DNA of 64,000 nt from Paenibacillus roseus (GTDB lineage: Bacteria > Bacillota > Bacilli > Paenibacillales > Paenibacillaceae), in assembly GCF_016424485.1 (NCBI RefSeq), contig NZ_JAELUP010000103.1:310001-374000 (forward strand), read 5' to 3'. This document shows, piece after piece, positions 1-64,000 of the stretch; positions within the stretch are counted from its first letter, which is position 1; the number at the start of each line of letters is the position of its first letter. The notes beneath the pieces are model-generated. The model searched no databases, was not told the origin of the DNA, and was given only the letters and a program-made list of their open reading frames with translations. A program made the position numbers and the translations under genes.

Positions 1-747
1 ATCTGCCGCGAGCTTGCGACAACTGTGCAGGCGAAGCTGCTGCCGTTCTCGCTGACGCAGCGTTTGGAGCAGGGCGTATACATGGAACCGCCTTATCCGA
101 CTGCTCCGGAGGAATCGGAAGCTGTGGACCGGCAGATTGTGTACCGGGACAGTAAAGGGAGTCTGCAAGAGATTGTTGCTGTTAGTGAGCTTGGTATTCC
201 GGGACGACATAATGCAGCCAATGCGCTGGCAGCAGTTGCCGCATCGCTGGCGGCGGGAGCGCCTGCTGAGAAGCTGGCTCTGCCGCTGCGCGAATTCCGC
301 GGCGTAGAGCACAGGCTTGAGCTGGTCTCCATCAAAAACGGCATCACCTACTACAACGACTCCAAGGCTACGAATCCGACCGCAACCACAATGTCAGTCA
401 GATCGCTTAAGGGGGGCATTATTCTGATTGCGGGCGGCCTGGACCGCGGCTCGGATTACATGGAGTTGCTGCCGCTGTTCCAGGAGCGGGTGAAAGGGCT
501 TGTCGTGATTGGACAGACGCGTGAGAAGCTTGCCCGTGTAGCAGAGTTGGCAGGTTTAGCAAGCGTCATTATCGTCGAACCTGAAGAGGTAGCCGATGAT
601 ACGCTCCGCGCCGCAGTTCGTCATGCGGCTTTAATAGCCGAGCCGGGAGATACGATATTGCTGTCCCCTGCTTGCGCAAGTTGGGATATGTTTGCCTCCT
701 ATGAACAGCGCGGGCGCATTTTTAAAGATTCGGCGCATACCTTGTAA
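1..747 (+). CDS. murD: UDP-N-acetylmuramoylalanine--D-glutamate ligase, C-terminal part
   Basis: MurD adds D-Glu to UDP-MurNAc-L-Ala in the cytoplasm during peptidoglycan precursor synthesis. The frame is open from base 1, so the N-terminal part with most of the ATP-binding core lies outside the window. What remains is the end of the central domain and the C-terminal ligase domain. Visible family motifs are NAANALAAVAA, GVEHRLE, YYNDSKATNP, a GGLDRG loop and the terminal LLSPACASWDMF followed by ERGxxF-like residues. It heads the visible dcw run and the next gene starts 46 bases on. The identification is secure; only the 5' boundary is missing. Confidence 0.96.
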   Translation: MCRELATTVQAKLLPFSLTQRLEQGVYMEPPYPTAPEESEAVDRQIVYRDSKGSLQEIVAVSELGIPGRHNAANALAAVAASLAAGAPAEKLALPLREFRGVEHRLELVSIKNGITYYNDSKATNPTATTMSVRSLKGGIILIAGGLDRGSDYMELLPLFQERVKGLVVIGQTREKLARVAELAGLASVIIVEPEEVADDTLRAAVRHAALIAEPGDTILLSPACASWDMFASYEQRGRIFKDSAHTL

Positions 748-793
748 GTAGGGGGCAAGTCCCTACTTTCTCACGCAAAGGGTGTTGAAGTGT

Positions 794-1891
794 ATGGCCA
801 AGTCAAAATCCGCTCCAGATATATGGCTCATCGTCTCCATTTTACTCATTCTGACGATTGGCCTTATCATGGTGTACAGCGCTAGCGCTGTACTGAGCTT
901 TAATGAATTCGGAGACTCCTTCTATTATTTGAAAAGGCAGATGCTGTTTGCACTGTTAGGCGTCGGGGCGATGTTTCTGACAATGAACACCGATTATTGG
1001 GCTTGGCGCAAGATTTCCAAGCCGGGGCTGCTGATCTGCTTCGGTCTGCTCATTCTTGTGTTGATCCCTGGAATCGGCGTCGTTCGCGGAGGAGCGCGAA
1101 GCTGGCTTGGCATTGGCTCCTTCGGCATTCAGCCATCCGAATTTATGAAGCTGGCCATGGTCATCTTTCTGTCGAAGATGCTGGCGGACAGGCAGGGTCA
1201 GATCACTTCATTTACGAAAGGGCTGCTGCCTCCTCTTTCAATTATGGGCGCCGCCTTCGGCCTCATTATGCTGCAGCCGGATCTTGGAACCGGCACGGTA
1301 ATGGTAGGAGCGTCGCTGCTGGTTATTTTTACGGCCGGAGCGCGGCTTGCCCATCTGGGCTCACTTGCGCTGTTGGGCGTCGCCGGTCTCGTCGGACTGG
1401 TGCTTGCCGCGCCGTACCGGCTGCAGCGGATTACCGCTTTCCTTGATCCGTGGCAGGACCCGCTTGGTGCAGGATATCAGGCGATCCAATCGCTGTATGC
1501 GATTGGTCCCGGCGGTCTTGTCGGGCTTGGACTGGGCATGAGCAGGCAAAAGTATAACTATCTGCCTGAGCCGCAAACTGATTTTATATTTTCGATTCTT
1601 GCCGAGGAGCTTGGATTTATCGGTGGAATGGCGATCATCATGCTGTTTCTGATAGTGGTTTGGCGCGGCATTCGTGCTGCCATTACCGCACCGGATTCGT
1701 TTGGCAGCTTGCTGGCGGTAGGAATTACCGGTATTATTGCGGTTCAGGTGTTAATCAATATTGGTGTAGTAATCGGCATGTTCCCGGTTACCGGAATTAC
1801 GCTCCCGCTTGTCAGCTATGGGGGGTCATCCTTGACGCTCCTGCTGACGGCGCTCGGCATTCTACTTAATATATCCCGCTATTCGAGGTGA
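794..1891 (+). CDS. spoVE: SEDS-family peptidoglycan glycosyltransferase, SpoVE/FtsW type
   Basis: SEDS proteins polymerise lipid II into glycan strands in the membrane together with a class B PBP. The 365-residue protein has about ten hydrophobic segments and the family signatures GIQPSEFMKL, QPDLGTG, GGLVGLGLGMSRQKY, LPEPQTDFIFS and a final GITLPLVSYGGSS. I chose ATG 794 because AAAGGGTG at 777-784 is spaced correctly for it; an in-frame GTG at 782 overlaps that site. In Bacillus the SEDS gene between murD and murG is spoVE (spore cortex). In some relatives it also serves as division FtsW, so the sub-assignment rests on position. Confidence 0.88.
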   Translation: MAKSKSAPDIWLIVSILLILTIGLIMVYSASAVLSFNEFGDSFYYLKRQMLFALLGVGAMFLTMNTDYWAWRKISKPGLLICFGLLILVLIPGIGVVRGGARSWLGIGSFGIQPSEFMKLAMVIFLSKMLADRQGQITSFTKGLLPPLSIMGAAFGLIMLQPDLGTGTVMVGASLLVIFTAGARLAHLGSLALLGVAGLVGLVLAAPYRLQRITAFLDPWQDPLGAGYQAIQSLYAIGPGGLVGLGLGMSRQKYNYLPEPQTDFIFSILAEELGFIGGMAIIMLFLIVVWRGIRAAITAPDSFGSLLAVGITGIIAVQVLINIGVVIGMFPVTGITLPLVSYGGSSLTLLLTALGILLNISRYSR

Positions 1892-1898
1892 TGCGTCC

Positions 1899-2999
1899 AT
1901 GCGAATTGTACTGACCGGCGGCGGCACGGGGGGACATATATATCCCGCTCTTGCTGTCGGCAAGCAAGCCCAACAGGAAATACCCGGGACTTCTCTCCTC
2001 TATATCGGCACAACCAGAGGTCTTGAGTCCAAGATCGTGCCGGCAGAGAATATTCCGTTTGAAGCGGTGGATATTACAGGTTTCAAACGGAAGCTGTCCA
2101 TTGATAATATCAAGACGGTTATGCGTTTCCTCAAGGCGGTAAGCCGCTCCAAGCAATTGCTGCGTAGTTTCAAGCCTGATGTAGTTATTGGCACGGGCGG
2201 ATATGTATGCGGTCCTGTCGTATACGCCGCAGCCAAGCTGGGCATTCCAACTCTGATTCATGAGCAGAATGTTGTTCCCGGCTTGACGAACAAGTTTTTG
2301 AGCCGCTATGCCGGGAGGGTGGCGGTCAGCTTCGAAGCTTCGATCGATCAGTTCGGCGGCAAGCATGTCTTGTACACGGGCAATCCGTGCGCTTCCCAGG
2401 TTGTCCAGGCCGACCGCAGCAAAGGCTTTGCTTCGCTTGGTCTGAACAACGATCGCAAGATTGTGCTGATTGTAGGCGGCAGCCGCGGAGCCAGGGCTGT
2501 CAATGAAGCGGTATTCGATATGATTCCGAAGCTGTCCGGTCTGCCAAATATCCAGTTCGTCTTTGTTACAGGCGAAAGCTATTACGAGCAAGCCAAGCAG
2601 CGCCTGCCCGGGGAAAATGTCCCTTCCAATTTGAAGGTGCTTCCTTATATTCATAATATGGCGCAAGTACTGGCGGCTTCAACGCTGATTGTCAGTCGCT
2701 CGGGTGCATCCTCACTGGCTGAAATTACTGCGCTTGGCATTCCTTCCATTCTTATTCCATCCCCCAACGTAACGAACAATCACCAGGAGCCTAATGCCCG
2801 CAGCCTGGAGGTTGCAGGCGCGGCTGAGATGGTGCTGGAGAGAGAACTAAATGGAGACGATCTGTTCCGAAGAATTACGTCTATTGTTACTTCTCCTCAG
2901 CGGCTCGCTTCGATGAAGGAAGCGGCGCTTACACTCGGCAAGCCGGAATCGGCAAGCCTGATTGTAACCGAGCTGAAACGACTGGGCGGCCGAACGTAG
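1899..2999 (+). CDS. murG: UDP-GlcNAc:lipid I N-acetylglucosaminyltransferase
   Basis: MurG transfers GlcNAc to lipid I to give lipid II at the inner face of the membrane. The 366-residue protein is of usual length. It opens with GGTGGHIYPALAVG, the Gly-rich acceptor-binding loop, carries HEQNVVPGLTNK, has the second Gly loop GGSRGARAVNEA, and shows the nucleotide-sugar motif SRSGASSLAEITALG followed by PNVTNNHQEPNA. GAGGTG at 1884-1889 sits inside the end of the upstream gene, so translation is probably coupled. A gap of about 150 bases follows before murB. Confidence 0.96.
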   Translation: MRIVLTGGGTGGHIYPALAVGKQAQQEIPGTSLLYIGTTRGLESKIVPAENIPFEAVDITGFKRKLSIDNIKTVMRFLKAVSRSKQLLRSFKPDVVIGTGGYVCGPVVYAAAKLGIPTLIHEQNVVPGLTNKFLSRYAGRVAVSFEASIDQFGGKHVLYTGNPCASQVVQADRSKGFASLGLNNDRKIVLIVGGSRGARAVNEAVFDMIPKLSGLPNIQFVFVTGESYYEQAKQRLPGENVPSNLKVLPYIHNMAQVLAASTLIVSRSGASSLAEITALGIPSILIPSPNVTNNHQEPNARSLEVAGAAEMVLERELNGDDLFRRITSIVTSPQRLASMKEAALTLGKPESASLIVTELKRLGGRT

Positions 3000-3151
3000 C
3001 CGCCCTTTAGCCCGTATGGGCCATTGTCACACTCCCCTCTCAGAGGGCATAAGATACGTTATAATCGTGATCGCTTCCCTAGGCGTAAGCGATTGTCAAA
3101 TCCGATACTAGAAACAGGCAACCCTTATAACAGCACGAAGGAGGTCCAGCA

Positions 3152-4057
3152 ATGCGACATTTTATTGATGAATTGAAGCAGTCAATCGACTGCGAGGTCA
3201 GGCTTAACGAACCGTTGGCCGAATATACAACCTGGAAAATCGGAGGGCCCGCGGATGCTCTGATTGCTCCCGCGAGCAAAGAAGAACTAATAAACGTCAT
3301 GCGCCTCATTCATAAGCATAAAATGCCGTGGATCGCGCTGGGCCGCGGTTCCAATCTGCTAGTGAGCGATAAAGGAATACGCGGGGCAGTCCTTCGTCTG
3401 GGAGACGGGATGAATGATGTTCGTTTTGATCAAGATCTGGTAGAGGCGGGCGCCTCCTATTCCTTTATCAAACTGTCTGTTATGGCAGGGAAACAAGGGT
3501 TGACCGGATTGGAGTTTGCCGGAGGCATACCAGGTTCGGTCGGTGGAGCCGTCTATATGAACGCCGGAGCGCTCGGATCGGATGTTTCACGAGTATTCAA
3601 ATCAGCCGAGATTGTACTGGAGACAGGGGAATTGGTTCAGTATGGACCGGAGGATATGAAGTTTGCCTACCGGCATTCTGTACTGCATGAGCTAAATGGC
3701 ATTGTAGTGAGCGCGACTTTCCAGCTTGCGAAAGGCGAGAAGGCGGAGATAACCGCGGCGATGGCCGCCAATAAGGAGCGGAGGCTTCGCACGCAGCCGC
3801 TTCAGATGGCTTGCGCAGGCAGTGTGTTTCGCAATCCGCCCGGCGATTATGCCGCCCGCCTTGTTGAGGCATCAGGGCTTAAAGGCTTGCGCAGCGGCGG
3901 GGCAGAGGTATCTACGATGCATGCCAATTTCATTGTCAACACCGGCCAAGCGACGGCTGAAGACGTTCTTTCCCTCATGGCCAATATCCAGCGTAAAGTC
4001 AAGGAAGACAGCGGAATTGACTTGGTACCCGAAGTATTGGCGGTGGGTGAGCGGTAA
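3152..4057 (+). CDS. murB: UDP-N-acetylenolpyruvoylglucosamine reductase
   Basis: MurB reduces enolpyruvyl-UDP-GlcNAc to UDP-MurNAc with NADPH and FAD. The 301-residue protein shows the FAD-binding stretch YTTWKIGGPADALI, LGRGSNLLVSDKG, GGIPGSVGGAVYMNAG and the catalytic serine segment CAGSVFRNP. Size and motif order fit the short Bacillus-type MurB. AAGGAGGT lies just upstream of ATG 3152. Its place between murG and the following murA is typical of sporulating Bacillota dcw clusters. Confidence 0.95.
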   Translation: MRHFIDELKQSIDCEVRLNEPLAEYTTWKIGGPADALIAPASKEELINVMRLIHKHKMPWIALGRGSNLLVSDKGIRGAVLRLGDGMNDVRFDQDLVEAGASYSFIKLSVMAGKQGLTGLEFAGGIPGSVGGAVYMNAGALGSDVSRVFKSAEIVLETGELVQYGPEDMKFAYRHSVLHELNGIVVSATFQLAKGEKAEITAAMAANKERRLRTQPLQMACAGSVFRNPPGDYAARLVEASGLKGLRSGGAEVSTMHANFIVNTGQATAEDVLSLMANIQRKVKEDSGIDLVPEVLAVGER

Positions 4058-4072
4058 ATCGGAGGTGATACA

Positions 4073-5356
4073 TTGGACAAATTGGTGATTGAAGGCGGGA
4101 AACCTCTCTCAGGAACCATTGTTATCCAAGGAGCAAAAAATGCCGCATTGCCGATTTTAGCTGCCAGCATGCTGGTCGAGGGCACGGTCATTCTTGACCA
4201 TGTGCCGAAGCTGCGGGACATTGAGGTAATGCTTGACATTTTACGCGAGCTTGGCTGCCGGGCTGAGCACAATGCCCAGACGGTAGTGCTGGATACATCT
4301 GCGCTGCATTCCGTCCATATTCCAGAGGAGCTTATGGGACAGATGCGGTCCTCGATCTTCCTGATGGGACCGCTGCTTTCCAGGTTCGGCGAGGTTCAGC
4401 TTTATCAGCCGGGCGGCTGCGCCATCGGGGAACGTAAAATCGATATCCATTTGAGAGGGCTCAAGGCGCTCGGGGCGGAGATCGAGGAGTTTGGAAATCG
4501 TATGGTATGCCGTACGGAAGGTTTGAAGGGAACGGATATTCATCTGGATTTTCCAAGCGTCGGCGCAACGGAAAATCTGATGATGGCGGCCGTACTGGCA
4601 GAAGGGACGACTAGGATCTCCAATGCTGCGCGGGAGCCGGAAATTCAGGATCTTCAGCATTTTCTGAATAAGATGGGCGCGAAGATTACGGGTGCGGGGA
4701 CAGATACAATTACGATAGAAGGCGTTGGCTCGCTTGCTCCTTGCCGCTATAAAGTGATCCCGGATCGCATTGTGACAGGGACGGTCATGGTGGCGGCGGC
4801 GGCTACAGGCGGACAGGTGACCTTGCAGAATACGAATCCGGATCATTTGACGTCGCTGATTCATGTGCTGCGGCGTGCAGGTGTTCAAGTGATAGCTGAC
4901 GGTGATATAATAAAGATCGGATGCTCGGGCAGACCGGGTGCGGTGGAGCGGGTTGTGACTGCCCCTTATCCGGCTTTCCCGACAGATCTCCAGTCGCAGG
5001 TGATGGTGCTGCTTGCCATATCAGACGGCATCAGCGTCATGAAGGAGACGATCTTTGAAGGACGCTTCAAGCATGTTGATGAGCTGTCCAGAATGGGAGC
5101 GGATATCCGGGTTGATTACAACTCGGCGGTCATTCGCGGGGTGCGGCGACTCCATGGAACCACCGTGGAAGCAACGGATTTGCGTGCGGGAGCGGCGCTG
5201 GTTATTGCCGGCCTCGTCGCCAAAGGCAAGACAGTGGTGGAAAATGTGCATCATATCGACCGCGGGTATGATCAAATCGAAGAGATGTTCAACCAGCTCG
5301 GCGCGCGGATTACGCGTTATGCTGCGATCTCTAATAATCAAGTCATATCAGGTTGA
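4073..5356 (+). CDS. murA: UDP-N-acetylglucosamine 1-carboxyvinyltransferase
   Basis: MurA transfers the enolpyruvyl group of PEP to UDP-GlcNAc, the first committed step of peptidoglycan synthesis. The 427-residue protein has the N-terminal QGAKNAALPILAAS with the conserved Lys/Asn, RSSIFLMGPLL, and GGCAIGERKID, whose Cys is the fosfomycin-reactive catalytic residue. Translation starts at TTG 4073 after GGAGGTG near 4061-4067; no suitable ATG is nearby. It follows murB by 15 bases, so the two are co-transcribed. Confidence 0.95.
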   Translation: MDKLVIEGGKPLSGTIVIQGAKNAALPILAASMLVEGTVILDHVPKLRDIEVMLDILRELGCRAEHNAQTVVLDTSALHSVHIPEELMGQMRSSIFLMGPLLSRFGEVQLYQPGGCAIGERKIDIHLRGLKALGAEIEEFGNRMVCRTEGLKGTDIHLDFPSVGATENLMMAAVLAEGTTRISNAAREPEIQDLQHFLNKMGAKITGAGTDTITIEGVGSLAPCRYKVIPDRIVTGTVMVAAAATGGQVTLQNTNPDHLTSLIHVLRRAGVQVIADGDIIKIGCSGRPGAVERVVTAPYPAFPTDLQSQVMVLLAISDGISVMKETIFEGRFKHVDELSRMGADIRVDYNSAVIRGVRRLHGTTVEATDLRAGAALVIAGLVAKGKTVVENVHHIDRGYDQIEEMFNQLGARITRYAAISNNQVISG

Positions 5357-5494
5357 GAAGCTTTTTCATTTATTCAGCAGCCGGTTCCTCGGGCACGGGG
5401 GACCGGATATATTATTTTATTATGAATCGGATGGATTTATGCTGAACCTGGATTGAACGATAACACTCCAAGTTGCCCTGTAGAGGAGGAAGCA

Positions 5495-6268
5495 ATGGAA
5501 CAAACGCAATTTATGCCGGTGCTTAAAGAGCCCGAGTCCAAGAAGAAAGGCAACAGGAAGCTGTTGATTATTCTTTTTCTGCTGTTTGCGGTTTTGCTGG
5601 CGATCCTGTTTTTCAACTCCTCAATCAGTAAAATATCATCCATCGGCATTTCCGGGCAGCAGTATATCGGAGCGGCTGAAGTAGAGGAGGCCTCGGGTAT
5701 AGTCGTGGGCGACGCCTTCTTTGGCACATCTTCCAGTACGATCGAGGCGAGGATTGAGAAGCTGAGTTCTGTGAGCAAGGCTACGGTCACGAAGAACTTT
5801 CCCGGCGAAGTACAAATTAAGGTTGAAGAATATTCTTCTGTCGGATATGAGCTCTCACCGCAGGGAGAAATTACAGCGCTGCTCTCCAATGGAACCACAC
5901 TGTCGATGCAGGGTAGGGATTTTGTTGTGGACAAGCCCGTTCTGGCCCAGTGGCCGGACAAGGACCCGTATAAGGTAGAATTGACCAAAGTTCTAGGTGA
6001 ATTGCCGCCTGCGATCATTGGCGATTTTTCAGAAATTATCCCGATTCCTTCGACGGCTTATCCCGACCGGATCAAAATTTACACCCGTACTCAGTTTGAG
6101 GTCATTACAGCGATATCCTTTCTCAAGGAGAAAGCTCCAAAGCTGAGCGCGGTAATCGAGCAGCAAGCGCCTGGCAAGGTGACGATGCTCCTGGCCGATA
6201 CTTATTCCGAATACCAGTCAGACTTCCTAGAAAGTGAAGATTCTAATGAAAAAGAGACTACTCAATAG
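5495..6268 (+). CDS. divIB: Cell division protein DivIB/FtsQ
   Basis: FtsQ/DivIB is a bitopic membrane protein of the divisome that works with FtsL and FtsB/DivIC. The 257-residue product has a basic cytoplasmic tail, one membrane helix (about residues 25-45, rich in Leu, Ile and Phe) and an extracellular POTRA-like region beginning ISSIGISGQQYIG, then KATVTKNFPGEVQIKVEEYSS. AGAGGAGG at 5482-5489 selects ATG 5495 over an in-frame TTG at 5453. It ends the mur run; ftsA begins after a 284-base gap. Confidence 0.9.
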   Translation: MEQTQFMPVLKEPESKKKGNRKLLIILFLLFAVLLAILFFNSSISKISSIGISGQQYIGAAEVEEASGIVVGDAFFGTSSSTIEARIEKLSSVSKATVTKNFPGEVQIKVEEYSSVGYELSPQGEITALLSNGTTLSMQGRDFVVDKPVLAQWPDKDPYKVELTKVLGELPPAIIGDFSEIIPIPSTAYPDRIKIYTRTQFEVITAISFLKEKAPKLSAVIEQQAPGKVTMLLADTYSEYQSDFLESEDSNEKETTQ

Positions 6269-6399
6269 CTTTAAAGAATGGTAGAATTTTATTTATGGGA
6301 TTTCACCTATTTTAACGGACGAGTTTACCCTGCAACAATGCCAATGGCGGCTGAATTGCGATTTTGCAGTATAGATGGAGCAGAATTCGTCTTCCTCAA

Positions 6400-6435
6400 A
6401 CCTGCCGTTGCGGTGTTTACCGTAAATTGGCAGGT
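6400..6435 (+). terminator. Possible terminator after divIB
   Basis: ACCTGCC and GGCAGGT form a 7-bp stem with an inner GCGGT/ACCGT pairing, followed by TCTTTG. The T tract is short, so termination may be partial. Confidence 0.35.
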
Positions 6436-6465
6436 CTTTGTAGATGAAAAATGTTGTAGAAAAAA

Positions 6466-6493
6466 GAGGGATAATATAAAGTACGTTGAATAT
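6466..6493 (+). promoter_or_regulatory. Candidate SigH promoter of ftsAZ
   Basis: GAGGGATAA (6466-6474) and GTTGAATAT (6485-6493), 10 bases apart, resemble the SigH consensus RnAGGAwWW / RnnGAATww with one mismatch in the -35 box and slightly short spacing. In Bacillus subtilis ftsAZ has a SigH promoter, so the position is reasonable. This is a pattern reading only. Confidence 0.4.
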
Positions 6494-6552
6494 GTAGAAC
6501 AGTGTGTTAGTCCCAACCTAACTTATTTCTGTTGAAACGGAGGTGCCACGGG

Positions 6553-7794
6553 TTGAGCAGCAACGACATTATCGTCAGTTTGGACATCGGTACATCCAAG
6601 GTTCGTGCTATTATTGGTGAAGTGACGAACGGAGCCATTAATATTATTGGGGTTGGATCTGCCGACTCGGAGGGTATTCGCAAAGGAGCAATAGTAGATA
6701 TTGACCAGACCGTGCAATCCATCCGTAATGCTGTGGATCACGCGGAACGCATGGTAGGTATTCAAATAACCGATGTATACATGGGTATTCAGGGCAACCA
6801 TATCGGATTGCAGACCAATCATGGTGTAGTAGCGGTATCCAATGAGGATCGGGAAATCGGAGAAGAAGATATCGAACGTGTGCTTCAGGCAGCCAAGGTA
6901 GTAGCCTTGCCCCCGGAGCGTGAAATTATCGGACTTGTTCCTAAGCAGTTCCTGGTCGATGGACTTGATGGCATTTCAGACCCGCGCGGCATGATTGGCG
7001 TGCGCCTGGAAGTGGAAGCAACCGTAATTACCGGTGCCAAGACAGCAATACATAACCTGATCCGCTGCGTAGAGAAGGCGGACCTGCGTATTTCGGGCGT
7101 CATTCTGATGTCGCTTGCATCGGGGCAGATGGCTTTGACCAAGGATGAGAAGTCAATGGGAACCGTGCTTGTTGATATTGGAGCAGGCTCCTGTACGCTC
7201 GCTATTTTCGAGCAGGGCAATCTGGCTGCAACCTCGACATTGCCTATCGGCGGGGAGTATGTAACCAATGATATTTCCTACGGCTTGCGTACCCAGACAG
7301 AGCAGGCTGAGAAAATCAAGCTGAAATACGGATGTGCAATGATTGACGATGCAGCCGACGATCAGCGCTTTAAAGTAATGAGAATGGGCAGCAATGTGGA
7401 AAAAGAGTTTTCCCAAGTGGACTTGGCTAATATTATTGAGCCGCGGATGCAGGAAGTGTTTCACTTGGCGCTCCAAGAGGTTAAGCGTCTTGGCTTTGGT
7501 GATAAGGTAGGAGGGTACGTTCTTACTGGCGGTGCGGTATCTATGCCGGGCGTTCTCCAGTTGGCCCAGCTTGAGCTTCAATCCTCGGTTCGAATTGCGG
7601 TTCCCGACTATATTGGCGTGCGTGATCCGGCTTATACGAGCGGAGTCGGCATGATACAATATGTTTCCAAGTACATGAAAAGCCGTCCTGCTGGAGCATC
7701 GAAGAAAACGAGCAATCGGAAAGCCAATCCTTCTGCGCCCTCCAAACCCGGACTGTTTGAGCGGTTAAAAAATATGTTTAGCGAATTCATTTGA
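6553..7794 (+). CDS. ftsA: Cell division protein FtsA
   Basis: FtsA is an actin-like ATPase that tethers FtsZ to the membrane. The protein opens with [17 protein letters not shown] (phosphate 1 loop), contains [16 protein letters not shown] (phosphate 2) and [13 protein letters not shown] (adenosine loop), and ends with a short amphipathic helix, [14 protein letters not shown], the membrane-targeting sequence. CGGAGGTG at 6538-6545 points to TTG 6553 as start, giving 413 residues. An in-frame TTG at 6532 would place the ribosome site inside the gene. It lies 16 bases before ftsZ. Confidence 0.94.
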
Positions 7795-7810
7795 TCGGGG
7801 GATAATAGAA

Positions 7811-8926
7811 ATGTTGGAATTCGATTTCGATCTGGAGCAGTTGGCGCAGATTAAAGTCATCGGGGTCGGTGGCGGCGGCAGCAATGCGGTAAACCGGATG
7901 ATTGAGAACGGTGTAAAAGGTGTTGAATTTATAACTGTTAATACAGATGCGCAAGCGCTGCATCTTGCCATGTCGGAGCATAAGCTCCAAATTGGCGACA
8001 AATTGACTCGCGGACTCGGCGCTGGAGCCAACCCGGAGGTCGGCAAAAAGGCGGCCGAAGAGTCTAGAGAGCTGATTGCCAATACTCTCAAAGGTGCGGA
8101 CATGGTGTTCGTTACAGCAGGAATGGGCGGTGGTACTGGAACAGGCGCGGCCCCGGTTATTGCAGAGATTGCTCGCGAATGCGGCGCGCTCACTGTGGGC
8201 GTCGTCACTCGTCCATTTACATTTGAAGGACGGAAGCGTTGCGGACAAGCTGAACTGGGTATCGAGGCGCTCAAGGAAAAGGTCGATACATTGATTGTGA
8301 TTCCAAACGACCGCTTGCTTGAGATCGTGGATAAGAAGACGCCGATGCTGGAGGCTTTCAAGGCAGCGGATAATGTTCTTCGTCAAGCTGTACAAGGTAT
8401 TTCGGACTTGATCGCTGTACCGGGACTGATCAACCTCGACTTTGCAGACGTCAAAACAATTATGACAGAGCGTGGCTCCGCCTTGATGGGAATCGGGATT
8501 GCAAGCGGTGAGAACCGTGCTGCCGAGGCGGCGCGCAAAGCCATTATGAGCCCGCTTCTGGAAACCTCCATTGATGGCGCACGGGGTGTCATTATGAATA
8601 TTACCGGAGGCTCCAATCTTTCGCTTTACGAAGTCAATGAGGCTGCTGAGATCGTTATTGCCGCATCCGATCCGGAAGTGAATATGATTTTTGGTGCAAT
8701 CATTGATGAAGATTTGAAGGATGATTTCAAGGTAACTGTTATTGCAACAGGATTCGAGCACAAAGCAGCTCCAGTTCGCCGTCACATAGGCCAGCCAGCT
8801 GAAAGTGGCGAGGCTCGCCCAAGCTCTTCCTCGTCATCCAACCTGAAGCCATTCGGCAACAATACAAGCAGCGATCAACTGGACATTCCTGCATTCTTGA
8901 GAAACCGTCCACGCTCTGATCGTTAA
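7811..8926 (+). CDS. ftsZ: Cell division GTPase FtsZ
   Basis: FtsZ is the tubulin homologue that forms the Z ring. The 371-residue protein has [16 protein letters not shown] at the N-terminus and the tubulin signature [11 protein letters not shown]. The central [10 protein letters not shown] and a Ser/Asn-rich linker (about 325-350) are also present. The conserved C-terminal peptide DIPAFLRNR binds FtsA, SepF and others. Both membrane anchors, ftsA upstream and sepF at 14.1 kb, are in the window. A strong terminator follows. Confidence 0.97.
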
Positions 8927-8979
8927 TTGCCATTGTTATCAGGCAATCTTTTAAATTCTTTTACTCTAAATAGTACCGG

Positions 8980-9006
8980 GACTGCCCTTTGGGGCAGTCT
9001 TTTTTT
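8980..9006 (+). terminator. Terminator after ftsZ
   Basis: GACTGCCC pairs with GGGCAGTC across a 4-base loop and is followed directly by seven T residues. It closes the mur-fts transcript. Confidence 0.9.
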
Positions 9007-9185
9007 GTATTTCAGGAAAAAATGTAATCATTTCTTATTCTGCAAATTGGTAAAAAGCTCAATGCTAGAGGAAGCTTCTAGTATGATGCTTGCCCAAGCA
9101 AATCAAACCCGCAGGCAATTCTAGGACTGCTTAAGTAAAGTTGAAATCTAAAAGGGTAATCTTGCAATTCGCATACATGGAATTA

Positions 9186-9228
9186 AAGAATTGATGTCAA
9201 ACGGAAGAGACATCAGTTCTTTTTATTT
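9186..9228 (+). terminator. Second hairpin with T-rich tail upstream of spoIIGA
   Basis: AAGAATTGATGTC (9186-9198) pairs with GACATCAGTTCTT (9209-9221), with one G-U pair, then TTTATTTTG. No gene is seen between the ftsZ terminator and this one (9007-9185), so it may end read-through or a small transcript. Its purpose is unknown. Confidence 0.55.
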
Positions 9229-9264
9229 TGGCTGAGAAACGATTAAATTTCCCTCCCATGAAAA

Positions 9265-9331
9265 CTCGACAAAAAAACAGGGGTCATGACGGCATGTTTA
9301 GACAGACATTGAAATAAGATTTTAATATACT
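9265..9331 (+). promoter_or_regulatory. Spo0A-type spoIIG promoter region
   Basis: A 0A-like box lies on the minus strand at 9265-9274 (reads TTTTGTCGAG). It is followed by TAGACA (9299-9304) and TATACT (9326-9331) separated by 21 bases. The Bacillus spoIIG promoter is known for Spo0A activation and an over-long spacer between good SigA boxes. The pattern and position match that design. Confidence 0.6.
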
Positions 9332-9425
9332 GGGTTCAAGTCAATCCGGGTCTTGTACAACTTGACCGAAGAAAGTCAGCAGCCGGCAACCAGCAAGGCT
9401 AAAGTGAGCGGCTTCAGGCAGGGAG

Positions 9426-10379
9426 TTGAAGGAACTGGTTGTATATGTCGATTTGGTTTTTTTGCTGAACTTGCTGATGGATGCAGCGATTTTGCTGGTG
9501 ACAGGCTGGGTGCGCGGCGTGCCCGTACGCTGGCTTCGCATTGCTTTGGCAGCAGCGATTGGCGCGGCTTATGTCGTGCTGATGTTTGTTCCGCCTTTTG
9601 CGTCTATTTTTACCCTGGGTGTAAAGTTTGGACTTTCGCTATTGATGGTATGGGTTGCTTTTGGCTTCAACAGCCTTCAGAGCTTTATCAACGCAGTAGC
9701 GGCTTTTTACGGAGTCAGCTTTGCCGCTGCAGGAGGTATGTTCGGCATTTATTATTTGCTGCAAAGCCGCAATGAAGTCTGGAACGGCATCTGGCTTATG
9801 CGAACAGGCGGTCAGGGCTATGGAATCCGCGTTGGATTGATTTTTTTGGCGGTGACCTTTGCGCTTGCCCTATTCCTGTACAAGGGAGTTTTAAATGGAC
9901 GTAAGCGGCGCGAGCAAATCTTGAATCATTTGGCTGATGTCATTGTGCATATTGGCGGGCAGGAAAAACGGTGCAGAGGGCTCATTGATACCGGCAATCA
10001 TTTGTATGATCCACTGACCCGCACCCCTGTTATGGTGATGGAAGCTTCGCTTTGGCAGGAGGACTTCCCGCCTTCATGGCTGGAGAAAATCAAGAGTGCG
10101 GAGGTAGACAAACTTATTGCCGGCATTGGAGAGGAGCAGTGTGTATGGCAGGATCGTCTTCGGCTCATTCCTTATCGCGGGGTGAACCGGGGAACGCAGT
10201 TTATGCTTGCGCTGAAGCCGGATCATATCCGCATTGAGCAGGCAGGCCGAAGCTACGAATCCTTCAAAGTGTTAATTGGACTGGATGGTGGAAGGTTGGT
10301 TTCAGATGGCGCCTATCAGGCAATTATCCATCCGTCATTAGTAGAACAGGCTACGGAATTGAAGTCCCAAGAAGCATGA
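9426..10379 (+). CDS. spoIIGA: Sigma-E processing aspartic protease SpoIIGA
   Basis: SpoIIGA sits in the mother-cell septal membrane and removes the pro-sequence of SigE during sporulation. The 317-residue protein has five or so hydrophobic helices in the first 160 residues. A cytosolic aspartic protease domain follows, with the active-site motif [17 protein letters not shown]. The start is uncertain: TTG 9426 keeps the conserved [12 protein letters not shown]-terminus, but the AGGGAG just before it is unusually close. The stop overlaps the next frame, as expected for coupled spoIIGA-sigE. Confidence 0.92.
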
Positions 10380-10402
10380 CAGAGAGGGAGGGAATTGCCA
10401 AG

Positions 10403-11125
10403 ATGGTTGTGAAATGGAAATTGATCCTGCAGTTATATTATTACCGGTTTATGTTTTTATTCGGATTAAAAAGTGAAGAAATTTATTACATTGGCGGAAG
10501 TGAAGCCTTGCCGCCGCCGCTTACCCGCGAAGAGGAAGAATATTTGCTGACGAAACTTTCCTCAGGGGACTCTGCCATAAGGGCCATGCTGATTGAGCGC
10601 AACTTGCGCCTTGTCGTTTATATCGCCAGGAAATTTGAAAACACAGGCATCAACATCGAGGACCTTGTATCAATTGGCGCGATCGGGCTGATCAAGGCTG
10701 TCAATACGTTTGACCCTGAGAAAAAAATCAAGCTGGCCACCTATGCGTCACGCTGTATCGAAAATGAAATTTTGATGTATCTGCGGCGCAATAATAAGAT
10801 CCGGACCGAAGTGTCTTTTGATGAACCGCTGAATATTGACTGGGATGGCAATGAACTCCTCCTTTCCGATGTGCTGGGTACGGAAAATGATACGATTTAT
10901 CGCAATATTGAAGAGCAGGTTGACCGCAAGCTACTGCACAAGGCACTGGAAAAACTGAGCGAGCGCGAGCGGATGATTATGGAGCTGAGATTCGGCCTTA
11001 CAGACGGCGAAGAGAAGACGCAGAAGGATGTAGCGGACCTGCTGGGGATCTCTCAATCCTACATTTCCCGGCTGGAAAAACGAATTATTAAGCGGCTTAG
11101 AAAAGAATTCAACAAAATGGTTTAG
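10403..11125 (+). CDS. sigE: RNA polymerase sporulation sigma factor SigE (pro-form)
   Basis: SigE directs early mother-cell transcription. The 240-residue product starts with a hydrophobic pro-sequence ([21 protein letters not shown]). The highly conserved [20 protein letters not shown] follows; cleavage by SpoIIGA is expected near this junction. Region 2 ([32 protein letters not shown]) and region 4 ([20 protein letters not shown]) are intact. GGGAGGG at 10386-10392 favours ATG 10403; an in-frame ATG at 10376 overlaps the spoIIGA stop and would add nine residues. Confidence 0.96.
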
Positions 11126-11126
11126 A

Positions 11127-11156
11127 GGAATAAAAAGGGTTGCCAAGGGGATAATG
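11127..11156 (+). promoter_or_regulatory. SigF-type promoter of sigG
   Basis: GGAATA (11127-11132) and GGGGATAATG (11147-11156), 14 bases apart, fit the forespore SigF pattern WGHATA / GGNNANAHTR; the -10 matches fully. In Bacillus subtilis sigG is transcribed by SigF from just this place. Transcription would begin a few bases beyond, which excludes the upstream ATG at 11154 as start codon. Confidence 0.65.
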
Positions 11157-11189
11157 TACATTAATGTTTCTCCTTGGGAGGTAATCACG

Positions 11190-11975
11190 TTGACCCGAAA
11201 CAAAGTTGAGATCTGTGGAGTGGATACCGCGAAACTGCCTGTCCTGACCAATGCTGAAATGAGAGAACTGTTCACGGCATTGCAAACCCGAAATGAACGG
11301 GCAGCCAGAGAGAAATTAGTCAATGGCAATTTGAGACTGGTGCTCAGTGTCATACAGCGGTTCAATAACCGCGGCGAATTCGTGGATGATTTGTTCCAGG
11401 TAGGCTGTATCGGACTTATGAAAGCCATTGACAATTTTGATTTAAGCCAAAATGTGAAATTTTCGACTTATGCCGTGCCGATGATTATCGGTGAAATCCG
11501 CCGTTATCTGCGGGATAACAATCCGATCCGCGTCTCCCGGAGTCTGCGCGACATTGCGTATAAAGCGCTCCAGATTCGCGACAGCCTGACGAATAAAAAT
11601 TCCCGTGAGCCGACGATCTTCGAAATTTCCGAGGCGCTGAATGTGCCCAAGGAGGATGTCGTGTTCGCGCTTGACGCCATTCAGGACCCGGTATCCTTGT
11701 TCGAGCCGATCTACCATGACGGCGGCGATCCGATCTATGTAATGGACCAGATCAGCGACGAGAGGAATAAGGATGTATCCTGGATTGAGGAGATTGCGCT
11801 GCGTGAAGCCATGCATAAGCTGAACGACAGGGAAAAGATGATTTTATCCATGCGATTTTTTCAGGGCAAGACCCAGATGGAGGTTGCCGATGAGATTGGC
11901 ATCTCGCAGGCTCAAGTATCCAGGCTGGAAAAATCGGCAATCCAACAAATGCAAAAGCATGTCAAGCAAGTATGA
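11190..11975 (+). CDS. sigG: RNA polymerase sporulation sigma factor SigG
   Basis: SigG directs late forespore transcription. The 261-residue protein begins TRNKVEICGVDTAKLPVL, the hallmark N-terminus of this family, and has region 2 NLRLVLSVIQRFNNRG, VGCIGLMKAIDNFDL and region 4 TQMEVADEIGISQAQVSRLE. I chose TTG 11190 because GGGAGG at 11176-11181 serves it and the family starts there. The in-frame ATG at 11154 falls inside the SigF -10 box. A terminator follows. Confidence 0.96.
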   Translation: MTRNKVEICGVDTAKLPVLTNAEMRELFTALQTRNERAAREKLVNGNLRLVLSVIQRFNNRGEFVDDLFQVGCIGLMKAIDNFDLSQNVKFSTYAVPMIIGEIRRYLRDNNPIRVSRSLRDIAYKALQIRDSLTNKNSREPTIFEISEALNVPKEDVVFALDAIQDPVSLFEPIYHDGGDPIYVMDQISDERNKDVSWIEEIALREAMHKLNDREKMILSMRFFQGKTQMEVADEIGISQAQVSRLEKSAIQQMQKHVKQV

Positions 11976-11996
11976 AAAGTTGCGAGCATCAAACCA

Positions 11997-12019
11997 AAAC
12001 CGGCCTTTGCCGGTTTTTT
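11997..12019 (+). terminator. Terminator after sigG
   Basis: AAACCGGC pairs with GCCGGTTT over a 4-base loop, followed by a run of six T residues. Confidence 0.88.
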
Positions 12020-12132
12020 CTATGCGGTCATCAGGCAAAATCTCGTACAAATAACATGTCGTCCCGCTATTGTTCATAAGTATATAGAAGTACAGCAGCA
12101 ATATTAAAGAACGGAAAAGTGGTGAAAAGCGC

Positions 12133-12405
12133 TTGAAAATATCAGCCTTTCAAATGAAAGATGTCATCAATATTGTCGACGGCAAAAAAATAGGTACGGT
12201 CAGTGATCTGGAGCTGGACTTGCGGGAAGGTCGAATCGATGCAATCGTTGTCCCTTATAATAAAAGGTTTGGCTGGCTGGGAGGCGGTTCCGAAATCGTA
12301 ATTCCCTGGCGCAATATCGTCAAAATCGGGGCGGATGTCGTTCTGGTGCTTGTCGAGGAGTCGCGCACCTACCGGGTGTCTGAGGACAGCGAGCATCTCA
12401 GGTAA
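12133..12405 (+). CDS. ylmC: YlmC/YmxH-family sporulation protein (PRC-barrel)
   Basis: This 90-residue protein consists of one PRC-barrel-like domain. It has the motif MKDVINIVDGKKIGTVSDLELD, then AIVVPYNKRFGWLGGGSEIVIPW and a final VLVLVEESRTY. The YlmC/YmxH family is found only in spore formers and its molecular role is not defined. The start is TTG 12133; a GTGGTGA precedes it. The gene sits just downstream of sigG as in Bacillus, which suggests sporulation expression, but no clear promoter was recognised. Confidence 0.88.
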   Translation: MKISAFQMKDVINIVDGKKIGTVSDLELDLREGRIDAIVVPYNKRFGWLGGGSEIVIPWRNIVKIGADVVLVLVEESRTYRVSEDSEHLR

Positions 12406-12506
12406 ACCAAAGTCGTCATTTTATGTTAGAATAGAAGTATGGTTATATCGGAACTTATACGCGAAATACGCCAGCACTACAGCATGGAGGTGGAGGTGCC
12501 AGCATA

Positions 12507-13370
12507 ATGGAACCGTTTCAATGGAAACAGGCAGCGAAGGGTCCTTCGCTGTTTTATTTGTCTTCTTGGATGGAGGGAGAAGCGCTGACCGCTGGTTTTA
12601 CAGGGCGGGACGGCGGCTTCAGCAAAGCTCCCTGGCAGTCGCTGAACATGGGACTGCACGTGAACGATGATTCAAAGACGGTCGTCCGCAACCGCATTGC
12701 GGTCACAGAAGCGCTCGGCTGGCCGTTTGAATCGTGGACCTGTGCGGAGCAGGTTCACGGCGCGAGGGTACATATCGTGTCCGCCTCCGAGCGAGGCCGC
12801 GGCAGAGACGTTAGAGAAGACGCGATTTTGGATGCCGATGCGCTGATTACGAATGAGCCGGGAACTTTGCTGGCCTCTTTATACGCGGACTGTGTGCCCC
12901 TGTACTTCTATGACCCCGTCCATCGGGCTGTCGGCCTGGCCCACGCGGGCTGGAAGGGAACAGTTGCACAGATAGCCCGGCATACTGTGGAAGCGATGAC
13001 GGCGCAGTATGGTTCCCATCCTTCCGAACTCCTCGCTGCGATCGGACCATCGATTGAAGATTGCTGCTATGAGGTGGATGGACCGGTAATCAGCAAGGTA
13101 GAACCGCTTCTGAAGGAGTTGCGGGAGGGAGGCGCGAGTATGGCTCCGAATGCGCTGATCGCGGACGCCAACGGCAGAGCGAGGATAAACTTGAAAGAAA
13201 TTAACCGACAGATTATGATAAAAGCAGGAATTTTGCCGACCTGCATCGAATTATCACAGATGTGTACTGGCTGCCGCACCGATCTTTTCTTTTCCCACCG
13301 GATGGAACAGGGGAAAACCGGCCGGATGGCCAGCTGGATTGGCATGGGAAGAGGTGAACCATTCTCTTGA
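12507..13370 (+). CDS. pgeF: Multicopper-oxidase-like purine/peptidoglycan-editing protein (YfiH/LACC1 family)
   Basis: This family (DUF152, YlmD in Bacillus) has been linked to peptidoglycan editing and to purine nucleoside chemistry; the exact role here is not shown by sequence. The 287-residue protein has the conserved metal-site segments EQVHGARVH, ADCVPLYFYDP and VGLAHAGWKGT, plus GPSIEDCCYEV and CTGCRTDLFFSHR near the end. A GGAGGTGGAGGTG stretch at 12486-12498 precedes ATG 12507. The stop overlaps the start of the next gene. Confidence 0.9.
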   Translation: MEPFQWKQAAKGPSLFYLSSWMEGEALTAGFTGRDGGFSKAPWQSLNMGLHVNDDSKTVVRNRIAVTEALGWPFESWTCAEQVHGARVHIVSASERGRGRDVREDAILDADALITNEPGTLLASLYADCVPLYFYDPVHRAVGLAHAGWKGTVAQIARHTVEAMTAQYGSHPSELLAAIGPSIEDCCYEVDGPVISKVEPLLKELREGGASMAPNALIADANGRARINLKEINRQIMIKAGILPTCIELSQMCTGCRTDLFFSHRMEQGKTGRMASWIGMGRGEPFS

Positions 13371-14089
13371 CGCTGGAACATCGAATCGCAGACGTTGAAG
13401 AGCGGCTGAAGCGCGCATGCGAGCGCAGCGGACGCACGAGAGATGATATGAATATCATTGCAGTAACCAAATATGTATCCGTGGCCTCCACGATGGATGT
13501 CATTCGCGCAGGGCTCGTCCATGTGGGAGAGAATAGATGGCAAAACGCCCAGGAAAAATGGCATGCGGCCCGCGATCTCGCTGAGAATGAAGGCTTGGGG
13601 GCGGCTCATCAAGCGATCTGGCACTTTATCGGCTCCCTGCAGACGAACAAGGTAAAGGAAGTTGTCGGTCGATTTTCCTATATTCATTCCCTTGACCGTG
13701 TGTCGCTGGCTGCTGCCATTGACAAAAAAGCGGCGGATCTCGGAATTATCGTGCCCTGCTTCTTGCAGGTGAATGTGTCCGGGGAGGACTCGAAGCAAGG
13801 CTTGGCGCCGGAGGAACTGACGGCATTCGTGAAGGAATTGTCCCGCTTTGCACATATTAAGATTGAAGGCTTGATGACCATGGCTCCTTATGAGCTGGAA
13901 CCTGAACAGACGCGCCCTGTATTTAGGGGGCTCAGACAGCTTAGAGATGAGTTGAACCAGCAATCGGCGACAAATGAGCCGGTGACCGGACTCTCCATGG
14001 GAATGTCCAATGATTTTGAGGTTGCAGTTGAAGAAGGAGCGACATGGCTTCGTCTGGGTACAATTTTAGTGGGTAAAGAGGAGGAATGA
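13367..14089 (+). CDS. ylmE: PLP homeostasis protein, YggS/YlmE family
   Basis: YggS/PLPBP proteins bind pyridoxal phosphate and keep vitamin B6 and amino-acid pools balanced; they have no known catalytic activity. The 240-residue protein shows the PLP lysine segment [33 protein letters not shown] and the phosphate-binding end [19 protein letters not shown]. The start is TTG 13367 overlapping the pgeF stop, after AGAGGTGA. The gene is conserved at this place next to sepF in Gram-positive division clusters. Confidence 0.92.
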
Positions 14090-14091
14090 GT

Positions 14092-14529
14092 ATGGGTGTC
14101 ATGAATCGGTTTATGAGCTTCTTTGGCTTGCAGGATGAAGTGGAGGAAATAATAGATCAGGACAAGTACTCCAGACAGGATTCTCAAGAAGCTGAAACCA
14201 CTCCCTTTGAATCACGTAAAAATAATTCGAGAACCAATAACGTGGTCAGCATTCACAGCCAGAAAAATGTACGTGTTGTGCTCAATGAGCCCCGCTCTTA
14301 TGAGGAGGCGCAGGAAATTGCGGAGCATTTGCGTTCAAGGCGTCCTGTCGTTGTCAATCTGCAGCGGGTGAGAACAGACCAGGCGCTGCGCATTCTTGAT
14401 TTCCTGAGCGGTACGGTGTACGCGCTTAACGGGAATATTTCCAAGCTGGGGGCGAATATTTTCTTGTGCACGCCGGACTCCGTGGAAATTCAGGGCACCA
14501 TATCCGAAATTTTGGCAGATGAACATTGA
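14092..14529 (+). CDS. sepF: Cell division protein SepF
   Basis: SepF bundles FtsZ filaments and anchors them to the membrane. The 145-residue protein has an amphipathic N-terminal helix ([16 protein letters not shown]), a polar linker, and the folded core from [20 protein letters not shown] with [30 protein letters not shown] at 14076-14084 is well spaced for ATG 14092; an in-frame ATG at 14086 is too close to it. It follows ylmE directly. Confidence 0.93.
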
Positions 14530-14559
14530 TTACAGTAAAATGAGGTGACCTAAGTTAAA

Positions 14560-14826
14560 GTGGAAAATTTTATTGATACGATCCAGTCCATTTACACGTT
14601 CATGATTATCGGTTATGTGCTGTTATCTTGGCTTCCAAACGCTCGGGAAAGCTTTATCGGGCAATTTTTAGGGAAGCTGGTGGAGCCTTATCTGTCCATC
14701 TTCAAACGCTTCATTCCACCTATTGGCGGAGTGCTCGATATTTCCCCGATCGTCGCTGTATTTGCTCTCCGTTTTGTCGCCATGGGGCTAATTGCTGTAC
14801 TCCAATTTATTGCGCCTGGCTTATGA
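14560..14826 (+). CDS. ylmG: YggT-family membrane protein (YlmG)
   Basis: This is an 88-residue protein with two hydrophobic segments, IYTFMIIGYVLLSWLP and VAVFALRFVAMGLIAVLQF. Between them lies the family motif LVEPYLSIFKRFIPPIGGVLDISPI. The YggT family is a small integral membrane family of unclear role near division genes. The start is GTG 14560 behind GAGGTGA at 14542-14548. The stop overlaps the ATG of the next gene (ATGA). Confidence 0.9.
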   Translation: MENFIDTIQSIYTFMIIGYVLLSWLPNARESFIGQFLGKLVEPYLSIFKRFIPPIGGVLDISPIVAVFALRFVAMGLIAVLQFIAPGL

Positions 14827-15605
14827 GAACCGAGCTATACGATCACTTCCACCCTGATGAGCGGCCTTTTGTGGACCGGGCTTGGGAATGGGTGGAGCGC
14901 GCCAGCCAGCTGCATGAACTGAAGCGCACTGATTTTCTTGATCCGCGGCAAGCTTATATTTTTGATACATTGGTTAACCGGAATGTTGACGTTGCCGTAA
15001 GGTTTGACGGAGGCAGCCCGGAGGCAGAGCGCAAGCGGGCTATTGTTGCTCCTGATTACAGGCCGCTTGAGCATGAGCCTGCGGGTATTGTTGTGCTGTC
15101 CGTCTCTTCGGAAGACAAATCGCTGTCCGAACTCGATCACGGCGATTACATGGGGGCTATTCTTGGACTGGGGATCAAGCGGGACCGGATTGGCGATATT
15201 CATGTCCGTGAAGACGGTTGTCACTATCTTGTAGCGGAAGAAATTGCCGATTTTATTTGTCTTCATCTTCGTCAGGTTCATCGCGTGCATGTATTAACCG
15301 ATATTTTGCCGATTGAGCAACTGCGGACAGCAAACCAGCAGTTGGAGGAAATGAGTTTTACAGTGGCATCGCTGCGTTTGGACGGAATTTGCAGTGATGT
15401 CTATCGCATTAGCCGCGCCAAAATTGTCGATCCGATCAAGGCTGGCCGCTGCCGTGTCAATTGGAAGCAAACAGAAGACCCTTCCAAACTGCTTAAGGCT
15501 GGTGATGTTGTTTCAATCCAGGGAATGGGCAGGTTCAAGCTTTTGGATGTAGAGGGAATGACGAAAAAAGGCCGTATTCGCGTGAAGGCAGGCAAATTTA
15601 TTTGA
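14823..15605 (+). CDS. ylmH: S4-domain RNA-binding protein YlmH
   Basis: YlmH belongs to a family with an N-terminal domain and a C-terminal S4 RNA-binding domain. In Bacillus it has been connected to ribosome-associated quality control, though that comes from the family. The 260-residue protein begins MRTELYDHFHPDERPFVDRA, contains TDFLDPRQAYI, and ends with the S4-like RLDGICSDVYRISRAK and KAGDVVSIQGMGRFKL. The start ATG 14823 overlaps the ylmG stop. A longer open frame upstream is not coding. Confidence 0.9.
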   Translation: MRTELYDHFHPDERPFVDRAWEWVERASQLHELKRTDFLDPRQAYIFDTLVNRNVDVAVRFDGGSPEAERKRAIVAPDYRPLEHEPAGIVVLSVSSEDKSLSELDHGDYMGAILGLGIKRDRIGDIHVREDGCHYLVAEEIADFICLHLRQVHRVHVLTDILPIEQLRTANQQLEEMSFTVASLRLDGICSDVYRISRAKIVDPIKAGRCRVNWKQTEDPSKLLKAGDVVSIQGMGRFKLLDVEGMTKKGRIRVKAGKFI

Positions 15606-15628
15606 CAGGCGGCAGGAATTTCATCTGC

Positions 15629-15638
15629 TTTTGTCGAA
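15629..15638 (+). promoter_or_regulatory. 0A-box-like site upstream of divIVA
   Basis: TTTTGTCGAA matches the Spo0A binding consensus TTTGTCRAA. It lies 53 bases before the divIVA start, in the only untranslated gap of this run. Spo0A control is possible but a single box is weak evidence. Confidence 0.35.
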
Positions 15639-15690
15639 CCACATAGCAGGAAGTATCAGGCCAATCGTTATTTCATTAGGAGGTGCGCCA

Positions 15691-16185
15691 ATGCCGTTGA
15701 CGCCATTGGACATACATAATAAAGAATTCGGTCGCCGTCTGCGCGGTTACGATGAGGATGAAGTTAACGAGTTTCTCGATCAGGTGATCAAAGATTACGA
15801 GAGCATCATTCGGGAGAACAAGGAGCTTCAAAATCAGGTACTGGCGCTTCAGGAGAAGCTGAACCATTTTGCCAACATCGAAGAGACGCTGAGCAAAACG
15901 ATTATTGTAGCCCAGGAAGCAGCCGACGAAGTGAAGAACAACTCCAAAAAAGAAGCGCAGCTTATTCTTAAAGAAGCTGAGAAAAACGCTGACCGCATTA
16001 TTAACGAATCACTGTCCAAGTCGCGCAAAGTTGCGCTTGAGGTGGAGGAACTGAAAAAGCAGGCTTCCATCTACCGGGCGAGATTCCGTACGCTTGTGGA
16101 AGCGCAGCTTGATCTGCTCAGTCAGGATGGCTGGAGTTCGCTGGAAGATTCTTCCCGTGAAACCGCTGCGTATCTGGACAAGTGA
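15691..16185 (+). CDS. divIVA: Septum site/polar scaffold protein DivIVA
   Basis: DivIVA binds negatively curved membrane at septa and poles and recruits division, sporulation and secretion factors. The 164-residue protein starts MPLTPLDIHNKEFGRRLRGY, then DEDEVNEFLDQVIKDYE; the rest is a long coiled coil from about residue 30 to 135. AGGAGGTG at 15678-15685 sets ATG 15691, so the longer frame from 15631 is not used. Confidence 0.95.
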   Translation: MPLTPLDIHNKEFGRRLRGYDEDEVNEFLDQVIKDYESIIRENKELQNQVLALQEKLNHFANIEETLSKTIIVAQEAADEVKNNSKKEAQLILKEAEKNADRIINESLSKSRKVALEVEELKKQASIYRARFRTLVEAQLDLLSQDGWSSLEDSSRETAAYLDK

Positions 16186-16195
16186 CCGGTGTCGG

Positions 16196-16224
16196 TTGAC
16201 ATTTGGATTGCGGAAGAGTATAAA
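16196..16224 (+). promoter_or_regulatory. SigA promoter of ileS
   Basis: TTGACA (16196-16201), a 17-base spacer and TATAAA (16219-16224): a near-consensus vegetative promoter starting the T-box leader. Confidence 0.85.
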
Positions 16225-16230
16225 TAGTAG

Positions 16231-16502
16231 TAATAATGACTTGAATTTCGATGACGAGAACAAGTATGCAGCAGAATTGATCTCCAGAGAGTCGGTGTAC
16301 GCTGGAAGCCGATGATCAAGCCGCCGCGGAATATCCTCTCCGAGAAGCAATGCTGAACTTGCAAGTAAGCATTGCCGGCATCCCCCGTTACAGGGAACAC
16401 GGATGATTGTCCGTGATGAAGGTGCCGGACCGTGAAGATGGACCGGAAACAGGGTGGTAACGCGAGCAGGCCTCGTCCCTATTGGGATGTGGCTTTTTTT
16501 GT
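16231..16502 (+). promoter_or_regulatory. T-box riboswitch (isoleucine) upstream of ileS
   Basis: The leader binds uncharged tRNA-Ile and switches between terminator and antiterminator. Stem I contains AGAGAG and GGTG elements and a specifier region GGAATATCC, with AUC at 16333-16335 as the isoleucine codon. The T-box proper, AGGGTGGTAACGCG, is at 16451-16464 and would pair with the tRNA acceptor end. The terminator hairpin runs 16470-16495 and is followed by seven T residues. Position, specifier and T-box agree with the downstream gene. Confidence 0.93.
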
Positions 16503-16567
16503 TGTAAAAAAACTGCTGCTGTCCTCGGAAAATGTCTTTTATAAATAATGGAAAAGGAGCTTTGGAC

Positions 16568-19500
16568 ATGGCAATGAATCGTGTGGATGTCAAGGAAAAA
16601 GCACGCAGCCGCGAGCTGAAGGTGCTGGTGAAGTGGAAGAAGGAAGACACATTCAGGGAGTCGATTGCGAATCGGGCAGGCAAGCCAAACTTCGTATTCT
16701 ATGATGGCCCGCCCACGGCGAACGGCGCGCCTCATATCGGACACGTGCTTGGCCGCGTGATCAAGGATTTCATAGGCCGCTATAAGACGATGTCCGGCTA
16801 TCGGGTCGTCCGCAAGGCAGGTTGGGACACGCATGGTCTGCCAGTAGAACTTGGCGTCGAGAAGCAGCTTGGCATCTCGGGCAAGCAGGAAATTGAGGAC
16901 TATGGCGTAGAGGAATTTATTAAGAAATGCAAAGCCAGTGTATTCGAATATGAAAAGCAGTGGCGCGAGCTGACCGAAGCGATCGGCTACTGGACAGATA
17001 TGGAAAATCCATACATTACGCTGAACAATAGCTATATTGAGAGCATCTGGACGATTCTCGCGAAGCTGCATAGCCAAAGTCTGCTGTATCGTGGACATCG
17101 CGTGAGCCCCTACTGCCCGGATTGCCAGACAACACTCAGCTCCCATGAAGTGGCACAGGGCTATGAGGATGTTAAAGATTTGAGCGCTACCGTCAAATTC
17201 AGATTGAAGGACCGCAATGCTGCGATTCTGGCTTGGACGACCACGCCGTGGACATTGCCAGCCAACGTAGCGCTTGCAGTGAACCCTGAACTGGTCTATG
17301 TGGAAGTAAGCAAAAATGGCGAGACGTATATTGTAGCTGAGAACTTGGTCGAGAGTGTCATGAAGGAAGACTATGAAATTACCGGCTCTGTCAAAGGCTC
17401 CGAACTTGCAGGTCTTGCTTATGAGCCGCCATTCAGCTATGCCGCTGTAGAGAACGGGCATGTCGTTATTGCGGCTGACTTTGTTACAGATTCAAGCGGT
17501 ACGGGGATTGTTCATATCGCACCGGCCCACGGTGATGATGACTATAAGGCTGCCCGCCAGCACAAGATCGGCATGCTGAATGTAGTCGATAACGCAGGCA
17601 AGTATACCGATGTCGTGACTGACTTTGCCGGACGGTTTGTCAAAGACGGACAGCTTGATATTGATATCGTGAAATTGCTGAGCGAACGCAATCTGTTGTT
17701 CAGCAAAGAGCGCTACGAGCACAGCTATCCATTCTGCTGGCGTTGTAAATCACCGCTAATCTATTATGCAATGGAGAGCTGGTTCATCGAAACGACGGCA
17801 GTAAAGGAGCAATTGATTGCCAATAATAACTCCGTTGAATGGTTCCCGGGCCATATCAAAGAGGGACGCTTCGGCAAGTTTCTCGAAGATGTTGTGGACT
17901 GGAACATCAGCCGCAACCGCTACTGGGGGACTCCGCTCAACGTATGGGTGTGCGGCGATTGCAAAGGCGAATATGCGCCCCGCAGCGTGGAGGATATGCG
18001 CAATCGTGCAGTTGGGCATGTGGCGGAGGATATCGAATTACACAAGCCGTACGTGGATGATGTGCATCTGAAATGTCCGCATTGCGAAAGCGGGGTTATG
18101 ACCCGAACATCCGAGGTGATCGACGTATGGTTCGACAGCGGATCGATGCCGTTCGCGCAGCATCATTATCCGTTTGAGAACAAAGAAACATTCGAGGAGC
18201 AGTTCCCTGCGGATATCATTTGTGAAGGAATTGACCAGACGCGCGGCTGGTTCTACAGCCTGCTCGCCGTATCTACGCTGTATACGGGCAAAGCGCCTTA
18301 CAAAGCCGTTATTTCAACCGGACATATTCTCGATGAGAATGGGCAGAAGATGTCCAAGTCCAAGGGCAATGTTATCGATCCGTGGGAGATCATCAACGAG
18401 TATGGAACAGACGCCTTCCGTTGGGCGCTGCTGGCCGACAGCGCGCCTTGGAGCAGCAAACGGTTCTCTCGCGGCATCGTGGGCGAGGCCAAATCCAAAG
18501 TCATTGATACGCTGGTCAATACGCATGCCTTCTATGTGCTCTATGCGACTATTGATCAGTTTGACGCCGCGCAGCATGAGGTGAAGCCTTCTGCGAATAA
18601 GCTGGACCGCTGGATTCTGTCTCGATTGAATACGCTGATCAAGCAAGTAAGCAAAGGTCTGGACGCCAATGACTTCCTCAATCCTGCCAAAGCAATTGAA
18701 GTGTTTGTGGACGAATTGAGCAACTGGTATATCCGCCGTTCGCGCGACCGTTTCTGGGGAAGCGGACTTGGTGCGGATAAAGTCAATGCCTACCAGACAT
18801 TGCGCGAGGTCTTGTTGACCCTGTCCGGTGTAATTGCCCCATATGCGCCGCTGATTGCAGATGAAATCTATACGAATCTAGGCGGCGGTCAAAGCGTGCA
18901 CCTGTCCGATTATCCGAAGGCTGACGAGACAGCAATTGATGAGTCGCTGGAGCGGGATATGGAGACAGCCAAGCAGATTGTTGAGTTGGCGCGCAACGTG
19001 CGCAACGAAACTGGCGTCAAAACGAGACAACCGTTATCCGAACTGATCGCGTCGCTCGACCGCAGCTTTAATCTGGCAGAGTATGAGGAGATCATCAAGG
19101 ATGAAATCAATGTCAAGGCTATTATTGTTCAAAATGATGACAACGGCTTTGTTGATTTCGTTCTGAAGTTGAACTTGAAGCTCGCTGGCAAAAAGTACGG
19201 CAAGCAGGTCGGTCCGATTCAGGGCTATCTGAAAGGACTTGGTTCTAGTGAGACTTCCGCTATTGTAAGCAAAGGCTCTTTCACCTTTACAACAGCCGAA
19301 GGGGAATCACTGGAGATCGGCGTTGATGAGCTGCTCGTAGAGAAACAGGCTAAATCCGGTTTTGCTTCCGCTTCCGGTTATCTGATGACCGTTGCGCTGA
19401 ATACGGACATTACACCGGAGCTTGTACAGGAAGGCTGGGTCCGTGAAATTATTCGTGCGGTCCAGGATACGCGCAAGAAGCTTGACCTGCCAATCGAGAA

Positions 19501-19669
19501 GCGGATTGCCCTCACCTTGAAGCTGGATGAAGAATTGCTGGCCGCGGCACAAGCCTTCGAGCATGTGTTGAAAGAAAATGTGCTTGTCAATTCCATTGCT
19601 TATGGCGATGCATCCGATATGGAGCAGGTACAGGCAGGGGATAGAACTATCGGTATCGCGATTGAATAA
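16568..19669 (+). CDS. ileS: Isoleucyl-tRNA synthetase, long (type 2) form
   Basis: IleRS charges tRNA-Ile and edits mischarged valine. The 1033-residue enzyme has the class I signature FYDGPPTANGAPHIGHVLG, the editing domain with AWTTTPWTLPANVALAV, the KMSKS motif as KMSKSKGNVIDP, WFDSGSMPFAQ, and an anticodon-binding C-terminal region. The length and segments such as CWRCKSPLIYYAMESWFI fit the eukaryote-like IleRS2 group rather than the approximately 920-residue IleRS1. GGAG near 16556 sets ATG 16568; an ATG at 16532 lacks a site. It is regulated by the T-box. Confidence 0.95.
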   Translation: MAMNRVDVKEKARSRELKVLVKWKKEDTFRESIANRAGKPNFVFYDGPPTANGAPHIGHVLGRVIKDFIGRYKTMSGYRVVRKAGWDTHGLPVELGVEKQLGISGKQEIEDYGVEEFIKKCKASVFEYEKQWRELTEAIGYWTDMENPYITLNNSYIESIWTILAKLHSQSLLYRGHRVSPYCPDCQTTLSSHEVAQGYEDVKDLSATVKFRLKDRNAAILAWTTTPWTLPANVALAVNPELVYVEVSKNGETYIVAENLVESVMKEDYEITGSVKGSELAGLAYEPPFSYAAVENGHVVIAADFVTDSSGTGIVHIAPAHGDDDYKAARQHKIGMLNVVDNAGKYTDVVTDFAGRFVKDGQLDIDIVKLLSERNLLFSKERYEHSYPFCWRCKSPLIYYAMESWFIETTAVKEQLIANNNSVEWFPGHIKEGRFGKFLEDVVDWNISRNRYWGTPLNVWVCGDCKGEYAPRSVEDMRNRAVGHVAEDIELHKPYVDDVHLKCPHCESGVMTRTSEVIDVWFDSGSMPFAQHHYPFENKETFEEQFPADIICEGIDQTRGWFYSLLAVSTLYTGKAPYKAVISTGHILDENGQKMSKSKGNVIDPWEIINEYGTDAFRWALLADSAPWSSKRFSRGIVGEAKSKVIDTLVNTHAFYVLYATIDQFDAAQHEVKPSANKLDRWILSRLNTLIKQVSKGLDANDFLNPAKAIEVFVDELSNWYIRRSRDRFWGSGLGADKVNAYQTLREVLLTLSGVIAPYAPLIADEIYTNLGGGQSVHLSDYPKADETAIDESLERDMETAKQIVELARNVRNETGVKTRQPLSELIASLDRSFNLAEYEEIIKDEINVKAIIVQNDDNGFVDFVLKLNLKLAGKKYGKQVGPIQGYLKGLGSSETSAIVSKGSFTFTTAEGESLEIGVDELLVEKQAKSGFASASGYLMTVALNTDITPELVQEGWVREIIRAVQDTRKKLDLPIEKRIALTLKLDEELLAAAQAFEHVLKENVLVNSIAYGDASDMEQVQAGDRTIGIAIE

Positions 19670-19686
19670 CTAATTTTTAAAAAAAG

Positions 19687-19734
19687 CAGGCTCCCTCTGG
19701 TTATGCCCTTGAAAAGGGGCCAGAGCGGAGCCTG
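19687..19734. terminator. Convergent terminator between ileS and the yteA-like gene
   Basis: CAGGCTCC-CTCTGG pairs with CCAGAG-C-GGAGCCTG. The T-rich tail is on the minus strand (A run at 19678-19685), so it clearly serves the leftward gene and may also stop ileS transcripts. Confidence 0.75.
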
Positions 19735-19740
19735 TTATGG

Positions 19741-20463
19741 TTATAGATCATCCTCGCCGTATTCGAGCGTCAGATCGCCTTCGCCTGTGTCACAGTAATT
19801 GCGATATTGGCTGTTGCGGTAAAAAGCTTTATGATTGCCGGTAATATCAGTGGCGAGAAAGCTCTCCAATGACTCGACAAAACCGTCATTTTCATCGGCT
19901 TCAATGCGGATATGATTATAATCGTCTCCCGGATGCTCAGCCATTGCCGGGGAATCGGAATTGCCCCACTGTTCAACAATTTGCCAGGCGTCCTCGCCGT
20001 CAAAACCGTTGTAATCCTCACGTTCATCGAGGCTGCTGCGTCCGAACGGCGAAGCCAAATACTGTTCCTCAACTGGACGCGCATCCGATACAAATTGACG
20101 GGGAGCATGTTCAATACAATACAACGTATCTGGCATTGCTTCAAGACGCTCGTAAGGGATCGGATTGCCGCATACCTGGCAGACGCCGTATTCCTCTTTG
20201 TGAATGGCATTCAGTGCGGCTTCAATCCGGGCCAAGTGCAGTTCTTCCTGCTCATGCAAAGCAATATCTTTTTCCCGATCATACAGTTCGGTTGCCAGAT
20301 CTCCCGGGTGGTTATCGATCGGAGTAAGCTCGCCTGTGTTGTCCCTGAGCGAGTCGCCCAGGCCGTAGTGGGTATTGGCAGAAATACGCTGTTCAATGTC
20401 CTGTCTGTCCTCCAGCAGCCGCTTATGAAGTTCCAATAGTTGTTGTTCGGTAATCGTGCGCAT
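19741..20463 (-). CDS. yteA: YteA-family TraR/DksA-type zinc-finger protein
   Basis: The 240-residue protein opens with a helical stretch (MRTITEQQLLELHKRLLEDRQ). It then has the DksA-like region NHPGDLATELYDREKDIAL and a zinc-finger segment CQVCGNPIPYERLEAMPDT followed by YCIEH, that is CxxC...CxxH. An acidic tail follows. The YteA family is a Bacillus sporulation-associated relative of DksA; its function is not established. AAAGGAG upstream favours ATG at 20463 rather than the longer frame to 20610. It faces ileS convergently and lspA divergently. Confidence 0.85.
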   Translation of the reverse strand: MRTITEQQLLELHKRLLEDRQDIEQRISANTHYGLGDSLRDNTGELTPIDNHPGDLATELYDREKDIALHEQEELHLARIEAALNAIHKEEYGVCQVCGNPIPYERLEAMPDTLYCIEHAPRQFVSDARPVEEQYLASPFGRSSLDEREDYNGFDGEDAWQIVEQWGNSDSPAMAEHPGDDYNHIRIEADENDGFVESLESFLATDITGNHKAFYRNSQYRNYCDTGEGDLTLEYGEDDL

Positions 20464-20612
20464 GCGGACACAAACTCCTTTCGAAAATAACTCCAAAGAT
20501 GACGGATATGTGTAGTGTTCACGGAAAACAGTGAATTCATTTATCCAGGGATTTGCTTTTAATTGGACAATTAGATGGGCACGGACCATAGCTGGTGATG
20601 CGGGCTGCAATT

Positions 20613-20622
20613 GTGGTACAAT
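20613..20622 (+). promoter_or_regulatory. Extended -10 promoter of lspA
   Basis: TGGTACAAT contains a TACAAT -10 box with a TG one base upstream of it. No good -35 is visible. It lies 68 bases before the lspA start. Confidence 0.5.
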
Positions 20623-20689
20623 GTTCGCAATGACTAGCGGTCGAAAAGCTAGTAAAATCAGCCAATCGCAAATCGCCGGAGGGGAACGA

Positions 20690-21199
20690 ATGAAAACGTA
20701 TTATTATTACTGGATCGCCTTGCTCGTATTCATTGTTGACTGGATTACGAAAAAGGTCATTGCAACAAATTTGCAAATTGGAGATAAAATCAGCGTTATC
20801 GGTAACTTTTTTGTTATCACTTCCCACCGCAACAAAGGGGCAGCTTTTGGTATTTTAGAGGGTCAGCGGATATTCTTTCTGATCATTACCGTAATCGTTG
20901 TCGCGGGAATTATCTGGTATATTTATGTGAATCGCAAATCAGGCAAGCCGATGCTGCTGTCTGCGTTGGGGTTGGTTTTGGGCGGAGCGGTAGGCAATTT
21001 TCTTGATCGTGCGTTGTACGGGGAAGTGGTGGACTTTTTGCAGTTTACCTTTGGCAGTTATATTTTCCCGATCTTTAATGTTGCGGATTCAGCGATTGTG
21101 TGCGGGGTTGGGCTGATTCTGCTTGATACGATTTTGTCCATGAAAGAAGACAGTAAGAAGGAAAAGGAAGGCAATGATGGCAGTGAACAATCCGTTTAA
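20690..21199 (+). CDS. lspA: Lipoprotein signal peptidase
   Basis: LspA cleaves signal peptides of diacylglyceryl-modified prolipoproteins. The 169-residue protein has four membrane helices and the catalytic aspartates in GNFLDRALYGEVVDF and FPIFNVADSAI. GGAGGGG at 20678-20684 fixes ATG 20690. Several putative substrates lie in this window (lipoproteins at 37.6, 42.5, 44.2 and 58.4 kb). The 3' end overlaps rluD by 26 bases. Confidence 0.95.
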   Translation: MKTYYYYWIALLVFIVDWITKKVIATNLQIGDKISVIGNFFVITSHRNKGAAFGILEGQRIFFLIITVIVVAGIIWYIYVNRKSGKPMLLSALGLVLGGAVGNFLDRALYGEVVDFLQFTFGSYIFPIFNVADSAIVCGVGLILLDTILSMKEDSKKEKEGNDGSEQSV

Positions 21200-22172
21200 T
21201 GAAAAGAATGAAGATTTGGAATTGGAACTGAAAGAGACAGAAGAAGCAGTTGAAACATCCATTCAGACAATTAAATGGAGTGTGGATGATCAAGCGGGTG
21301 AAAGGCTGGACAAGTTTGTTACGGAACGGGCTGGGGCGGACGTGTCCAGAACCCAGGTGCAGGATTGGATCAAGCAAGGCCATGTTCTGGTTAACGGACG
21401 AAATTCCAAGGCCAATGTGAAGCTTGCTGCAGGGGACAAGGTTCTACTGACAATTCCTGAGCCGGAGACCACGGAAATTGTTCCCGAGGACATCCCGCTT
21501 GACGTTGTTTATGAAGACAAAGACGTGATCGTCATTAACAAGCCGCGTGGAATGGTTGTTCACCCGGCCCCTGGACATCCGTCCGGTACCGTCGTGAATG
21601 CCCTCATGCATCATTGCAAAGACCTGTCAGGGATTAACGGACAGCTTCGTCCGGGCATAGTGCATCGGATTGACAAGGATACTTCAGGACTGTTAATGGC
21701 TGCGAAGAACGATGCTGCTCATCATTCGCTTGCCGAACAATTAAAAGCGCATACCGTAACGAGAAGATACCTTGCTCTTGTCCACGGGAATGTGCCGCAT
21801 GATCAGGGGACTGTCGATGCTCCAATTGGGCGTGACCCGCATGACCGCAAGTTGTACATGGTGACGAGTCGCAACAGCAAAGAATCGATAACCCACTTTG
21901 TTGTACTGGAAAGACTGGGCGATTACAGTCTGCTCGAATTGCAGTTGGAGACCGGGCGCACGCATCAGATTCGCGTGCATATGAAATATATCGGGCATCC
22001 GCTCGCGGGAGATCCAGTGTACGGGCGCAGCAAGACAATTGGGCTGAAAGGGCAGGCGCTTCATGCCGCCGTACTTGGATTCAACCATCCGAGTACGGGG
22101 GAATATTTGGAATTCGAGCGCCCGATTCCAGAGGATATGGCATTTGAACTGCAAACCTTACGCACGCAGTAA
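21174..22172 (+). CDS. rluD: Ribosomal large subunit pseudouridine synthase, RluD/YlyB type
   Basis: RluD-type enzymes convert uridines of 23S rRNA to pseudouridine. The 332-residue protein has an S4 RNA-binding domain (GERLDKFVTE, VQDWIKQGHVLVNG) and the RluA-type catalytic domain. Its signature HRIDKDTSGLLMAAK carries the active-site Asp; ETGRTHQIRVHMKYIGHP follows. A polar extension of about 35 residues precedes the S4 domain. The ATG at 21174, or the next at 21177, overlaps lspA, as in the Bacillus lsp-ylyB pair. Confidence 0.93.
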   Translation: MMAVNNPFNEKNEDLELELKETEEAVETSIQTIKWSVDDQAGERLDKFVTERAGADVSRTQVQDWIKQGHVLVNGRNSKANVKLAAGDKVLLTIPEPETTEIVPEDIPLDVVYEDKDVIVINKPRGMVVHPAPGHPSGTVVNALMHHCKDLSGINGQLRPGIVHRIDKDTSGLLMAAKNDAAHHSLAEQLKAHTVTRRYLALVHGNVPHDQGTVDAPIGRDPHDRKLYMVTSRNSKESITHFVVLERLGDYSLLELQLETGRTHQIRVHMKYIGHPLAGDPVYGRSKTIGLKGQALHAAVLGFNHPSTGEYLEFERPIPEDMAFELQTLRTQ

Positions 22173-22287
22173 TATTTGAGCTCATGAACGTCGAATAGTA
22201 CAAATTTTTCGCTAAATCCTTCATTATTTCCATCCTCAAAACAGGATATCCTTAAGTAAGGATGTTTCACTAAGAAGGGTGAGAAAA

Positions 22288-23523
22288 ATGACGAAAATTA
22301 ATCAGAACTATACAGAGCTGCAGGGCAGCTATCTTTTTTCCGAAATCGCCAAACGCAGAACGAAATTCATGCAGGAAAACCCGGATGCGCAAATTATCAG
22401 CCTCGGTATCGGGGATGTCACATTGGGATTGCCTCAGGCTGTCGTAGATGCTATGCACGGTGCAGTGGATGAACTGGCGCAATCTGGTTCTTTCCGCGGC
22501 TATGGGCCGGAGCAGGGCTATGATTTTCTAATCAATGCTATTATTGAAGGCGATTATAAATCCCGCGGTATTGAATTGAACGCCAATGAAGTATTTGTCA
22601 GCGACGGTTCCAAATGCGACGTCGGCAATATTCAGGAGATTTTCAGCCAGGACGCGGTTGTAGCCGTTCAGGACCCTGTATATCCCGTTTATGTGGATAC
22701 GAACGTTATGGCAGGTCGCTCCGGCAAATTTAACAAAGAGACGAACCAGTATGAGAATATTGTCTATTTGCCAAGCAGCGCTGAAAATTTGTTCAAGCCT
22801 AGTCTGCCATCGCGCAGAGCAGATTTGATATACCTGTGCTACCCGAACAATCCGACCGGGATGACATTGACGAAAGAAGAGCTCAAGCATTGGGTAGACT
22901 ATGCAAAGGCGAACAACAGCATTATATTGTACGACTCTGCATATGAAGCATTCATCCGTGAAGATGATGTACCGCACAGCATTTATGAAATTGAAGGCGC
23001 CAAGGAAGTGGCGATTGAATTCCGCAGCTTCTCCAAGACAGCCGGGTTTACCGGCGTACGCTGCGCGTACACCGTTGTTCCGCGCGAGCTTAAGGCTCTC
23101 GATGAGAACGGAAATATTATCATTGTTAATGATCTGTGGAACCGCCGCCACACGACGAAGTTCAACGGCGTGTCCTATGTAACCCAGCGCGGCGCGGCAG
23201 CGATCTATTCCCCGGAAGGAAAAGCGCAAATTGCCGAAATTCTCGATTATTACATGACCAATGCAGCTATCATTCGCGATGGTCTCCAGTCGATTGGTCT
23301 TGAAGTATTTGGAGGTGTCAATGCCCCTTACATCTGGCTGAAAACTCCGCAAGGCCTCGACTCCTGGTCGTTCTTTGACAAGCTTCTATCCGAAGCGCAT
23401 ATTGTCGGGACGCCTGGCGTAGGTTTCGGTCAAAGCGGGCAGGGCTACTTCCGTCTGACAGCTTTCGGAAGCCGCGAGAATACGGAAAAAGCTGTGGAGC
23501 GTATTCGTAAGCTAAGTTTGTGA
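22288..23523 (+). CDS. dapL: LL-diaminopimelate aminotransferase
   Basis: DapL makes LL-diaminopimelate directly from tetrahydrodipicolinate, a short route to lysine and the cell-wall diamino acid. The 411-residue class I aminotransferase shows [37 protein letters not shown] and the PLP lysine in [15 protein letters not shown], all typical of DapL. GAAGGGTGA at 22274-22282 sets ATG 22288. It has its own terminator. In Bacillus the pyr operon starts here instead, so this gene is an insertion in the local order. Confidence 0.92.
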
Positions 23524-23574
23524 GATGAAGGATTCTTCCTTCTCCGTCCTTTATAAGGGTGAAAATATAAAATT

Positions 23575-23613
23575 AGGCAAAGGGATCTCAATATCTCTTT
23601 GCCTTTTATTTTT
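23575..23613 (+). terminator. Terminator after dapL
   Basis: AGGCAAAGGGAT pairs with ATCTCTTTGCCT (one G-U), followed by TTTATTTTTT. Confidence 0.88.
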
Positions 23614-23827
23614 TGCGAAACGAAGCTTTTGGCCCATCAAATGAGCTCAAGTCGTCTGCGCTTATTTGCTTTGCAATTGGATTGTAAATCAGTAATTATC
23701 AACTTTTCCACCGGATCGAAGCCCCTTTGTCTGCCAAAATGATCCAACAAGCCAATAATACATCATAATATATCGGATTACCCCATTGTTTTCATTGCCA
23801 AAAAAATTATGATTAGGTTGAGCCTAT

Positions 23828-23841
23828 TGAAAGCGATTTCA
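23828..23841 (+). promoter_or_regulatory. cre site (CcpA) upstream of the pectate-lyase-like gene
   Basis: TGAAAGCGATTTCA fits the catabolite-responsive element TGWNANCGNTNWCA at every position. A second partial site with the palindromic core AAGCGCTT lies at 23914-23927. The rest of 23614-23971 holds no gene that I can see. Carbon catabolite control would suit a secreted polysaccharide-acting protein. Confidence 0.6.
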
Positions 23842-23971
23842 TTGCCCTGCATATGGGCAAGGCGGCGGATCACGGGATTAAATTGGAATTGAATGAAGGA
23901 GGCGATTTATTTTTGTAAGCGCTTCATTGAGTGTAGGTTGTTCTTATTTGATAAAAGGAGGTAATTAGACA

Positions 23972-26900
23972 ATGTTACGATTTTACCGGAAGGCTTGGCA
24001 GTACCTCATCATCTTTACACTCTTGTTCACAACCGTAGTTACCGTGGATACCGCGCAAAAGGCTCATGCGGCTGATCCTGCGCCGAACTGGCAATTGATC
24101 GATCCCAAATATCCGACAACCGATACGATTGTGGCTGCCTACAACGTAAAGGATTTCGGAGCGACCGGTGATGGCGTGACCGATGTAACGGCAATATTCC
24201 AAAATCTGCTTGATTCGCTCGACAGACTTGGAGGAGGAACGCTATTCGTTCCTGAAGGCAAGTATGTCATTCGCGGCAATCTGGAAATTCCGAAGGGCAT
24301 TACGATTCGCGGCGAGTGGAACAAGCCTGTGAAGGGCCAGCCGATTCAAGGCACGATTCTAATGGCTTATGCCGGTCGCGGCAACGAGAATGCGACGCCA
24401 TTTATTACGATGGTGACATCGTCGGCTGTAATGGACCTTTCGATCTGGTACCCGGAGCAGCTGCCGAATTCGATTACGGCGTATCCGCCTACAATTCTAA
24501 TTGGAAAACCCAATTATTTCGGCAATGAGTATGCCAATGTCAAGAACGTTACGTTAGTCAATGCCTATTCAGGCATCATCTTCTCTAGACAAAACGGGGG
24601 CGCCGGTCCTGTTATTAACGGGGTCTACGGCACACCGCTGTCCCGCGGCATCGAATTCGACAATATCGTCGATATCGGACGAATTGACTGGGTAGATTTT
24701 GCGCCAGAATATTGGTCCGGCTCAGGTCTGACGAATGCGCCTGCACCAAACGGAGCTTTCAAACAGTGGATTTACAACAACGGAACCGGTATTGTCATGC
24801 GTCGGAACGATTGGTCCTACACGACCAATGTGACGATTGACGGATACAATGTCGGGTATCTCGGGGGCCCGTCCGTTACGACGCCCGGATCGGACCCTAA
24901 TGGGCATCATTATAATTTGAACTTCATTCGCAACAAAACTGCCATAAAATTTGACAGCGTGAACGAAGTCGGCATCATGTTCACCAAAGTCACAATCGAT
25001 CAAAGCGAGTCCGGCATCGTCGTCGGACCGAATACGAAGGGCGTGGTACAGCTTAGTGCATCCAGCATTAACGCTGTGAACGCAATCGCAGTCGATGCAA
25101 CTTCCCGGGTGAGAATTTCGATGCAGCAAGGGACTGTTGCTGCCGGAACGGTGCAAATTAACGGAGGTACGTTCACGGCAAGCAACTCGGACTTCAACAA
25201 CGCAGCACCACAAGTTGTGCTCGGTACAGAGGCTCGCGGCATCCTTGTCGGCAATCGTTTTGCAAATCCTGTCAATATCGCAAACAATTCCCGCTACGCG
25301 ACGCATATTGACCATACGGCGACGACAGTCAAGCCGCTGCCGATACTTCCGGAGATCAAGCCGGAGACGCGTAAACCATCGCGCAAGGCTCTTTACATCG
25401 TGACCAATGCTCCATTCAATGCGGTTGGCAACGGGACTACGGACAACACGGCCGCGATCCAGAATGCGCTGAATCAGGCTGGAACCGACGGCGGCGGCGT
25501 AGTGTTCCTGCCGCCCGGCAAGTACAAGGTGCTCGGCAATTTGACGATTCCTTCCGGTGTTGAGCTGAAGGGCTCGTCCGATGTCAGCACAGTGCCGACA
25601 GGCCAAGGAAGCACGCTGGAAGTATACGCAGGACGCGGCAGTGCCACCGGAACGCCGTTCCTTAGTGTATCGGCGAATAGCGGTGTCAGAGGGCTTACGT
25701 TCAACTACCCGGAGCAGGACGCTTCCGTATCGCTGAATGTCTCCCCTTATCCGTATATGATTCGAGCGACAGGCAGCAATGCCTACATCGTAAATGTCGG
25801 AATGCGCGCCGCTTATAACGGAGTTGATCTGTTCACGAACAGGACGGATAACCACTATGTGGATTCCCTGGCTGGCCATGCCTTCAAAAACGCGATCCGC
25901 ATCGGTGGGGGCGCGGTGAATGGCACTGTGAAAAATCTGCAGTTTAATGTGCTTGCGTTCGCTGTAGGACGCGAATCGAAATTCGGCAGCTGGCCGAACT
26001 CTCCGATTGGCGACAACAGCCCGGTATACGCCTATGCGGCCAACAATCTGGATTTCATGATTCTGGGCGATGTTGTGAACCAAACCTTGTTTAACGATTT
26101 CCATTATGGTTCCGCAAGAGGGCTTGTAACGGTGAATGAGAACGGCAGGGGCCCAACCGGCACAAGTCTCGGACTTGGCATTGACGGGGCAACCAAGGCG
26201 ATTGTGTTCGAATCCATGGGCACGGGCGGGTTTAACTTTATCAACACGCAGATTGTGTCAATCGGAGACAGCGCCACAACCCGCTACCTTGAGACAGGGC
26301 CAAATTTCAGCGGCGAGACGACCTTCTTCAGCGTAGATTTATGGGGTCATCCTAAATACGGGGTTGACATCAATGCCGGTACGATCGCGATTCAACTGGG
26401 CAATTTTGAAAACGCCGGCAGCCAGGGCTTCTCCTTGCTGAACAGCGGTCAATTGAAGCTCGATACGACGGTCGTGGGGAATACACCGGCGTTCGCCAAT
26501 GCCGGCAAGGAAGCACAGCTTTATATTCAGTCTTCGCTACTTAATCCGGCCGGTCTAATTGTTGGCAACACCGCCTTGTGGAAAAACAATCTCACATTGG
26601 AACCGACCGCAACGGCGCCGCTTGTTTCCTACATTTCGCTCAAAGCAGTAGTCAACAATCAGTTCGTCTCGGCAGGCAGCGGGGGAGCAAGTGCCCTTAC
26701 CGCCAACAAATCGACCGTCGGTCTGTCCGAGCAGTTCAAGGTCGTCGATGCCGGCTCCGGCCTGATCGCTCTGCAATCAACAGCGAACAACAAATATGTC
26801 ACGGCAGGCAACGGCGGAGCAAATTCGCTCATCGCCAGCAGCACAAGCATCGGCTCGGAGGAGAGATTCCAGTGGGTGTCCAACTCAGACGGCACAATCT

Positions 26901-27454
26901 CTCTTTTAGCAAGCGTTAATAGCAAGTATGTCGCAGCAGAAAACGGCGGTGCAGCGGCGCTTATCGCCAACCGGACGGCGATTGGTCTGTGGGAGAAATT
27001 CCAAGTCAATTCGATTAGTCTTGTGGACAGCGGTGTCTATCGCATTACAGCGAAGCATAGCGGCAAAGTGATGGATGTGAAAGATCTATCGACAGCCGAT
27101 GGCGCAGCGATTCAACAGTGGAGCTGGGGAAGTTCGAATAACCAGAGATGGAGATTGAACTCGGTCGGCAACGGCTATTATTCGCTAACAGCCGTCAGCA
27201 GCAACAAGGCGCTGGAGGTGAGCGGCGCATCTACATCCTCAGGCGCTGCGCTGCAGCAGCGAACGTACTCCGGGGCTACGAACCAGCAGTGGCTAATTGA
27301 AGACGCCGGCGGCAATTACTTCCGCATTGTTGCCAGACACAGCGGCAAAGTCGTTGATGTGTCGGGCGTGTCTCAGAGCGATGGAGCAATTTTGCACCAA
27401 TGGGATTGGCTAAACGCAGACAATCAGAAGTGGAGCTTCGAGCTTCAGCCGTAA
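23972..27454 (+). CDS. Secreted protein with two pectate-lyase-3 beta-helix domains, fascin-like and ricin-type domains
   Basis: The 1160-residue protein has a signal peptide (residues 1-33, ending AHA). Two right-handed beta-helix units of the Pectate_lyase_3/GH55-like kind follow: VKDFGATGDGVTDVTAIFQ at about 59-78 and PFNAVGNGTTDNTAAIQNAL at about 480-500, each continuing with GGG...FVPEGKY-like repeats. Residues about 885-1010 hold three repeats of the form (V)NNKYVxAGNGGAxxLxA, resembling fascin or actin-crosslinking beta-trefoils. Residues about 1015-1160 form a ricin-type lectin with AxHSGKVMDV, QQW and NQRW/NQKW motifs. The substrate is unknown; a plant or microbial polysaccharide is likely. 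Confidence 0.85.
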   Translation: MLRFYRKAWQYLIIFTLLFTTVVTVDTAQKAHAADPAPNWQLIDPKYPTTDTIVAAYNVKDFGATGDGVTDVTAIFQNLLDSLDRLGGGTLFVPEGKYVIRGNLEIPKGITIRGEWNKPVKGQPIQGTILMAYAGRGNENATPFITMVTSSAVMDLSIWYPEQLPNSITAYPPTILIGKPNYFGNEYANVKNVTLVNAYSGIIFSRQNGGAGPVINGVYGTPLSRGIEFDNIVDIGRIDWVDFAPEYWSGSGLTNAPAPNGAFKQWIYNNGTGIVMRRNDWSYTTNVTIDGYNVGYLGGPSVTTPGSDPNGHHYNLNFIRNKTAIKFDSVNEVGIMFTKVTIDQSESGIVVGPNTKGVVQLSASSINAVNAIAVDATSRVRISMQQGTVAAGTVQINGGTFTASNSDFNNAAPQVVLGTEARGILVGNRFANPVNIANNSRYATHIDHTATTVKPLPILPEIKPETRKPSRKALYIVTNAPFNAVGNGTTDNTAAIQNALNQAGTDGGGVVFLPPGKYKVLGNLTIPSGVELKGSSDVSTVPTGQGSTLEVYAGRGSATGTPFLSVSANSGVRGLTFNYPEQDASVSLNVSPYPYMIRATGSNAYIVNVGMRAAYNGVDLFTNRTDNHYVDSLAGHAFKNAIRIGGGAVNGTVKNLQFNVLAFAVGRESKFGSWPNSPIGDNSPVYAYAANNLDFMILGDVVNQTLFNDFHYGSARGLVTVNENGRGPTGTSLGLGIDGATKAIVFESMGTGGFNFINTQIVSIGDSATTRYLETGPNFSGETTFFSVDLWGHPKYGVDINAGTIAIQLGNFENAGSQGFSLLNSGQLKLDTTVVGNTPAFANAGKEAQLYIQSSLLNPAGLIVGNTALWKNNLTLEPTATAPLVSYISLKAVVNNQFVSAGSGGASALTANKSTVGLSEQFKVVDAGSGLIALQSTANNKYVTAGNGGANSLIASSTSIGSEERFQWVSNSDGTISLLASVNSKYVAAENGGAAALIANRTAIGLWEKFQVNSISLVDSGVYRITAKHSGKVMDVKDLSTADGAAIQQWSWGSSNNQRWRLNSVGNGYYSLTAVSSNKALEVSGASTSSGAALQQRTYSGATNQQWLIEDAGGNYFRIVARHSGKVVDVSGVSQSDGAILHQWDWLNADNQKWSFELQP

Positions 27455-27515
27455 GCTTCATTTCAAAACGGGCGGTATCGCTTAATACCGTGCAGGACAA
27501 GAGCAAGGCAGGAAA

Positions 27516-27576
27516 CAAGAGCGCGAGTCCAAGGGTAAAATCGGAGTGAAGCCGACCTTGGAGCTTGCGCTCTTTG
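27516..27576. repeat. Imperfect inverted repeat after the lyase gene
   Basis: CAAGAGCGCGAGTCCAAGG (27516-27534) faces CCTTGGAGCTTGCGCTC and TTTG (27556-27576). It could fold as a long hairpin and act as the lyase terminator, although only a short T run (CTCTTTG) follows. A smaller hairpin, CGGTAT/ATACCG, lies just before it. Confidence 0.5.
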
Positions 27577-27659
27577 CGTCGTAGGCGACTTTGGTCGCTT
27601 GCTGTAAAAGCACGAACAAGCATTGCGGCGATTCCTGGACTGTTTTCCTCCCCTTACTC

Positions 27660-27688
27660 TTGACATCTTTTGTCGAACGTGGCATAAT
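27660..27688 (+). promoter_or_regulatory. SigA promoter of the pyr operon with embedded 0A box
   Basis: TTGACA (27660-27665), a 17-base spacer and CATAAT (27683-27688). The spacer contains TTTTGTCGAA (27668-27677), a full match to the Spo0A box. Confidence 0.8.
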
Positions 27689-27699
27689 TCTCTTTAATC

Positions 27700-29388
<1,689 letters not shown>

Positions 29389-29407
29389 AGAAAGGGGAAT
29401 GGCGGCA

Positions 29408-30685
29408 ATGTCATTATGGATAGTGAACGGCAAAGTATGGGACAACGAAACAAAGGAGCTTCAAACGCTCCATATTCGGATTGAGAACAAACAAATCGCC
29501 GAACTGACGGCCGAGCTTCCCGACACGGGCAGCGCAGAAGTGATTGACGCGCAAGGCAAGCTGGTTTCCGCAGGGTTGATCGACATGCATGTTCACTTGC
29601 GCGACCCGGGCTTTGAATATAAAGAAGATATTGAAACGGGTACGCTGGCGGCGGCAAAGGGCGGTTTTACGACAATCGCTTGTATGCCTAACACACGTCC
29701 GGTTACGGATACGCCGGATACCGTCAAATATATTTTGAACAAGGCAAAAGACAAAGGCGCAGTTAAAGTGTTGCCATATGCGGCAATTACAAAAAATGAG
29801 CTGGGCCGGGAACTGACAGACTTTGCCGCATTGAAGGAAGCGGGCGCCATCGGATTTACCGATGACGGCGTCGGCGTGCAAAATGCCCAAATGATGAAAG
29901 ACGCAATGGCGCTTGCTCATTCGCTGGGGATGCCGATTATCGCGCATTGTGAAGATGATTCTCTGGTTGTAGGCGCTGCGGTAACGGATGGCAAGTTCGC
30001 ACGGGAGAATGGACTCAAAGGGATTCCAAATGAATCGGAAGCAATTCATGTCGGCCGCGATGTGCTGCTTGCCGAGGCGACAGGCGTTCATTATCATGTT
30101 TGCCATGTGAGCACCGAGCAGTCAGTACGTCTGATTCGACTGGCGAAGCAGGTCGGCATTCAGGTTACAGCCGAGGTTTGCCCGCATCATCTGATTCTGT
30201 CGGACGAGGATATTCCTTCGCTGGATGCCAACTGGAAGATGAACCCGCCGCTCCGTTCGCCGCGTGATGTACAAGCGGTTATTGAAGGGATCGAGGATGG
30301 AACGATCGATATTATCGTAACCGACCACGCTCCGCACAGTGCAGAGGAGAAAGCGCGCGGCATGCTGCTGGCGCCATTCGGCATTACAGGCTTCGAGACG
30401 GCATTCCCGCTGATGTACACCAAATTCGTCAAAACCGGCAAGTGGAGCCTCGGCTTTTTGCTGGAGCGAATGACGAGCGAGCCTGCACGAGTATTTGGAC
30501 TAAGCAGCGGTCGTCTGGAAGCAGGCGCGCCTGCTGATCTGACCCTGATCGATCTGGTAAATGAACGCGAGGTTGACCCGCAAAGCTTTGTATCCAAAGG
30601 TAAAAATACGCCATTTGGCGGCTGGAAGCTGCAAGGCTGGCCGGTACTGACGATTGTAGACGGTACGGTTGCCTGGTCCGAATAA
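29408..30685 (+). CDS. pyrC: Dihydroorotase
   Basis: PyrC cyclises carbamoyl aspartate to dihydroorotate. The 425-residue class I enzyme has the zinc motif DMHVHLRDPGFEYKEDI, ACMPNTRPVTDTP, a histidine in IIAHCEDDSL, and TDHAPHSAEEK with the catalytic Asp. AAAGGGG at 29391-29397 is best spaced for ATG 29408; ATG 29399 is too close. It follows pyrB after 19 bases. Confidence 0.94.
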   Translation: MSLWIVNGKVWDNETKELQTLHIRIENKQIAELTAELPDTGSAEVIDAQGKLVSAGLIDMHVHLRDPGFEYKEDIETGTLAAAKGGFTTIACMPNTRPVTDTPDTVKYILNKAKDKGAVKVLPYAAITKNELGRELTDFAALKEAGAIGFTDDGVGVQNAQMMKDAMALAHSLGMPIIAHCEDDSLVVGAAVTDGKFARENGLKGIPNESEAIHVGRDVLLAEATGVHYHVCHVSTEQSVRLIRLAKQVGIQVTAEVCPHHLILSDEDIPSLDANWKMNPPLRSPRDVQAVIEGIEDGTIDIIVTDHAPHSAEEKARGMLLAPFGITGFETAFPLMYTKFVKTGKWSLGFLLERMTSEPARVFGLSSGRLEAGAPADLTLIDLVNEREVDPQSFVSKGKNTPFGGWKLQGWPVLTIVDGTVAWSE

Positions 30686-30750
30686 GCGCATTATAGATAG
30701 AAAACATAACGGAATGATAAAGTTACAGTTAACTAGGAGAGTGATATGAC

Positions 30751-31896
30751 ATGCAAGCAAGATTGTTGTTAGAGGACGGAACCTTGTTTACAGGCCAATC
30801 GTTTGGCGCCCAGACGGAGAGCGCAGGGGAAGTCGTATTTAATACGGGAATTACAGGATACCAGGAAGTGCTGTCCGATCCGTCCTATTGTGGACAAATT
30901 GTAACCATGACATATCCTTTGATCGGGAACTATGGGATCAACCGTGACGACTTTGAAGCGGTTCGTCCCTATATACATGGCTTTGTCGTACGCCGCCATG
31001 AGCCTGTGCCAAGCAACTGGCGCGCGCAATATTCTCTGGACTATCTGTTGAAAGAGTACGGAATTCCGGGCATCAGCGACATCGATACCCGTATGCTTAC
31101 CCGTATTTTGCGCCACCACGGAACGATGAAGGGGATTCTGACTACCGGCAGCGAGAGCGTTGCAGAGTTGCTTGAGCGTCTGAAAGCTGCTCCGCTGCTT
31201 ACCGACCAGGTTGACCGCACTTCAACCAAGCATGTATTCTCCAGCCCGGGGGACAAAGAGCGTATCGTCCTGATGGACTTTGGCGCAAAGAGCGGTATTT
31301 TGAGAGAACTGACCAAGCGCGGCTGCGATGTAGTTGTCGTGCCGCATGATACAACAGCAGAACAGATTCGCCGCCTGAACCCGGATGGCATTCAGCTCTC
31401 CAACGGCCCTGGGGACCCTAAAGATGTTCTGCATGCAGCAGATACAATTAAGGAATTGCTCGGTGAATACCCGATCTTCGGCATTTGCCTCGGACACCAA
31501 CTGTTCGCGCTTGCCTGTGGCGCCGACACCAGCAAGCTGAAATTCGGACACCGCGGCGGAAACCACCCGGTGAAGGAATTGGCAAGCGGTCGCTGCTTCA
31601 TCACATCGCAAAACCACGGTTATACGGTGCTTGAAGAAACCATTGCCGGCACTGACTTGTCCGTAACCCATATCAATAACAATGACCGTACGATCGAAGG
31701 GCTGAAGCACAATGTCCATCCAGCCTTCACCGTGCAGTATCACCCGGAGGCAGCGCCTGGACCTTTTGACTCCAGCTATCTGTTCGATCAATTTATTGAG
31801 ATGATTCGTGAACATAAACGCAATAATCCGAAAAAACCGCGCCAGGCTGAGCTGTCGGAGACGTTGAAAGGAGAACTTCAATATGCCCAAAAATAA
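30751..31896 (+). CDS. carA: Carbamoyl-phosphate synthase small subunit
   Basis: CarA supplies ammonia from glutamine to CarB. The 381-residue protein has the N-terminal domain ([19 protein letters not shown]). The glutaminase domain has its nucleophile in [17 protein letters not shown], then HRGGNHPVK and YHPEAAPGP with the catalytic His and Glu. AGGAGAG precedes ATG 30751. The 3' end overlaps carB by 14 bases, consistent with coupled synthesis of the two subunits. Confidence 0.95.
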
Positions 31897-34800
31897 TGAA
31901 CTCAAAAAAATTCTCGTTATCGGCTCAGGTCCGATTGTCATCGGCCAAGCGGCAGAGTTTGACTACGCCGGCACACAGGCTTGCCAGGCATTGAAGGAAG
32001 AAGGCATGGAGGTTGTGCTGATCAACAGCAACCCGGCTACCATCATGACCGATACCAACATGGCGGACAAAGTCTACATCGAACCCATTACTCTGGAATT
32101 CGTAACCCAAATTATCCGCCAGGAGCGCCCGGATGGACTGCTGCCTACGCTCGGCGGCCAGACTGGACTGAACATGGCGGTTGAACTGGCCCGTGCAGGC
32201 GTGCTTGAGCGTGAAAATGTGAAGCTGCTCGGTACGCAGCTGACAGCAATCGAGAAAGCGGAAGATCGTGACTTGTTCCGCGATTTGATGCGTGAGCTGG
32301 AGCAGCCGGTACCGGAGAGCGTCATTGTAACGACGATTCAGGAAGCTGTTGATTTTGCTAACGAAATCGGCTACCCGATCATTGTGCGTCCGGCTTATAC
32401 GTTGGGCGGAACAGGCGGCGGAATTTGCTCAAATGAAGAAGAGCTGGTTGAAACTGTAGCTTCAGGTATCCGCTACAGCCCGATTAACCAATGTTTGATC
32501 GAGAAGAGCATCGCCGGTTTGAAGGAAGTGGAGTATGAAGTCATGCGCGATGCGGCTGATAACTGTATCGTCGTCTGTAATATGGAAAATTTCGATCCGG
32601 TTGGCGTTCATACCGGTGACAGTATCGTAGTCGCCCCGAGCCAGACATTGTCTGACCGCGAGTATCAGATGCTGCGCTCCGCTTCCCTGAAAATTATCCG
32701 CGCCTTGAACATCGAGGGCGGCTGCAACGTACAATTCGCTTTGGACCCGCAAAGCTATCAATACTATGTCATCGAGGTTAACCCGCGCGTTAGCCGTTCC
32801 TCGGCGCTTGCGTCGAAGGCGACCGGCTACCCGATTGCCAAGATGGCTGCGAAAATCGCGATCGGCTACACGCTGGACGAAATCGTAAACCCGGTAACCG
32901 GTCAAACGTATGCTTGCTTCGAGCCGACACTTGACTATATTGTATCGAAGATTCCACGCTGGCCGTTCGACAAGTTCATCTCGGCAAACCGCAAGCTGGG
33001 CACGCAAATGAAAGCAACCGGTGAAGTGATGGCAATAGGCCGCACATTCGAGGAATCGATTCATAAAGCGGTTCGCTCGCTGGAGATCGGCGCTCACCGC
33101 ATTCATCTCAAAGAAGCTGTAACCCTTGATGATGAAGTACTGGCAACACGACTGAAAAAGCCGGATGATGAACGTATGTTCCTGGTTGCGGAAGCATTCC
33201 GCCGTGGTTGGAGCCTCCAGCATATTCAGGACCTGACGCAAATCGACTGGTGGTTCCTTGACAAGCTGGAGCGTATTGTACAGTTTGAAGATGAGCTTCG
33301 CCAAGCATCGGAATTCACTGCTGAACTGCTTTACAAAGCCAAGCGCATGGGCTTCACTGATCGTTCGATCGCTGAGCTTCGTCATGAAGGACAGCCTGGC
33401 GCCGAGTATACAACCGAAGCTCAGGTTCGCGAGTTCCGTCTCGCTCAAAACATCCGTCCAGTGTACAAAATGGTAGACACGTGCGCAGCAGAGTTTGAGG
33501 CAACAACCCCTTACTACTACTCGACGTACGAGACTGAAAATGAAGTCACCGAGACGACAAAAGAAAAAGTGCTGGTGCTCGGCTCAGGCCCAATCCGCAT
33601 CGGGCAAGGGATCGAGTTCGACTACTCCACCGTTCACGCGGTATGGGCGATCCAAAATGCGGGCTACGAGGCGGTTATTATCAATAACAACCCGGAGACT
33701 GTATCAACTGACTTCAATACCTCGGACCGTCTCTACTTCGAGCCGCTGTTCTTCGAGGATGTCATGAACGTCATTGAGCAAGAGAAACCGATCGGCGTTA
33801 TTGTACAGTTCGGCGGACAAACCGCAATCAACCTGGCTGCTCCGCTAAGCAGTGCCGGCGTCAAAATTCTCGGCTCCAGCCTGGAATCGATCGATGCGGC
33901 AGAAGACCGCAAAAAGTTCGAAGCGCTTCTGCGTAAGCTGGACATTGCCCAGCCGCAAGGTACAACGGTAACTTCCGTGTCGGAAGCTGTAGATGCGGCA
34001 AGCGGAATCGGCTATCCGGTACTGGTGCGCCCATCCTATGTACTGGGCGGACGCGCAATGGAAATCGTCTACTCCGATCAGGAACTGCTCACTTACATGG
34101 AGCAAGCGGTTAAAATCAATCCGGAGCATCCGGTTCTGATCGACCGCTACATGCTTGGCAAAGAAGCAGAAGTTGACGCCATCTGCGACGGCGAGACGGT
34201 ATTGATTCCGGGCATCATGGAGCATGTTGAGCGGGCGGGCGTTCACTCCGGAGACTCGATTGCAGTGTATCCGCCGCAATCACTGTCCCAGGATATCAAG
34301 GATCAAATTATCAATATTACAATCAGTATCGCCAAAGAGTTGAAGGTAATCGGACTTGTCAATATCCAGTTCGTCATCCATAAGGAAAAGGTGTATGTGA
34401 TCGAGGTTAATCCTCGTTCCTCCCGCACCGTACCATTCCTGAGCAAGGTCACCAATCTTCCGATGGCCAACCTGGCGACCAAAGCGATTCTGGGCACAAG
34501 GCTGGCCGATCTGGGCTATGCGGACGGACTGTGGCCGGAAGACGAGTACGTATCGGTTAAAGTGCCGGTCTTCTCCTTCGCGAAGCTTCGCCGTGTTGAC
34601 CCGACACTGACGCCTGAGATGAAGTCGACTGGTGAAGTGATGGGCCGCGATGTTCAATATGCCAAAGCCCTGTATAAAGGCCTGATTGGCGCAGGAATGA
34701 AAATTCCGACAACAGGTGGAATTATTGCGACTGTTGCGGACAAGGACAAGGAAGAAGCGATTGAAATTCTGAGAGGCTTCTACCAGCTTGGCTACAATAT

Positions 34801-35101
34801 CATTGCAACCGGCGGAACAGCTACTGCGTTGGAAGAGGCAGGACTGAGAGTAACTCACGTCAACAAACTGAGTGAAGGTACGCCGAATATTCTCGATCTG
34901 ATCCGCGGCGGTCAAGCAAGCTTTGTCGTCAATACGCTGACAAAGGGCAAGACACCTGAGCGCGACGGCTTCCGAATTCGTCGTGAAGCGGTTGAGAACG
35001 GTGTTGTTTGTATGACATCACTGGATACTGTACGCGCATTGTTGAACATGTTGGAGACCATCAACTTCTCCTCCCGCGCAATGCCTGTACTGCAATCCTG
35101 A
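31883..35101 (+). CDS. carB: Carbamoyl-phosphate synthase large subunit
   Basis: CarB makes carbamoyl phosphate from bicarbonate, ammonia and two ATP. The 1072-residue protein has the expected internal duplication. Half one starts [19 protein letters not shown] and half two [19 protein letters not shown], each with an ATP-grasp fold ([26 protein letters not shown]). A C-terminal MGS-like regulatory domain ends the chain, with [12 protein letters not shown]. The full length matches the family. It is followed by a GC-rich hairpin and then pyrF. Confidence 0.96.
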
Positions 35102-35129
35102 TCATAACCTGAAAATCATGCGGCCTCCG

Positions 35130-35170
35130 GCTGCCACCCGCTCCTGTTGAGGACGGGTGCGGCAGGCAGG
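35130..35170. repeat. Intra-operon inverted repeat between carB and pyrF
   Basis: CTGCC-ACCCG-TCCT on the left faces AGGA-CGGGT-GCGGCAG on the right. There is no T run, so it may stabilise or segment the transcript rather than terminate it. Confidence 0.45.
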
Positions 35171-35205
35171 CCGTCTATTCTGTCAACAACTAAGGAGGGC
35201 TTGGA

Positions 35206-35952
35206 ATGTCCAATGTGCGCACGCTAACACGTGAGGAAGCGGCAAGCCGTGTCATGGTTGCTCTGGATTATCCGAATGCCGAGGCGGCGGAGGGACTGCT
35301 GCGCGAGCTGGATGGCATCCCGTGCTTTCTGAAGGTGGGCATGCAGCTTTACTATGCTGCGGGTCCTTCATTTATTGAAGGGTTGAAGAAGCGCGGCTAT
35401 CATATTTTCCTCGATTTGAAGATGCATGACATCCCCAATACGGTTAAAGGCGGAGCGAACAGCATCGCGAAGCTCGGAGTGGATGTATTCAACGTCCATG
35501 CAGCCGGGGGGCTGAAAATGATGGAGGCAGCAGTTGAGGGAGCAGAGCTGGCGCTCGCCGGAACGGGATTGCAGCGTCCGCTTATTATTGCGGTCACTCA
35601 ACTGACAAGCACAAGCCAAGTTGTACTTAATGAAGAGATCGGAATTGAAGGAACGGTGGAGCAAGCGGTTGTTCGCTACGCTCAGCTGACCAGGCAGGCT
35701 GGACTGGATGGCGTTGTTGCCTCGCCGCAAGAAGTCCGACTGATCAAGAACGCATGTGGACAAGCCTTTAAAACCATTACGCCGGGGATTCGTCCCGCCG
35801 GAGCCGACATCGGCGACCAGTCCCGAATTATGACACCGCGCCAGGCACTGGATGCAGGAACGGATTATATGGTAATCGGGCGTCCGATTACCTCTGCGGC
35901 TGACCCTCGTACCGCATTGGAAACCATTATAAAGGAGCTGGTTGAACGATGA
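35206..35952 (+). CDS. pyrF: Orotidine 5'-phosphate decarboxylase
   Basis: PyrF decarboxylates OMP to UMP. The 248-residue protein has [11 protein letters not shown], the catalytic [10 protein letters not shown] motif (D-K-x-x-D) and the phosphate-binding end [22 protein letters not shown] precedes ATG 35206. It follows carB directly, whereas in Bacillus pyrK and pyrD lie between them. Confidence 0.95.
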
Positions 35953-36596
35953 GTAGTCTATCACTTGCCAATTTGCCTAAGGAAATTGCCAAGCACTTGC
36001 TGAATATTGAAGCTGTCGCTTTGCGTCCGAATGAACCTTTTACATGGACTTCCGGCATCAAATCCCCGATTTACTGCGATAACCGGCTGACCATGTCTTA
36101 CCCCGAGATTCGCGATATCATTGCAGAAGGCTTCGCGGCATTGGTCAAGGAGCTGTACCCGGATGCTGATGTCATCGCAGGAACAGCGACAGCAGGAATT
36201 CCCCATGCGGCATGGGTCTCGCAGAAGCTGGGTCTGCCTATGATCTATATCCGCGACAAAGCCAAAGGGCACGGGAAACAAAATCAGATCGAGGGCAAGC
36301 TGGCCGCAGGCCAAAAAGTAGTCATTATTGAAGACCTGATCTCCACAGGAGGCAGCTCCATCAAAGCGGCCCAGGCCGTCGCTGAAGCTGGCGGAGACGT
36401 GCAAGGCGTTGTGGCGATCTTCACCTATCAGCTGGCACGCGCAGAGGAAGCGTTCCATGAAGCAGGTATCCCGCTTGCGACATTGTCCAACTATACGGCA
36501 TTGATTGACGCCGCTTTGGAACTGGGCACCATCCAAGAGGGGGATGTTGCGCTGTTGAAATCATGGCGCGAGGACCCTCAATCGTTCGGCAACTAA
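35949..36596 (+). CDS. pyrE: Orotate phosphoribosyltransferase
   Basis: PyrE makes OMP from orotate and PRPP. The 215-residue protein has [13 protein letters not shown], the loop [13 protein letters not shown] and the PRPP motif [17 protein letters not shown] 35949 overlaps the pyrF stop (ATGA). It is the last gene of the operon and is followed by a strong terminator. Confidence 0.95.
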
Positions 36597-36607
36597 AGGC
36601 AATCACG

Positions 36608-36643
36608 AACAGGCACGGGCTGCGCAGCTCGTGCTTGTTTTTT
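36608..36643 (+). terminator. Terminator of the pyr operon
   Basis: AACAGGCACGGGCTGC and GCAGCTCGTGCTTGTT form a long stem (with G-U pairs), followed by six T residues. Confidence 0.88.
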
Positions 36644-36841
36644 AAAATAATTTTTTACGTTCAAATGACGTAACTTTTTATCTGACTATATCGTCTATAT
36701 GTTAGATGAAAATACTCTAATTTTTGCAACATGGATTTTCCAGTCAAGTTTGGAGTATACAGCTTACATGTTTTTGTGAAAATGGCGGGTTGCAGCCGAG
36801 CCGGCATTATGCCTGGAATCAGGAAGGGAGGTCTTAAGACG

Positions 36842-37669
36842 ATGAAATGGTGGAAAAAAGAGAAAGCGGGAGCCCAAGCGGCTGTTGCAGATCAGGATGA
36901 GAAAGAAGCTGCAGAGCTCTCCGATGAAGCGGACGTATCCGCAGTGAAGCAGGAAACGGCTGCCGCAAGAGACCTTGTGCTAAACCGTCCTGTCCCGAGC
37001 GGTCCTTTAATGAATGTACAGGGGGTTGTCCGCACCTTTCAGGTTGGGGGCAAGCCTTTGCATGTTCTAAAGGGCATACATATGGAAGTGCAGTATCAGA
37101 AGCTTGTCATGCTGCGCGGCCGCTCCGGTTCCGGCAAGACGACGCTGCTTAATATGCTTGGCGGCCTTGATCAGCCGACCGAGGGTGAAATCTGGTTCGA
37201 CGACAAGCCATTTCATAAATTAGGCGATGACAAGCGAACTACGGTTAGAAGGAAAGACATGGGCTTTATTTTTCAGGCCTTTGCTCTAATGCCGCTATTG
37301 TCCGCTTATGAGAACGTAGAGCTTTCCCTGCGCATGGCCCAGGTGCCCAAGGCACAGTGGAAGCCGAGAGTGATAGAGGTCATGGAGTTGGTGGGACTGG
37401 GCAAGCGGATGCATCACCGTCCGTTCGAGCTTTCCGGGGGAGAGCAGCAACGCGTGGCAATTGCCAAAGCGATTGCGCATCGTCCGCGCCTTCTTTTAGC
37501 GGATGAACCGACTGCCGAGCTGGATTCCCAGATGTCCGCCCAAATTATGGCCGTATTCAAAAATATTATTCAAACGGAAGGCGTTTCAATTTGTATGACA
37601 ACGCATGATCCTACGATTTTGGAGGTTGCTGACCATGTCTACGAAATGGTGGACGGAAAATTCGTCTAA
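36842..37669 (+). CDS. ABC transporter ATP-binding protein (MacB/LolD type) with acidic N-terminal extension
   Basis: This ATPase probably powers the FtsX-type permease two genes downstream. The 276-residue protein has about 55 charged, Ala-rich residues before the ABC core, which is unusual. The core then shows Walker A GRSGSGKTT, Q-loop FIFQAFALMP, signature LSGGEQQRVAIAKA, Walker B LLLADEPT and the switch His in MTTHDPT. GGGAGG near 36826-36831 favours ATG 36842 over a frame start at 36731. The next gene overlaps by 35 bases. Confidence 0.9.
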   Translation: MKWWKKEKAGAQAAVADQDEKEAAELSDEADVSAVKQETAAARDLVLNRPVPSGPLMNVQGVVRTFQVGGKPLHVLKGIHMEVQYQKLVMLRGRSGSGKTTLLNMLGGLDQPTEGEIWFDDKPFHKLGDDKRTTVRRKDMGFIFQAFALMPLLSAYENVELSLRMAQVPKAQWKPRVIEVMELVGLGKRMHHRPFELSGGEQQRVAIAKAIAHRPRLLLADEPTAELDSQMSAQIMAVFKNIIQTEGVSICMTTHDPTILEVADHVYEMVDGKFV

Positions 37670-38759
37670 ATTATCTGATGAACTGCCCCAGAAAATGAAC
37701 CCGAACCAGCCAAGGCGGGGCAAATGGATGAGAACCGCGCTTGTGCTGATGCTTGGCGCCGCGCTTGCTGTAACAAGCGGCTGCTCGCTGCTGCCGAAGG
37801 AAGAGGATGAGGAGGTTTTGCCGCCGATTACACCTCCGCAGGTTTCCAAAAAACCGGAGTATACGGTTACTACAACAACTTTGGAAACTGCAGTTACAGG
37901 GAGCGGCAAGTTGCTGTCCGTGCAGGAGGAGACCGCTTCTTTCCAACTGGATGGCATGAAGCTCAAAAGCATTGCGGTCAAACCCGGCGACAATGTGAAG
38001 GAAGGCCAGGTTATTGCGGAACTCGACGTTACAGCCATGGAGAAGTCTTTGCGGTCTGATCGCTTGAAGTTCCGCACCCAGGAAGTTCAAATGAAGGAAA
38101 CGCTGCGCAAGCGGGATGAGCTTTCCGACATTGAGTTTGAGGAGGCGGTTATTGTCTTTGAACAGGCCAAGCAGGACATTCTCGACAAGGAAGCCGATAT
38201 CGCCAAAGCCAAGCTTACAGCTCCATTCTCAGGTACGGTAATTTCCGTGACTGCAAAGAAGGGCGATTCCATCAAATCCTATGATCCGATTGCGATTATT
38301 GCAGATACAACGCATCTGCTCGTGGCTGCGAATGTTTCCAAGGATAAGCTGAATTCGATTGCGATCGGCATGCCGGTTGAAGTCGATATCAACAATGCCG
38401 GCAAGCACCAAGGCAAGGTCAAGCAGTTCCCGATGAAGCAGGACGATAACAACAACGGCAACCCTGGAGGAAATAATAACTCCGAGAAACCTGAGGATTT
38501 CCTTATTGTGGAGCTGGATAAAATGCCTGAGGACCTGAATCGGGGAACGCCATTATCGATTAAAATTATTACAAACCGCAAAGAAAACGCCATCGTTATT
38601 CCTCCTTCCGCCCTGCGCACAATCGGTTCACGTACCTATGTTCAGGTTGTGGATGGAGAGGGCAGGCGCGAGGTTGACGTTGCTGTCGGACAGCAAACGT
38701 CCACACAGGTGGAAATCCTGGAGGGATTAAAGCCTGGGCAGAAAGTTGTAGGTAGATAA
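37635..38759 (+). CDS. HlyD/MacA-like membrane fusion lipoprotein
   Basis: This is an adaptor protein that probably links the ABC permease to substrate outside the membrane. It has a lipobox LAVTSGC (Cys 50) and then a biotinyl-lipoyl-like half (SIAVKPGDNVKEGQVIAELD). A helical hairpin and the second half (KAKLTAPFSGTVISVTAKKGDSI) follow, and a beta-barrel region with a Gly/Asn-rich loop ends the chain. GGAGG at 37620-37624 fits ATG 37635. An ATG at 37695 would give a more usual 29-residue signal peptide but has no ribosome site. Confidence 0.87.
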   Translation: MSTKWWTENSSKLSDELPQKMNPNQPRRGKWMRTALVLMLGAALAVTSGCSLLPKEEDEEVLPPITPPQVSKKPEYTVTTTTLETAVTGSGKLLSVQEETASFQLDGMKLKSIAVKPGDNVKEGQVIAELDVTAMEKSLRSDRLKFRTQEVQMKETLRKRDELSDIEFEEAVIVFEQAKQDILDKEADIAKAKLTAPFSGTVISVTAKKGDSIKSYDPIAIIADTTHLLVAANVSKDKLNSIAIGMPVEVDINNAGKHQGKVKQFPMKQDDNNNGNPGGNNNSEKPEDFLIVELDKMPEDLNRGTPLSIKIITNRKENAIVIPPSALRTIGSRTYVQVVDGEGRREVDVAVGQQTSTQVEILEGLKPGQKVVGR

Positions 38760-38762
38760 TCG

Positions 38763-41648
38763 ATGAGAATGCCGCTATTTCGTTTTTTGTTTCGCAAAAT
38801 GTGGAACACGCGCTGGCTTACGATCAGCACGCTGGCGGGATTGATACTGGCAGTGGCATTCGCAACAAGTATTCCGATGTATGCCGACGGCGCTCTGAAG
38901 CGTGTCGTCGCTACCTCGCTCCGGGAGCAAAGTACGGGCTTGCCTGCCGGTTCACTCTTGATGAGATATCAGGCGTCAGGAGGCGAAGCAACGAATCTGG
39001 CCTCATTGCATACTGTCTCGTCGTACATCAAGGATGGGGTTCCGAAGCAAATCGGCTTTCCGTACCAGACTTTTGTTGAGACGCTCGGCGTTCGCAATGC
39101 CGAGGTTACACCGGAGGACCCGACAAAGGTCGATGCGAGCCGCAAGCGCCAGCTGTCGCTTGTTACAAGCACAGGGCTGGAGGACAAAGCGGAATTGGCC
39201 CAAGGGCGTTGGGTGAATGGTTCTGCTGTAGATGTCGGCGGAATACTTGAGGCGGTTATATTGGAAGAGGGAATGTACCGCAACGATATTCATATCGGGG
39301 ATGTCTTCTTTTATCCGGTTAGCGGTCAGAAGCTTCGTGTGAAGATCGTTGGCGCGTATACGCCTAAGGACCCTTCTGATCCTTACTGGTACCAAGGTCT
39401 GGAAGGCCTGATGAATGTGCTGCAAATTAGCAACAAGGCCTTTAATGAAGGCGTCTTGACCAAATACAAGGCGCCGCTCCATACGGCGAACTGGTATTAT
39501 GCGTTTGATTTGCGAGAAATCAAAACAAGCCAGCTGTCGCCATTAAGCAATACGTTAGAGCGTTTGAATATTGAGCTCTATCAAATGTTGAAAAATACGA
39601 AGGTGGAAATTTCGTTTGCTTCCATCCTGTCGAATTTCAGAACACAAAGCTTGCAGTTGCAAACCATGCTCTTTACGCTCGCGATTCCGATGCTGGCCAT
39701 GGTCTTCTACTTTATTGCTATGAACGCCAGGCAGTCGCTGGATAAACAGCGCAGCGACATTGCCGTGTTGCGGAGCCGGGGAGCGGGGACGGGCCAGATT
39801 ATCTGGATTTACCTGCTGGAGGGATTGCTACTTGGCGCGGTGGCGATGGCGGCAGGCCCAATGCTCGGATGGTTCATGGCCAAGAGCATCGGCTCGGCAA
39901 ACGGCTTTCTAACCTTCGTAGACCGCAAGTCGATTCCGGTCGGATTCTCTACAGAAGCCTGGATTGCCGGGGGCTCGGCTGTATTTCTGGCGATTCTGGC
40001 TACGGTCGTACCGGCCATTATCTATGCCCGTTCGTCGATCGTGAACTATAAGCAGCAGCTTGCGCGTTCCGACCGCGGCCCGATCTGGCAGCGCTGGTTC
40101 CTGGATGTGCTGCTGCTGGGGGCTGCAGGTTACGGATGGTATCTGTTCAACGAGCGCCAGATGATCTCGTTCCAAACCGGGATGACTACGGATCAATTGA
40201 ACGTACAGCCGTTCTTGTTTTTTGTTCCGGCGCTTGCAATCTTTGCCATGGGACTGTTCTTCCTGCGTATTTTCCCGTGGTTGTTGAAGCTGTTTAACTG
40301 GCTTGGCAAACGGTTTTTGCCTGTGCCGCTCTATTTGACGCTTGCTCAGTTGTCGCGTTCTTCGAAGGCTTATTATCCGCTGATGATTTTGCTTATTCTG
40401 ACGCTGGGTCTTGGCGTATATAACGCTTCGGCAGCCCGGACAATTGACCTGAATTCCACGGAGCGCACGCTCTATCAATACGGTACCGATGTTGTCATCG
40501 AATCTGTATGGCCGGCCCAGCCGGAGAGACCGCTTAAGCCTAACAAACCCAATCAGCCGGGCAAGCCTGACAATGGGAATTCGGGCGGAAATTCAGGGGG
40601 CAATCCGGGAAGTCCGGGAGGCGGCAATGAAAACCAGAGACCAGCGAAGATGATCTACTCGGAGCCGCCGTTTGAAGTATACCGTACTCTTAACGGGGTA
40701 GAAGCCGCGGCACGCGTGCTTAACGCGAAAGCGAATATCGTCGTATCCGGCCGTTCAATCGGCCAGGGGAATGTTATGGGGATAGATAATGTGGACTTTG
40801 CGAAGGTAGCCTGGTTCCGCAACGACCTGTTCCCGGCGCACCCGTACCAGTATTTGAACCTGCTTGGCGCTTATGAACATGCGGCTATTATCCCTTCTAA
40901 TATAGCGGAGAAATACCAGCTTAAGGTGAATGACATTGTTTCGGCTGGAATGGCTGACGGTATGGTCGAGTTCGTAGTTGTCGGCATTTTGCCGTATTGG
41001 CCGACGCAATACCCTGACAAGACACCCTTCATTATCGCCAATCTGGATTATATCTATGATCAGGTGCCAATGACTCCTTACAAGGTTTGGTTGAAGGTTC
41101 AGGATGGCGTAAAAACCGGATCGATTATGAATGAACTGGCGAGCAAAGGTGTTGAGCTTGCTTCGGTAGAGGATGTAAGGATTGAATTGGCAACCCAGGC
41201 GAAGCATCCGACGCGGGGCGGTGTATTCGGAATCTTAAGCCTCGGCTTCCTCGTATCCGTAATTGTATCGCTGGCTGGCTATGTGCTCTACTGGTTCTTC
41301 AATCTGTCGGGTCGCGTAGTTCAGTTCGGGGTGCTGAGGGCGATGGGGCTATCGAAGCGACAGCTCACCGGCATGCTGCTGTTGGAACAGGTATTTACTG
41401 CGGGGCTGTCGATCGCGCTCGGCATATTGATTGGCAGGCTTGCCAGCGTGCTGTTCCTGCCGTTCCTGCAGACGACCGATAATGTAGCCACGTCAGTCCC
41501 ACCATTCCGTATCGTGTTTGATATGAAGGACACCGTGCAAATTTATTTCGTAGTCGCCTTTATGATGCTGGCTGGTGCGACCATGCTGTTCCTGCACATC
41601 CGCAGGCTTCGCGTACATCAGGCGGTTAAGATGGGAGAGGAGCGTTAA
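38763..41648 (+). CDS. FtsX-type ABC transporter permease
   Basis: The 961-residue membrane protein has an N-terminal helix (residues about 19-37). A large extracellular domain follows, then three helices of a first FtsX domain, a central segment with more helices, a second extracellular domain, and a final three-helix FtsX domain (GFLVSVIVSLAGYVLYW, GMLLLEQVFTAGLSIALG, YFVVAFMMLAGATMLFL). About residues 585-625 are a low-complexity Pro/Gly/Asn stretch outside the membrane. Permeases of this architecture usually export or move lipids, peptides or cell-wall related substrates; the substrate here is unknown. Confidence 0.88.
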   Translation: MRMPLFRFLFRKMWNTRWLTISTLAGLILAVAFATSIPMYADGALKRVVATSLREQSTGLPAGSLLMRYQASGGEATNLASLHTVSSYIKDGVPKQIGFPYQTFVETLGVRNAEVTPEDPTKVDASRKRQLSLVTSTGLEDKAELAQGRWVNGSAVDVGGILEAVILEEGMYRNDIHIGDVFFYPVSGQKLRVKIVGAYTPKDPSDPYWYQGLEGLMNVLQISNKAFNEGVLTKYKAPLHTANWYYAFDLREIKTSQLSPLSNTLERLNIELYQMLKNTKVEISFASILSNFRTQSLQLQTMLFTLAIPMLAMVFYFIAMNARQSLDKQRSDIAVLRSRGAGTGQIIWIYLLEGLLLGAVAMAAGPMLGWFMAKSIGSANGFLTFVDRKSIPVGFSTEAWIAGGSAVFLAILATVVPAIIYARSSIVNYKQQLARSDRGPIWQRWFLDVLLLGAAGYGWYLFNERQMISFQTGMTTDQLNVQPFLFFVPALAIFAMGLFFLRIFPWLLKLFNWLGKRFLPVPLYLTLAQLSRSSKAYYPLMILLILTLGLGVYNASAARTIDLNSTERTLYQYGTDVVIESVWPAQPERPLKPNKPNQPGKPDNGNSGGNSGGNPGSPGGGNENQRPAKMIYSEPPFEVYRTLNGVEAAARVLNAKANIVVSGRSIGQGNVMGIDNVDFAKVAWFRNDLFPAHPYQYLNLLGAYEHAAIIPSNIAEKYQLKVNDIVSAGMADGMVEFVVVGILPYWPTQYPDKTPFIIANLDYIYDQVPMTPYKVWLKVQDGVKTGSIMNELASKGVELASVEDVRIELATQAKHPTRGGVFGILSLGFLVSVIVSLAGYVLYWFFNLSGRVVQFGVLRAMGLSKRQLTGMLLLEQVFTAGLSIALGILIGRLASVLFLPFLQTTDNVATSVPPFRIVFDMKDTVQIYFVVAFMMLAGATMLFLHIRRLRVHQAVKMGEER

Positions 41649-41651
41649 GCC

Positions 41652-42533
41652 GTGATCGAATGTGAAGGCCTGGTGAAAATTTATAAGTCTGACGATCTCG
41701 AGGTTGTTGCTCTCCAGGGATTGAACCTGTCCGTCCGCAAAGGAGAAATGATGGCGATTATCGGCAACAGCGGCAGCGGGAAGTCGACGCTGCTCAATAC
41801 GCTCGGGGGGCTGGACCGCCCCTCGGCCGGATCGGTAAAAGTAGGCAAATGGGATTTGCTGAAAATCAGCGATGATGATCTTGTCCATTACAAACGGGAT
41901 ACAGTAGGTTTCATTTGGCAGAACAATGCCCGCAACCTGCTCCCGTATTTGACCGCTCTTGAGAATGTCGAGATGCCGATGATTTTGTCCGGCAAGCTGG
42001 ATCGTCCCTATGCGAAGCAACTGCTCGAATGGGTTGGCTTGAAGGAGCGGATGGGCAATAAGCTCCACCAGCTTTCAGGCGGTGAGCAGCAGCGGGTGGC
42101 AATCGCTATCTCCTTGTCCAACAAGCCGGAGCTGCTGCTTGCCGATGAACCGACGGGTTCGGTCGACAGCCGGACGTCAGATATGATCATGGACATTTTC
42201 CGCAGGTTCAACTCCGAGCTTGAACTTACGATCGTGATTGTCACGCATGACCTGTCGCTTGCAGGCAAGGTGGATCGTGTGGTTGCAATCCGCGACGGCC
42301 TGACCAGTACCGAATTTATCAAGCGCAATCCGAATCTGGATCAGGTGGAGGAAGAAATTCGCGGCATGGGAGCTTTGCAGCATGTCCATGAGGAATATGT
42401 GGTCGTTGACCGAGTAGGCCGGATGCAAATTCCAAGGGATTACTTGAACGCGCTGAATATTAAAGATAAAGCGTCCATGGAATTTGACGGAGAAAAAATA
42501 ATTATATCGGCACCAAAATTATTGGAGGGGTAA
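41652..42533 (+). CDS. ABC transporter ATP-binding protein with C-terminal AbrB-like domain
   Basis: This is the second ATPase of the cassette. The ABC core shows Walker A GNSGSGKSTLLN, signature LSGGEQQRVAIAIS, Walker B LLLADEPTGSVDS and the switch His in VTHDLSLAG. After residue about 250 a segment YVVVDRVGRMQIPRDYL and then NIKDKASMEFDGEKIIIS follows the AbrB/SpoVT swapped-hairpin pattern (GRxxIP, L.I..K, E...EKIII). The start is GTG 41652 behind GGGAGAGG. The gene begins 3 bases after the permease stop and ends 4 bases before the next gene. Confidence 0.9.
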   Translation: MIECEGLVKIYKSDDLEVVALQGLNLSVRKGEMMAIIGNSGSGKSTLLNTLGGLDRPSAGSVKVGKWDLLKISDDDLVHYKRDTVGFIWQNNARNLLPYLTALENVEMPMILSGKLDRPYAKQLLEWVGLKERMGNKLHQLSGGEQQRVAIAISLSNKPELLLADEPTGSVDSRTSDMIMDIFRRFNSELELTIVIVTHDLSLAGKVDRVVAIRDGLTSTEFIKRNPNLDQVEEEIRGMGALQHVHEEYVVVDRVGRMQIPRDYLNALNIKDKASMEFDGEKIIISAPKLLEG

Positions 42534-42537
42534 AGAG

Positions 42538-44043
42538 ATGAGAAAGTCATTTCGTAAAACAGTTGTAGTGTGCATGTCTATTTTGCTGTTATCATCCATG
42601 CTTGCAGCATGTACGAAGGGCAGCGGCGGATCAGAGTCAGAAAATCGGGTGCTGCGCATCGGAATCATGTATGGAAGCAAGGACAACGAATCCTATTTCC
42701 GTCAGCAATATACAGATACTTTTGAAGTTATGAATCAAAATATTGAAGTTCAAATTGTGCAGGCCAATGACTACAACGTAATGTACGGTGCGCGCGGAGG
42801 CGACGAAGACAAGCAAGATAAGCCCGATCCTTATGCGGAATTCCAAAAGCTGATTAGCGGCGACAATCCGGTGGACGTCGTTGTAGCTGATCCGGATGTG
42901 ATGTCCCGTCTGATTGAAGAGAACAGTCTGAAGGAGCTTGATCCGCTCATTCAGCAGGATAAATTTGATATTGACGCTTATGTGCCTACTGTTCTGGAAG
43001 GAATCAAATCGCTCAGCACAGATAACAAAATTTATGCGCTGACACCAACCTTTACTTCTTCCGCATTGTTTTATAACAAGAAGCTGTTCAACCAGGAAGG
43101 CATCGATCTTCCAACGAACGGCATGCAGTGGGATCAGGTGATTGATTTGGCGCGTCGATTTGTCAAACCGGATGAAGACAACAAAGTGTTCGGCTTGATG
43201 CTGAACCGCTACAGTGACCCGTTCAATGATGCTCTGTCAATGGCTGCGCCATTGCAGTTGCAGCAGTTCGACGAAAATTTGGATAAAATGCTGGTTAACT
43301 CCGAAGGCTGGGAGAAAATCTGGAACAAGGTCGTCGGATTGTATCGCGACAAGATTACCCCTACCAACGATGATATGTACAAAATCTATTCCGAGAATCA
43401 AAGCAATGACGGAAAATATGTGCCGTTTATGGATGATCTCTTCGTCCAGGGCAAGGTTGCCATGATGATTGGAAACTCTTATTATCTGAATGATCTGAGA
43501 AACGCCAAGGATCAGTCGGCCGAGGGCTTTGAAATGCCGGACTGGGATGTAGTCAGCCTGCCGGAGCATCCGGAAGCGCCAGGAATCGGAAGCAGCATTG
43601 CCTTGAGTACATTGATGGGCGTTAACAACAAGGCGCAAAATCCAAATGATGCCTGGAAGTTTATCAAGTTTATGAATAGCAAGGAATGGGCCAAACTGAA
43701 GTCGCGCAGCACCTATGAGATGGTAGCTCGCAAAGAGTTTTTGAAGCCGCTTGACGGCATGACTTACAATGTGGAAGCCTTTTACAGCTTGAAGCCGACT
43801 CCGCCAAGCAAGTTCAATCTTTCTGACATGTACAGCAAATATCCGTATTTCTATCAGGCCGTCAATGAACCGGGGCAGCAGTTGTTCCAGCAAGTGCTGG
43901 ACAATAAGAAGACCGTCAAGGAAGCATTGGCGGAATGGGAGACGAAGGGCAATGCCAATTTGAAAAAAATGAAGGAAAATCCGGATCAGCCGATTTCTGA
44001 AGACGGCAATGCGGGCGGCGGCGTTGTCAGCTCAGTATATTAA
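42538..44043 (+). CDS. Extracellular solute-binding lipoprotein (family 1)
   Basis: The 501-residue protein has a lipoprotein signal with lipobox SSMLAAC (Cys 25). It is followed by a family 1 binding protein fold (RIGIMYGSKDN, PVDVVVADPDVMSRLIEEN, YALTPTFTSSALFYNKKLF). Such proteins usually deliver sugars or peptides to importers with MalF/MalG-type permeases, but none is encoded here. It directly follows the ATPase gene behind GGAGGGG, so it is probably part of the export-type cassette. The following gene is a paralogue. Confidence 0.87.
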   Translation: MRKSFRKTVVVCMSILLLSSMLAACTKGSGGSESENRVLRIGIMYGSKDNESYFRQQYTDTFEVMNQNIEVQIVQANDYNVMYGARGGDEDKQDKPDPYAEFQKLISGDNPVDVVVADPDVMSRLIEENSLKELDPLIQQDKFDIDAYVPTVLEGIKSLSTDNKIYALTPTFTSSALFYNKKLFNQEGIDLPTNGMQWDQVIDLARRFVKPDEDNKVFGLMLNRYSDPFNDALSMAAPLQLQQFDENLDKMLVNSEGWEKIWNKVVGLYRDKITPTNDDMYKIYSENQSNDGKYVPFMDDLFVQGKVAMMIGNSYYLNDLRNAKDQSAEGFEMPDWDVVSLPEHPEAPGIGSSIALSTLMGVNNKAQNPNDAWKFIKFMNSKEWAKLKSRSTYEMVARKEFLKPLDGMTYNVEAFYSLKPTPPSKFNLSDMYSKYPYFYQAVNEPGQQLFQQVLDNKKTVKEALAEWETKGNANLKKMKENPDQPISEDGNAGGGVVSSVY

Positions 44044-44078
44044 TTATAAATTTAAAAATGTTGTAAATGGGAATTAAA

Positions 44079-44132
44079 GGGCGTCTCCTCTCCGTTCAGA
44101 CTTTTTCTGCTCAGAGAGCGAGGCGTCTTTTT
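44079..44132 (+). terminator. Probable terminator between the two binding-protein genes
   Basis: GGCGTCTC (44080-44087) pairs with GAGGCGTC (44120-44127) using two G-U pairs, followed by TTTTT. It may reduce expression of the second binding protein relative to the first. Confidence 0.55.
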
Positions 44133-44177
44133 GCCCATGAACACGAAAGGATGGGAACAATCATTGGAAGGGGGGGA

Positions 44178-45647
44178 ATGATGAGGAATCGTTTGAAAAG
44201 CGCTGTACGGGTTGTTATTACAGTTGTGCTGGTTACGACGCTTGCCGGGTGCAGCAAAGGCGGAGAGGAGATGGAAGCGGGCAAAGGCGTGCTGCGAATA
44301 GGAACCTTGTACGGCGATAAAGGAGAAAGCGATACAGAATTTCGTCAGCGTTTTACAGATACGTTCGAGCTGTTGAACAGTCAGGTAGGTGTGGAAATTG
44401 TGCCTGTACTCGATGAATGGGGCCAGGCTTATTTGACGGGAGAGCATGTTGACAGTCCCTATGCTGCTTTGCGCCTGCTTATGGAAGGGGATAACCCGGT
44501 AGATGCCGTCATCGTTGATCCGCAGTACATCTATTCCCTGATTCAAGATAATCTGCTTCAGGAGCTTGATCCGTTTATTCAGCGTCATCATTTTGATATG
44601 GTCGGGTATGCGCCTGCGATTAGAGAAGGAATCAAGGCGATGGGCAACGGTAAAATGTATGCCTTGACGCCAACGTTTATAGCGGCAGGATTGTTTTATA
44701 ACAAAACGATATTCAAGGAACGCGGCATTGATCCGCCCAAGGACGGCATGGACTGGGAGGAAGTTACGCAATTGGCCCGCCGCGCAGCCGGTCCGGGGGA
44801 AGAGTGGCCTGTGTTCGGATTGGTTATGAACAGGTTCAATGGCAATGGTTTTCGGGACGTACTGGCGATGGCCCGGCAGTTGGATCTGAAACTAATAGAC
44901 GAATCCAGAGAAAAAATGCTTGTCAATTCGAGCCAGTGGGAGAATCTCTGGACGATGGTATCGGAGTTGTACAAGGATCAAATCTCCCCGGCAACCAATG
45001 ATTTTTACACCCCGCCGATGGCCGGAGAAGACTACAACCCATATAGCGGCGATTTGTTTCTTTCTGGGAGAGCTGCTATGCTGGTATCCAACTTTACATA
45101 TTTGAATGAGCTTGCGGAGGCGGCAAGCCATGTGGAGCTTGCGGGCGGCAGTCGGGTTCCGGATTGGGACGTAGTCAGTGTGCCGTATTTTTCGCAGTCT
45201 CCTTCAATTGGGATGGGTGTAGAGATGGGCATGATGGTTGGAATTAATGCGCGTGCCCAGAACAGCAAGGATGCCTGGAGGCTGATTGAACTGCTGAACG
45301 GGAAGCCATGGGCGAAAACCAAATCACGGAGCATCAACGAATTGATGGTTCGTAAGGAATTTGCGCGGCCTCTTGGCGGGATGAGCTACAATTTGGAGGC
45401 CTTTTATGGCTTGCAACCCGCATTGCCGGATACGGAGCAACTGAGTTCCAGCTTCAACTATTATTACGATATGATTTATTTGCCCGGCTTCAAGCTGTTC
45501 AACAAAGTCATAAGCGGAGAAATGACTGTCAAGGAAGCGCTGGAGATATGGGAGAGTAGCGGGAATGCAAGCTTGAAACGGATCAAGGAGGAGCCGGATA
45601 AACATTTCAGCTTTAATGAGTACGGTCTGATTCAGGATGAACATTAG
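44178..45647 (+). CDS. Second extracellular solute-binding lipoprotein (paralogue)
   Basis: The 489-residue protein has a short basic N-terminus, one hydrophobic segment and lipobox TTLAGC. Its sequence runs parallel to the upstream protein: RIGTLYGDKGESD, PVDAVIVDPQYIYSLIQDN, YALTPTFIAAGLFYNKTIF, and the end EIWESSGNASLKRIKEEPD. This suggests a tandem duplication with divergence. A GGAAGGGGGGG stretch at 44166-44176 precedes ATG 44178 (ATG 44181 is also possible); a frame start at 44067 lies in the terminator and is not used. Confidence 0.86.
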   Translation: MMRNRLKSAVRVVITVVLVTTLAGCSKGGEEMEAGKGVLRIGTLYGDKGESDTEFRQRFTDTFELLNSQVGVEIVPVLDEWGQAYLTGEHVDSPYAALRLLMEGDNPVDAVIVDPQYIYSLIQDNLLQELDPFIQRHHFDMVGYAPAIREGIKAMGNGKMYALTPTFIAAGLFYNKTIFKERGIDPPKDGMDWEEVTQLARRAAGPGEEWPVFGLVMNRFNGNGFRDVLAMARQLDLKLIDESREKMLVNSSQWENLWTMVSELYKDQISPATNDFYTPPMAGEDYNPYSGDLFLSGRAAMLVSNFTYLNELAEAASHVELAGGSRVPDWDVVSVPYFSQSPSIGMGVEMGMMVGINARAQNSKDAWRLIELLNGKPWAKTKSRSINELMVRKEFARPLGGMSYNLEAFYGLQPALPDTEQLSSSFNYYYDMIYLPGFKLFNKVISGEMTVKEALEIWESSGNASLKRIKEEPDKHFSFNEYGLIQDEH

Positions 45648-45858
45648 ATGTACGATGTACGCTATGACGATGAAGAGAAGTTTGGAAGGCAAAAGTACCT
45701 GTAGCGGGCGAAGGTTGTCTTAACAATTTCGCCCCTGACTGCGGGCTGCGCAGCCTCTATCCTTCAGCTTGAAAGAAAAATGACTTTGCGGAATGAAATG
45801 AATGAGACATTTCAGGGTACTCTAATGTTAAAGAAAGCAAGTATTGGAGGGACCGTCA

Positions 45859-46023
45859 GTGAAATGGATATATTGGGTAAGGTTGTATGATACCAAATTT
45901 CAGGCGGGCTGCCTGGTAAAGAGGATGGAGGATGACTGGTGGATATATGGATATAACAGCCCTAGCGAAGCTGAGGTATTCCGTTCCCGCAGAGGGCGGT
46001 ATGGAGTTCGCTTCAAGGTTTAG
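45859..46023 (+). CDS. Small ORF, 54 residues, unrecognised
   Basis: GTG 45859 follows GGAGGG and opens a 54-residue frame. It begins MKWIYWVRLYDTKFQAG and ends in the basic stretch RSRRGRYGVRFKV; it is rich in Trp, Tyr and Arg. There is no membrane helix or signal. I do not recognise the family. The good ribosome site and sensible composition favour a real gene. The tail overlaps a perfect GTTTAGGAAA / TTTCCTAAAC hairpin that is not followed by T residues. The preceding gap from 45648 shows nothing else. Confidence 0.5.
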   Translation: MKWIYWVRLYDTKFQAGCLVKRMEDDWWIYGYNSPSEAEVFRSRRGRYGVRFKV

Positions 46024-46069
46024 GAAAGGCGTTATTTCCTAAACCAAAAAAATTGGTAAAGAAAAAGGG

Positions 46070-46099
46070 TTGACTAAAGGTTCTTGAATATGGTATATT
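46070..46099 (+). promoter_or_regulatory. Promoter of the fMet/Ile tRNA genes
   Basis: TTGACT (46070-46075), an 18-base spacer and TATATT (46094-46099), 43 bases before the first tRNA gene. Confidence 0.7.
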
Positions 46100-46141
46100 T
46101 TATCTTGTCGCCATTATTGGATGACATTTTGAGGTAAACGA

Positions 46142-46218
<77 letters not shown>

Positions 46219-46250
46219 AACTTACAAGTCAATGTGGTCACCCTATATAA

Positions 46251-46327
46251 GGGCCCTTAGCTCAGTTGGTTAGAGCGGTCGGCTCATAACCGATTGGTCG
46301 GGGGTTCGAGTCCCTCAGGGCCCACCA
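46251..46327 (+). tRNA. tRNA with CAT anticodon, probably Ile2 (lysidine type)
   Basis: This is a 77-base cloverleaf, GGGCCCTTAGCTCAG...TGGGCCC-like acceptor with encoded CCA, anticodon CAT. The acceptor and D-arm sequence resembles the minor tRNA-Ile whose C34 is changed to lysidine, rather than elongator Met. That assignment rests on memory of related sequences and was not tested. Confidence 0.85.
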
Positions 46328-46471
46328 TTTGTTTAGATTCGCATGTGGTGGCTATTTTTTATTATAAATAGAGTGTGAGATTCTTATGGTCGGATTTAAG
46401 AGATAGTAAGAATAGCAATTATGTTTCGATAATCTATGTGTCGCTGATGAATGTTGACTTATGAAGCGTAT

Positions 46472-46525
46472 ACGCCTGGCTTTGATTGTTCGTCTGAGAG
46501 ACGCAGTCAAAGAGAGGCGTTTTTA
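46472..46525 (+). terminator. Terminator after the two tRNA genes
   Basis: ACGCCT..CTTTGA pairs with TCAAAG..AGGCGT and is followed by TTTT. The preceding stretch 46328-46471 shows no gene. Confidence 0.75.
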
Positions 46526-46584
46526 ATTTGATGAGAAATGCAGATTCATATAAATCGAAGCGGCAGAAAATTTTCATATGAGTA

Positions 46585-46614
46585 TTGACTGGAATCCCTA
46601 ATTTATGGTATGAT
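46585..46614 (+). promoter_or_regulatory. Promoter of tRNA-Leu
   Basis: TTGACT (46585-46590), an 18-base spacer and TATGAT (46609-46614), 63 bases before the tRNA. The layout copies that of the first tRNA promoter. Confidence 0.7.
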
Positions 46615-46677
46615 ATTTTTTGTTGACACGTTAAACGTGTTGCCAAGCACAACCATAATGTGCTGCATTCACATTAT

Positions 46678-46766
46678 GCCGGGGTGGCGGAATTGGCAGA
46701 CGCACAGGACTTAAAATCCTGCGGTAGGTGACTACCGTACCGGTTCGATCCCGGTCCTCGGCACCA
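46678..46766 (+). tRNA. tRNA-Leu (TAA)
   Basis: This is an 89-base class II tRNA with acceptor GCCGGGG and anticodon TAA at 46712-46714. A long variable arm (GGTAGGTGACTACC) precedes the T arm GGTTCGATCC, and CCA is encoded. It marks the left edge of the AT-rich island. Confidence 0.95.
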
Positions 46767-46788
46767 CTTATATGAATGAAATTAAGAG

Positions 46789-46820
46789 GTTTCAGCTCAT
46801 GTGGGCTGGGGCTTTTTTTT
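46789..46820 (+). terminator. Terminator after tRNA-Leu
   Basis: TTCAGCTC pairs with GGGCTGGG across ATGT, then eight T residues. Confidence 0.75.
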
Positions 46821-46906
46821 GTTTATGGGATGGTTTGGCTAATCGTGGTCGAATTTAATGGCAGTGAGCAATATCAAAGTGCAACAACATTTGATAGAAG
46901 TAAAGG

Positions 46907-46935
46907 TTGACAAGAGAATCCCACAGTGCTAATAT
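46907..46935 (+). promoter_or_regulatory. Promoter of the island's exporter gene
   Basis: TTGACA (46907-46912), a 17-base spacer and TAATAT (46930-46935). A leader of about 240 bases follows. It contains only a 45-codon frame without a ribosome site (47013-47150) and is otherwise featureless. Confidence 0.75.
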
Positions 46936-47178
46936 GTGCATATATTTTCCATTTAAGAAGTTTGTTAGTATAAATAGCGTAATAACTACCATCTATTGTC
47001 ACACATCAAAAAATGAACCCGTTTCTCAGGTGGCAACAATTTGACGAATATCTGCTGCTTGGGCTATTTCTTTCAAAGCAATCAAGTTCCACGAGCATGG
47101 ATTCGGAAGCTGAACCATTAAAGATTAAAAGAGATGAAAAAACCAACTAACTGCCATTATTAAAAAAAGGAGATATGT

Positions 47179-48543
47179 ATGATAAAAGGAAAACACTACG
47201 AAAAATTTCTTATTATAACGATTGGAATTTCGGTATTTGCAGGGGTAATGAGCACATCAATGATTACAATTGCCTTTCCAGATTTAGTTTTTGATTTTAA
47301 AATTGACTATTCTACATTGCAAATTAGAAACATCCTATTCTTTTCATTTTTCGCTGCTGGCTTACCGTTATTCGGTTCAATAGCGGATCGGGTGGGACCA
47401 AAAAAATTAGTTCAATTCGGATTAACTTTGTTTATTTTATCTAATATCGTTAGTGGTTTCTCAATTAATTGGGCAATATTCCTGGTAGCCCAATCATTAC
47501 AGGCTATTTCTGATTCTATGATCGTACCAGCATTAGTACTACTAATTAGACAGTCATTTAAAGATGAGAAAATAGGATGGGCTTTTGGCTGGTTTTCCGC
47601 TACTCTAGCTTCTGCCACACTAATAGGACCGGCACTGGGGGGAGGAATTGTTGAATATACTTCTTGGAGGTATATCTTTTTGGCCTTGACACTCTTTTCA
47701 CTGGTTTCTCTAATGCTGGGTACTTTGATTTTACCGAAAGACGGAAAACGAAATCGAAATAAACAAATTCCGTTCATGAATACAGTTTCATTAGTTTTAT
47801 TTCTTTGTTTTTTTCAATTTTCTCTAGTAGCAAGTTCCTCAATATTTTTAACAGTTAGTCTGGTGGTAGCACTTCTTTCTTTATCGATGCTACTATTTCT
47901 TGAAACAAGAAATAAAGTAAATAAAATATTTCCAGCAGGTGCTTTTAATAATAAAATTTTTGTTGTTTCATTAATACGCGTATTTCTATTGTTTTTGGTA
48001 AGCAACGCTATGATTTTGATTATTCCTAGTTTAATGAGGGATCATTTTGGATTAAGTCCTGATGTGATTGGATTAATCATTATTATAGAATCTATAATAG
48101 CCATATCATTGGCCGGATTTGCTGGGAAATTAGCTGATTTAAATGCATTGAAAACAATGACTTTTGGATTCATACCGATCTTGTCGGGACTGGTTTTATT
48201 ACAACTAACCAGCAATATAAATATTAATCCCATCATATTGTTTGTATTGTTCTTTTTATGTATCGGCTTGGGCTCGACTTTTGCATCCCCTGCTCTAAAT
48301 AAAATTGCAATGTTATCTGTTCCTAAAGAGGAAACGGGTTCTTACATGGGACTCTTTCAAATGATTCAATTTGGAACGGGAGCATTTGCATCTGGAATAA
48401 TTGGATTACTGGTAAGCGGTGGCACTTCGACATTAGAAATACGAGAGTTGCGTAGTGTCTTTGGCGTCGCTATTTTTCTTATCATATCCGCAGTACTTAC
48501 AACAATGGTTGATAAGAGATTTTTGAAAATTCAGAAAAGTTAG
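47179..48543 (+). CDS. MFS exporter with 14 membrane helices (DHA2/EmrB-QacA type)
   Basis: The 454-residue protein has 14 predicted hydrophobic helices. Its loop 2-3 motif, GSIADRVGPKKLVQFG, is characteristic of the major facilitator superfamily, and motif C (GPALGGGIVE) marks drug/H+ antiporters. AAAGGAG precedes ATG 47179. Codon use is AT-rich, unlike the pyr and mur genes but like the peptide-modification genes downstream. Placed first in the RiPP island, it is the likely export and self-resistance pump for the product; this is inferred from context. Confidence 0.88.
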   Translation: MIKGKHYEKFLIITIGISVFAGVMSTSMITIAFPDLVFDFKIDYSTLQIRNILFFSFFAAGLPLFGSIADRVGPKKLVQFGLTLFILSNIVSGFSINWAIFLVAQSLQAISDSMIVPALVLLIRQSFKDEKIGWAFGWFSATLASATLIGPALGGGIVEYTSWRYIFLALTLFSLVSLMLGTLILPKDGKRNRNKQIPFMNTVSLVLFLCFFQFSLVASSSIFLTVSLVVALLSLSMLLFLETRNKVNKIFPAGAFNNKIFVVSLIRVFLLFLVSNAMILIIPSLMRDHFGLSPDVIGLIIIIESIIAISLAGFAGKLADLNALKTMTFGFIPILSGLVLLQLTSNININPIILFVLFFLCIGLGSTFASPALNKIAMLSVPKEETGSYMGLFQMIQFGTGAFASGIIGLLVSGGTSTLEIRELRSVFGVAIFLIISAVLTTMVDKRFLKIQKS

Positions 48544-48552
48544 ACAAATCTA

Positions 48553-48581
48553 TTGACAATGATATAATAAAGACCTATTAT
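48553..48581 (+). promoter_or_regulatory. Promoter of the precursor peptide gene
   Basis: TTGACA (48553-48558), a 17-base spacer and TATTAT (48576-48581), just after the exporter stop. Confidence 0.75.
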
Positions 48582-48586
48582 GTAAA

Positions 48587-48613
48587 TATATTACACATAT
48601 TTTGTGTAGTATA
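48587..48613. promoter_or_regulatory. Operator-like dyad at the precursor transcription start
   Basis: TATATTACACA and TGTGTAGTATA are inverted copies (one mismatch) around a 5-base centre. The dyad covers the expected +1 region and ends 8 bases before the ribosome site, so it could bind a repressor or form a 5' RNA hairpin. No regulator gene is seen in the island. Confidence 0.5.
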
Positions 48614-48636
48614 ATTAGACAAAGGAGGTGGATATT

Positions 48637-48759
48637 ATGTCAAAAGAGCTGGAAGAGTTAGAAATCATTGAGGCTAGGGAGCTAGAGGTAGGAAATGCAT
48701 TTCATGCTTTTAGATTTAGTGTAGCTTCTCAAGAAGACATTTCTGATAAAGAAGAATAA
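48637..48759 (+). CDS. RiPP precursor peptide, 40 residues, Phe-Arg-Phe core (proposed)
   Basis: AAAGGAGGTG at 48621-48630 precedes ATG 48637. The 40-residue product has an acidic leader of Glu and Leu repeats (KELEELEIIEARELEVGN). A short aromatic segment AFHAFRFSV follows (residues 21-29), then a polar acidic tail, SQEDISDKEE. F25-R26-F27 (48709-48717) is the only F-R-F. It has its own promoter, a strong hairpin behind it, and modification genes downstream. I infer that F-R-F is the core from which ortho-Tyr, ornithine and a biaryl bond are made. F22 and H23 could also be modified. It was absent from the supplied ORFs because of its length. Confidence 0.85.
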   Translation: MSKELEELEIIEARELEVGNAFHAFRFSVASQEDISDKEE

Positions 48760-48771
48760 GCTTGTAAAGAC

Positions 48772-48809
48772 AAAAGTGCTACTACTATAAATTAAGTAGT
48801 AGCACTTTT
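48772..48809 (+). terminator. Attenuating terminator between precursor and enzyme genes
   Basis: AAAAGTGCTACTACT (48772-48786) and AGTAGTAGCACTTTT (48795-48809) form a perfect 15-bp stem with an 8-base loop. The T run is the stem's own TTTT plus ATTA, so read-through is likely. This would give much precursor mRNA and less enzyme mRNA. Confidence 0.75.
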
Positions 48810-48814
48810 ATTAA

Positions 48815-49242
48815 CTCAACGTCCACTGCTTGAAATTGGGAAAGAACGTTTATCGATTCCATCCGTGATTCCATTGATGGTAGAATGATGTGATCTGAAA
48901 ACCCCGAAGTCAACCGTAATGTTTATCTGCCCAGCCCATCGTGAGTATGAGAAAGCCCTAGAGCCGCTCCTGTAGCTTTAAAGCGTACGAGCATACCTTC
49001 GCTCAGTTTTACGTTCAAACATCCAATCATCAAAGCTGAACACTGTCTCGCATGAATCAGAGGTCAGGTGCTCCTGTGATAAACGCTCTCGAAGCGAAAC
49101 GTGCGAGAAAGCGGCGTTATACAACAGAAATAGGATTCGGAACAAGACCGCGCAGGTGAAGCCGAATTTATTCATAAAGCTCGCGTTATTCAGATGCTTG
49201 AGGGAGTTGAGTTGTTAATTTTAGTAATGAAGAGGAAGAACT
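48815..49242. other. Non-coding or decayed segment inside the island
   Basis: This stretch is noticeably more GC-rich than the genes on both sides. It holds a leftward 65-codon frame (48978-49175, beginning MNKFGFTCAVLFRILFLLY) without a clear ribosome site. No promoter or complete gene is seen. It may be a remnant of an inserted gene or transposase; I could not match it to a family. Confidence 0.35.
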
Positions 49243-51147
49243 ATGAAAAAAGATATTTTATTAATCTTTCCACCATTAACTGAAGCAAGACTATTCCCTT
49301 ATTTAAGCTTACCTATGCTAACCTCGTTTTTAAAAGCCAATAGCATAGATGTTGCACAAAAGGACTTAAATATTGATCTTGCTCATTCTTTATTTACTAG
49401 CAATAATCTTTTAAACTATATTGAAAATAATAAGAGTAAGCAATCTTTGAGGTTTATCTATAGAAATGAATTAGCTAAGTATTTATTAAAATATAAAGAT
49501 GAGATAGATAACTTGGTATTCAATAAAGAACCCGATAACCATGTGAATGATAAAAGTTCTAGAGCAGTGAGATTCGCAAAAAACGGTGTAGAATTATTAT
49601 TGGAAGATTCTATACTGAAAAAGGATTTCTTTACTGTAGAAGATATGATTGAAGAAGCTCAGAACTTTACAACGAATAATGATAACGATTTCGGAGTAAG
49701 ACAGCTTTATACACTTACAAAACAGTATGTTGAAGATAATAAACCAAAAGTTGTAGGTTTCTCGATTGCGTATTATAGTCAAATTTTCCCTTCAATTATT
49801 ATAGCTAAATGGATAAAAGAGTTAGCGCCTTCTACATTTATTATTTTTGGCGGACAGCAAATAATGCTAAGGTCTAATCAAATTTATAAACAGTCTTCAA
49901 CGGTTTTTGTTGACGCTTTAGGTACAAGTGCAGGTGAAGAAACTTTAGTCAAGTTGGTTCAATATATTTATGGTCAAGCAGAGCAATCAGAAGTTCCCGA
50001 TATATTATGGGTAGATAATAAACTCTCAGCTCAATCATCTCAATCTCCAAAATCTAGTTATAAAATTACAGATGCAAAAGTTCCCGATTTTTCTGGATTG
50101 CCTTATAAAAAGTATTTAAGCGAGGAAATACACTTCTCTTTAATTACATGTATCGGATGCTATTGGGGTAAATGCATTTTTTGTTCATACGGAAATAGAT
50201 CCAGGAAGAACTCTTCATACCAACAAAAAACTGCTGAACAAATAGCAAAAGAATGTGAGGCCATAATAAATACATATGGTGTACATAGAATTAATTTTGT
50301 AGATGAAAACACGAATTTAAAATTAGTTGTCAAAGCTGTTCAATTATTAAATAAAAAAGGCGTTTATATTAAATTCAGCACTAGAAATAGATTAGAGGAT
50401 TTATTGTTAGATAAAGCATTTTGTCAGGAATTAAAAAGGCTTGGTTGCATCCTTATGTCATGTGGATACGAGACGAACTCTCAAAGAATCCTTGATCTAT
50501 TAAATAAAGGAGTTAACTCTGCTAATTATCAACAAATAATAGACAACTTAGACGAAGCAGGTATCCCCCTCAGGCTTTCATTAATGGGAGGGCTTCCTGA
50601 TGAGACTCCAGAGGAAGTAAAAGAGTCTGAACTTTTTCTAAGAAAAAATGCTTCAAAAATAGGAATAGATGTAATGCAAATGTTAGTTGCAGAACCAAAT
50701 ACGTTTTTAACAGACGATCCCATGAAATATAAATTATATGTCAATAAAGATAAGCGGGAATTGAGAGGCAATAAACTTCTGAATTATGGTATGGGTAGAA
50801 TGGGGTCCCATTTTGAATACACAGATGGAGATACTTTTGATCCTAGATTGAACAGATTTATAGAAATGTTCAATAACATAAACCCGCAAAAAAATGATGA
50901 AATACCTCCTCAAAAAAGAGGTGCAGATAAATCTTTAACAAAGACTGAACTAAGCATAAATCCATGGGTTGTATTTCATTCTACTCAGGAAGGTTGGGTA
51001 GTTCTCGATCTTTTATGGGAAAAAATATATATAATACCATATAAGGGGTCTGAACAAGAATTTTTGACTTTAATTCATTCCAACCAAATAAATAAAATTA
51101 AAAAGTTTTTTATCGATAATGGATTAGTCAATTCTAATATGCATTAG
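49243..51147 (+). CDS. B12-binding-domain radical SAM enzyme (RiPP maturase)
   Basis: The 634-residue protein has an N-terminal cobalamin-binding-like Rossmann domain (KKDILLIFPPLTEARLFPYLSLP; later PKVVGFSIAYYSQIF and FIIFGGQQ). A radical SAM domain follows. Its cluster motif reads C303-IG-C306-YWGK-C311-IF-C314, giving CX4CX2C with an extra Cys; NFVDENTNLK, KFSTRNRLEDL and LRLSLMGGLPDETPEE come after it. A C-terminal extension (about 535-634) is unassigned. I propose it forms the aryl-aryl bond between modified phenylalanines, by analogy with biphenomycin-like clusters. Methyl transfer is the alternative. It is followed closely by the MNIO gene. Confidence 0.85.
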   Translation: MKKDILLIFPPLTEARLFPYLSLPMLTSFLKANSIDVAQKDLNIDLAHSLFTSNNLLNYIENNKSKQSLRFIYRNELAKYLLKYKDEIDNLVFNKEPDNHVNDKSSRAVRFAKNGVELLLEDSILKKDFFTVEDMIEEAQNFTTNNDNDFGVRQLYTLTKQYVEDNKPKVVGFSIAYYSQIFPSIIIAKWIKELAPSTFIIFGGQQIMLRSNQIYKQSSTVFVDALGTSAGEETLVKLVQYIYGQAEQSEVPDILWVDNKLSAQSSQSPKSSYKITDAKVPDFSGLPYKKYLSEEIHFSLITCIGCYWGKCIFCSYGNRSRKNSSYQQKTAEQIAKECEAIINTYGVHRINFVDENTNLKLVVKAVQLLNKKGVYIKFSTRNRLEDLLLDKAFCQELKRLGCILMSCGYETNSQRILDLLNKGVNSANYQQIIDNLDEAGIPLRLSLMGGLPDETPEEVKESELFLRKNASKIGIDVMQMLVAEPNTFLTDDPMKYKLYVNKDKRELRGNKLLNYGMGRMGSHFEYTDGDTFDPRLNRFIEMFNNINPQKNDEIPPQKRGADKSLTKTELSINPWVVFHSTQEGWVVLDLLWEKIYIIPYKGSEQEFLTLIHSNQINKIKKFFIDNGLVNSNMH

Positions 51148-51156
51148 GAGGCAGAT

Positions 51157-52119
51157 ATGAAAACTAAGGATACAATTAAGTTTCCAAACATTAGTAAGAA
51201 ATTAGGACTTGGTATGGGAATGGACTTACCTTGGGGGCAAGAGGTTGGATTTGTATCAACAAATCATGGTGATTCGATTACACCAAAAATGAAAATTTTT
51301 TTTAATTCTTATAAGGATGAATTTAATTATTTGTTTTTTGCATTTCAACCTAAAAACAGAAATTTTCTGAAAGCTGAGGAGTATTTTGAAGGATACGATA
51401 GTTTGTTTGCGGAAGTTCCTAATATTGAAGCTAGAGCATTCCATCAAACAATCTTAAATATGGGAGCAATGGAGGATTATCAAAAAGATCAGATAATTGA
51501 TTTCACGAACAAAATAGTAGAACGATATGATATCAAATGGATAGTAGAAGATTTAGGTTTATGGTCAATCAAAGGAAAGTCAGTACCATTTCCACTCCCG
51601 CCATATCTTACTGATGAAGGCTTGCAAGCATGCATTGATAATATCAACGTATACAAGGAGGGAATTAACGTACCAATTTCGGTGGAGTTTCCAGGATTCA
51701 CGGAAGGAACTAATTTCTTTATTGGAAGTATGAATGGGTTCGATTTTTTTCAAAAGTTAGTGGAGGAAACGAATGTACCCGTTACTCTGGATATCGGACA
51801 TATTTTAAGCTATCAATGGTTAATTGGGAATACACACGAAAAAATGTTCGACGGTTTGGAGAAGCTGCCTTTTGATAACTGTTTTGAATTTCATTTATCT
51901 GGATGTCAAATAATCAAAGGCAAGTTTCGCGATCTGCATCACGGCATACTATTAGATGAACAAATAGACTTATTGGAATATCTCCTCCCTAAATGTCCAA
52001 ATTTAAAGGCAATCACTTATGAGGACCCTCAATACACGGATGAAGGTATACTTATTCCCAAGTCACAAAAAAATTACCAAAGAATGAAGGAGATCGTTTC
52101 TAAATGGGAAAAACAATAA
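51157..52119 (+). CDS. DUF692/MNIO-family multinuclear non-heme iron oxidase
   Basis: MNIO enzymes (relatives of MbnB and TglH) oxidise peptide side chains with two or three iron ions in a TIM barrel. The 320-residue protein shows the expected metal-site candidates: H37 in STNHGDS, E131 in VEDLGLW, E177 in SVEFPG, D212 and H215 in TLDIGHILS, H246 in FEFHLSGC, D259 with H261/H262 in RDLHHG, and E289 in YEDP. AGGAGG precedes ATG 51157. It overlaps its partner gene by 16 bases. The proposed substrate is the two Phe of the precursor (ortho-hydroxylation), inferred from gene content. Confidence 0.86.
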   Translation: MKTKDTIKFPNISKKLGLGMGMDLPWGQEVGFVSTNHGDSITPKMKIFFNSYKDEFNYLFFAFQPKNRNFLKAEEYFEGYDSLFAEVPNIEARAFHQTILNMGAMEDYQKDQIIDFTNKIVERYDIKWIVEDLGLWSIKGKSVPFPLPPYLTDEGLQACIDNINVYKEGINVPISVEFPGFTEGTNFFIGSMNGFDFFQKLVEETNVPVTLDIGHILSYQWLIGNTHEKMFDGLEKLPFDNCFEFHLSGCQIIKGKFRDLHHGILLDEQIDLLEYLLPKCPNLKAITYEDPQYTDEGILIPKSQKNYQRMKEIVSKWEKQ

Positions 52120-52925
52120 ATGAGTTATATTCATTAGATGAGATACTTTATAAATTGTTACATGAAAGATCTTACAGACAGTTATTCCTTGAAGATAAAT
52201 TTTATGAGATGAATATATCAGAAGTCAATATTGAAAACTTGAAAACAATTGATAGGGAAGAACTAATGGCAACTGCCAAAACGATTAAATCCAATATCAT
52301 TTCTGGAAACATCGATTATAATGGGGGGTTAAAAAGTGCTTACCCGGGTGTTTTTTCAGAATTCAAAGAAAGTTCAATCGATATGGATGATTTGTTATAT
52401 GATTTTATTGAATCTATTTGGTTTCAGGACTATAAAGAAATCCCGTTTAGTGGGAGAGGTATTTGCATTGAGGAAGCCTTTTATCATTACATGTTAAGCA
52501 ATGAAAATTTCATAAATAGATCACCTTATAATACGCTATTATTGCAGCATGAATTTCTTAATGCGATTCACTCCATATTGGTTATTAACAAGAATCCTAA
52601 CTTTAGGATACATTCTCCACTCATCATTCATAATCGTTCTATTTCTTATTCGGTAGTAAAGTATCCAGGTAAAATCGTTTCAGCTTTAGAAAATAGTTTG
52701 AAGAAGTTTGAAACAGATGATGAAGTATTGTATGTATATGCTGCTACAAAAAAACATTTGATTAAAGGTCAAATAAGTGAACTGATTTCAGAAATCCTGA
52801 AAAACGAGTTGCTAATTCATAAAGCTGAAATCAGAAATTTATTAACAACAAAGTTTAACATAAACGAAGATCAATTAAATACTACCATTTTGAATATGGC
52901 CAAGTTGGGGTTATTAGATGGCTAA
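52104..52925 (+). CDS. MNIO partner protein (probable peptide-recognition subunit)
   Basis: MNIO enzymes generally need a second protein that binds the leader peptide. This 273-residue protein overlaps the MNIO gene by 16 bases. Its N-terminus, LDEILYKLLHERSYRQLFLEDKF followed by an IDREELMATAKTI helix, resembles the N-terminal helical region of known partners. The C-terminal 70 residues (EILKNELLIHKAEIRNLL ... ILNMAKLGLLDG) look like a winged-helix or RRE-like fold. I could not confirm the fold. It ends 8 bases inside the next gene. Confidence 0.65.
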   Translation: MGKTINELYSLDEILYKLLHERSYRQLFLEDKFYEMNISEVNIENLKTIDREELMATAKTIKSNIISGNIDYNGGLKSAYPGVFSEFKESSIDMDDLLYDFIESIWFQDYKEIPFSGRGICIEEAFYHYMLSNENFINRSPYNTLLLQHEFLNAIHSILVINKNPNFRIHSPLIIHNRSISYSVVKYPGKIVSALENSLKKFETDDEVLYVYAATKKHLIKGQISELISEILKNELLIHKAEIRNLLTTKFNINEDQLNTTILNMAKLGLLDG

Positions 52926-54174
52926 TAATATGATTTCCTTTAATGAACATGGTGAATTATTAAATTATTGGGTTAAAAAACAATATCAAAATGAATTCGT
53001 GATTTATTTTGACCAACACTTGGACTTTAAAAAAATTAGTGAAGAAAATCTGAAAATATTAAAAAGTTATTCCGAAAAAAATCAAAACATGAATGAATTA
53101 AATCGAGATGTGCCGTTTAGGGAATATGAAACCTATCCCTATGGCCTGGATAATTTTTTATATGCTGCAAAAGAATTGAATATTATTGATCATTTAATAT
53201 GGGTCTATCCGAATAATGATTATACTATTAATGATTTGCAAAAAGTATTGATTACTAATGTTTCATTGATCGCGGGGTTCAAGGAAGAAGTTTTAAGTTC
53301 TTTTGCAATTAATGAGTACTCCGTTGAGTTATCTGTTAACCATTTAAAAATCGAAATTACAAACCTTAAATATCTAAGTCATATAAAATTGAATAAGACT
53401 CCTTTAATAGATATTGACCTGGATTTTTTTTATAACAGTAATAAGCAACAGCTACATTTAGTCAAAGAATTTAAGGAATATTTCCTCTCTTTAGGGAAAG
53501 CGTGGAAAGATGATCCAACGATGACGTATTCTATTACTAGCGGATTTTTACCTGAAAAGTATAGTTACTTAGGTGAACAAATTGCAGATTTTTTTGAAAT
53601 GGATATTGTACATCACTCAAAATTACGAACAGAATCAAATTCCATAACAAAAATTTCTTATTTGCTAAATAATAATTCAACCTATTTAACTAGCGAAATT
53701 ATAGAAGAAGTTTGGGAAAAGGTACTCGTGTTTTATTCTGGGACAGGTTTGGGAGTTAAATCTTTGCTTTTTTCCCGAATTGGAAATTTGGAGTTAGCAA
53801 TTCAATACTATGATTTAGCCAAACAGAATAATGTGAATTACTTTTGGAGTGCCTATAACATAGGTTTAATATATATGAATCAAAAAAGGTATGCCTTAGC
53901 ATCGCACTGGTTTTTGCTAGCTGAAGGAAACTTAACAGATTCCATACAAACTCATAGTTTAATACTAAGAAGTATATGCGAACTAAAACAAGGTAATTTT
54001 TCAGAAAGTTTAGCTTTAGGAATTAAATGTGCCGATGAGATTGGAATAAGAGCAGAGCCTTACTTAATTATTGCTTTATCTTGTAAAGAACTAGGCTTGA
54101 TCAGAGAATATAAAAAAAATTATGTATTATATAAAACGTTTAAAAGCGATGGATTATCAGGAGTGAAATGTTAA
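52918..54174 (+). CDS. UPF0489 peptide-arginase-like protein with C-terminal TPR-like region
   Basis: The UPF0489 family has the arginase/deacetylase fold; the RiPP enzyme OspR of this family turns peptidyl Arg into ornithine. Metal-ligand motifs are present: FVIYFDQHLDF (D32, H34, D36) and LIDIDLDFFY (D165, D167, D169). Residues about 265-410 hold helix pairs such as FSRIGNLELAIQYYDLAKQ and NIGLIYMNQKRYALASHWF, typical of TPR repeats, which most family members lack. The only core Arg in the precursor is R26. The gene overlaps both neighbours, so translation is coupled. Confidence 0.78.
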   Translation: MANNMISFNEHGELLNYWVKKQYQNEFVIYFDQHLDFKKISEENLKILKSYSEKNQNMNELNRDVPFREYETYPYGLDNFLYAAKELNIIDHLIWVYPNNDYTINDLQKVLITNVSLIAGFKEEVLSSFAINEYSVELSVNHLKIEITNLKYLSHIKLNKTPLIDIDLDFFYNSNKQQLHLVKEFKEYFLSLGKAWKDDPTMTYSITSGFLPEKYSYLGEQIADFFEMDIVHHSKLRTESNSITKISYLLNNNSTYLTSEIIEEVWEKVLVFYSGTGLGVKSLLFSRIGNLELAIQYYDLAKQNNVNYFWSAYNIGLIYMNQKRYALASHWFLLAEGNLTDSIQTHSLILRSICELKQGNFSESLALGIKCADEIGIRAEPYLIIALSCKELGLIREYKKNYVLYKTFKSDGLSGVKC

Positions 54175-55328
54175 AACAAGATCTAAATCGTAATATCATA
54201 TGCAAATACAGTTCTTTAGAAAATGATTACCTCTTTTATACAACTGGAAATGCAAACTCTCTTTTGACTAAGGATAACCTTAAAGAACTGATTGATGTCT
54301 ACCGCGACCTGATTAGCCAATGTCTGTTTTCTTTCGAAAAATGGATATTTAAATATGAAATAACAATGATCTCTTCTTCTTATTTTTTATATCTTAGTAG
54401 TGGTGATGACTTTAAAAGAGACGAATTACACTTAATGATAAAAATAATAGTAGACGCTGTAGATAAATTCATTCCTGTAGTTTGGCAATCGAGTATTCAC
54501 AACTACTTGGATTGTAATCAACATTGGAGTGATATTCAAACAAAATTATATGAAGAGGTATATGCCGCTATTAATGGTACTAATCTTGCAATGGAGATTA
54601 ATGTTCCCATCATTTTAAATCAGGAATTATCTTCACAACTGGTACACGAAGCTTTTGGACATACTTCTGAAGCAGATAATTATATACAATATTGTGAAGG
54701 AAGCCAATTTCAACTGGGGCATACATGGGCAAATTATAAGTTAAACGTATATGATAATCCTTTGCTGTCAGGTTATAGAGGAAGCTATGAGTATGATCAT
54801 GAAGGAAATAAAGCAAAACCTACCCAGATTATTAAAAATGGCGTATGGAATGAATTGCTGTACGATAAGAAAACAGCAGAGCAGTTGGGAGTAAAGCATA
54901 GTTCAAATGCAAGAAGAACAATCTTTTCCAACATAATCATGCCTAGAATGTCAGTCATCTATTTAGAAGCAGGTGAATGTGATATTCAAGATATAATTTC
55001 AAATATTGAATATGGGGTATACTGTTTCGGCACATGGGGAGGAGGCTCATTAGGTCATAATTTCATAATTAGACCTTCATTCGGTAAATATATTAAAGGA
55101 GGTAAGATTACTAACGAAATAATAAGGAAATTTGACATTAAAGGTTCGAAATTTGATTTTATTTCTAGAATTGATAATGTCTCTAATGATTTAATGATGT
55201 TTGATCCTTATTTTGGATGTAACAAGAATGAAAAGTATGATTTACCGGTTTCGCAAGGCTCTCCAACTATTTCAGTTTCTTCATATCCCCTTATTCCTAT
55301 AAATGATGGAGGAAAAAATGGTAGATAG
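54168..55328 (+). CDS. TldD/PmbA-family metalloprotease
   Basis: TldD proteases degrade or trim modified peptides, for example the microcin B17 leader, usually as TldD/TldE pairs. The 386-residue protein has the zinc motif H160-EAFG-H165 with a nearby Glu (TSEAD). It also has the typical Gly-rich FGTWGGGSLGHNFIIRP stretch near residue 290. It is shorter than most TldD proteins, and no TldE partner is encoded here. It probably releases the mature macrocycle from leader and tail. ATG 54168 overlaps the previous stop by 7 bases. Confidence 0.85.
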   Translation: MLKQDLNRNIICKYSSLENDYLFYTTGNANSLLTKDNLKELIDVYRDLISQCLFSFEKWIFKYEITMISSSYFLYLSSGDDFKRDELHLMIKIIVDAVDKFIPVVWQSSIHNYLDCNQHWSDIQTKLYEEVYAAINGTNLAMEINVPIILNQELSSQLVHEAFGHTSEADNYIQYCEGSQFQLGHTWANYKLNVYDNPLLSGYRGSYEYDHEGNKAKPTQIIKNGVWNELLYDKKTAEQLGVKHSSNARRTIFSNIIMPRMSVIYLEAGECDIQDIISNIEYGVYCFGTWGGGSLGHNFIIRPSFGKYIKGGKITNEIIRKFDIKGSKFDFISRIDNVSNDLMMFDPYFGCNKNEKYDLPVSQGSPTISVSSYPLIPINDGGKNGR

Positions 55329-56016
55329 AAAGCACTATTCGGATATAAGTATAGATTATTTCTCTAAGTCCTATGCTGATAAAAAACCATTAATTATTGA
55401 AGGATTAATTGACAACTGGGAGTTTAAAACATATAAGTTGGAAACTCTTGATGAGAATTTCGGAGAGAAAGATATCATTATTCGTAAATCAGAAGGAAAA
55501 GATATAAACAAACCATATCAGATTAAAATGTCGAAATATATTCAAATGATTGAGAAAGGGAATAAAGATAAATGGTACTGTGATTGGCCATATTATTCAA
55601 TGGGAAATAAAGAAATCAGCTTATTGTACAATGTTCCAGCCTATTTTTCTGAAAAAACTATTAATCATGGTTATAAAATAGATGATAAGTTTAAATGGAT
55701 ATTTATAGGCTCAAAAGGGACAGGTACTCACCTGCACCAAGACTTTAAACAAACACATAACTGGCACGGAATCATTTTTGGTTGCAAAGAATGGCTTCTT
55801 ATATCTCCGGATCATTACAATGAAATCAAAAAAGAAGGTATCGAAATATCAGATGAATTGCTCGCCGATGCTTATTATAAAAACCTGATACAAAAAACGT
55901 TGTTACAACCAGGAGAAATATTATATACACCTAGAAATTGGTGGCATAGTGTGAAAAATCTTGAGAACACTTTTTCGATTAGTGAAAATTTTTGGTATGA
56001 AAGTGAAATAAGCTAA
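55318..56016 (+). CDS. JmjC/cupin_8 Fe(II)/2-oxoglutarate hydroxylase
   Basis: The 232-residue protein begins near residue 23 with KKPLIIEGLIDNW, the typical JmjC opening. Its iron triad is H140-Q-D142 in GTHLHQDF and H210 in PRNWWHSV. GCKEWLLISP and LLQPGEILYTP frame the double-stranded beta-helix. GGAGG at 55308-55312 favours ATG 55318; an ATG at 55303 lies inside the upstream gene without a site. Family members hydroxylate peptides or amino acids. A likely task here is hydroxylation of ornithine C4, or of a benzylic carbon, in the macrocycle. Confidence 0.85.
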   Translation: MVDRKHYSDISIDYFSKSYADKKPLIIEGLIDNWEFKTYKLETLDENFGEKDIIIRKSEGKDINKPYQIKMSKYIQMIEKGNKDKWYCDWPYYSMGNKEISLLYNVPAYFSEKTINHGYKIDDKFKWIFIGSKGTGTHLHQDFKQTHNWHGIIFGCKEWLLISPDHYNEIKKEGIEISDELLADAYYKNLIQKTLLQPGEILYTPRNWWHSVKNLENTFSISENFWYESEIS

Positions 56017-56108
56017 ACGATATAACTGCATGGATCATTTTAATACCGCCTCGCCTTGAATAGACTGATTCAACAGGAGGTTTGAGTAGGCAAGTTAATA
56101 GTCTGAAT

Positions 56109-56154
56109 GAAAGCAGCACCTTCTCTACTGGAGATATAGGTGCCTTTGCTTTTG
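56109..56154 (+). terminator. Terminator at the end of the RiPP operon
   Basis: AAAGCA-GCACC pairs with GGTGC-CTTTGCTTTT (a 3-base bulge in the right arm), then a few T residues. Beyond it, 56155-56440 contains no convincing gene; a hairpin GCAAAG/CTTTGC and short open frames only. Confidence 0.5.
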
Positions 56155-56440
56155 GCAGGTTAGTTTTTAGCAAAGAATGCTTTGCCATCGCCTACGGCGA
56201 TTCCGATGTTACCCATTAAACTTCATCTCTAAGCGAGCTTCCGAAGTGAATTACTAGCTCAACTCGACACTGCTTTAACAATAATGAATTGGTTACATGC
56301 TTAACAAGCCTACAAGAACTTTGAGGCTAATACATTGGTTGCGAGAAATGTGAAGCAAAGTGTTGCAACGGAGGTTAATAATTATAATGAGAAAAAATGA
56401 ATTGGAAAATAGAACGATCTAAGAGGACATAAGGGAAAAT

Positions 56441-56465
56441 AAAAAAAGAAGCCCAGCGGCCTCCA
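56441..56465 (-). terminator. Terminator of the leftward small gene
   Basis: On the minus strand GAGGCC-GCT-GGGCTTC is followed by seven T residues. Confidence 0.6.
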
Positions 56466-56474
56466 TTTTTATGA

Positions 56475-56735
56475 TTAGAGGGGATTCTGCTCGATGATTT
56501 GCTGTTCGAAATCGGAAGCATAGTTGCTCATGCAGTTGCAGTAGTAATCTTTACGGCAAATCGGGCATGGCATATTGAGCAGGCGGTTAACGCCAATAAT
56601 TTTCCAATCCGGGTTTTTGCTGAAGAACAAGCGGCATTTAGCTTGATTGGTCAGCGTTACAACGAATTGATGCAAGCCATTCTCTTCATTGCGGTCAGAA
56701 GCGACGATTTCTTTTATAACCGGTTTAAAGGTCAT
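56475..56735 (-). CDS. Small protein with a CPxC...CxC cysteine cluster, unrecognised
   Basis: The 86-residue product starts at ATG 56735 behind AGGTGG on the minus strand; an in-frame TTG at 56753 is the alternative. Its first 55 residues look like a beta-rich domain (QFVVTLTNQAKCRLFFSKNPDW). After this comes CPICRKDYYCNCM, four closely spaced Cys that could bind zinc, and an acidic tail. The function is unknown. It is transcribed away from ung and has its own terminator. Confidence 0.65.
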   Translation of the reverse strand: MTFKPVIKEIVASDRNEENGLHQFVVTLTNQAKCRLFFSKNPDWKIIGVNRLLNMPCPICRKDYYCNCMSNYASDFEQQIIEQNPL

Positions 56736-56807
56736 ATTGTCCCACCTATTCAATTAGATTAACAAATGCTTAGTAAGCATAACTTTTTTCAGCTTATGTG
56801 TCAATAA

Positions 56808-56871
56808 GTCCGCTAGTTTTATTGTTGCCAAATCGCGTATGAACTATAATAAAACTAGTGACTTTTTTTTT
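56808..56871 (+). promoter_or_regulatory. ung promoter embedded in a terminator-like hairpin
   Basis: TTGTTG (56822-56827), a 17-base spacer and TATAAT (56845-56850) give a good promoter. The flanking CTAGTTTTATT and AATAAAACTAG are perfect inverted copies (11 bp, extendable to GTC/GAC), followed by nine T residues. It may be a terminator of unknown upstream RNA, an operator, or both. Confidence 0.55.
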
Positions 56872-56917
56872 CAAGTTCAAGCATTAGGCGCGCTTAATAT
56901 TTGGGAGGCTTATTCTG

Positions 56918-57589
56918 ATGGCAATTATTTTTCGCAATGACTGGCTGGAGCACCTGCAAGCCGAACTGGAACAAGAATATTATAAGGAACTGCGCACCTT
57001 TCTGGCGCATGAGTACAAAACGAAGAAGATTTACCCGGACATGCATGATATCTATAACGCTCTTCATCATACGTCGTATGGGAATACGAAGGTCATTATT
57101 ATTGGACAAGACCCGTACCACGGTCCCGGACAGGCTCATGGCCTCAGCTTTTCTGTACAAAAGGGAGTCCGCATACCGCCGTCCCTGCAAAATATATATA
57201 AGGAACTAAAGGAAGACCTGGGTTGTTCCATTCCGGATCATGGTTCGCTAGTGTCATGGGCGGAACAAGGCGTACTGCTGCTTAATACGGTACTGACGGT
57301 TCAGGCTGGAAATGCCAATTCGCATCAGGGGAAAGGGTGGGAGAGGTTTACGGACCGGATTATCGAGATGCTCAATCAGAGGGAGAAACCGCTGGTGTTT
57401 ATTCTGTGGGGCAAGCACGCCCAGGATAAAGCGGCTCGTATTGATCGCAATCGGCATTGCATTATCGCTTCGGCTCATCCGAGCCCGTTTGCCGCGCATC
57501 GGGGGTTTTTCGGGAGCCGTCCGTTTTCCAGAGCGAATGCCTTTCTGCAATCGATCGGCAGCCAGCCGATCGATTGGCAGATTGAGTAG
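56918..57589 (+). CDS. ung: Uracil-DNA glycosylase
   Basis: Ung removes uracil from DNA in base excision repair. The 223-residue family 1 enzyme has the water-activating motif [17 protein letters not shown] with its catalytic Asp and [16 protein letters not shown] and the leucine/minor-groove loop [18 protein letters not shown] are also present. TGGGAGG upstream serves ATG 56918. The gene stands alone between a leftward small gene and the leftward pspA group. Confidence 0.95.
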
Positions 57590-57609
57590 CGGCTTGCAAG
57601 TGGTCTTGT

Positions 57610-58386
57610 TTACCTTCGCCGGAAAACACGGCCGCTGCCTATTTTGACCTTCGGTTTGCTGATCTTCGGCTTCGAGAGCCAACTGCCGGAAGAGGCTGGC
57701 TGCTTGCCCACCTTTGGTTTGGAGAACAGGCCGCCGGAGGAAGAATCGGTATTGCGTGTAATTTTCCCCTTGGAAGGGTTCGTTGCGGCAGGCGGCGTCT
57801 TGCGATCGAAGGAAGTGTCAGCGTCTTTGGAACGCTTGAAGATGGAGCCTGTACGATTTACTGTGACAGGGGGAGCCTTCTTCTTATCTTCCTGCGTTGG
57901 AGCGCGATAGCTGCCCTTCTGCGGCTTGTAGATATCTTTTGATGTATATCCTCGGTAGTCGCCGCCGTTATAGCGTCCGTTATCGAATAAATCGCGGATC
58001 AAACTTCCGACCAGATAGCCTTGCAGGAAGTTGGAACTGTAATTTTGCCTTACATATTCCTTGGAATCTACCTCAACCAGTGTGTCCTCAGAATTTTGGG
58101 AATCCCTCTGCAGATGAATGATTTCTTTATCATAGACAAGAAACATCCGCTCATTGTCTGCCGGCGATTGTTCCTGCGGCTTCCGCTGCTTGATCAGGGC
58201 ATCGGCTGTCTCCGGTACAGTAGAGTTTGCAGCCCGGTACACATAGGAAGTCTGAGAACCGGAGCCGTTCACGGATTCCAGCGGATACTGCTCCTGGATA
58301 TTGTCCTGGATCGAGCATCCGGCAAGCAGTGGGAACAAAAAGCTGAAGATTAGCGCATATTTGATGCCATGAAGGAGTGACTTCAT
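57610..58386 (-). CDS. DUF4247 lipoprotein
   Basis: The 258-residue protein has a signal sequence with lipobox FPLLAGC. A middle domain (ERMFLVYDKEIIHLQRDSQNSEDTLVEVDSKEYVRQNY) and a membrane-proximal FLQGYLVGSLIRDLF follow. A long basic, Ser/Lys/Pro-rich tail with KPK repeats ends in FRRR. DUF4247 proteins occur beside pspA in Bacillota; the role is unknown, probably envelope stress. GGAGCGAG upstream favours ATG 58386 over the longer frame to 58488. Confidence 0.85.
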   Translation of the reverse strand: MKSLLHGIKYALIFSFLFPLLAGCSIQDNIQEQYPLESVNGSGSQTSYVYRAANSTVPETADALIKQRKPQEQSPADNERMFLVYDKEIIHLQRDSQNSEDTLVEVDSKEYVRQNYSSNFLQGYLVGSLIRDLFDNGRYNGGDYRGYTSKDIYKPQKGSYRAPTQEDKKKAPPVTVNRTGSIFKRSKDADTSFDRKTPPAATNPSKGKITRNTDSSSGGLFSKPKVGKQPASSGSWLSKPKISKPKVKIGSGRVFRRR

Positions 58387-58405
58387 CTTACTCGCTCCTT
58401 TCTCT

Positions 58406-58912
58406 TTAACGTCCCCGAATGACACGCACGTCTGCCGTGATGATAGTCTCTCCCTCATAGAGCATAAACCTTCCGTCCTGCCATTCAATGCGCAGCAGCT
58501 TGAAGTTATCGGCCTGATACTGCCAGACAGACTGTTCTCCGCCTGTATGGAATGGTGTCTTGCCGTTTGCTGTAGTCATGCCTTCGTACTGTTCCTCCAT
58601 ATGATAGGTGCAGTCATCCAGCTCGAGAACCGTCGGGATTTCATGCATGTTATCCAGCCGTCCGTCGATCGGGGTATAGAGGGCGTAGACGGTATTTTCC
58701 CGCTCTTCAATAGATAAATACCGAATCAGCGCGCCGTCGCGCAGTGTAAGCATGACTGAACTGCGCTGGCGATTCTGTACGCTCCCGATGACCTCATAGG
58801 TGACGAGGGAAACCTCGCACACATCTCCAGGGCCTAAGGTGAGCGGGCTTTTCTCCTGCTGTACCGGCTCAGGCTTGGCTATTAGATTTTTAACCCGTTT
58901 CCATAAGCTCAT
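58406..58912 (-). CDS. DUF4178 protein
   Basis: The 168-residue soluble protein starts MSLWKRVKNLIAKPEP. It has the DUF4178 pattern: LGPGDVCEVSLVTYEVIGSV, then RDGALIRYLSIEE and, near the end, NFKLLRIEWQDGRFMLYEGETI. The family is uncharacterised and travels with PspA and DUF350 proteins. GGAGGTT upstream supports ATG 58912. It is 20 bases from the DUF350 gene and 19 from the DUF4247 gene, clearly one operon. Confidence 0.85.
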   Translation of the reverse strand: MSLWKRVKNLIAKPEPVQQEKSPLTLGPGDVCEVSLVTYEVIGSVQNRQRSSVMLTLRDGALIRYLSIEERENTVYALYTPIDGRLDNMHEIPTVLELDDCTYHMEEQYEGMTTANGKTPFHTGGEQSVWQYQADNFKLLRIEWQDGRFMLYEGETIITADVRVIRGR

Positions 58913-58932
58913 CGTTTGCTTCAACCTCCTGA

Positions 58933-59334
58933 TTAAATCGCACCAATGATGAGAGCTCCGGCAATATGGACCGATCCGGCGAGTAGGGCGTAAGCGATCT
59001 TGCCTTCACGAATTCCTTGATCCAGCCGCAGGCCGATGCTTTTATCCAAAATGAATCGGAATAGCGACTCCATAATAAGTAAAACAACGAAGGAGACGAT
59101 CGTAATCAGAAACGCTTCCCACATCAGGCTGGACTTGGTGATGGATTGGAATAAAATGAATGCCTGGGCCAGCAGCTTCATGACAAAACGTGTCGTGACC
59201 GCGACATTCCCGGACTTCATTTCCTGAAAATCGCTATAGCGGGTAAACAGCGAGTCCAGCAGCATAATAATGAATAATAGGACAGCTGCAAACCCCGTCC
59301 AAACCGGAATTCGCAATAAATCAATCAATGACAT
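58933..59334 (-). CDS. DUF350 membrane protein
   Basis: The 133-residue protein has four hydrophobic helices: FAAVLLFIIMLLDSLF, FVMKLLAQAFILFQ, AFLITIVSFVVLLIMESLF and YALLAGSVHIAGALIIGAI. This matches the two-fold repeated DUF350 family, and GGAGGC precedes its ATG. Family members cluster with PspA-like and potassium-channel genes. The function is not known; membrane stress is suggested by the neighbours. Confidence 0.85.
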   Translation of the reverse strand: MSLIDLLRIPVWTGFAAVLLFIIMLLDSLFTRYSDFQEMKSGNVAVTTRFVMKLLAQAFILFQSITKSSLMWEAFLITIVSFVVLLIMESLFRFILDKSIGLRLDQGIREGKIAYALLAGSVHIAGALIIGAI

Positions 59335-59395
59335 GATCTAGCCTCCAGATCGATAAGATTATACGTTTTTAACCTTAAAAGCCATATGAAAGCAT

Positions 59396-59454
59396 TAAAA
59401 AAACGCCGCCCGGTTCAAAGGTCGGTTAGCTTTTGAGGAACCGAAGCGGCGGTG
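59396..59454 (-). terminator. Terminator after pspA
   Basis: On the minus strand CCGCCGCTTCGGTTCC pairs with GAACCGGGCGGCG across a long loop, then a T run (forward A run 59396-59403). Read-through would connect pspA to the DUF350 group. Confidence 0.75.
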
Positions 59455-59478
59455 CTTTACATGCGCGGGTGTTGCACA

Positions 59479-60147
59479 TTATTTATTTTCGTACTGTTTG
59501 AGCAGGGCGGCGAGCTCGTCTTCAACGGCTTTGTCTTTGCCAAGCGCGGCAAACTCTTCATCGAGCGAACGCTCCTTGGTGTTCAGTTCATTGCTGGCTT
59601 CGGCCTGGGCTTCCATTTGAAGCATTTTTTCCTCCATGCGTTTCAGACCGGAAGTAGCGGAATCCGAATTGAATCCGGACATTGCCTTGTTGATTTCCTG
59701 CTGGGCTTTGGCCGCATTGTAGCGGGCTACCAGTGTCTCGCGCTTGTTCTTCATCTCAACGAGCTGCTTGCGCATCTCTTCCAGCTTGGCGCGGAGATTG
59801 TCAGCGGATGCCTTGTTTTGATCATAGCTGGCCTTGTATTCATTCATTTTCTGCTCGGCAGCCTTCTTTTCTTCCAGCGCGCGGCGGGCGAGATCAATGT
59901 TCTGCGCCTGCGCAGCCAGATGAGCCTGTTCATTGCGCTTCTCTACAAGCGCTGCTTGATCCTCATACAGAAGCTTGAATTTCTTCTCCAGGGCAATCTG
60001 GGAAGCGACCGCTTTCTCTGCATCCTCCAGATCTGCCTGCATATCTCTTATATATTGGTCTGTAAGCTTGATTGGATCCTCTGCTTTCTCGATCAATGCA
60101 TATACATTGGACAAGGTCAAATCACGCAGTCTTTTGAAAATTGACAT
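59479..60147 (-). CDS. pspA: Phage shock protein A homologue (PspA/IM30)
   Basis: PspA/IM30 proteins are ESCRT-III-like and protect damaged membranes. The 222-residue protein begins with the amphipathic MSIFKRLRDLTLSNVYALIE, then EDPIKLTDQYIRDMQADL. A long coiled coil (about 30-185) and an acidic end follow. TTGAGGAGG on the minus strand fixes ATG 60147; the longer frame to 60204 is not used. It heads the leftward envelope-stress group. Confidence 0.93.
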   Translation of the reverse strand: MSIFKRLRDLTLSNVYALIEKAEDPIKLTDQYIRDMQADLEDAEKAVASQIALEKKFKLLYEDQAALVEKRNEQAHLAAQAQNIDLARRALEEKKAAEQKMNEYKASYDQNKASADNLRAKLEEMRKQLVEMKNKRETLVARYNAAKAQQEINKAMSGFNSDSATSGLKRMEEKMLQMEAQAEASNELNTKERSLDEEFAALGKDKAVEDELAALLKQYENK

Positions 60148-60320
60148 GGATGGTTCCTCCTCAAGGGGTTGTTGGTTTGTAACCATTAATACGAGCAAGA
60201 TCAAGCGGTGGTTTCAAACCGCAACATCTAATTTTAAAATGATTCAACAGACTTAAACAGATGGTAGTTACTGGTATATAACTAAAAACGCCTCACTATC
60301 ATTATACGCCGAGTGAATCC

Positions 60321-60354
60321 AAAAAAGCGACCGGTCAGGGTCGCTTTTGTTTGT
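60321..60354 (-). terminator. Terminator after the SLH protein gene (bidirectional form)
   Basis: AAAAGCGACC and GGTCGCTTTT form a 10-bp stem. The minus-strand T run directly follows; a weaker one lies on the plus strand. Confidence 0.8.
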
Positions 60355-60382
60355 ATTTTTGGTGGATATGTCCGAAGGCTGA

Positions 60383-61300
60383 TCAGGATTTCGCAACAAG
60401 CTTAATGCTGTACCCGCTGCTTACATAGGTAGAAATGGTTACATCTGTAATAACCTGCGGGTACATGCGGTCCGGATCAGGCTGGATCAGTTCGACCTCA
60501 ATGATGGCCTCTTTATCCTTGAAATGAATGTCCGACACGCGCAGTCCATATCCAGGATGACCGACAGTTCCTGTAATTTTGATTTCATTCACTTCTTTGT
60601 TGACCGCTTTTATTTCATGACGCAGGTTCAGATTGTCGGCTGGCGTTTCCGGCTTTTCAGGTGCGGCAGGAGTAGAGTCTACAAATTGAATGGCCCGGTA
60701 TACCCATCCGGCAGCTTCCCCGCGCTTGATCGTTGCTTTCGGATAGAAATTGTCCTTTTTATCCAGGGCGGCAATCTTCGCAATTAGTACCTTCTGGATA
60801 CTGTCTTTATATGCTTTGGCAATATCATTTTCATCTTGAATGTTGATGTAGATGGCCGGGAACATGTACGCTCCATGGTGTTCAATTCCCTTCAACAAAT
60901 AATGGGCGAATTGCTCGCGGCTTATTTTTGCGGAGGGATCAATGTCCTTAGGCAGTTCCAGCCCGTTATACTGTGCAATAATGAATGCCTGGGAGTACCA
61001 CGTGTTGTCTTTGGCTTTAGTGTAATAATCTGTAACTAGCGGAGCTTTAATAAAACGAATAGTATCGATATTCAGTTTCAGACCTTTAACAATTAATGCG
61101 ACAGCCTCAGCGTTGGTCAGGTTCTCTCCGGGTTTAAACTTGTTGTGCTTGTCTCCGTTAATAATTCCCAGTTTCTTGAGTCCGTCAATTTCCGCCCGGT
61201 AAGAGCTTCCCTTCGTATCGCTGAAGGCCCAGGCAGACTGTGTAATGCCGATCAAGCCTGCGAGGGCTACCAGCATGACCATCAATACTTTTCTTTTCAC
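60383..61300 (-). CDS. Secreted S-layer-homology domain protein
   Basis: The 305-residue protein has a signal peptide (residues 1-25, ending AWA). Three SLH-like repeats follow: FSDTKGSSYRAEIDGLKKLGIINGD at about 26-50 with NLTNAEAVALIVKGL; ISREQFAHYLLKGIEHH; and ATIKRGEAAGWVYRAIQF. SLH domains bind pyruvylated cell-wall polymers. The C-terminal 90 residues (HEIKAVNKEVNEIKITGTVGH...) resemble a beta-rich protease-inhibitor-like region but this is uncertain. The start is GTG 61300 behind GAGGTG. Confidence 0.85.
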   Translation of the reverse strand: MKRKVLMVMLVALAGLIGITQSAWAFSDTKGSSYRAEIDGLKKLGIINGDKHNKFKPGENLTNAEAVALIVKGLKLNIDTIRFIKAPLVTDYYTKAKDNTWYSQAFIIAQYNGLELPKDIDPSAKISREQFAHYLLKGIEHHGAYMFPAIYINIQDENDIAKAYKDSIQKVLIAKIAALDKKDNFYPKATIKRGEAAGWVYRAIQFVDSTPAAPEKPETPADNLNLRHEIKAVNKEVNEIKITGTVGHPGYGLRVSDIHFKDKEAIIEVELIQPDPDRMYPQVITDVTISTYVSSGYSIKLVAKS

Positions 61301-61528
61301 TCTGGTTCACCTCTTTGTTGTATTTTGCTGCAGCTATTGTTGTAGACGCGTTTATGAAAAATAAGGTTGCACGAATTGTGCATGACCAAAGTCGCATTTT
61401 CCTATTTCCCTGCGGGCTAAGCGAGAAAGGGCATGGAGCGTTGGACAACTGCCGTTGCCGGCTTGTCTGGTTTTCATACATTATAGTGCAGGCGGACAAG
61501 TCGGGTTAGGCAAGGAGGTGGGAGTCCG

Positions 61529-62245
61529 GTGACAAGAGAGGAATTTATTGCGCTGCTCGCTCCAATTGCGATTCGGGTCAGGAAAGAGGGGGCGTCATTG
61601 TTCCCGTCAGTCAGGCTGGCCCAGAACATCCTGGAGACTGGCGGCAAAATTCCGCCTACGAATAATTTGGGCGGATACAAGGTGGGCAATGGCGTTCCCA
61701 ATGCGTATTGGCGCGGAAAGGTTGTCAACCAGGGAACATGGGAGGTTTACAACGGAGTGACGGTCAACATCACAGCAGCATTCCGGGCCTATGATAGCGT
61801 TTATGATTTTTATAAAGATCAGGAGTTGCTATTTCAGAATGCGAGGTATGAACAAGTGCGCAGCAGTACGTCTTTGGAAGGACAGGCCAAGGGGCTGCAG
61901 GCTTCGGGTTATGCAACGGACCCGCAGTATGCGGCCAAGCTGATTCAATTGATTGGAACGTACAATTTGAAGCGGTATGACCAGCAAGCAGCAGAGGAGG
62001 CGGCCAAAGTGGCGAAGGACCTGGAGCAGGACGAAAGACTTGCGAGACTTGAAGACGGGGTTAAACGGATTGAGGCGGCGCTTGCCCGTTTTGGGCGGAT
62101 AGAGGATATCGAGGCCCCGAGCTGGGCGAAGGATGCGGCGGAATACTTTGCCCCTTATTTCGATACGAAGACCGGGAGCAATGATTTCTGGCGGATTCTG
62201 ACGATCATGTATCGGCAGCAGGCGGGGGACGGCGGAAAAAAGTGA
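61529..62245 (+). CDS. GH73-type N-acetylglucosaminidase (FlgJ-like)
   Basis: The 238-residue protein opens with MTREEFIALLAPIAIRVRKE and the catalytic-Glu motif RLAQNILETGGKIPPTNNLGGYK, typical of mannosyl-glycoprotein endo-beta-N-acetylglucosaminidase domains that cut peptidoglycan glycan strands. FRAYDSVYDFYKDQELL and ASGYATDPQYAAKLIQLI complete the domain by about residue 150. A coiled linker and an unassigned C-terminal 40 residues follow. No signal peptide is visible, as in phage-type lysins. AGGAGGTG serves GTG 61529. Confidence 0.87.
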   Translation: MTREEFIALLAPIAIRVRKEGASLFPSVRLAQNILETGGKIPPTNNLGGYKVGNGVPNAYWRGKVVNQGTWEVYNGVTVNITAAFRAYDSVYDFYKDQELLFQNARYEQVRSSTSLEGQAKGLQASGYATDPQYAAKLIQLIGTYNLKRYDQQAAEEAAKVAKDLEQDERLARLEDGVKRIEAALARFGRIEDIEAPSWAKDAAEYFAPYFDTKTGSNDFWRILTIMYRQQAGDGGKK

Positions 62246-62275
62246 CCGTACACTAGCTTATCCCTAGTGGATTGC

Positions 62276-62321
62276 CCTCCAAATGTTAGATATCAATAAC
62301 ATTTGGAGGTGCAGTTTTTTT
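62276..62321 (+). terminator. Terminator after the glucosaminidase gene
   Basis: CCTCCAAATGTTA and TAACATTTGGAGG form a perfect 13-bp stem with an 8-base loop; TGCAG and seven T residues follow. Confidence 0.85.
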
Positions 62322-62767
62322 GTTTCAGCCTATCTGGAGTGAAGGAGAGAGGCAAAAGCAAGACCTATTCGTAAATGAAACTGGTGATGACAATGCTGAT
62401 AGAAGGTATGAAGTTTCAGGGAAATTCATAAAAATATAATTTATGTATAAAAATGGGCTTTCGTTGATTTGTATAATTTTTAGTTGATTTAACTACTAGA
62501 AATGGTTCGCAACTATGGGTTATATTAAATAGAATATAGTTAATATTATCCTTTATCGTTACAATTTAGGAAAAGGTCCTGTGCATAATGTTCTCGGTTT
62601 TACTTGAAGCCTTATATACGATTGTTTCACCTCTCAACCGCTGCGTCAAGCCACAGAACTTGAATGAACATCGGATAGCAGAACGAGAAGTTAGCTTTTT
62701 TGTGTTCCAGCTATCCTAAACTAAATTTTCAGAAAATAAAGTCATTTTATTAGAGGTGAATGAGCTA
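62322..62767. other. AT-rich intergenic region before the last gene
   Basis: No complete gene is seen. A 39-codon frame from TTG 62320 (FQPIWSEGERQKQDL...) has no ribosome site and may be a gene remnant. TATAAT-like boxes occur near 62440 and 62475 without good -35 partners, so the promoter of the next gene is not assigned. Confidence 0.4.
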
Positions 62768-64000
62768 ATGGACATCAAACATATAGAAAGAGAATTGTTG
62801 CTAAATATAACTATTCAATATTTGAATGACCAGGCATTTGATAAGGAGTATCTATCGGAAAGTTTAGACTGGGAAAAATTATATAATTTGTCGATTGAAC
62901 AAAGGATGTTTCATTTGGCTTACAATGAGTTGCTTAATTATATTCCTGATTCTTATCGAAATTTGTTTCAAAAAAAGAATGAGGATATAAGAAAAAAAAA
63001 TCATGATATTATTCAAGAAATGTCAGCTCTTTCGGAAACAGGGAATGATATGATTTTTGTGAAAGGTATTATCTTGTCACAACTCCTCTATAATGACCCG
63101 TACTACCGTGTGGCCGGGGATATAGATACACTTATTCGAGAAACGAGTGTAGAGGAGATAGACAGGGAACTCAAAGCTAAAGGATACTTTCAAGCGTGCG
63201 GGAAGGAAGATATTTATAGTTTGGATTTTAATAACCCTGATATATTGCCTTACCCAATATTAAAGGATTTGAACCATCATGAATACTTTGAATATTATAA
63301 AAAGGTAGGCAATGATTACATTACCCTGGAGCTTCAACGATATATACACACTACAATCACTTCTAAGCATATTAACCGCTTTTTGGATGAAAATGAGTAT
63401 CTGATCATTAACGGGAGTAAAATTAAGACATTAAGCCTCGAACATACATTATTGCATTTAGTTGAAAGTATTTATACAGATGCGAATTGGTACCATCGTG
63501 GACCCAAATTAGGGAAGTATTTTGAGTTAGGGTTGTTTATAAAAAATTACAACCAAAAGATAAAGTGGGACGAAGTATTACAAAAGGCGTCCAGTTTCAA
63601 TATGTCGGATATTATTATTCCTATTTTTGATGATCTTAATGGTCTGTTTGGACAACCTATAGCACAAGATATTGCTGGTAAATTGGATCATTCTAAAAAT
63701 AAAAATAGACTTCCATTAATATGGGAGGCTCCTTTAAAGGAACGGTTATTCAAAAGCAATGCAGAGCGCGAAGCAGAAATTTTCAAAAATTTAAAAAGGA
63801 TATGCTACAGTGAAGAGCATTCCAAAAATGCAAGAAACGCATATGATGCAAATGAACTTACCTCAGAATCCATTTCCCCCAAAGAATACTTATATGTACA
63901 AAATAATAAACACGATTATAAGCTTTATTATCTTCCGCTAGTGGATACAACCCATTTGAACTTTAACATTTATGTACCCCTGGAGCTCGGACAATCAGAG
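62768..64000 (+). CDS. Nucleotidyltransferase-family protein (PF14907 type), 5' part
   Basis: AGAGGTGA at 62752-62759 precedes ATG 62768, and the frame stays open to the window end (411 codons). Residues about 95-123 read FVKGIILSQLLYNDPYY, then RVAGDIDTLI. This is the K-G ... R..DID signature of the nucleotidyltransferase family (NTP_transf_5) often found in lasso-peptide and other peptide clusters. Later motifs include LELQRYIHTTI and LSLEHTLLHLVESIYTD. The C-terminal part from about 370 (EYLYVQNNKHDYKLYYLPL) looks like an extra domain. Strong AT bias suggests acquisition. The substrate is unknown. Confidence 0.75.
   Translation, partial: MDIKHIERELLLNITIQYLNDQAFDKEYLSESLDWEKLYNLSIEQRMFHLAYNELLNYIPDSYRNLFQKKNEDIRKKNHDIIQEMSALSETGNDMIFVKGIILSQLLYNDPYYRVAGDIDTLIRETSVEEIDRELKAKGYFQACGKEDIYSLDFNNPDILPYPILKDLNHHEYFEYYKKVGNDYITLELQRYIHTTITSKHINRFLDENEYLIINGSKIKTLSLEHTLLHLVESIYTDANWYHRGPKLGKYFELGLFIKNYNQKIKWDEVLQKASSFNMSDIIIPIFDDLNGLFGQPIAQDIAGKLDHSKNKNRLPLIWEAPLKERLFKSNAEREAEIFKNLKRICYSEEHSKNARNAYDANELTSESISPKEYLYVQNNKHDYKLYYLPLVDTTHLNFNIYVPLELGQSE

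Follow-up and report, generated by a model that had tools for sequence, protein, structure and literature searches.

The window, a stretch of 64,000 nucleotides from Paenibacillus roseus, contains a compact operon of eight intact plus-strand open reading frames (47179-56016 in its ORF listing) which, judging from the sequence, very probably is, like pbs and Ps_bip, an operon for a biphenomycin-type RiPP. Its genes encode, in this order, an MFS exporter, the precursor, a B12-radical SAM enzyme, an MNIO, the MNIO partner, an arginase with a TPR tail, a TldD-type protease and a JmjC/cupin protein (Table 1). The initial annotation had placed the cluster at 46907-56154; this span contains all the named genes but overshoots them slightly on both sides. 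Its description of an AT-rich and tightly overlapping gene set is borne out, as the G+C content is 0.30-0.35 across the operon versus about 0.50 around it, the radical SAM and MNIO genes are separated by 9 bp, and each gene from the MNIO onwards overlaps the next by 7-26 bp. The assignments of the exporter, radical SAM, MNIO, TldD and JmjC genes are all backed by Pfam matches.

Table 1. Features of the operon and its surroundings (positions in the window; L001 is the Peribacillus frigoritolerans RU293 locus and G003 the closest genus relative; percentages for L001 are amino acid identities).
Feature	Position	Strand	Evidence
Accessory insert carrying the cluster	46767..56429		Flanks (45792-46764 and from 56430) align 85-94% to G003
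MFS exporter, 454 aa	47179..48543	+	PF07690 1e-44; 49% to the L001 MFS protein in the same place
Precursor peptide (bipA/pbsA type), 40 aa	48637..48759	+	66% over 32 aa to the L001 precursor
Terminator/attenuator-like hairpin between precursor gene and enzyme genes	48769..48815	+	Fold z-score -5.5
B12-dependent radical SAM enzyme (BipD/PbsB type)	49243..51147	+	PF04055 (Radical_SAM) 1.5e-16; weak PF02310 (B12-binding) 0.0013; 52% to L001
MNIO (BipE/PbsC type)	51157..52119	+	PF05114 7.4e-14; 77% to L001
MNIO partner (BipF/PbsD type)	52104..52925	+	48% to the L001 partner
Peptide arginase with TPR tail (BipC/PbsE type)	52918..54174	+	32% full-length to L001; ligand motifs
TldD-type metalloprotease (BipI/PbsP type)	54168..55328	+	PF19289 (PmbA_TldD_3rd) 7.8e-39; profile match to TldD 5NJ5 1.8e-29; HEAFGH; 39% to L001
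JmjC/cupin hydroxylase (BipG/PbsQ type)	55303..56016	+	Cupin_8 1.4e-19; JmjC 1.9e-9; profile match to JMJD6 3.8e-19; 42% to L001

The pbs cluster of Peribacillus simplex BE23, reconstituted by Padhi et al. 2025 (JACS, PMC12257519), comprises FHAFRF precursors, the radical SAM enzyme PbsB, the MNIO PbsC with its RRE-containing partner PbsD, the TPR-containing arginase PbsE, the lone TldD-type PbsP and the cupin PbsQ, plus an MFS gene. The bip pathway was fully characterised by Strunk et al. 2025 (Angew. Chem., PMC12707348), with clusters from Streptomyces griseorubiginosus and Peribacillus simplex_D (Ps_bip), and more than 1,000 similar clusters were reported. The operon of the window shares with pbs the same eight functions in the order described, the FHAFRF motif, the TPR arginase, the lone TldD-type protein and the lack of BpmH/BipH. 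Moreover, the last two genes (TldD and cupin) overlap in both, the start of pbsQ being directly before the stop of pbsP (PMC12257519). On the other hand, pbs has four precursors versus one in the window, whose genome belongs to another family according to the search groups. Concerning bip, the window has a counterpart for each of BipA to BipG and for BipI, and BipH is missing, as it is in Ps_bip, which has three precursors versus the single one found here. The Streptomyces cluster differs more in its arrangement, with bipA first and then the MFS and arginase genes, a precursor ending in FRFRS, and BipH present. These likenesses to pbs and bip refer to the published descriptions, and the identities given here to Peribacillus orthologs that are known from their genes alone.

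The pathway is homologous to that described in the 2025 work, and the present operon is a further carrier of it and not a new system. The earlier suggestion that the JmjC protein, the TldD-type protease and the TPR-tailed arginase might be new to the class was wrong, since all three have been characterised in the pbs and bip clusters, and the cluster opens no new class. A literature search for biphenomycin with Paenibacillus found no report. What the operon adds is the occurrence of an intact biphenomycin-type cluster in a further lineage, to which it was probably transferred horizontally; its carrier could serve as an alternative producer of antibiotics whose yields are very low.

When genome contigs were scanned with the MNIO, L001 was the sole locus returned. 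As the gene-order comparison revealed, L001 has the same eight functions in identical order, with three precursor copies versus one in the window. Two loci from the bacterial family of L001 (L018 and L019) also share the gene order of L001 and the window; they carry three and five precursor copies, respectively, with slightly different followers. The MNIO and its partner resemble the Peribacillus pair even in the 16-bp overlap of their genes. Identity to the Peribacillus orthologs is only 32-45% for the arginase, the TldD-type protease and the JmjC protein.

The small precursor carries an FRF core in an FHAFRF context, which is the published precursor motif (PMC12257519). Its C-terminal part reads ...ELEVGNAFHAFRF-SVASQEDISDKEE and can be divided into a leader ending in ...EIIEARELEVGNAFHA, the core FRF and the follower SVASQEDISDKEE. 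The FHAFRF-coding pattern was found at one site in the 5.37-Mb genome, but this motif is not significant by itself, since the reversed control likewise gave one match. Unlike the motif alone, the 32 residues aligned with the L001 precursor (FHAFRF identical) in the same place of the same gene order are, on this alignment, significant. The precursor is present in one copy versus three to five in the Peribacillus loci, and its follower has 13 residues versus 7-8.

Directly 3' of the precursor gene there is a strong hairpin followed by a T-rich sequence. L001 presents a hairpin at the equivalent place (about 6998-7042, z-score -5.2), and the two hairpin sequences are unrelated. We infer that this element, as a likely partial terminator, probably controls how much precursor is made relative to the enzymes. 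The non-coding stretch at 48830-49190, about 360 bp long, has a host-like G+C content (0.45-0.52) within an operon of 0.30. No homologs of it were found in plasmids, and 100 genomes of the family gave one chance-level match. This interruption between the precursor and radical SAM genes, together with the single precursor copy, could be taken as a sign of a silent or decaying cluster from which no product is made. Such a state appears improbable, however, given eight intact ORFs with conserved catalytic residues and AAAGGAGGT directly before the precursor start; the Streptomyces producer is likewise described with a single bipA (PMC12707348).

Regarding the families that the initial annotation had proposed to check, profile matches were obtained for DUF692 (PF05114), TldD (as PF19289) and cupin_8, and for UPF0489 with the L001 ortholog of the arginase. 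The radical SAM enzyme has its cluster cysteines in GCYWGKCIFC, and they are conserved in its L001 counterpart (GCYWGRCTFC). Its best NCBIfam match is a RiPP C-methyltransferase model, far below the cut-off. This match would suit an MNIO/B12-radical SAM RiPP of different chemistry (e.g. C-methylation) that only resembles biphenomycin clusters, but such a reading is very hard to sustain against a 52% identity to the Peribacillus enzyme in a matching context and against the arginase and cupin genes, which have been reported only beside FHAFRF precursors (PMC12257519). The biphenomycin-type assignment is the one followed here.

The MNIO partner is expected, by analogy with PbsD, to be an RRE-containing protein; no Pfam profile matches it above the cut-off, and its AlphaFold model is of low confidence (pLDDT 51.3), with no meaningful fold match. 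For the arginase, the UPF0489 profile (PF12640) did not match the protein of the window itself, but it did match its L001 ortholog (2.6e-8, above the cut-off), with which the window protein aligns over its full length. A further match of this ortholog is to 8BRP, a peptide arginase of known structure (0.0027). Peptide arginases are described with the motifs DxHxD, EEH and DIDLD and six metal ligands (PMC12703449). The protein of the window presents DQHLD, NEHGE and DIDLD, so that the six ligands are kept and Asn replaces the first E of EEH; the ligand residues (EH, DQHLD, DxDLD) are invariant in four orthologs. The AlphaFold model of the arginase is weak (pLDDT 65.8), and the Foldseek matches listed are mostly TPR proteins, corresponding to the TPR tail. 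It is the sequence motifs that support an arginase-type metal geometry.

The TldD-type protease carries the HExxxH motif as HEAFGH and is the only PF19289 (TldD/PmbA) protein found in the genome; a search there for a TldE partner or another TldD gave none. In the JmjC protein the HxD motif and the distal histidine are conserved (HQD...H), and its sequence makes it the expected Orn hydroxylase. Furthermore, a BipH-type HExxH beta-hydroxylase was looked for with TIGR04267, a model that we take to cover BipH; there was no match in the genome and there is no such gene in the operon.

Homology, gene order and published reconstitutions agree with the biphenomycin-type pathway and with the job that the initial annotation had given to each enzyme. 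What the window itself shows is the homology, the gene order and the catalytic residues; the reactions we infer from the characterised clusters. The MNIO and its partner would convert both Phe residues of FRF into ortho-Tyr, and the arginase would convert the central Arg into Orn, whose side chain would be hydroxylated by the JmjC enzyme. The two ortho-Tyr rings would be C-C linked by the B12-radical SAM enzyme. The lone TldD-type protease would remove the leader and perhaps the follower too, and the product would be exported by the MFS protein, which is probably the product exporter and is also a candidate self-protection factor.

The mass computed for FRF after two ortho-hydroxylations, conversion of Arg into Orn, formation of one biaryl bond and hydroxylation of the Orn is 472.1958 Da, which is that of biphenomycin B and coincides with the 472.20 Da of the initial annotation. 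The corresponding m/z is 473.203 ([M+H]+), and C-terminally extended forms would appear at 560.235, 659.304 and so on. The expected end product, by analogy, would be biphenomycin B (472.196 Da) or its macrocycle with part of the follower. Since no BipH-type beta-hydroxylase was found, biphenomycin B is expected; P. simplex likewise has no BipH and makes this compound alone (PMC12707348).

The doubt about the C-terminal end comes from the published work. PbsP showed no cleavage at the C-terminal side in the experiments of Padhi et al. (PMC12257519), whereas BipI cut both ends in those of Strunk et al. (PMC12707348). Given this disagreement and a follower of 13 residues, the product may be longer: if the TldD-type protease cuts solely N-terminally of the macrocycle, it would release a peptide akin to biphenomycin C that is extended C-terminally by Ser-Val..., and the length of SVASQEDISDKEE compared with the followers of the Peribacillus loci would be in line with it. 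This mode of cutting is rather unlikely, as biphenomycin B is the sole product of the orthologous cluster in P. simplex, and precursors whose followers differ greatly were processed by BipI from either source (PMC12707348). The product is likewise doubtful as a new congener extended C-terminally by SVASQEDISDKEE residues, and biphenomycin B is the compound preferred here. The divergent arginase, TldD-type protease and JmjC protein, together with the long follower, could help to settle the published disagreement on C-terminal trimming.

Concerning its genomic setting, the insert is bordered by tRNA-Leu(taa) on one side and by a conserved gene (56475-56753, minus strand), followed by ung, on the other. 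In G003, about 2.5 kb of unrelated genes lie between the same flanks. Two other relatives (G006 and G007) also have different genes at this site, so that the cluster is regarded as an accessory insert in an interval that varies within the genus. Named by eye from their ORFs, the genes between tRNA-Leu(taa) and ung comprise a regulator and an MFS gene in G003; G007 has one gene resembling chemotaxis receptors and one resembling monooxygenases, and G006 has agr-like genes.

The cluster is rare in its family, being found in one of 396 genomes, and it was found in one of 398 sampled across the phylum and in three of 43 genomes of the family of L001. This patchy spread and the low G+C content make it likely that the cluster was acquired by horizontal transfer. 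A search for mobile carriers gave nothing but distant MNIOs on plasmids of Streptomyces and Piscinibacter, with none in phages or viral contigs. The tRNA-Leu end has no repeat that could be found within the island or at the right-hand border. G006 has, close to its full tRNA-Leu match, a second one that is partial (L014:3751-3831, 91% over 81 bp) and perhaps a trace of integration there.
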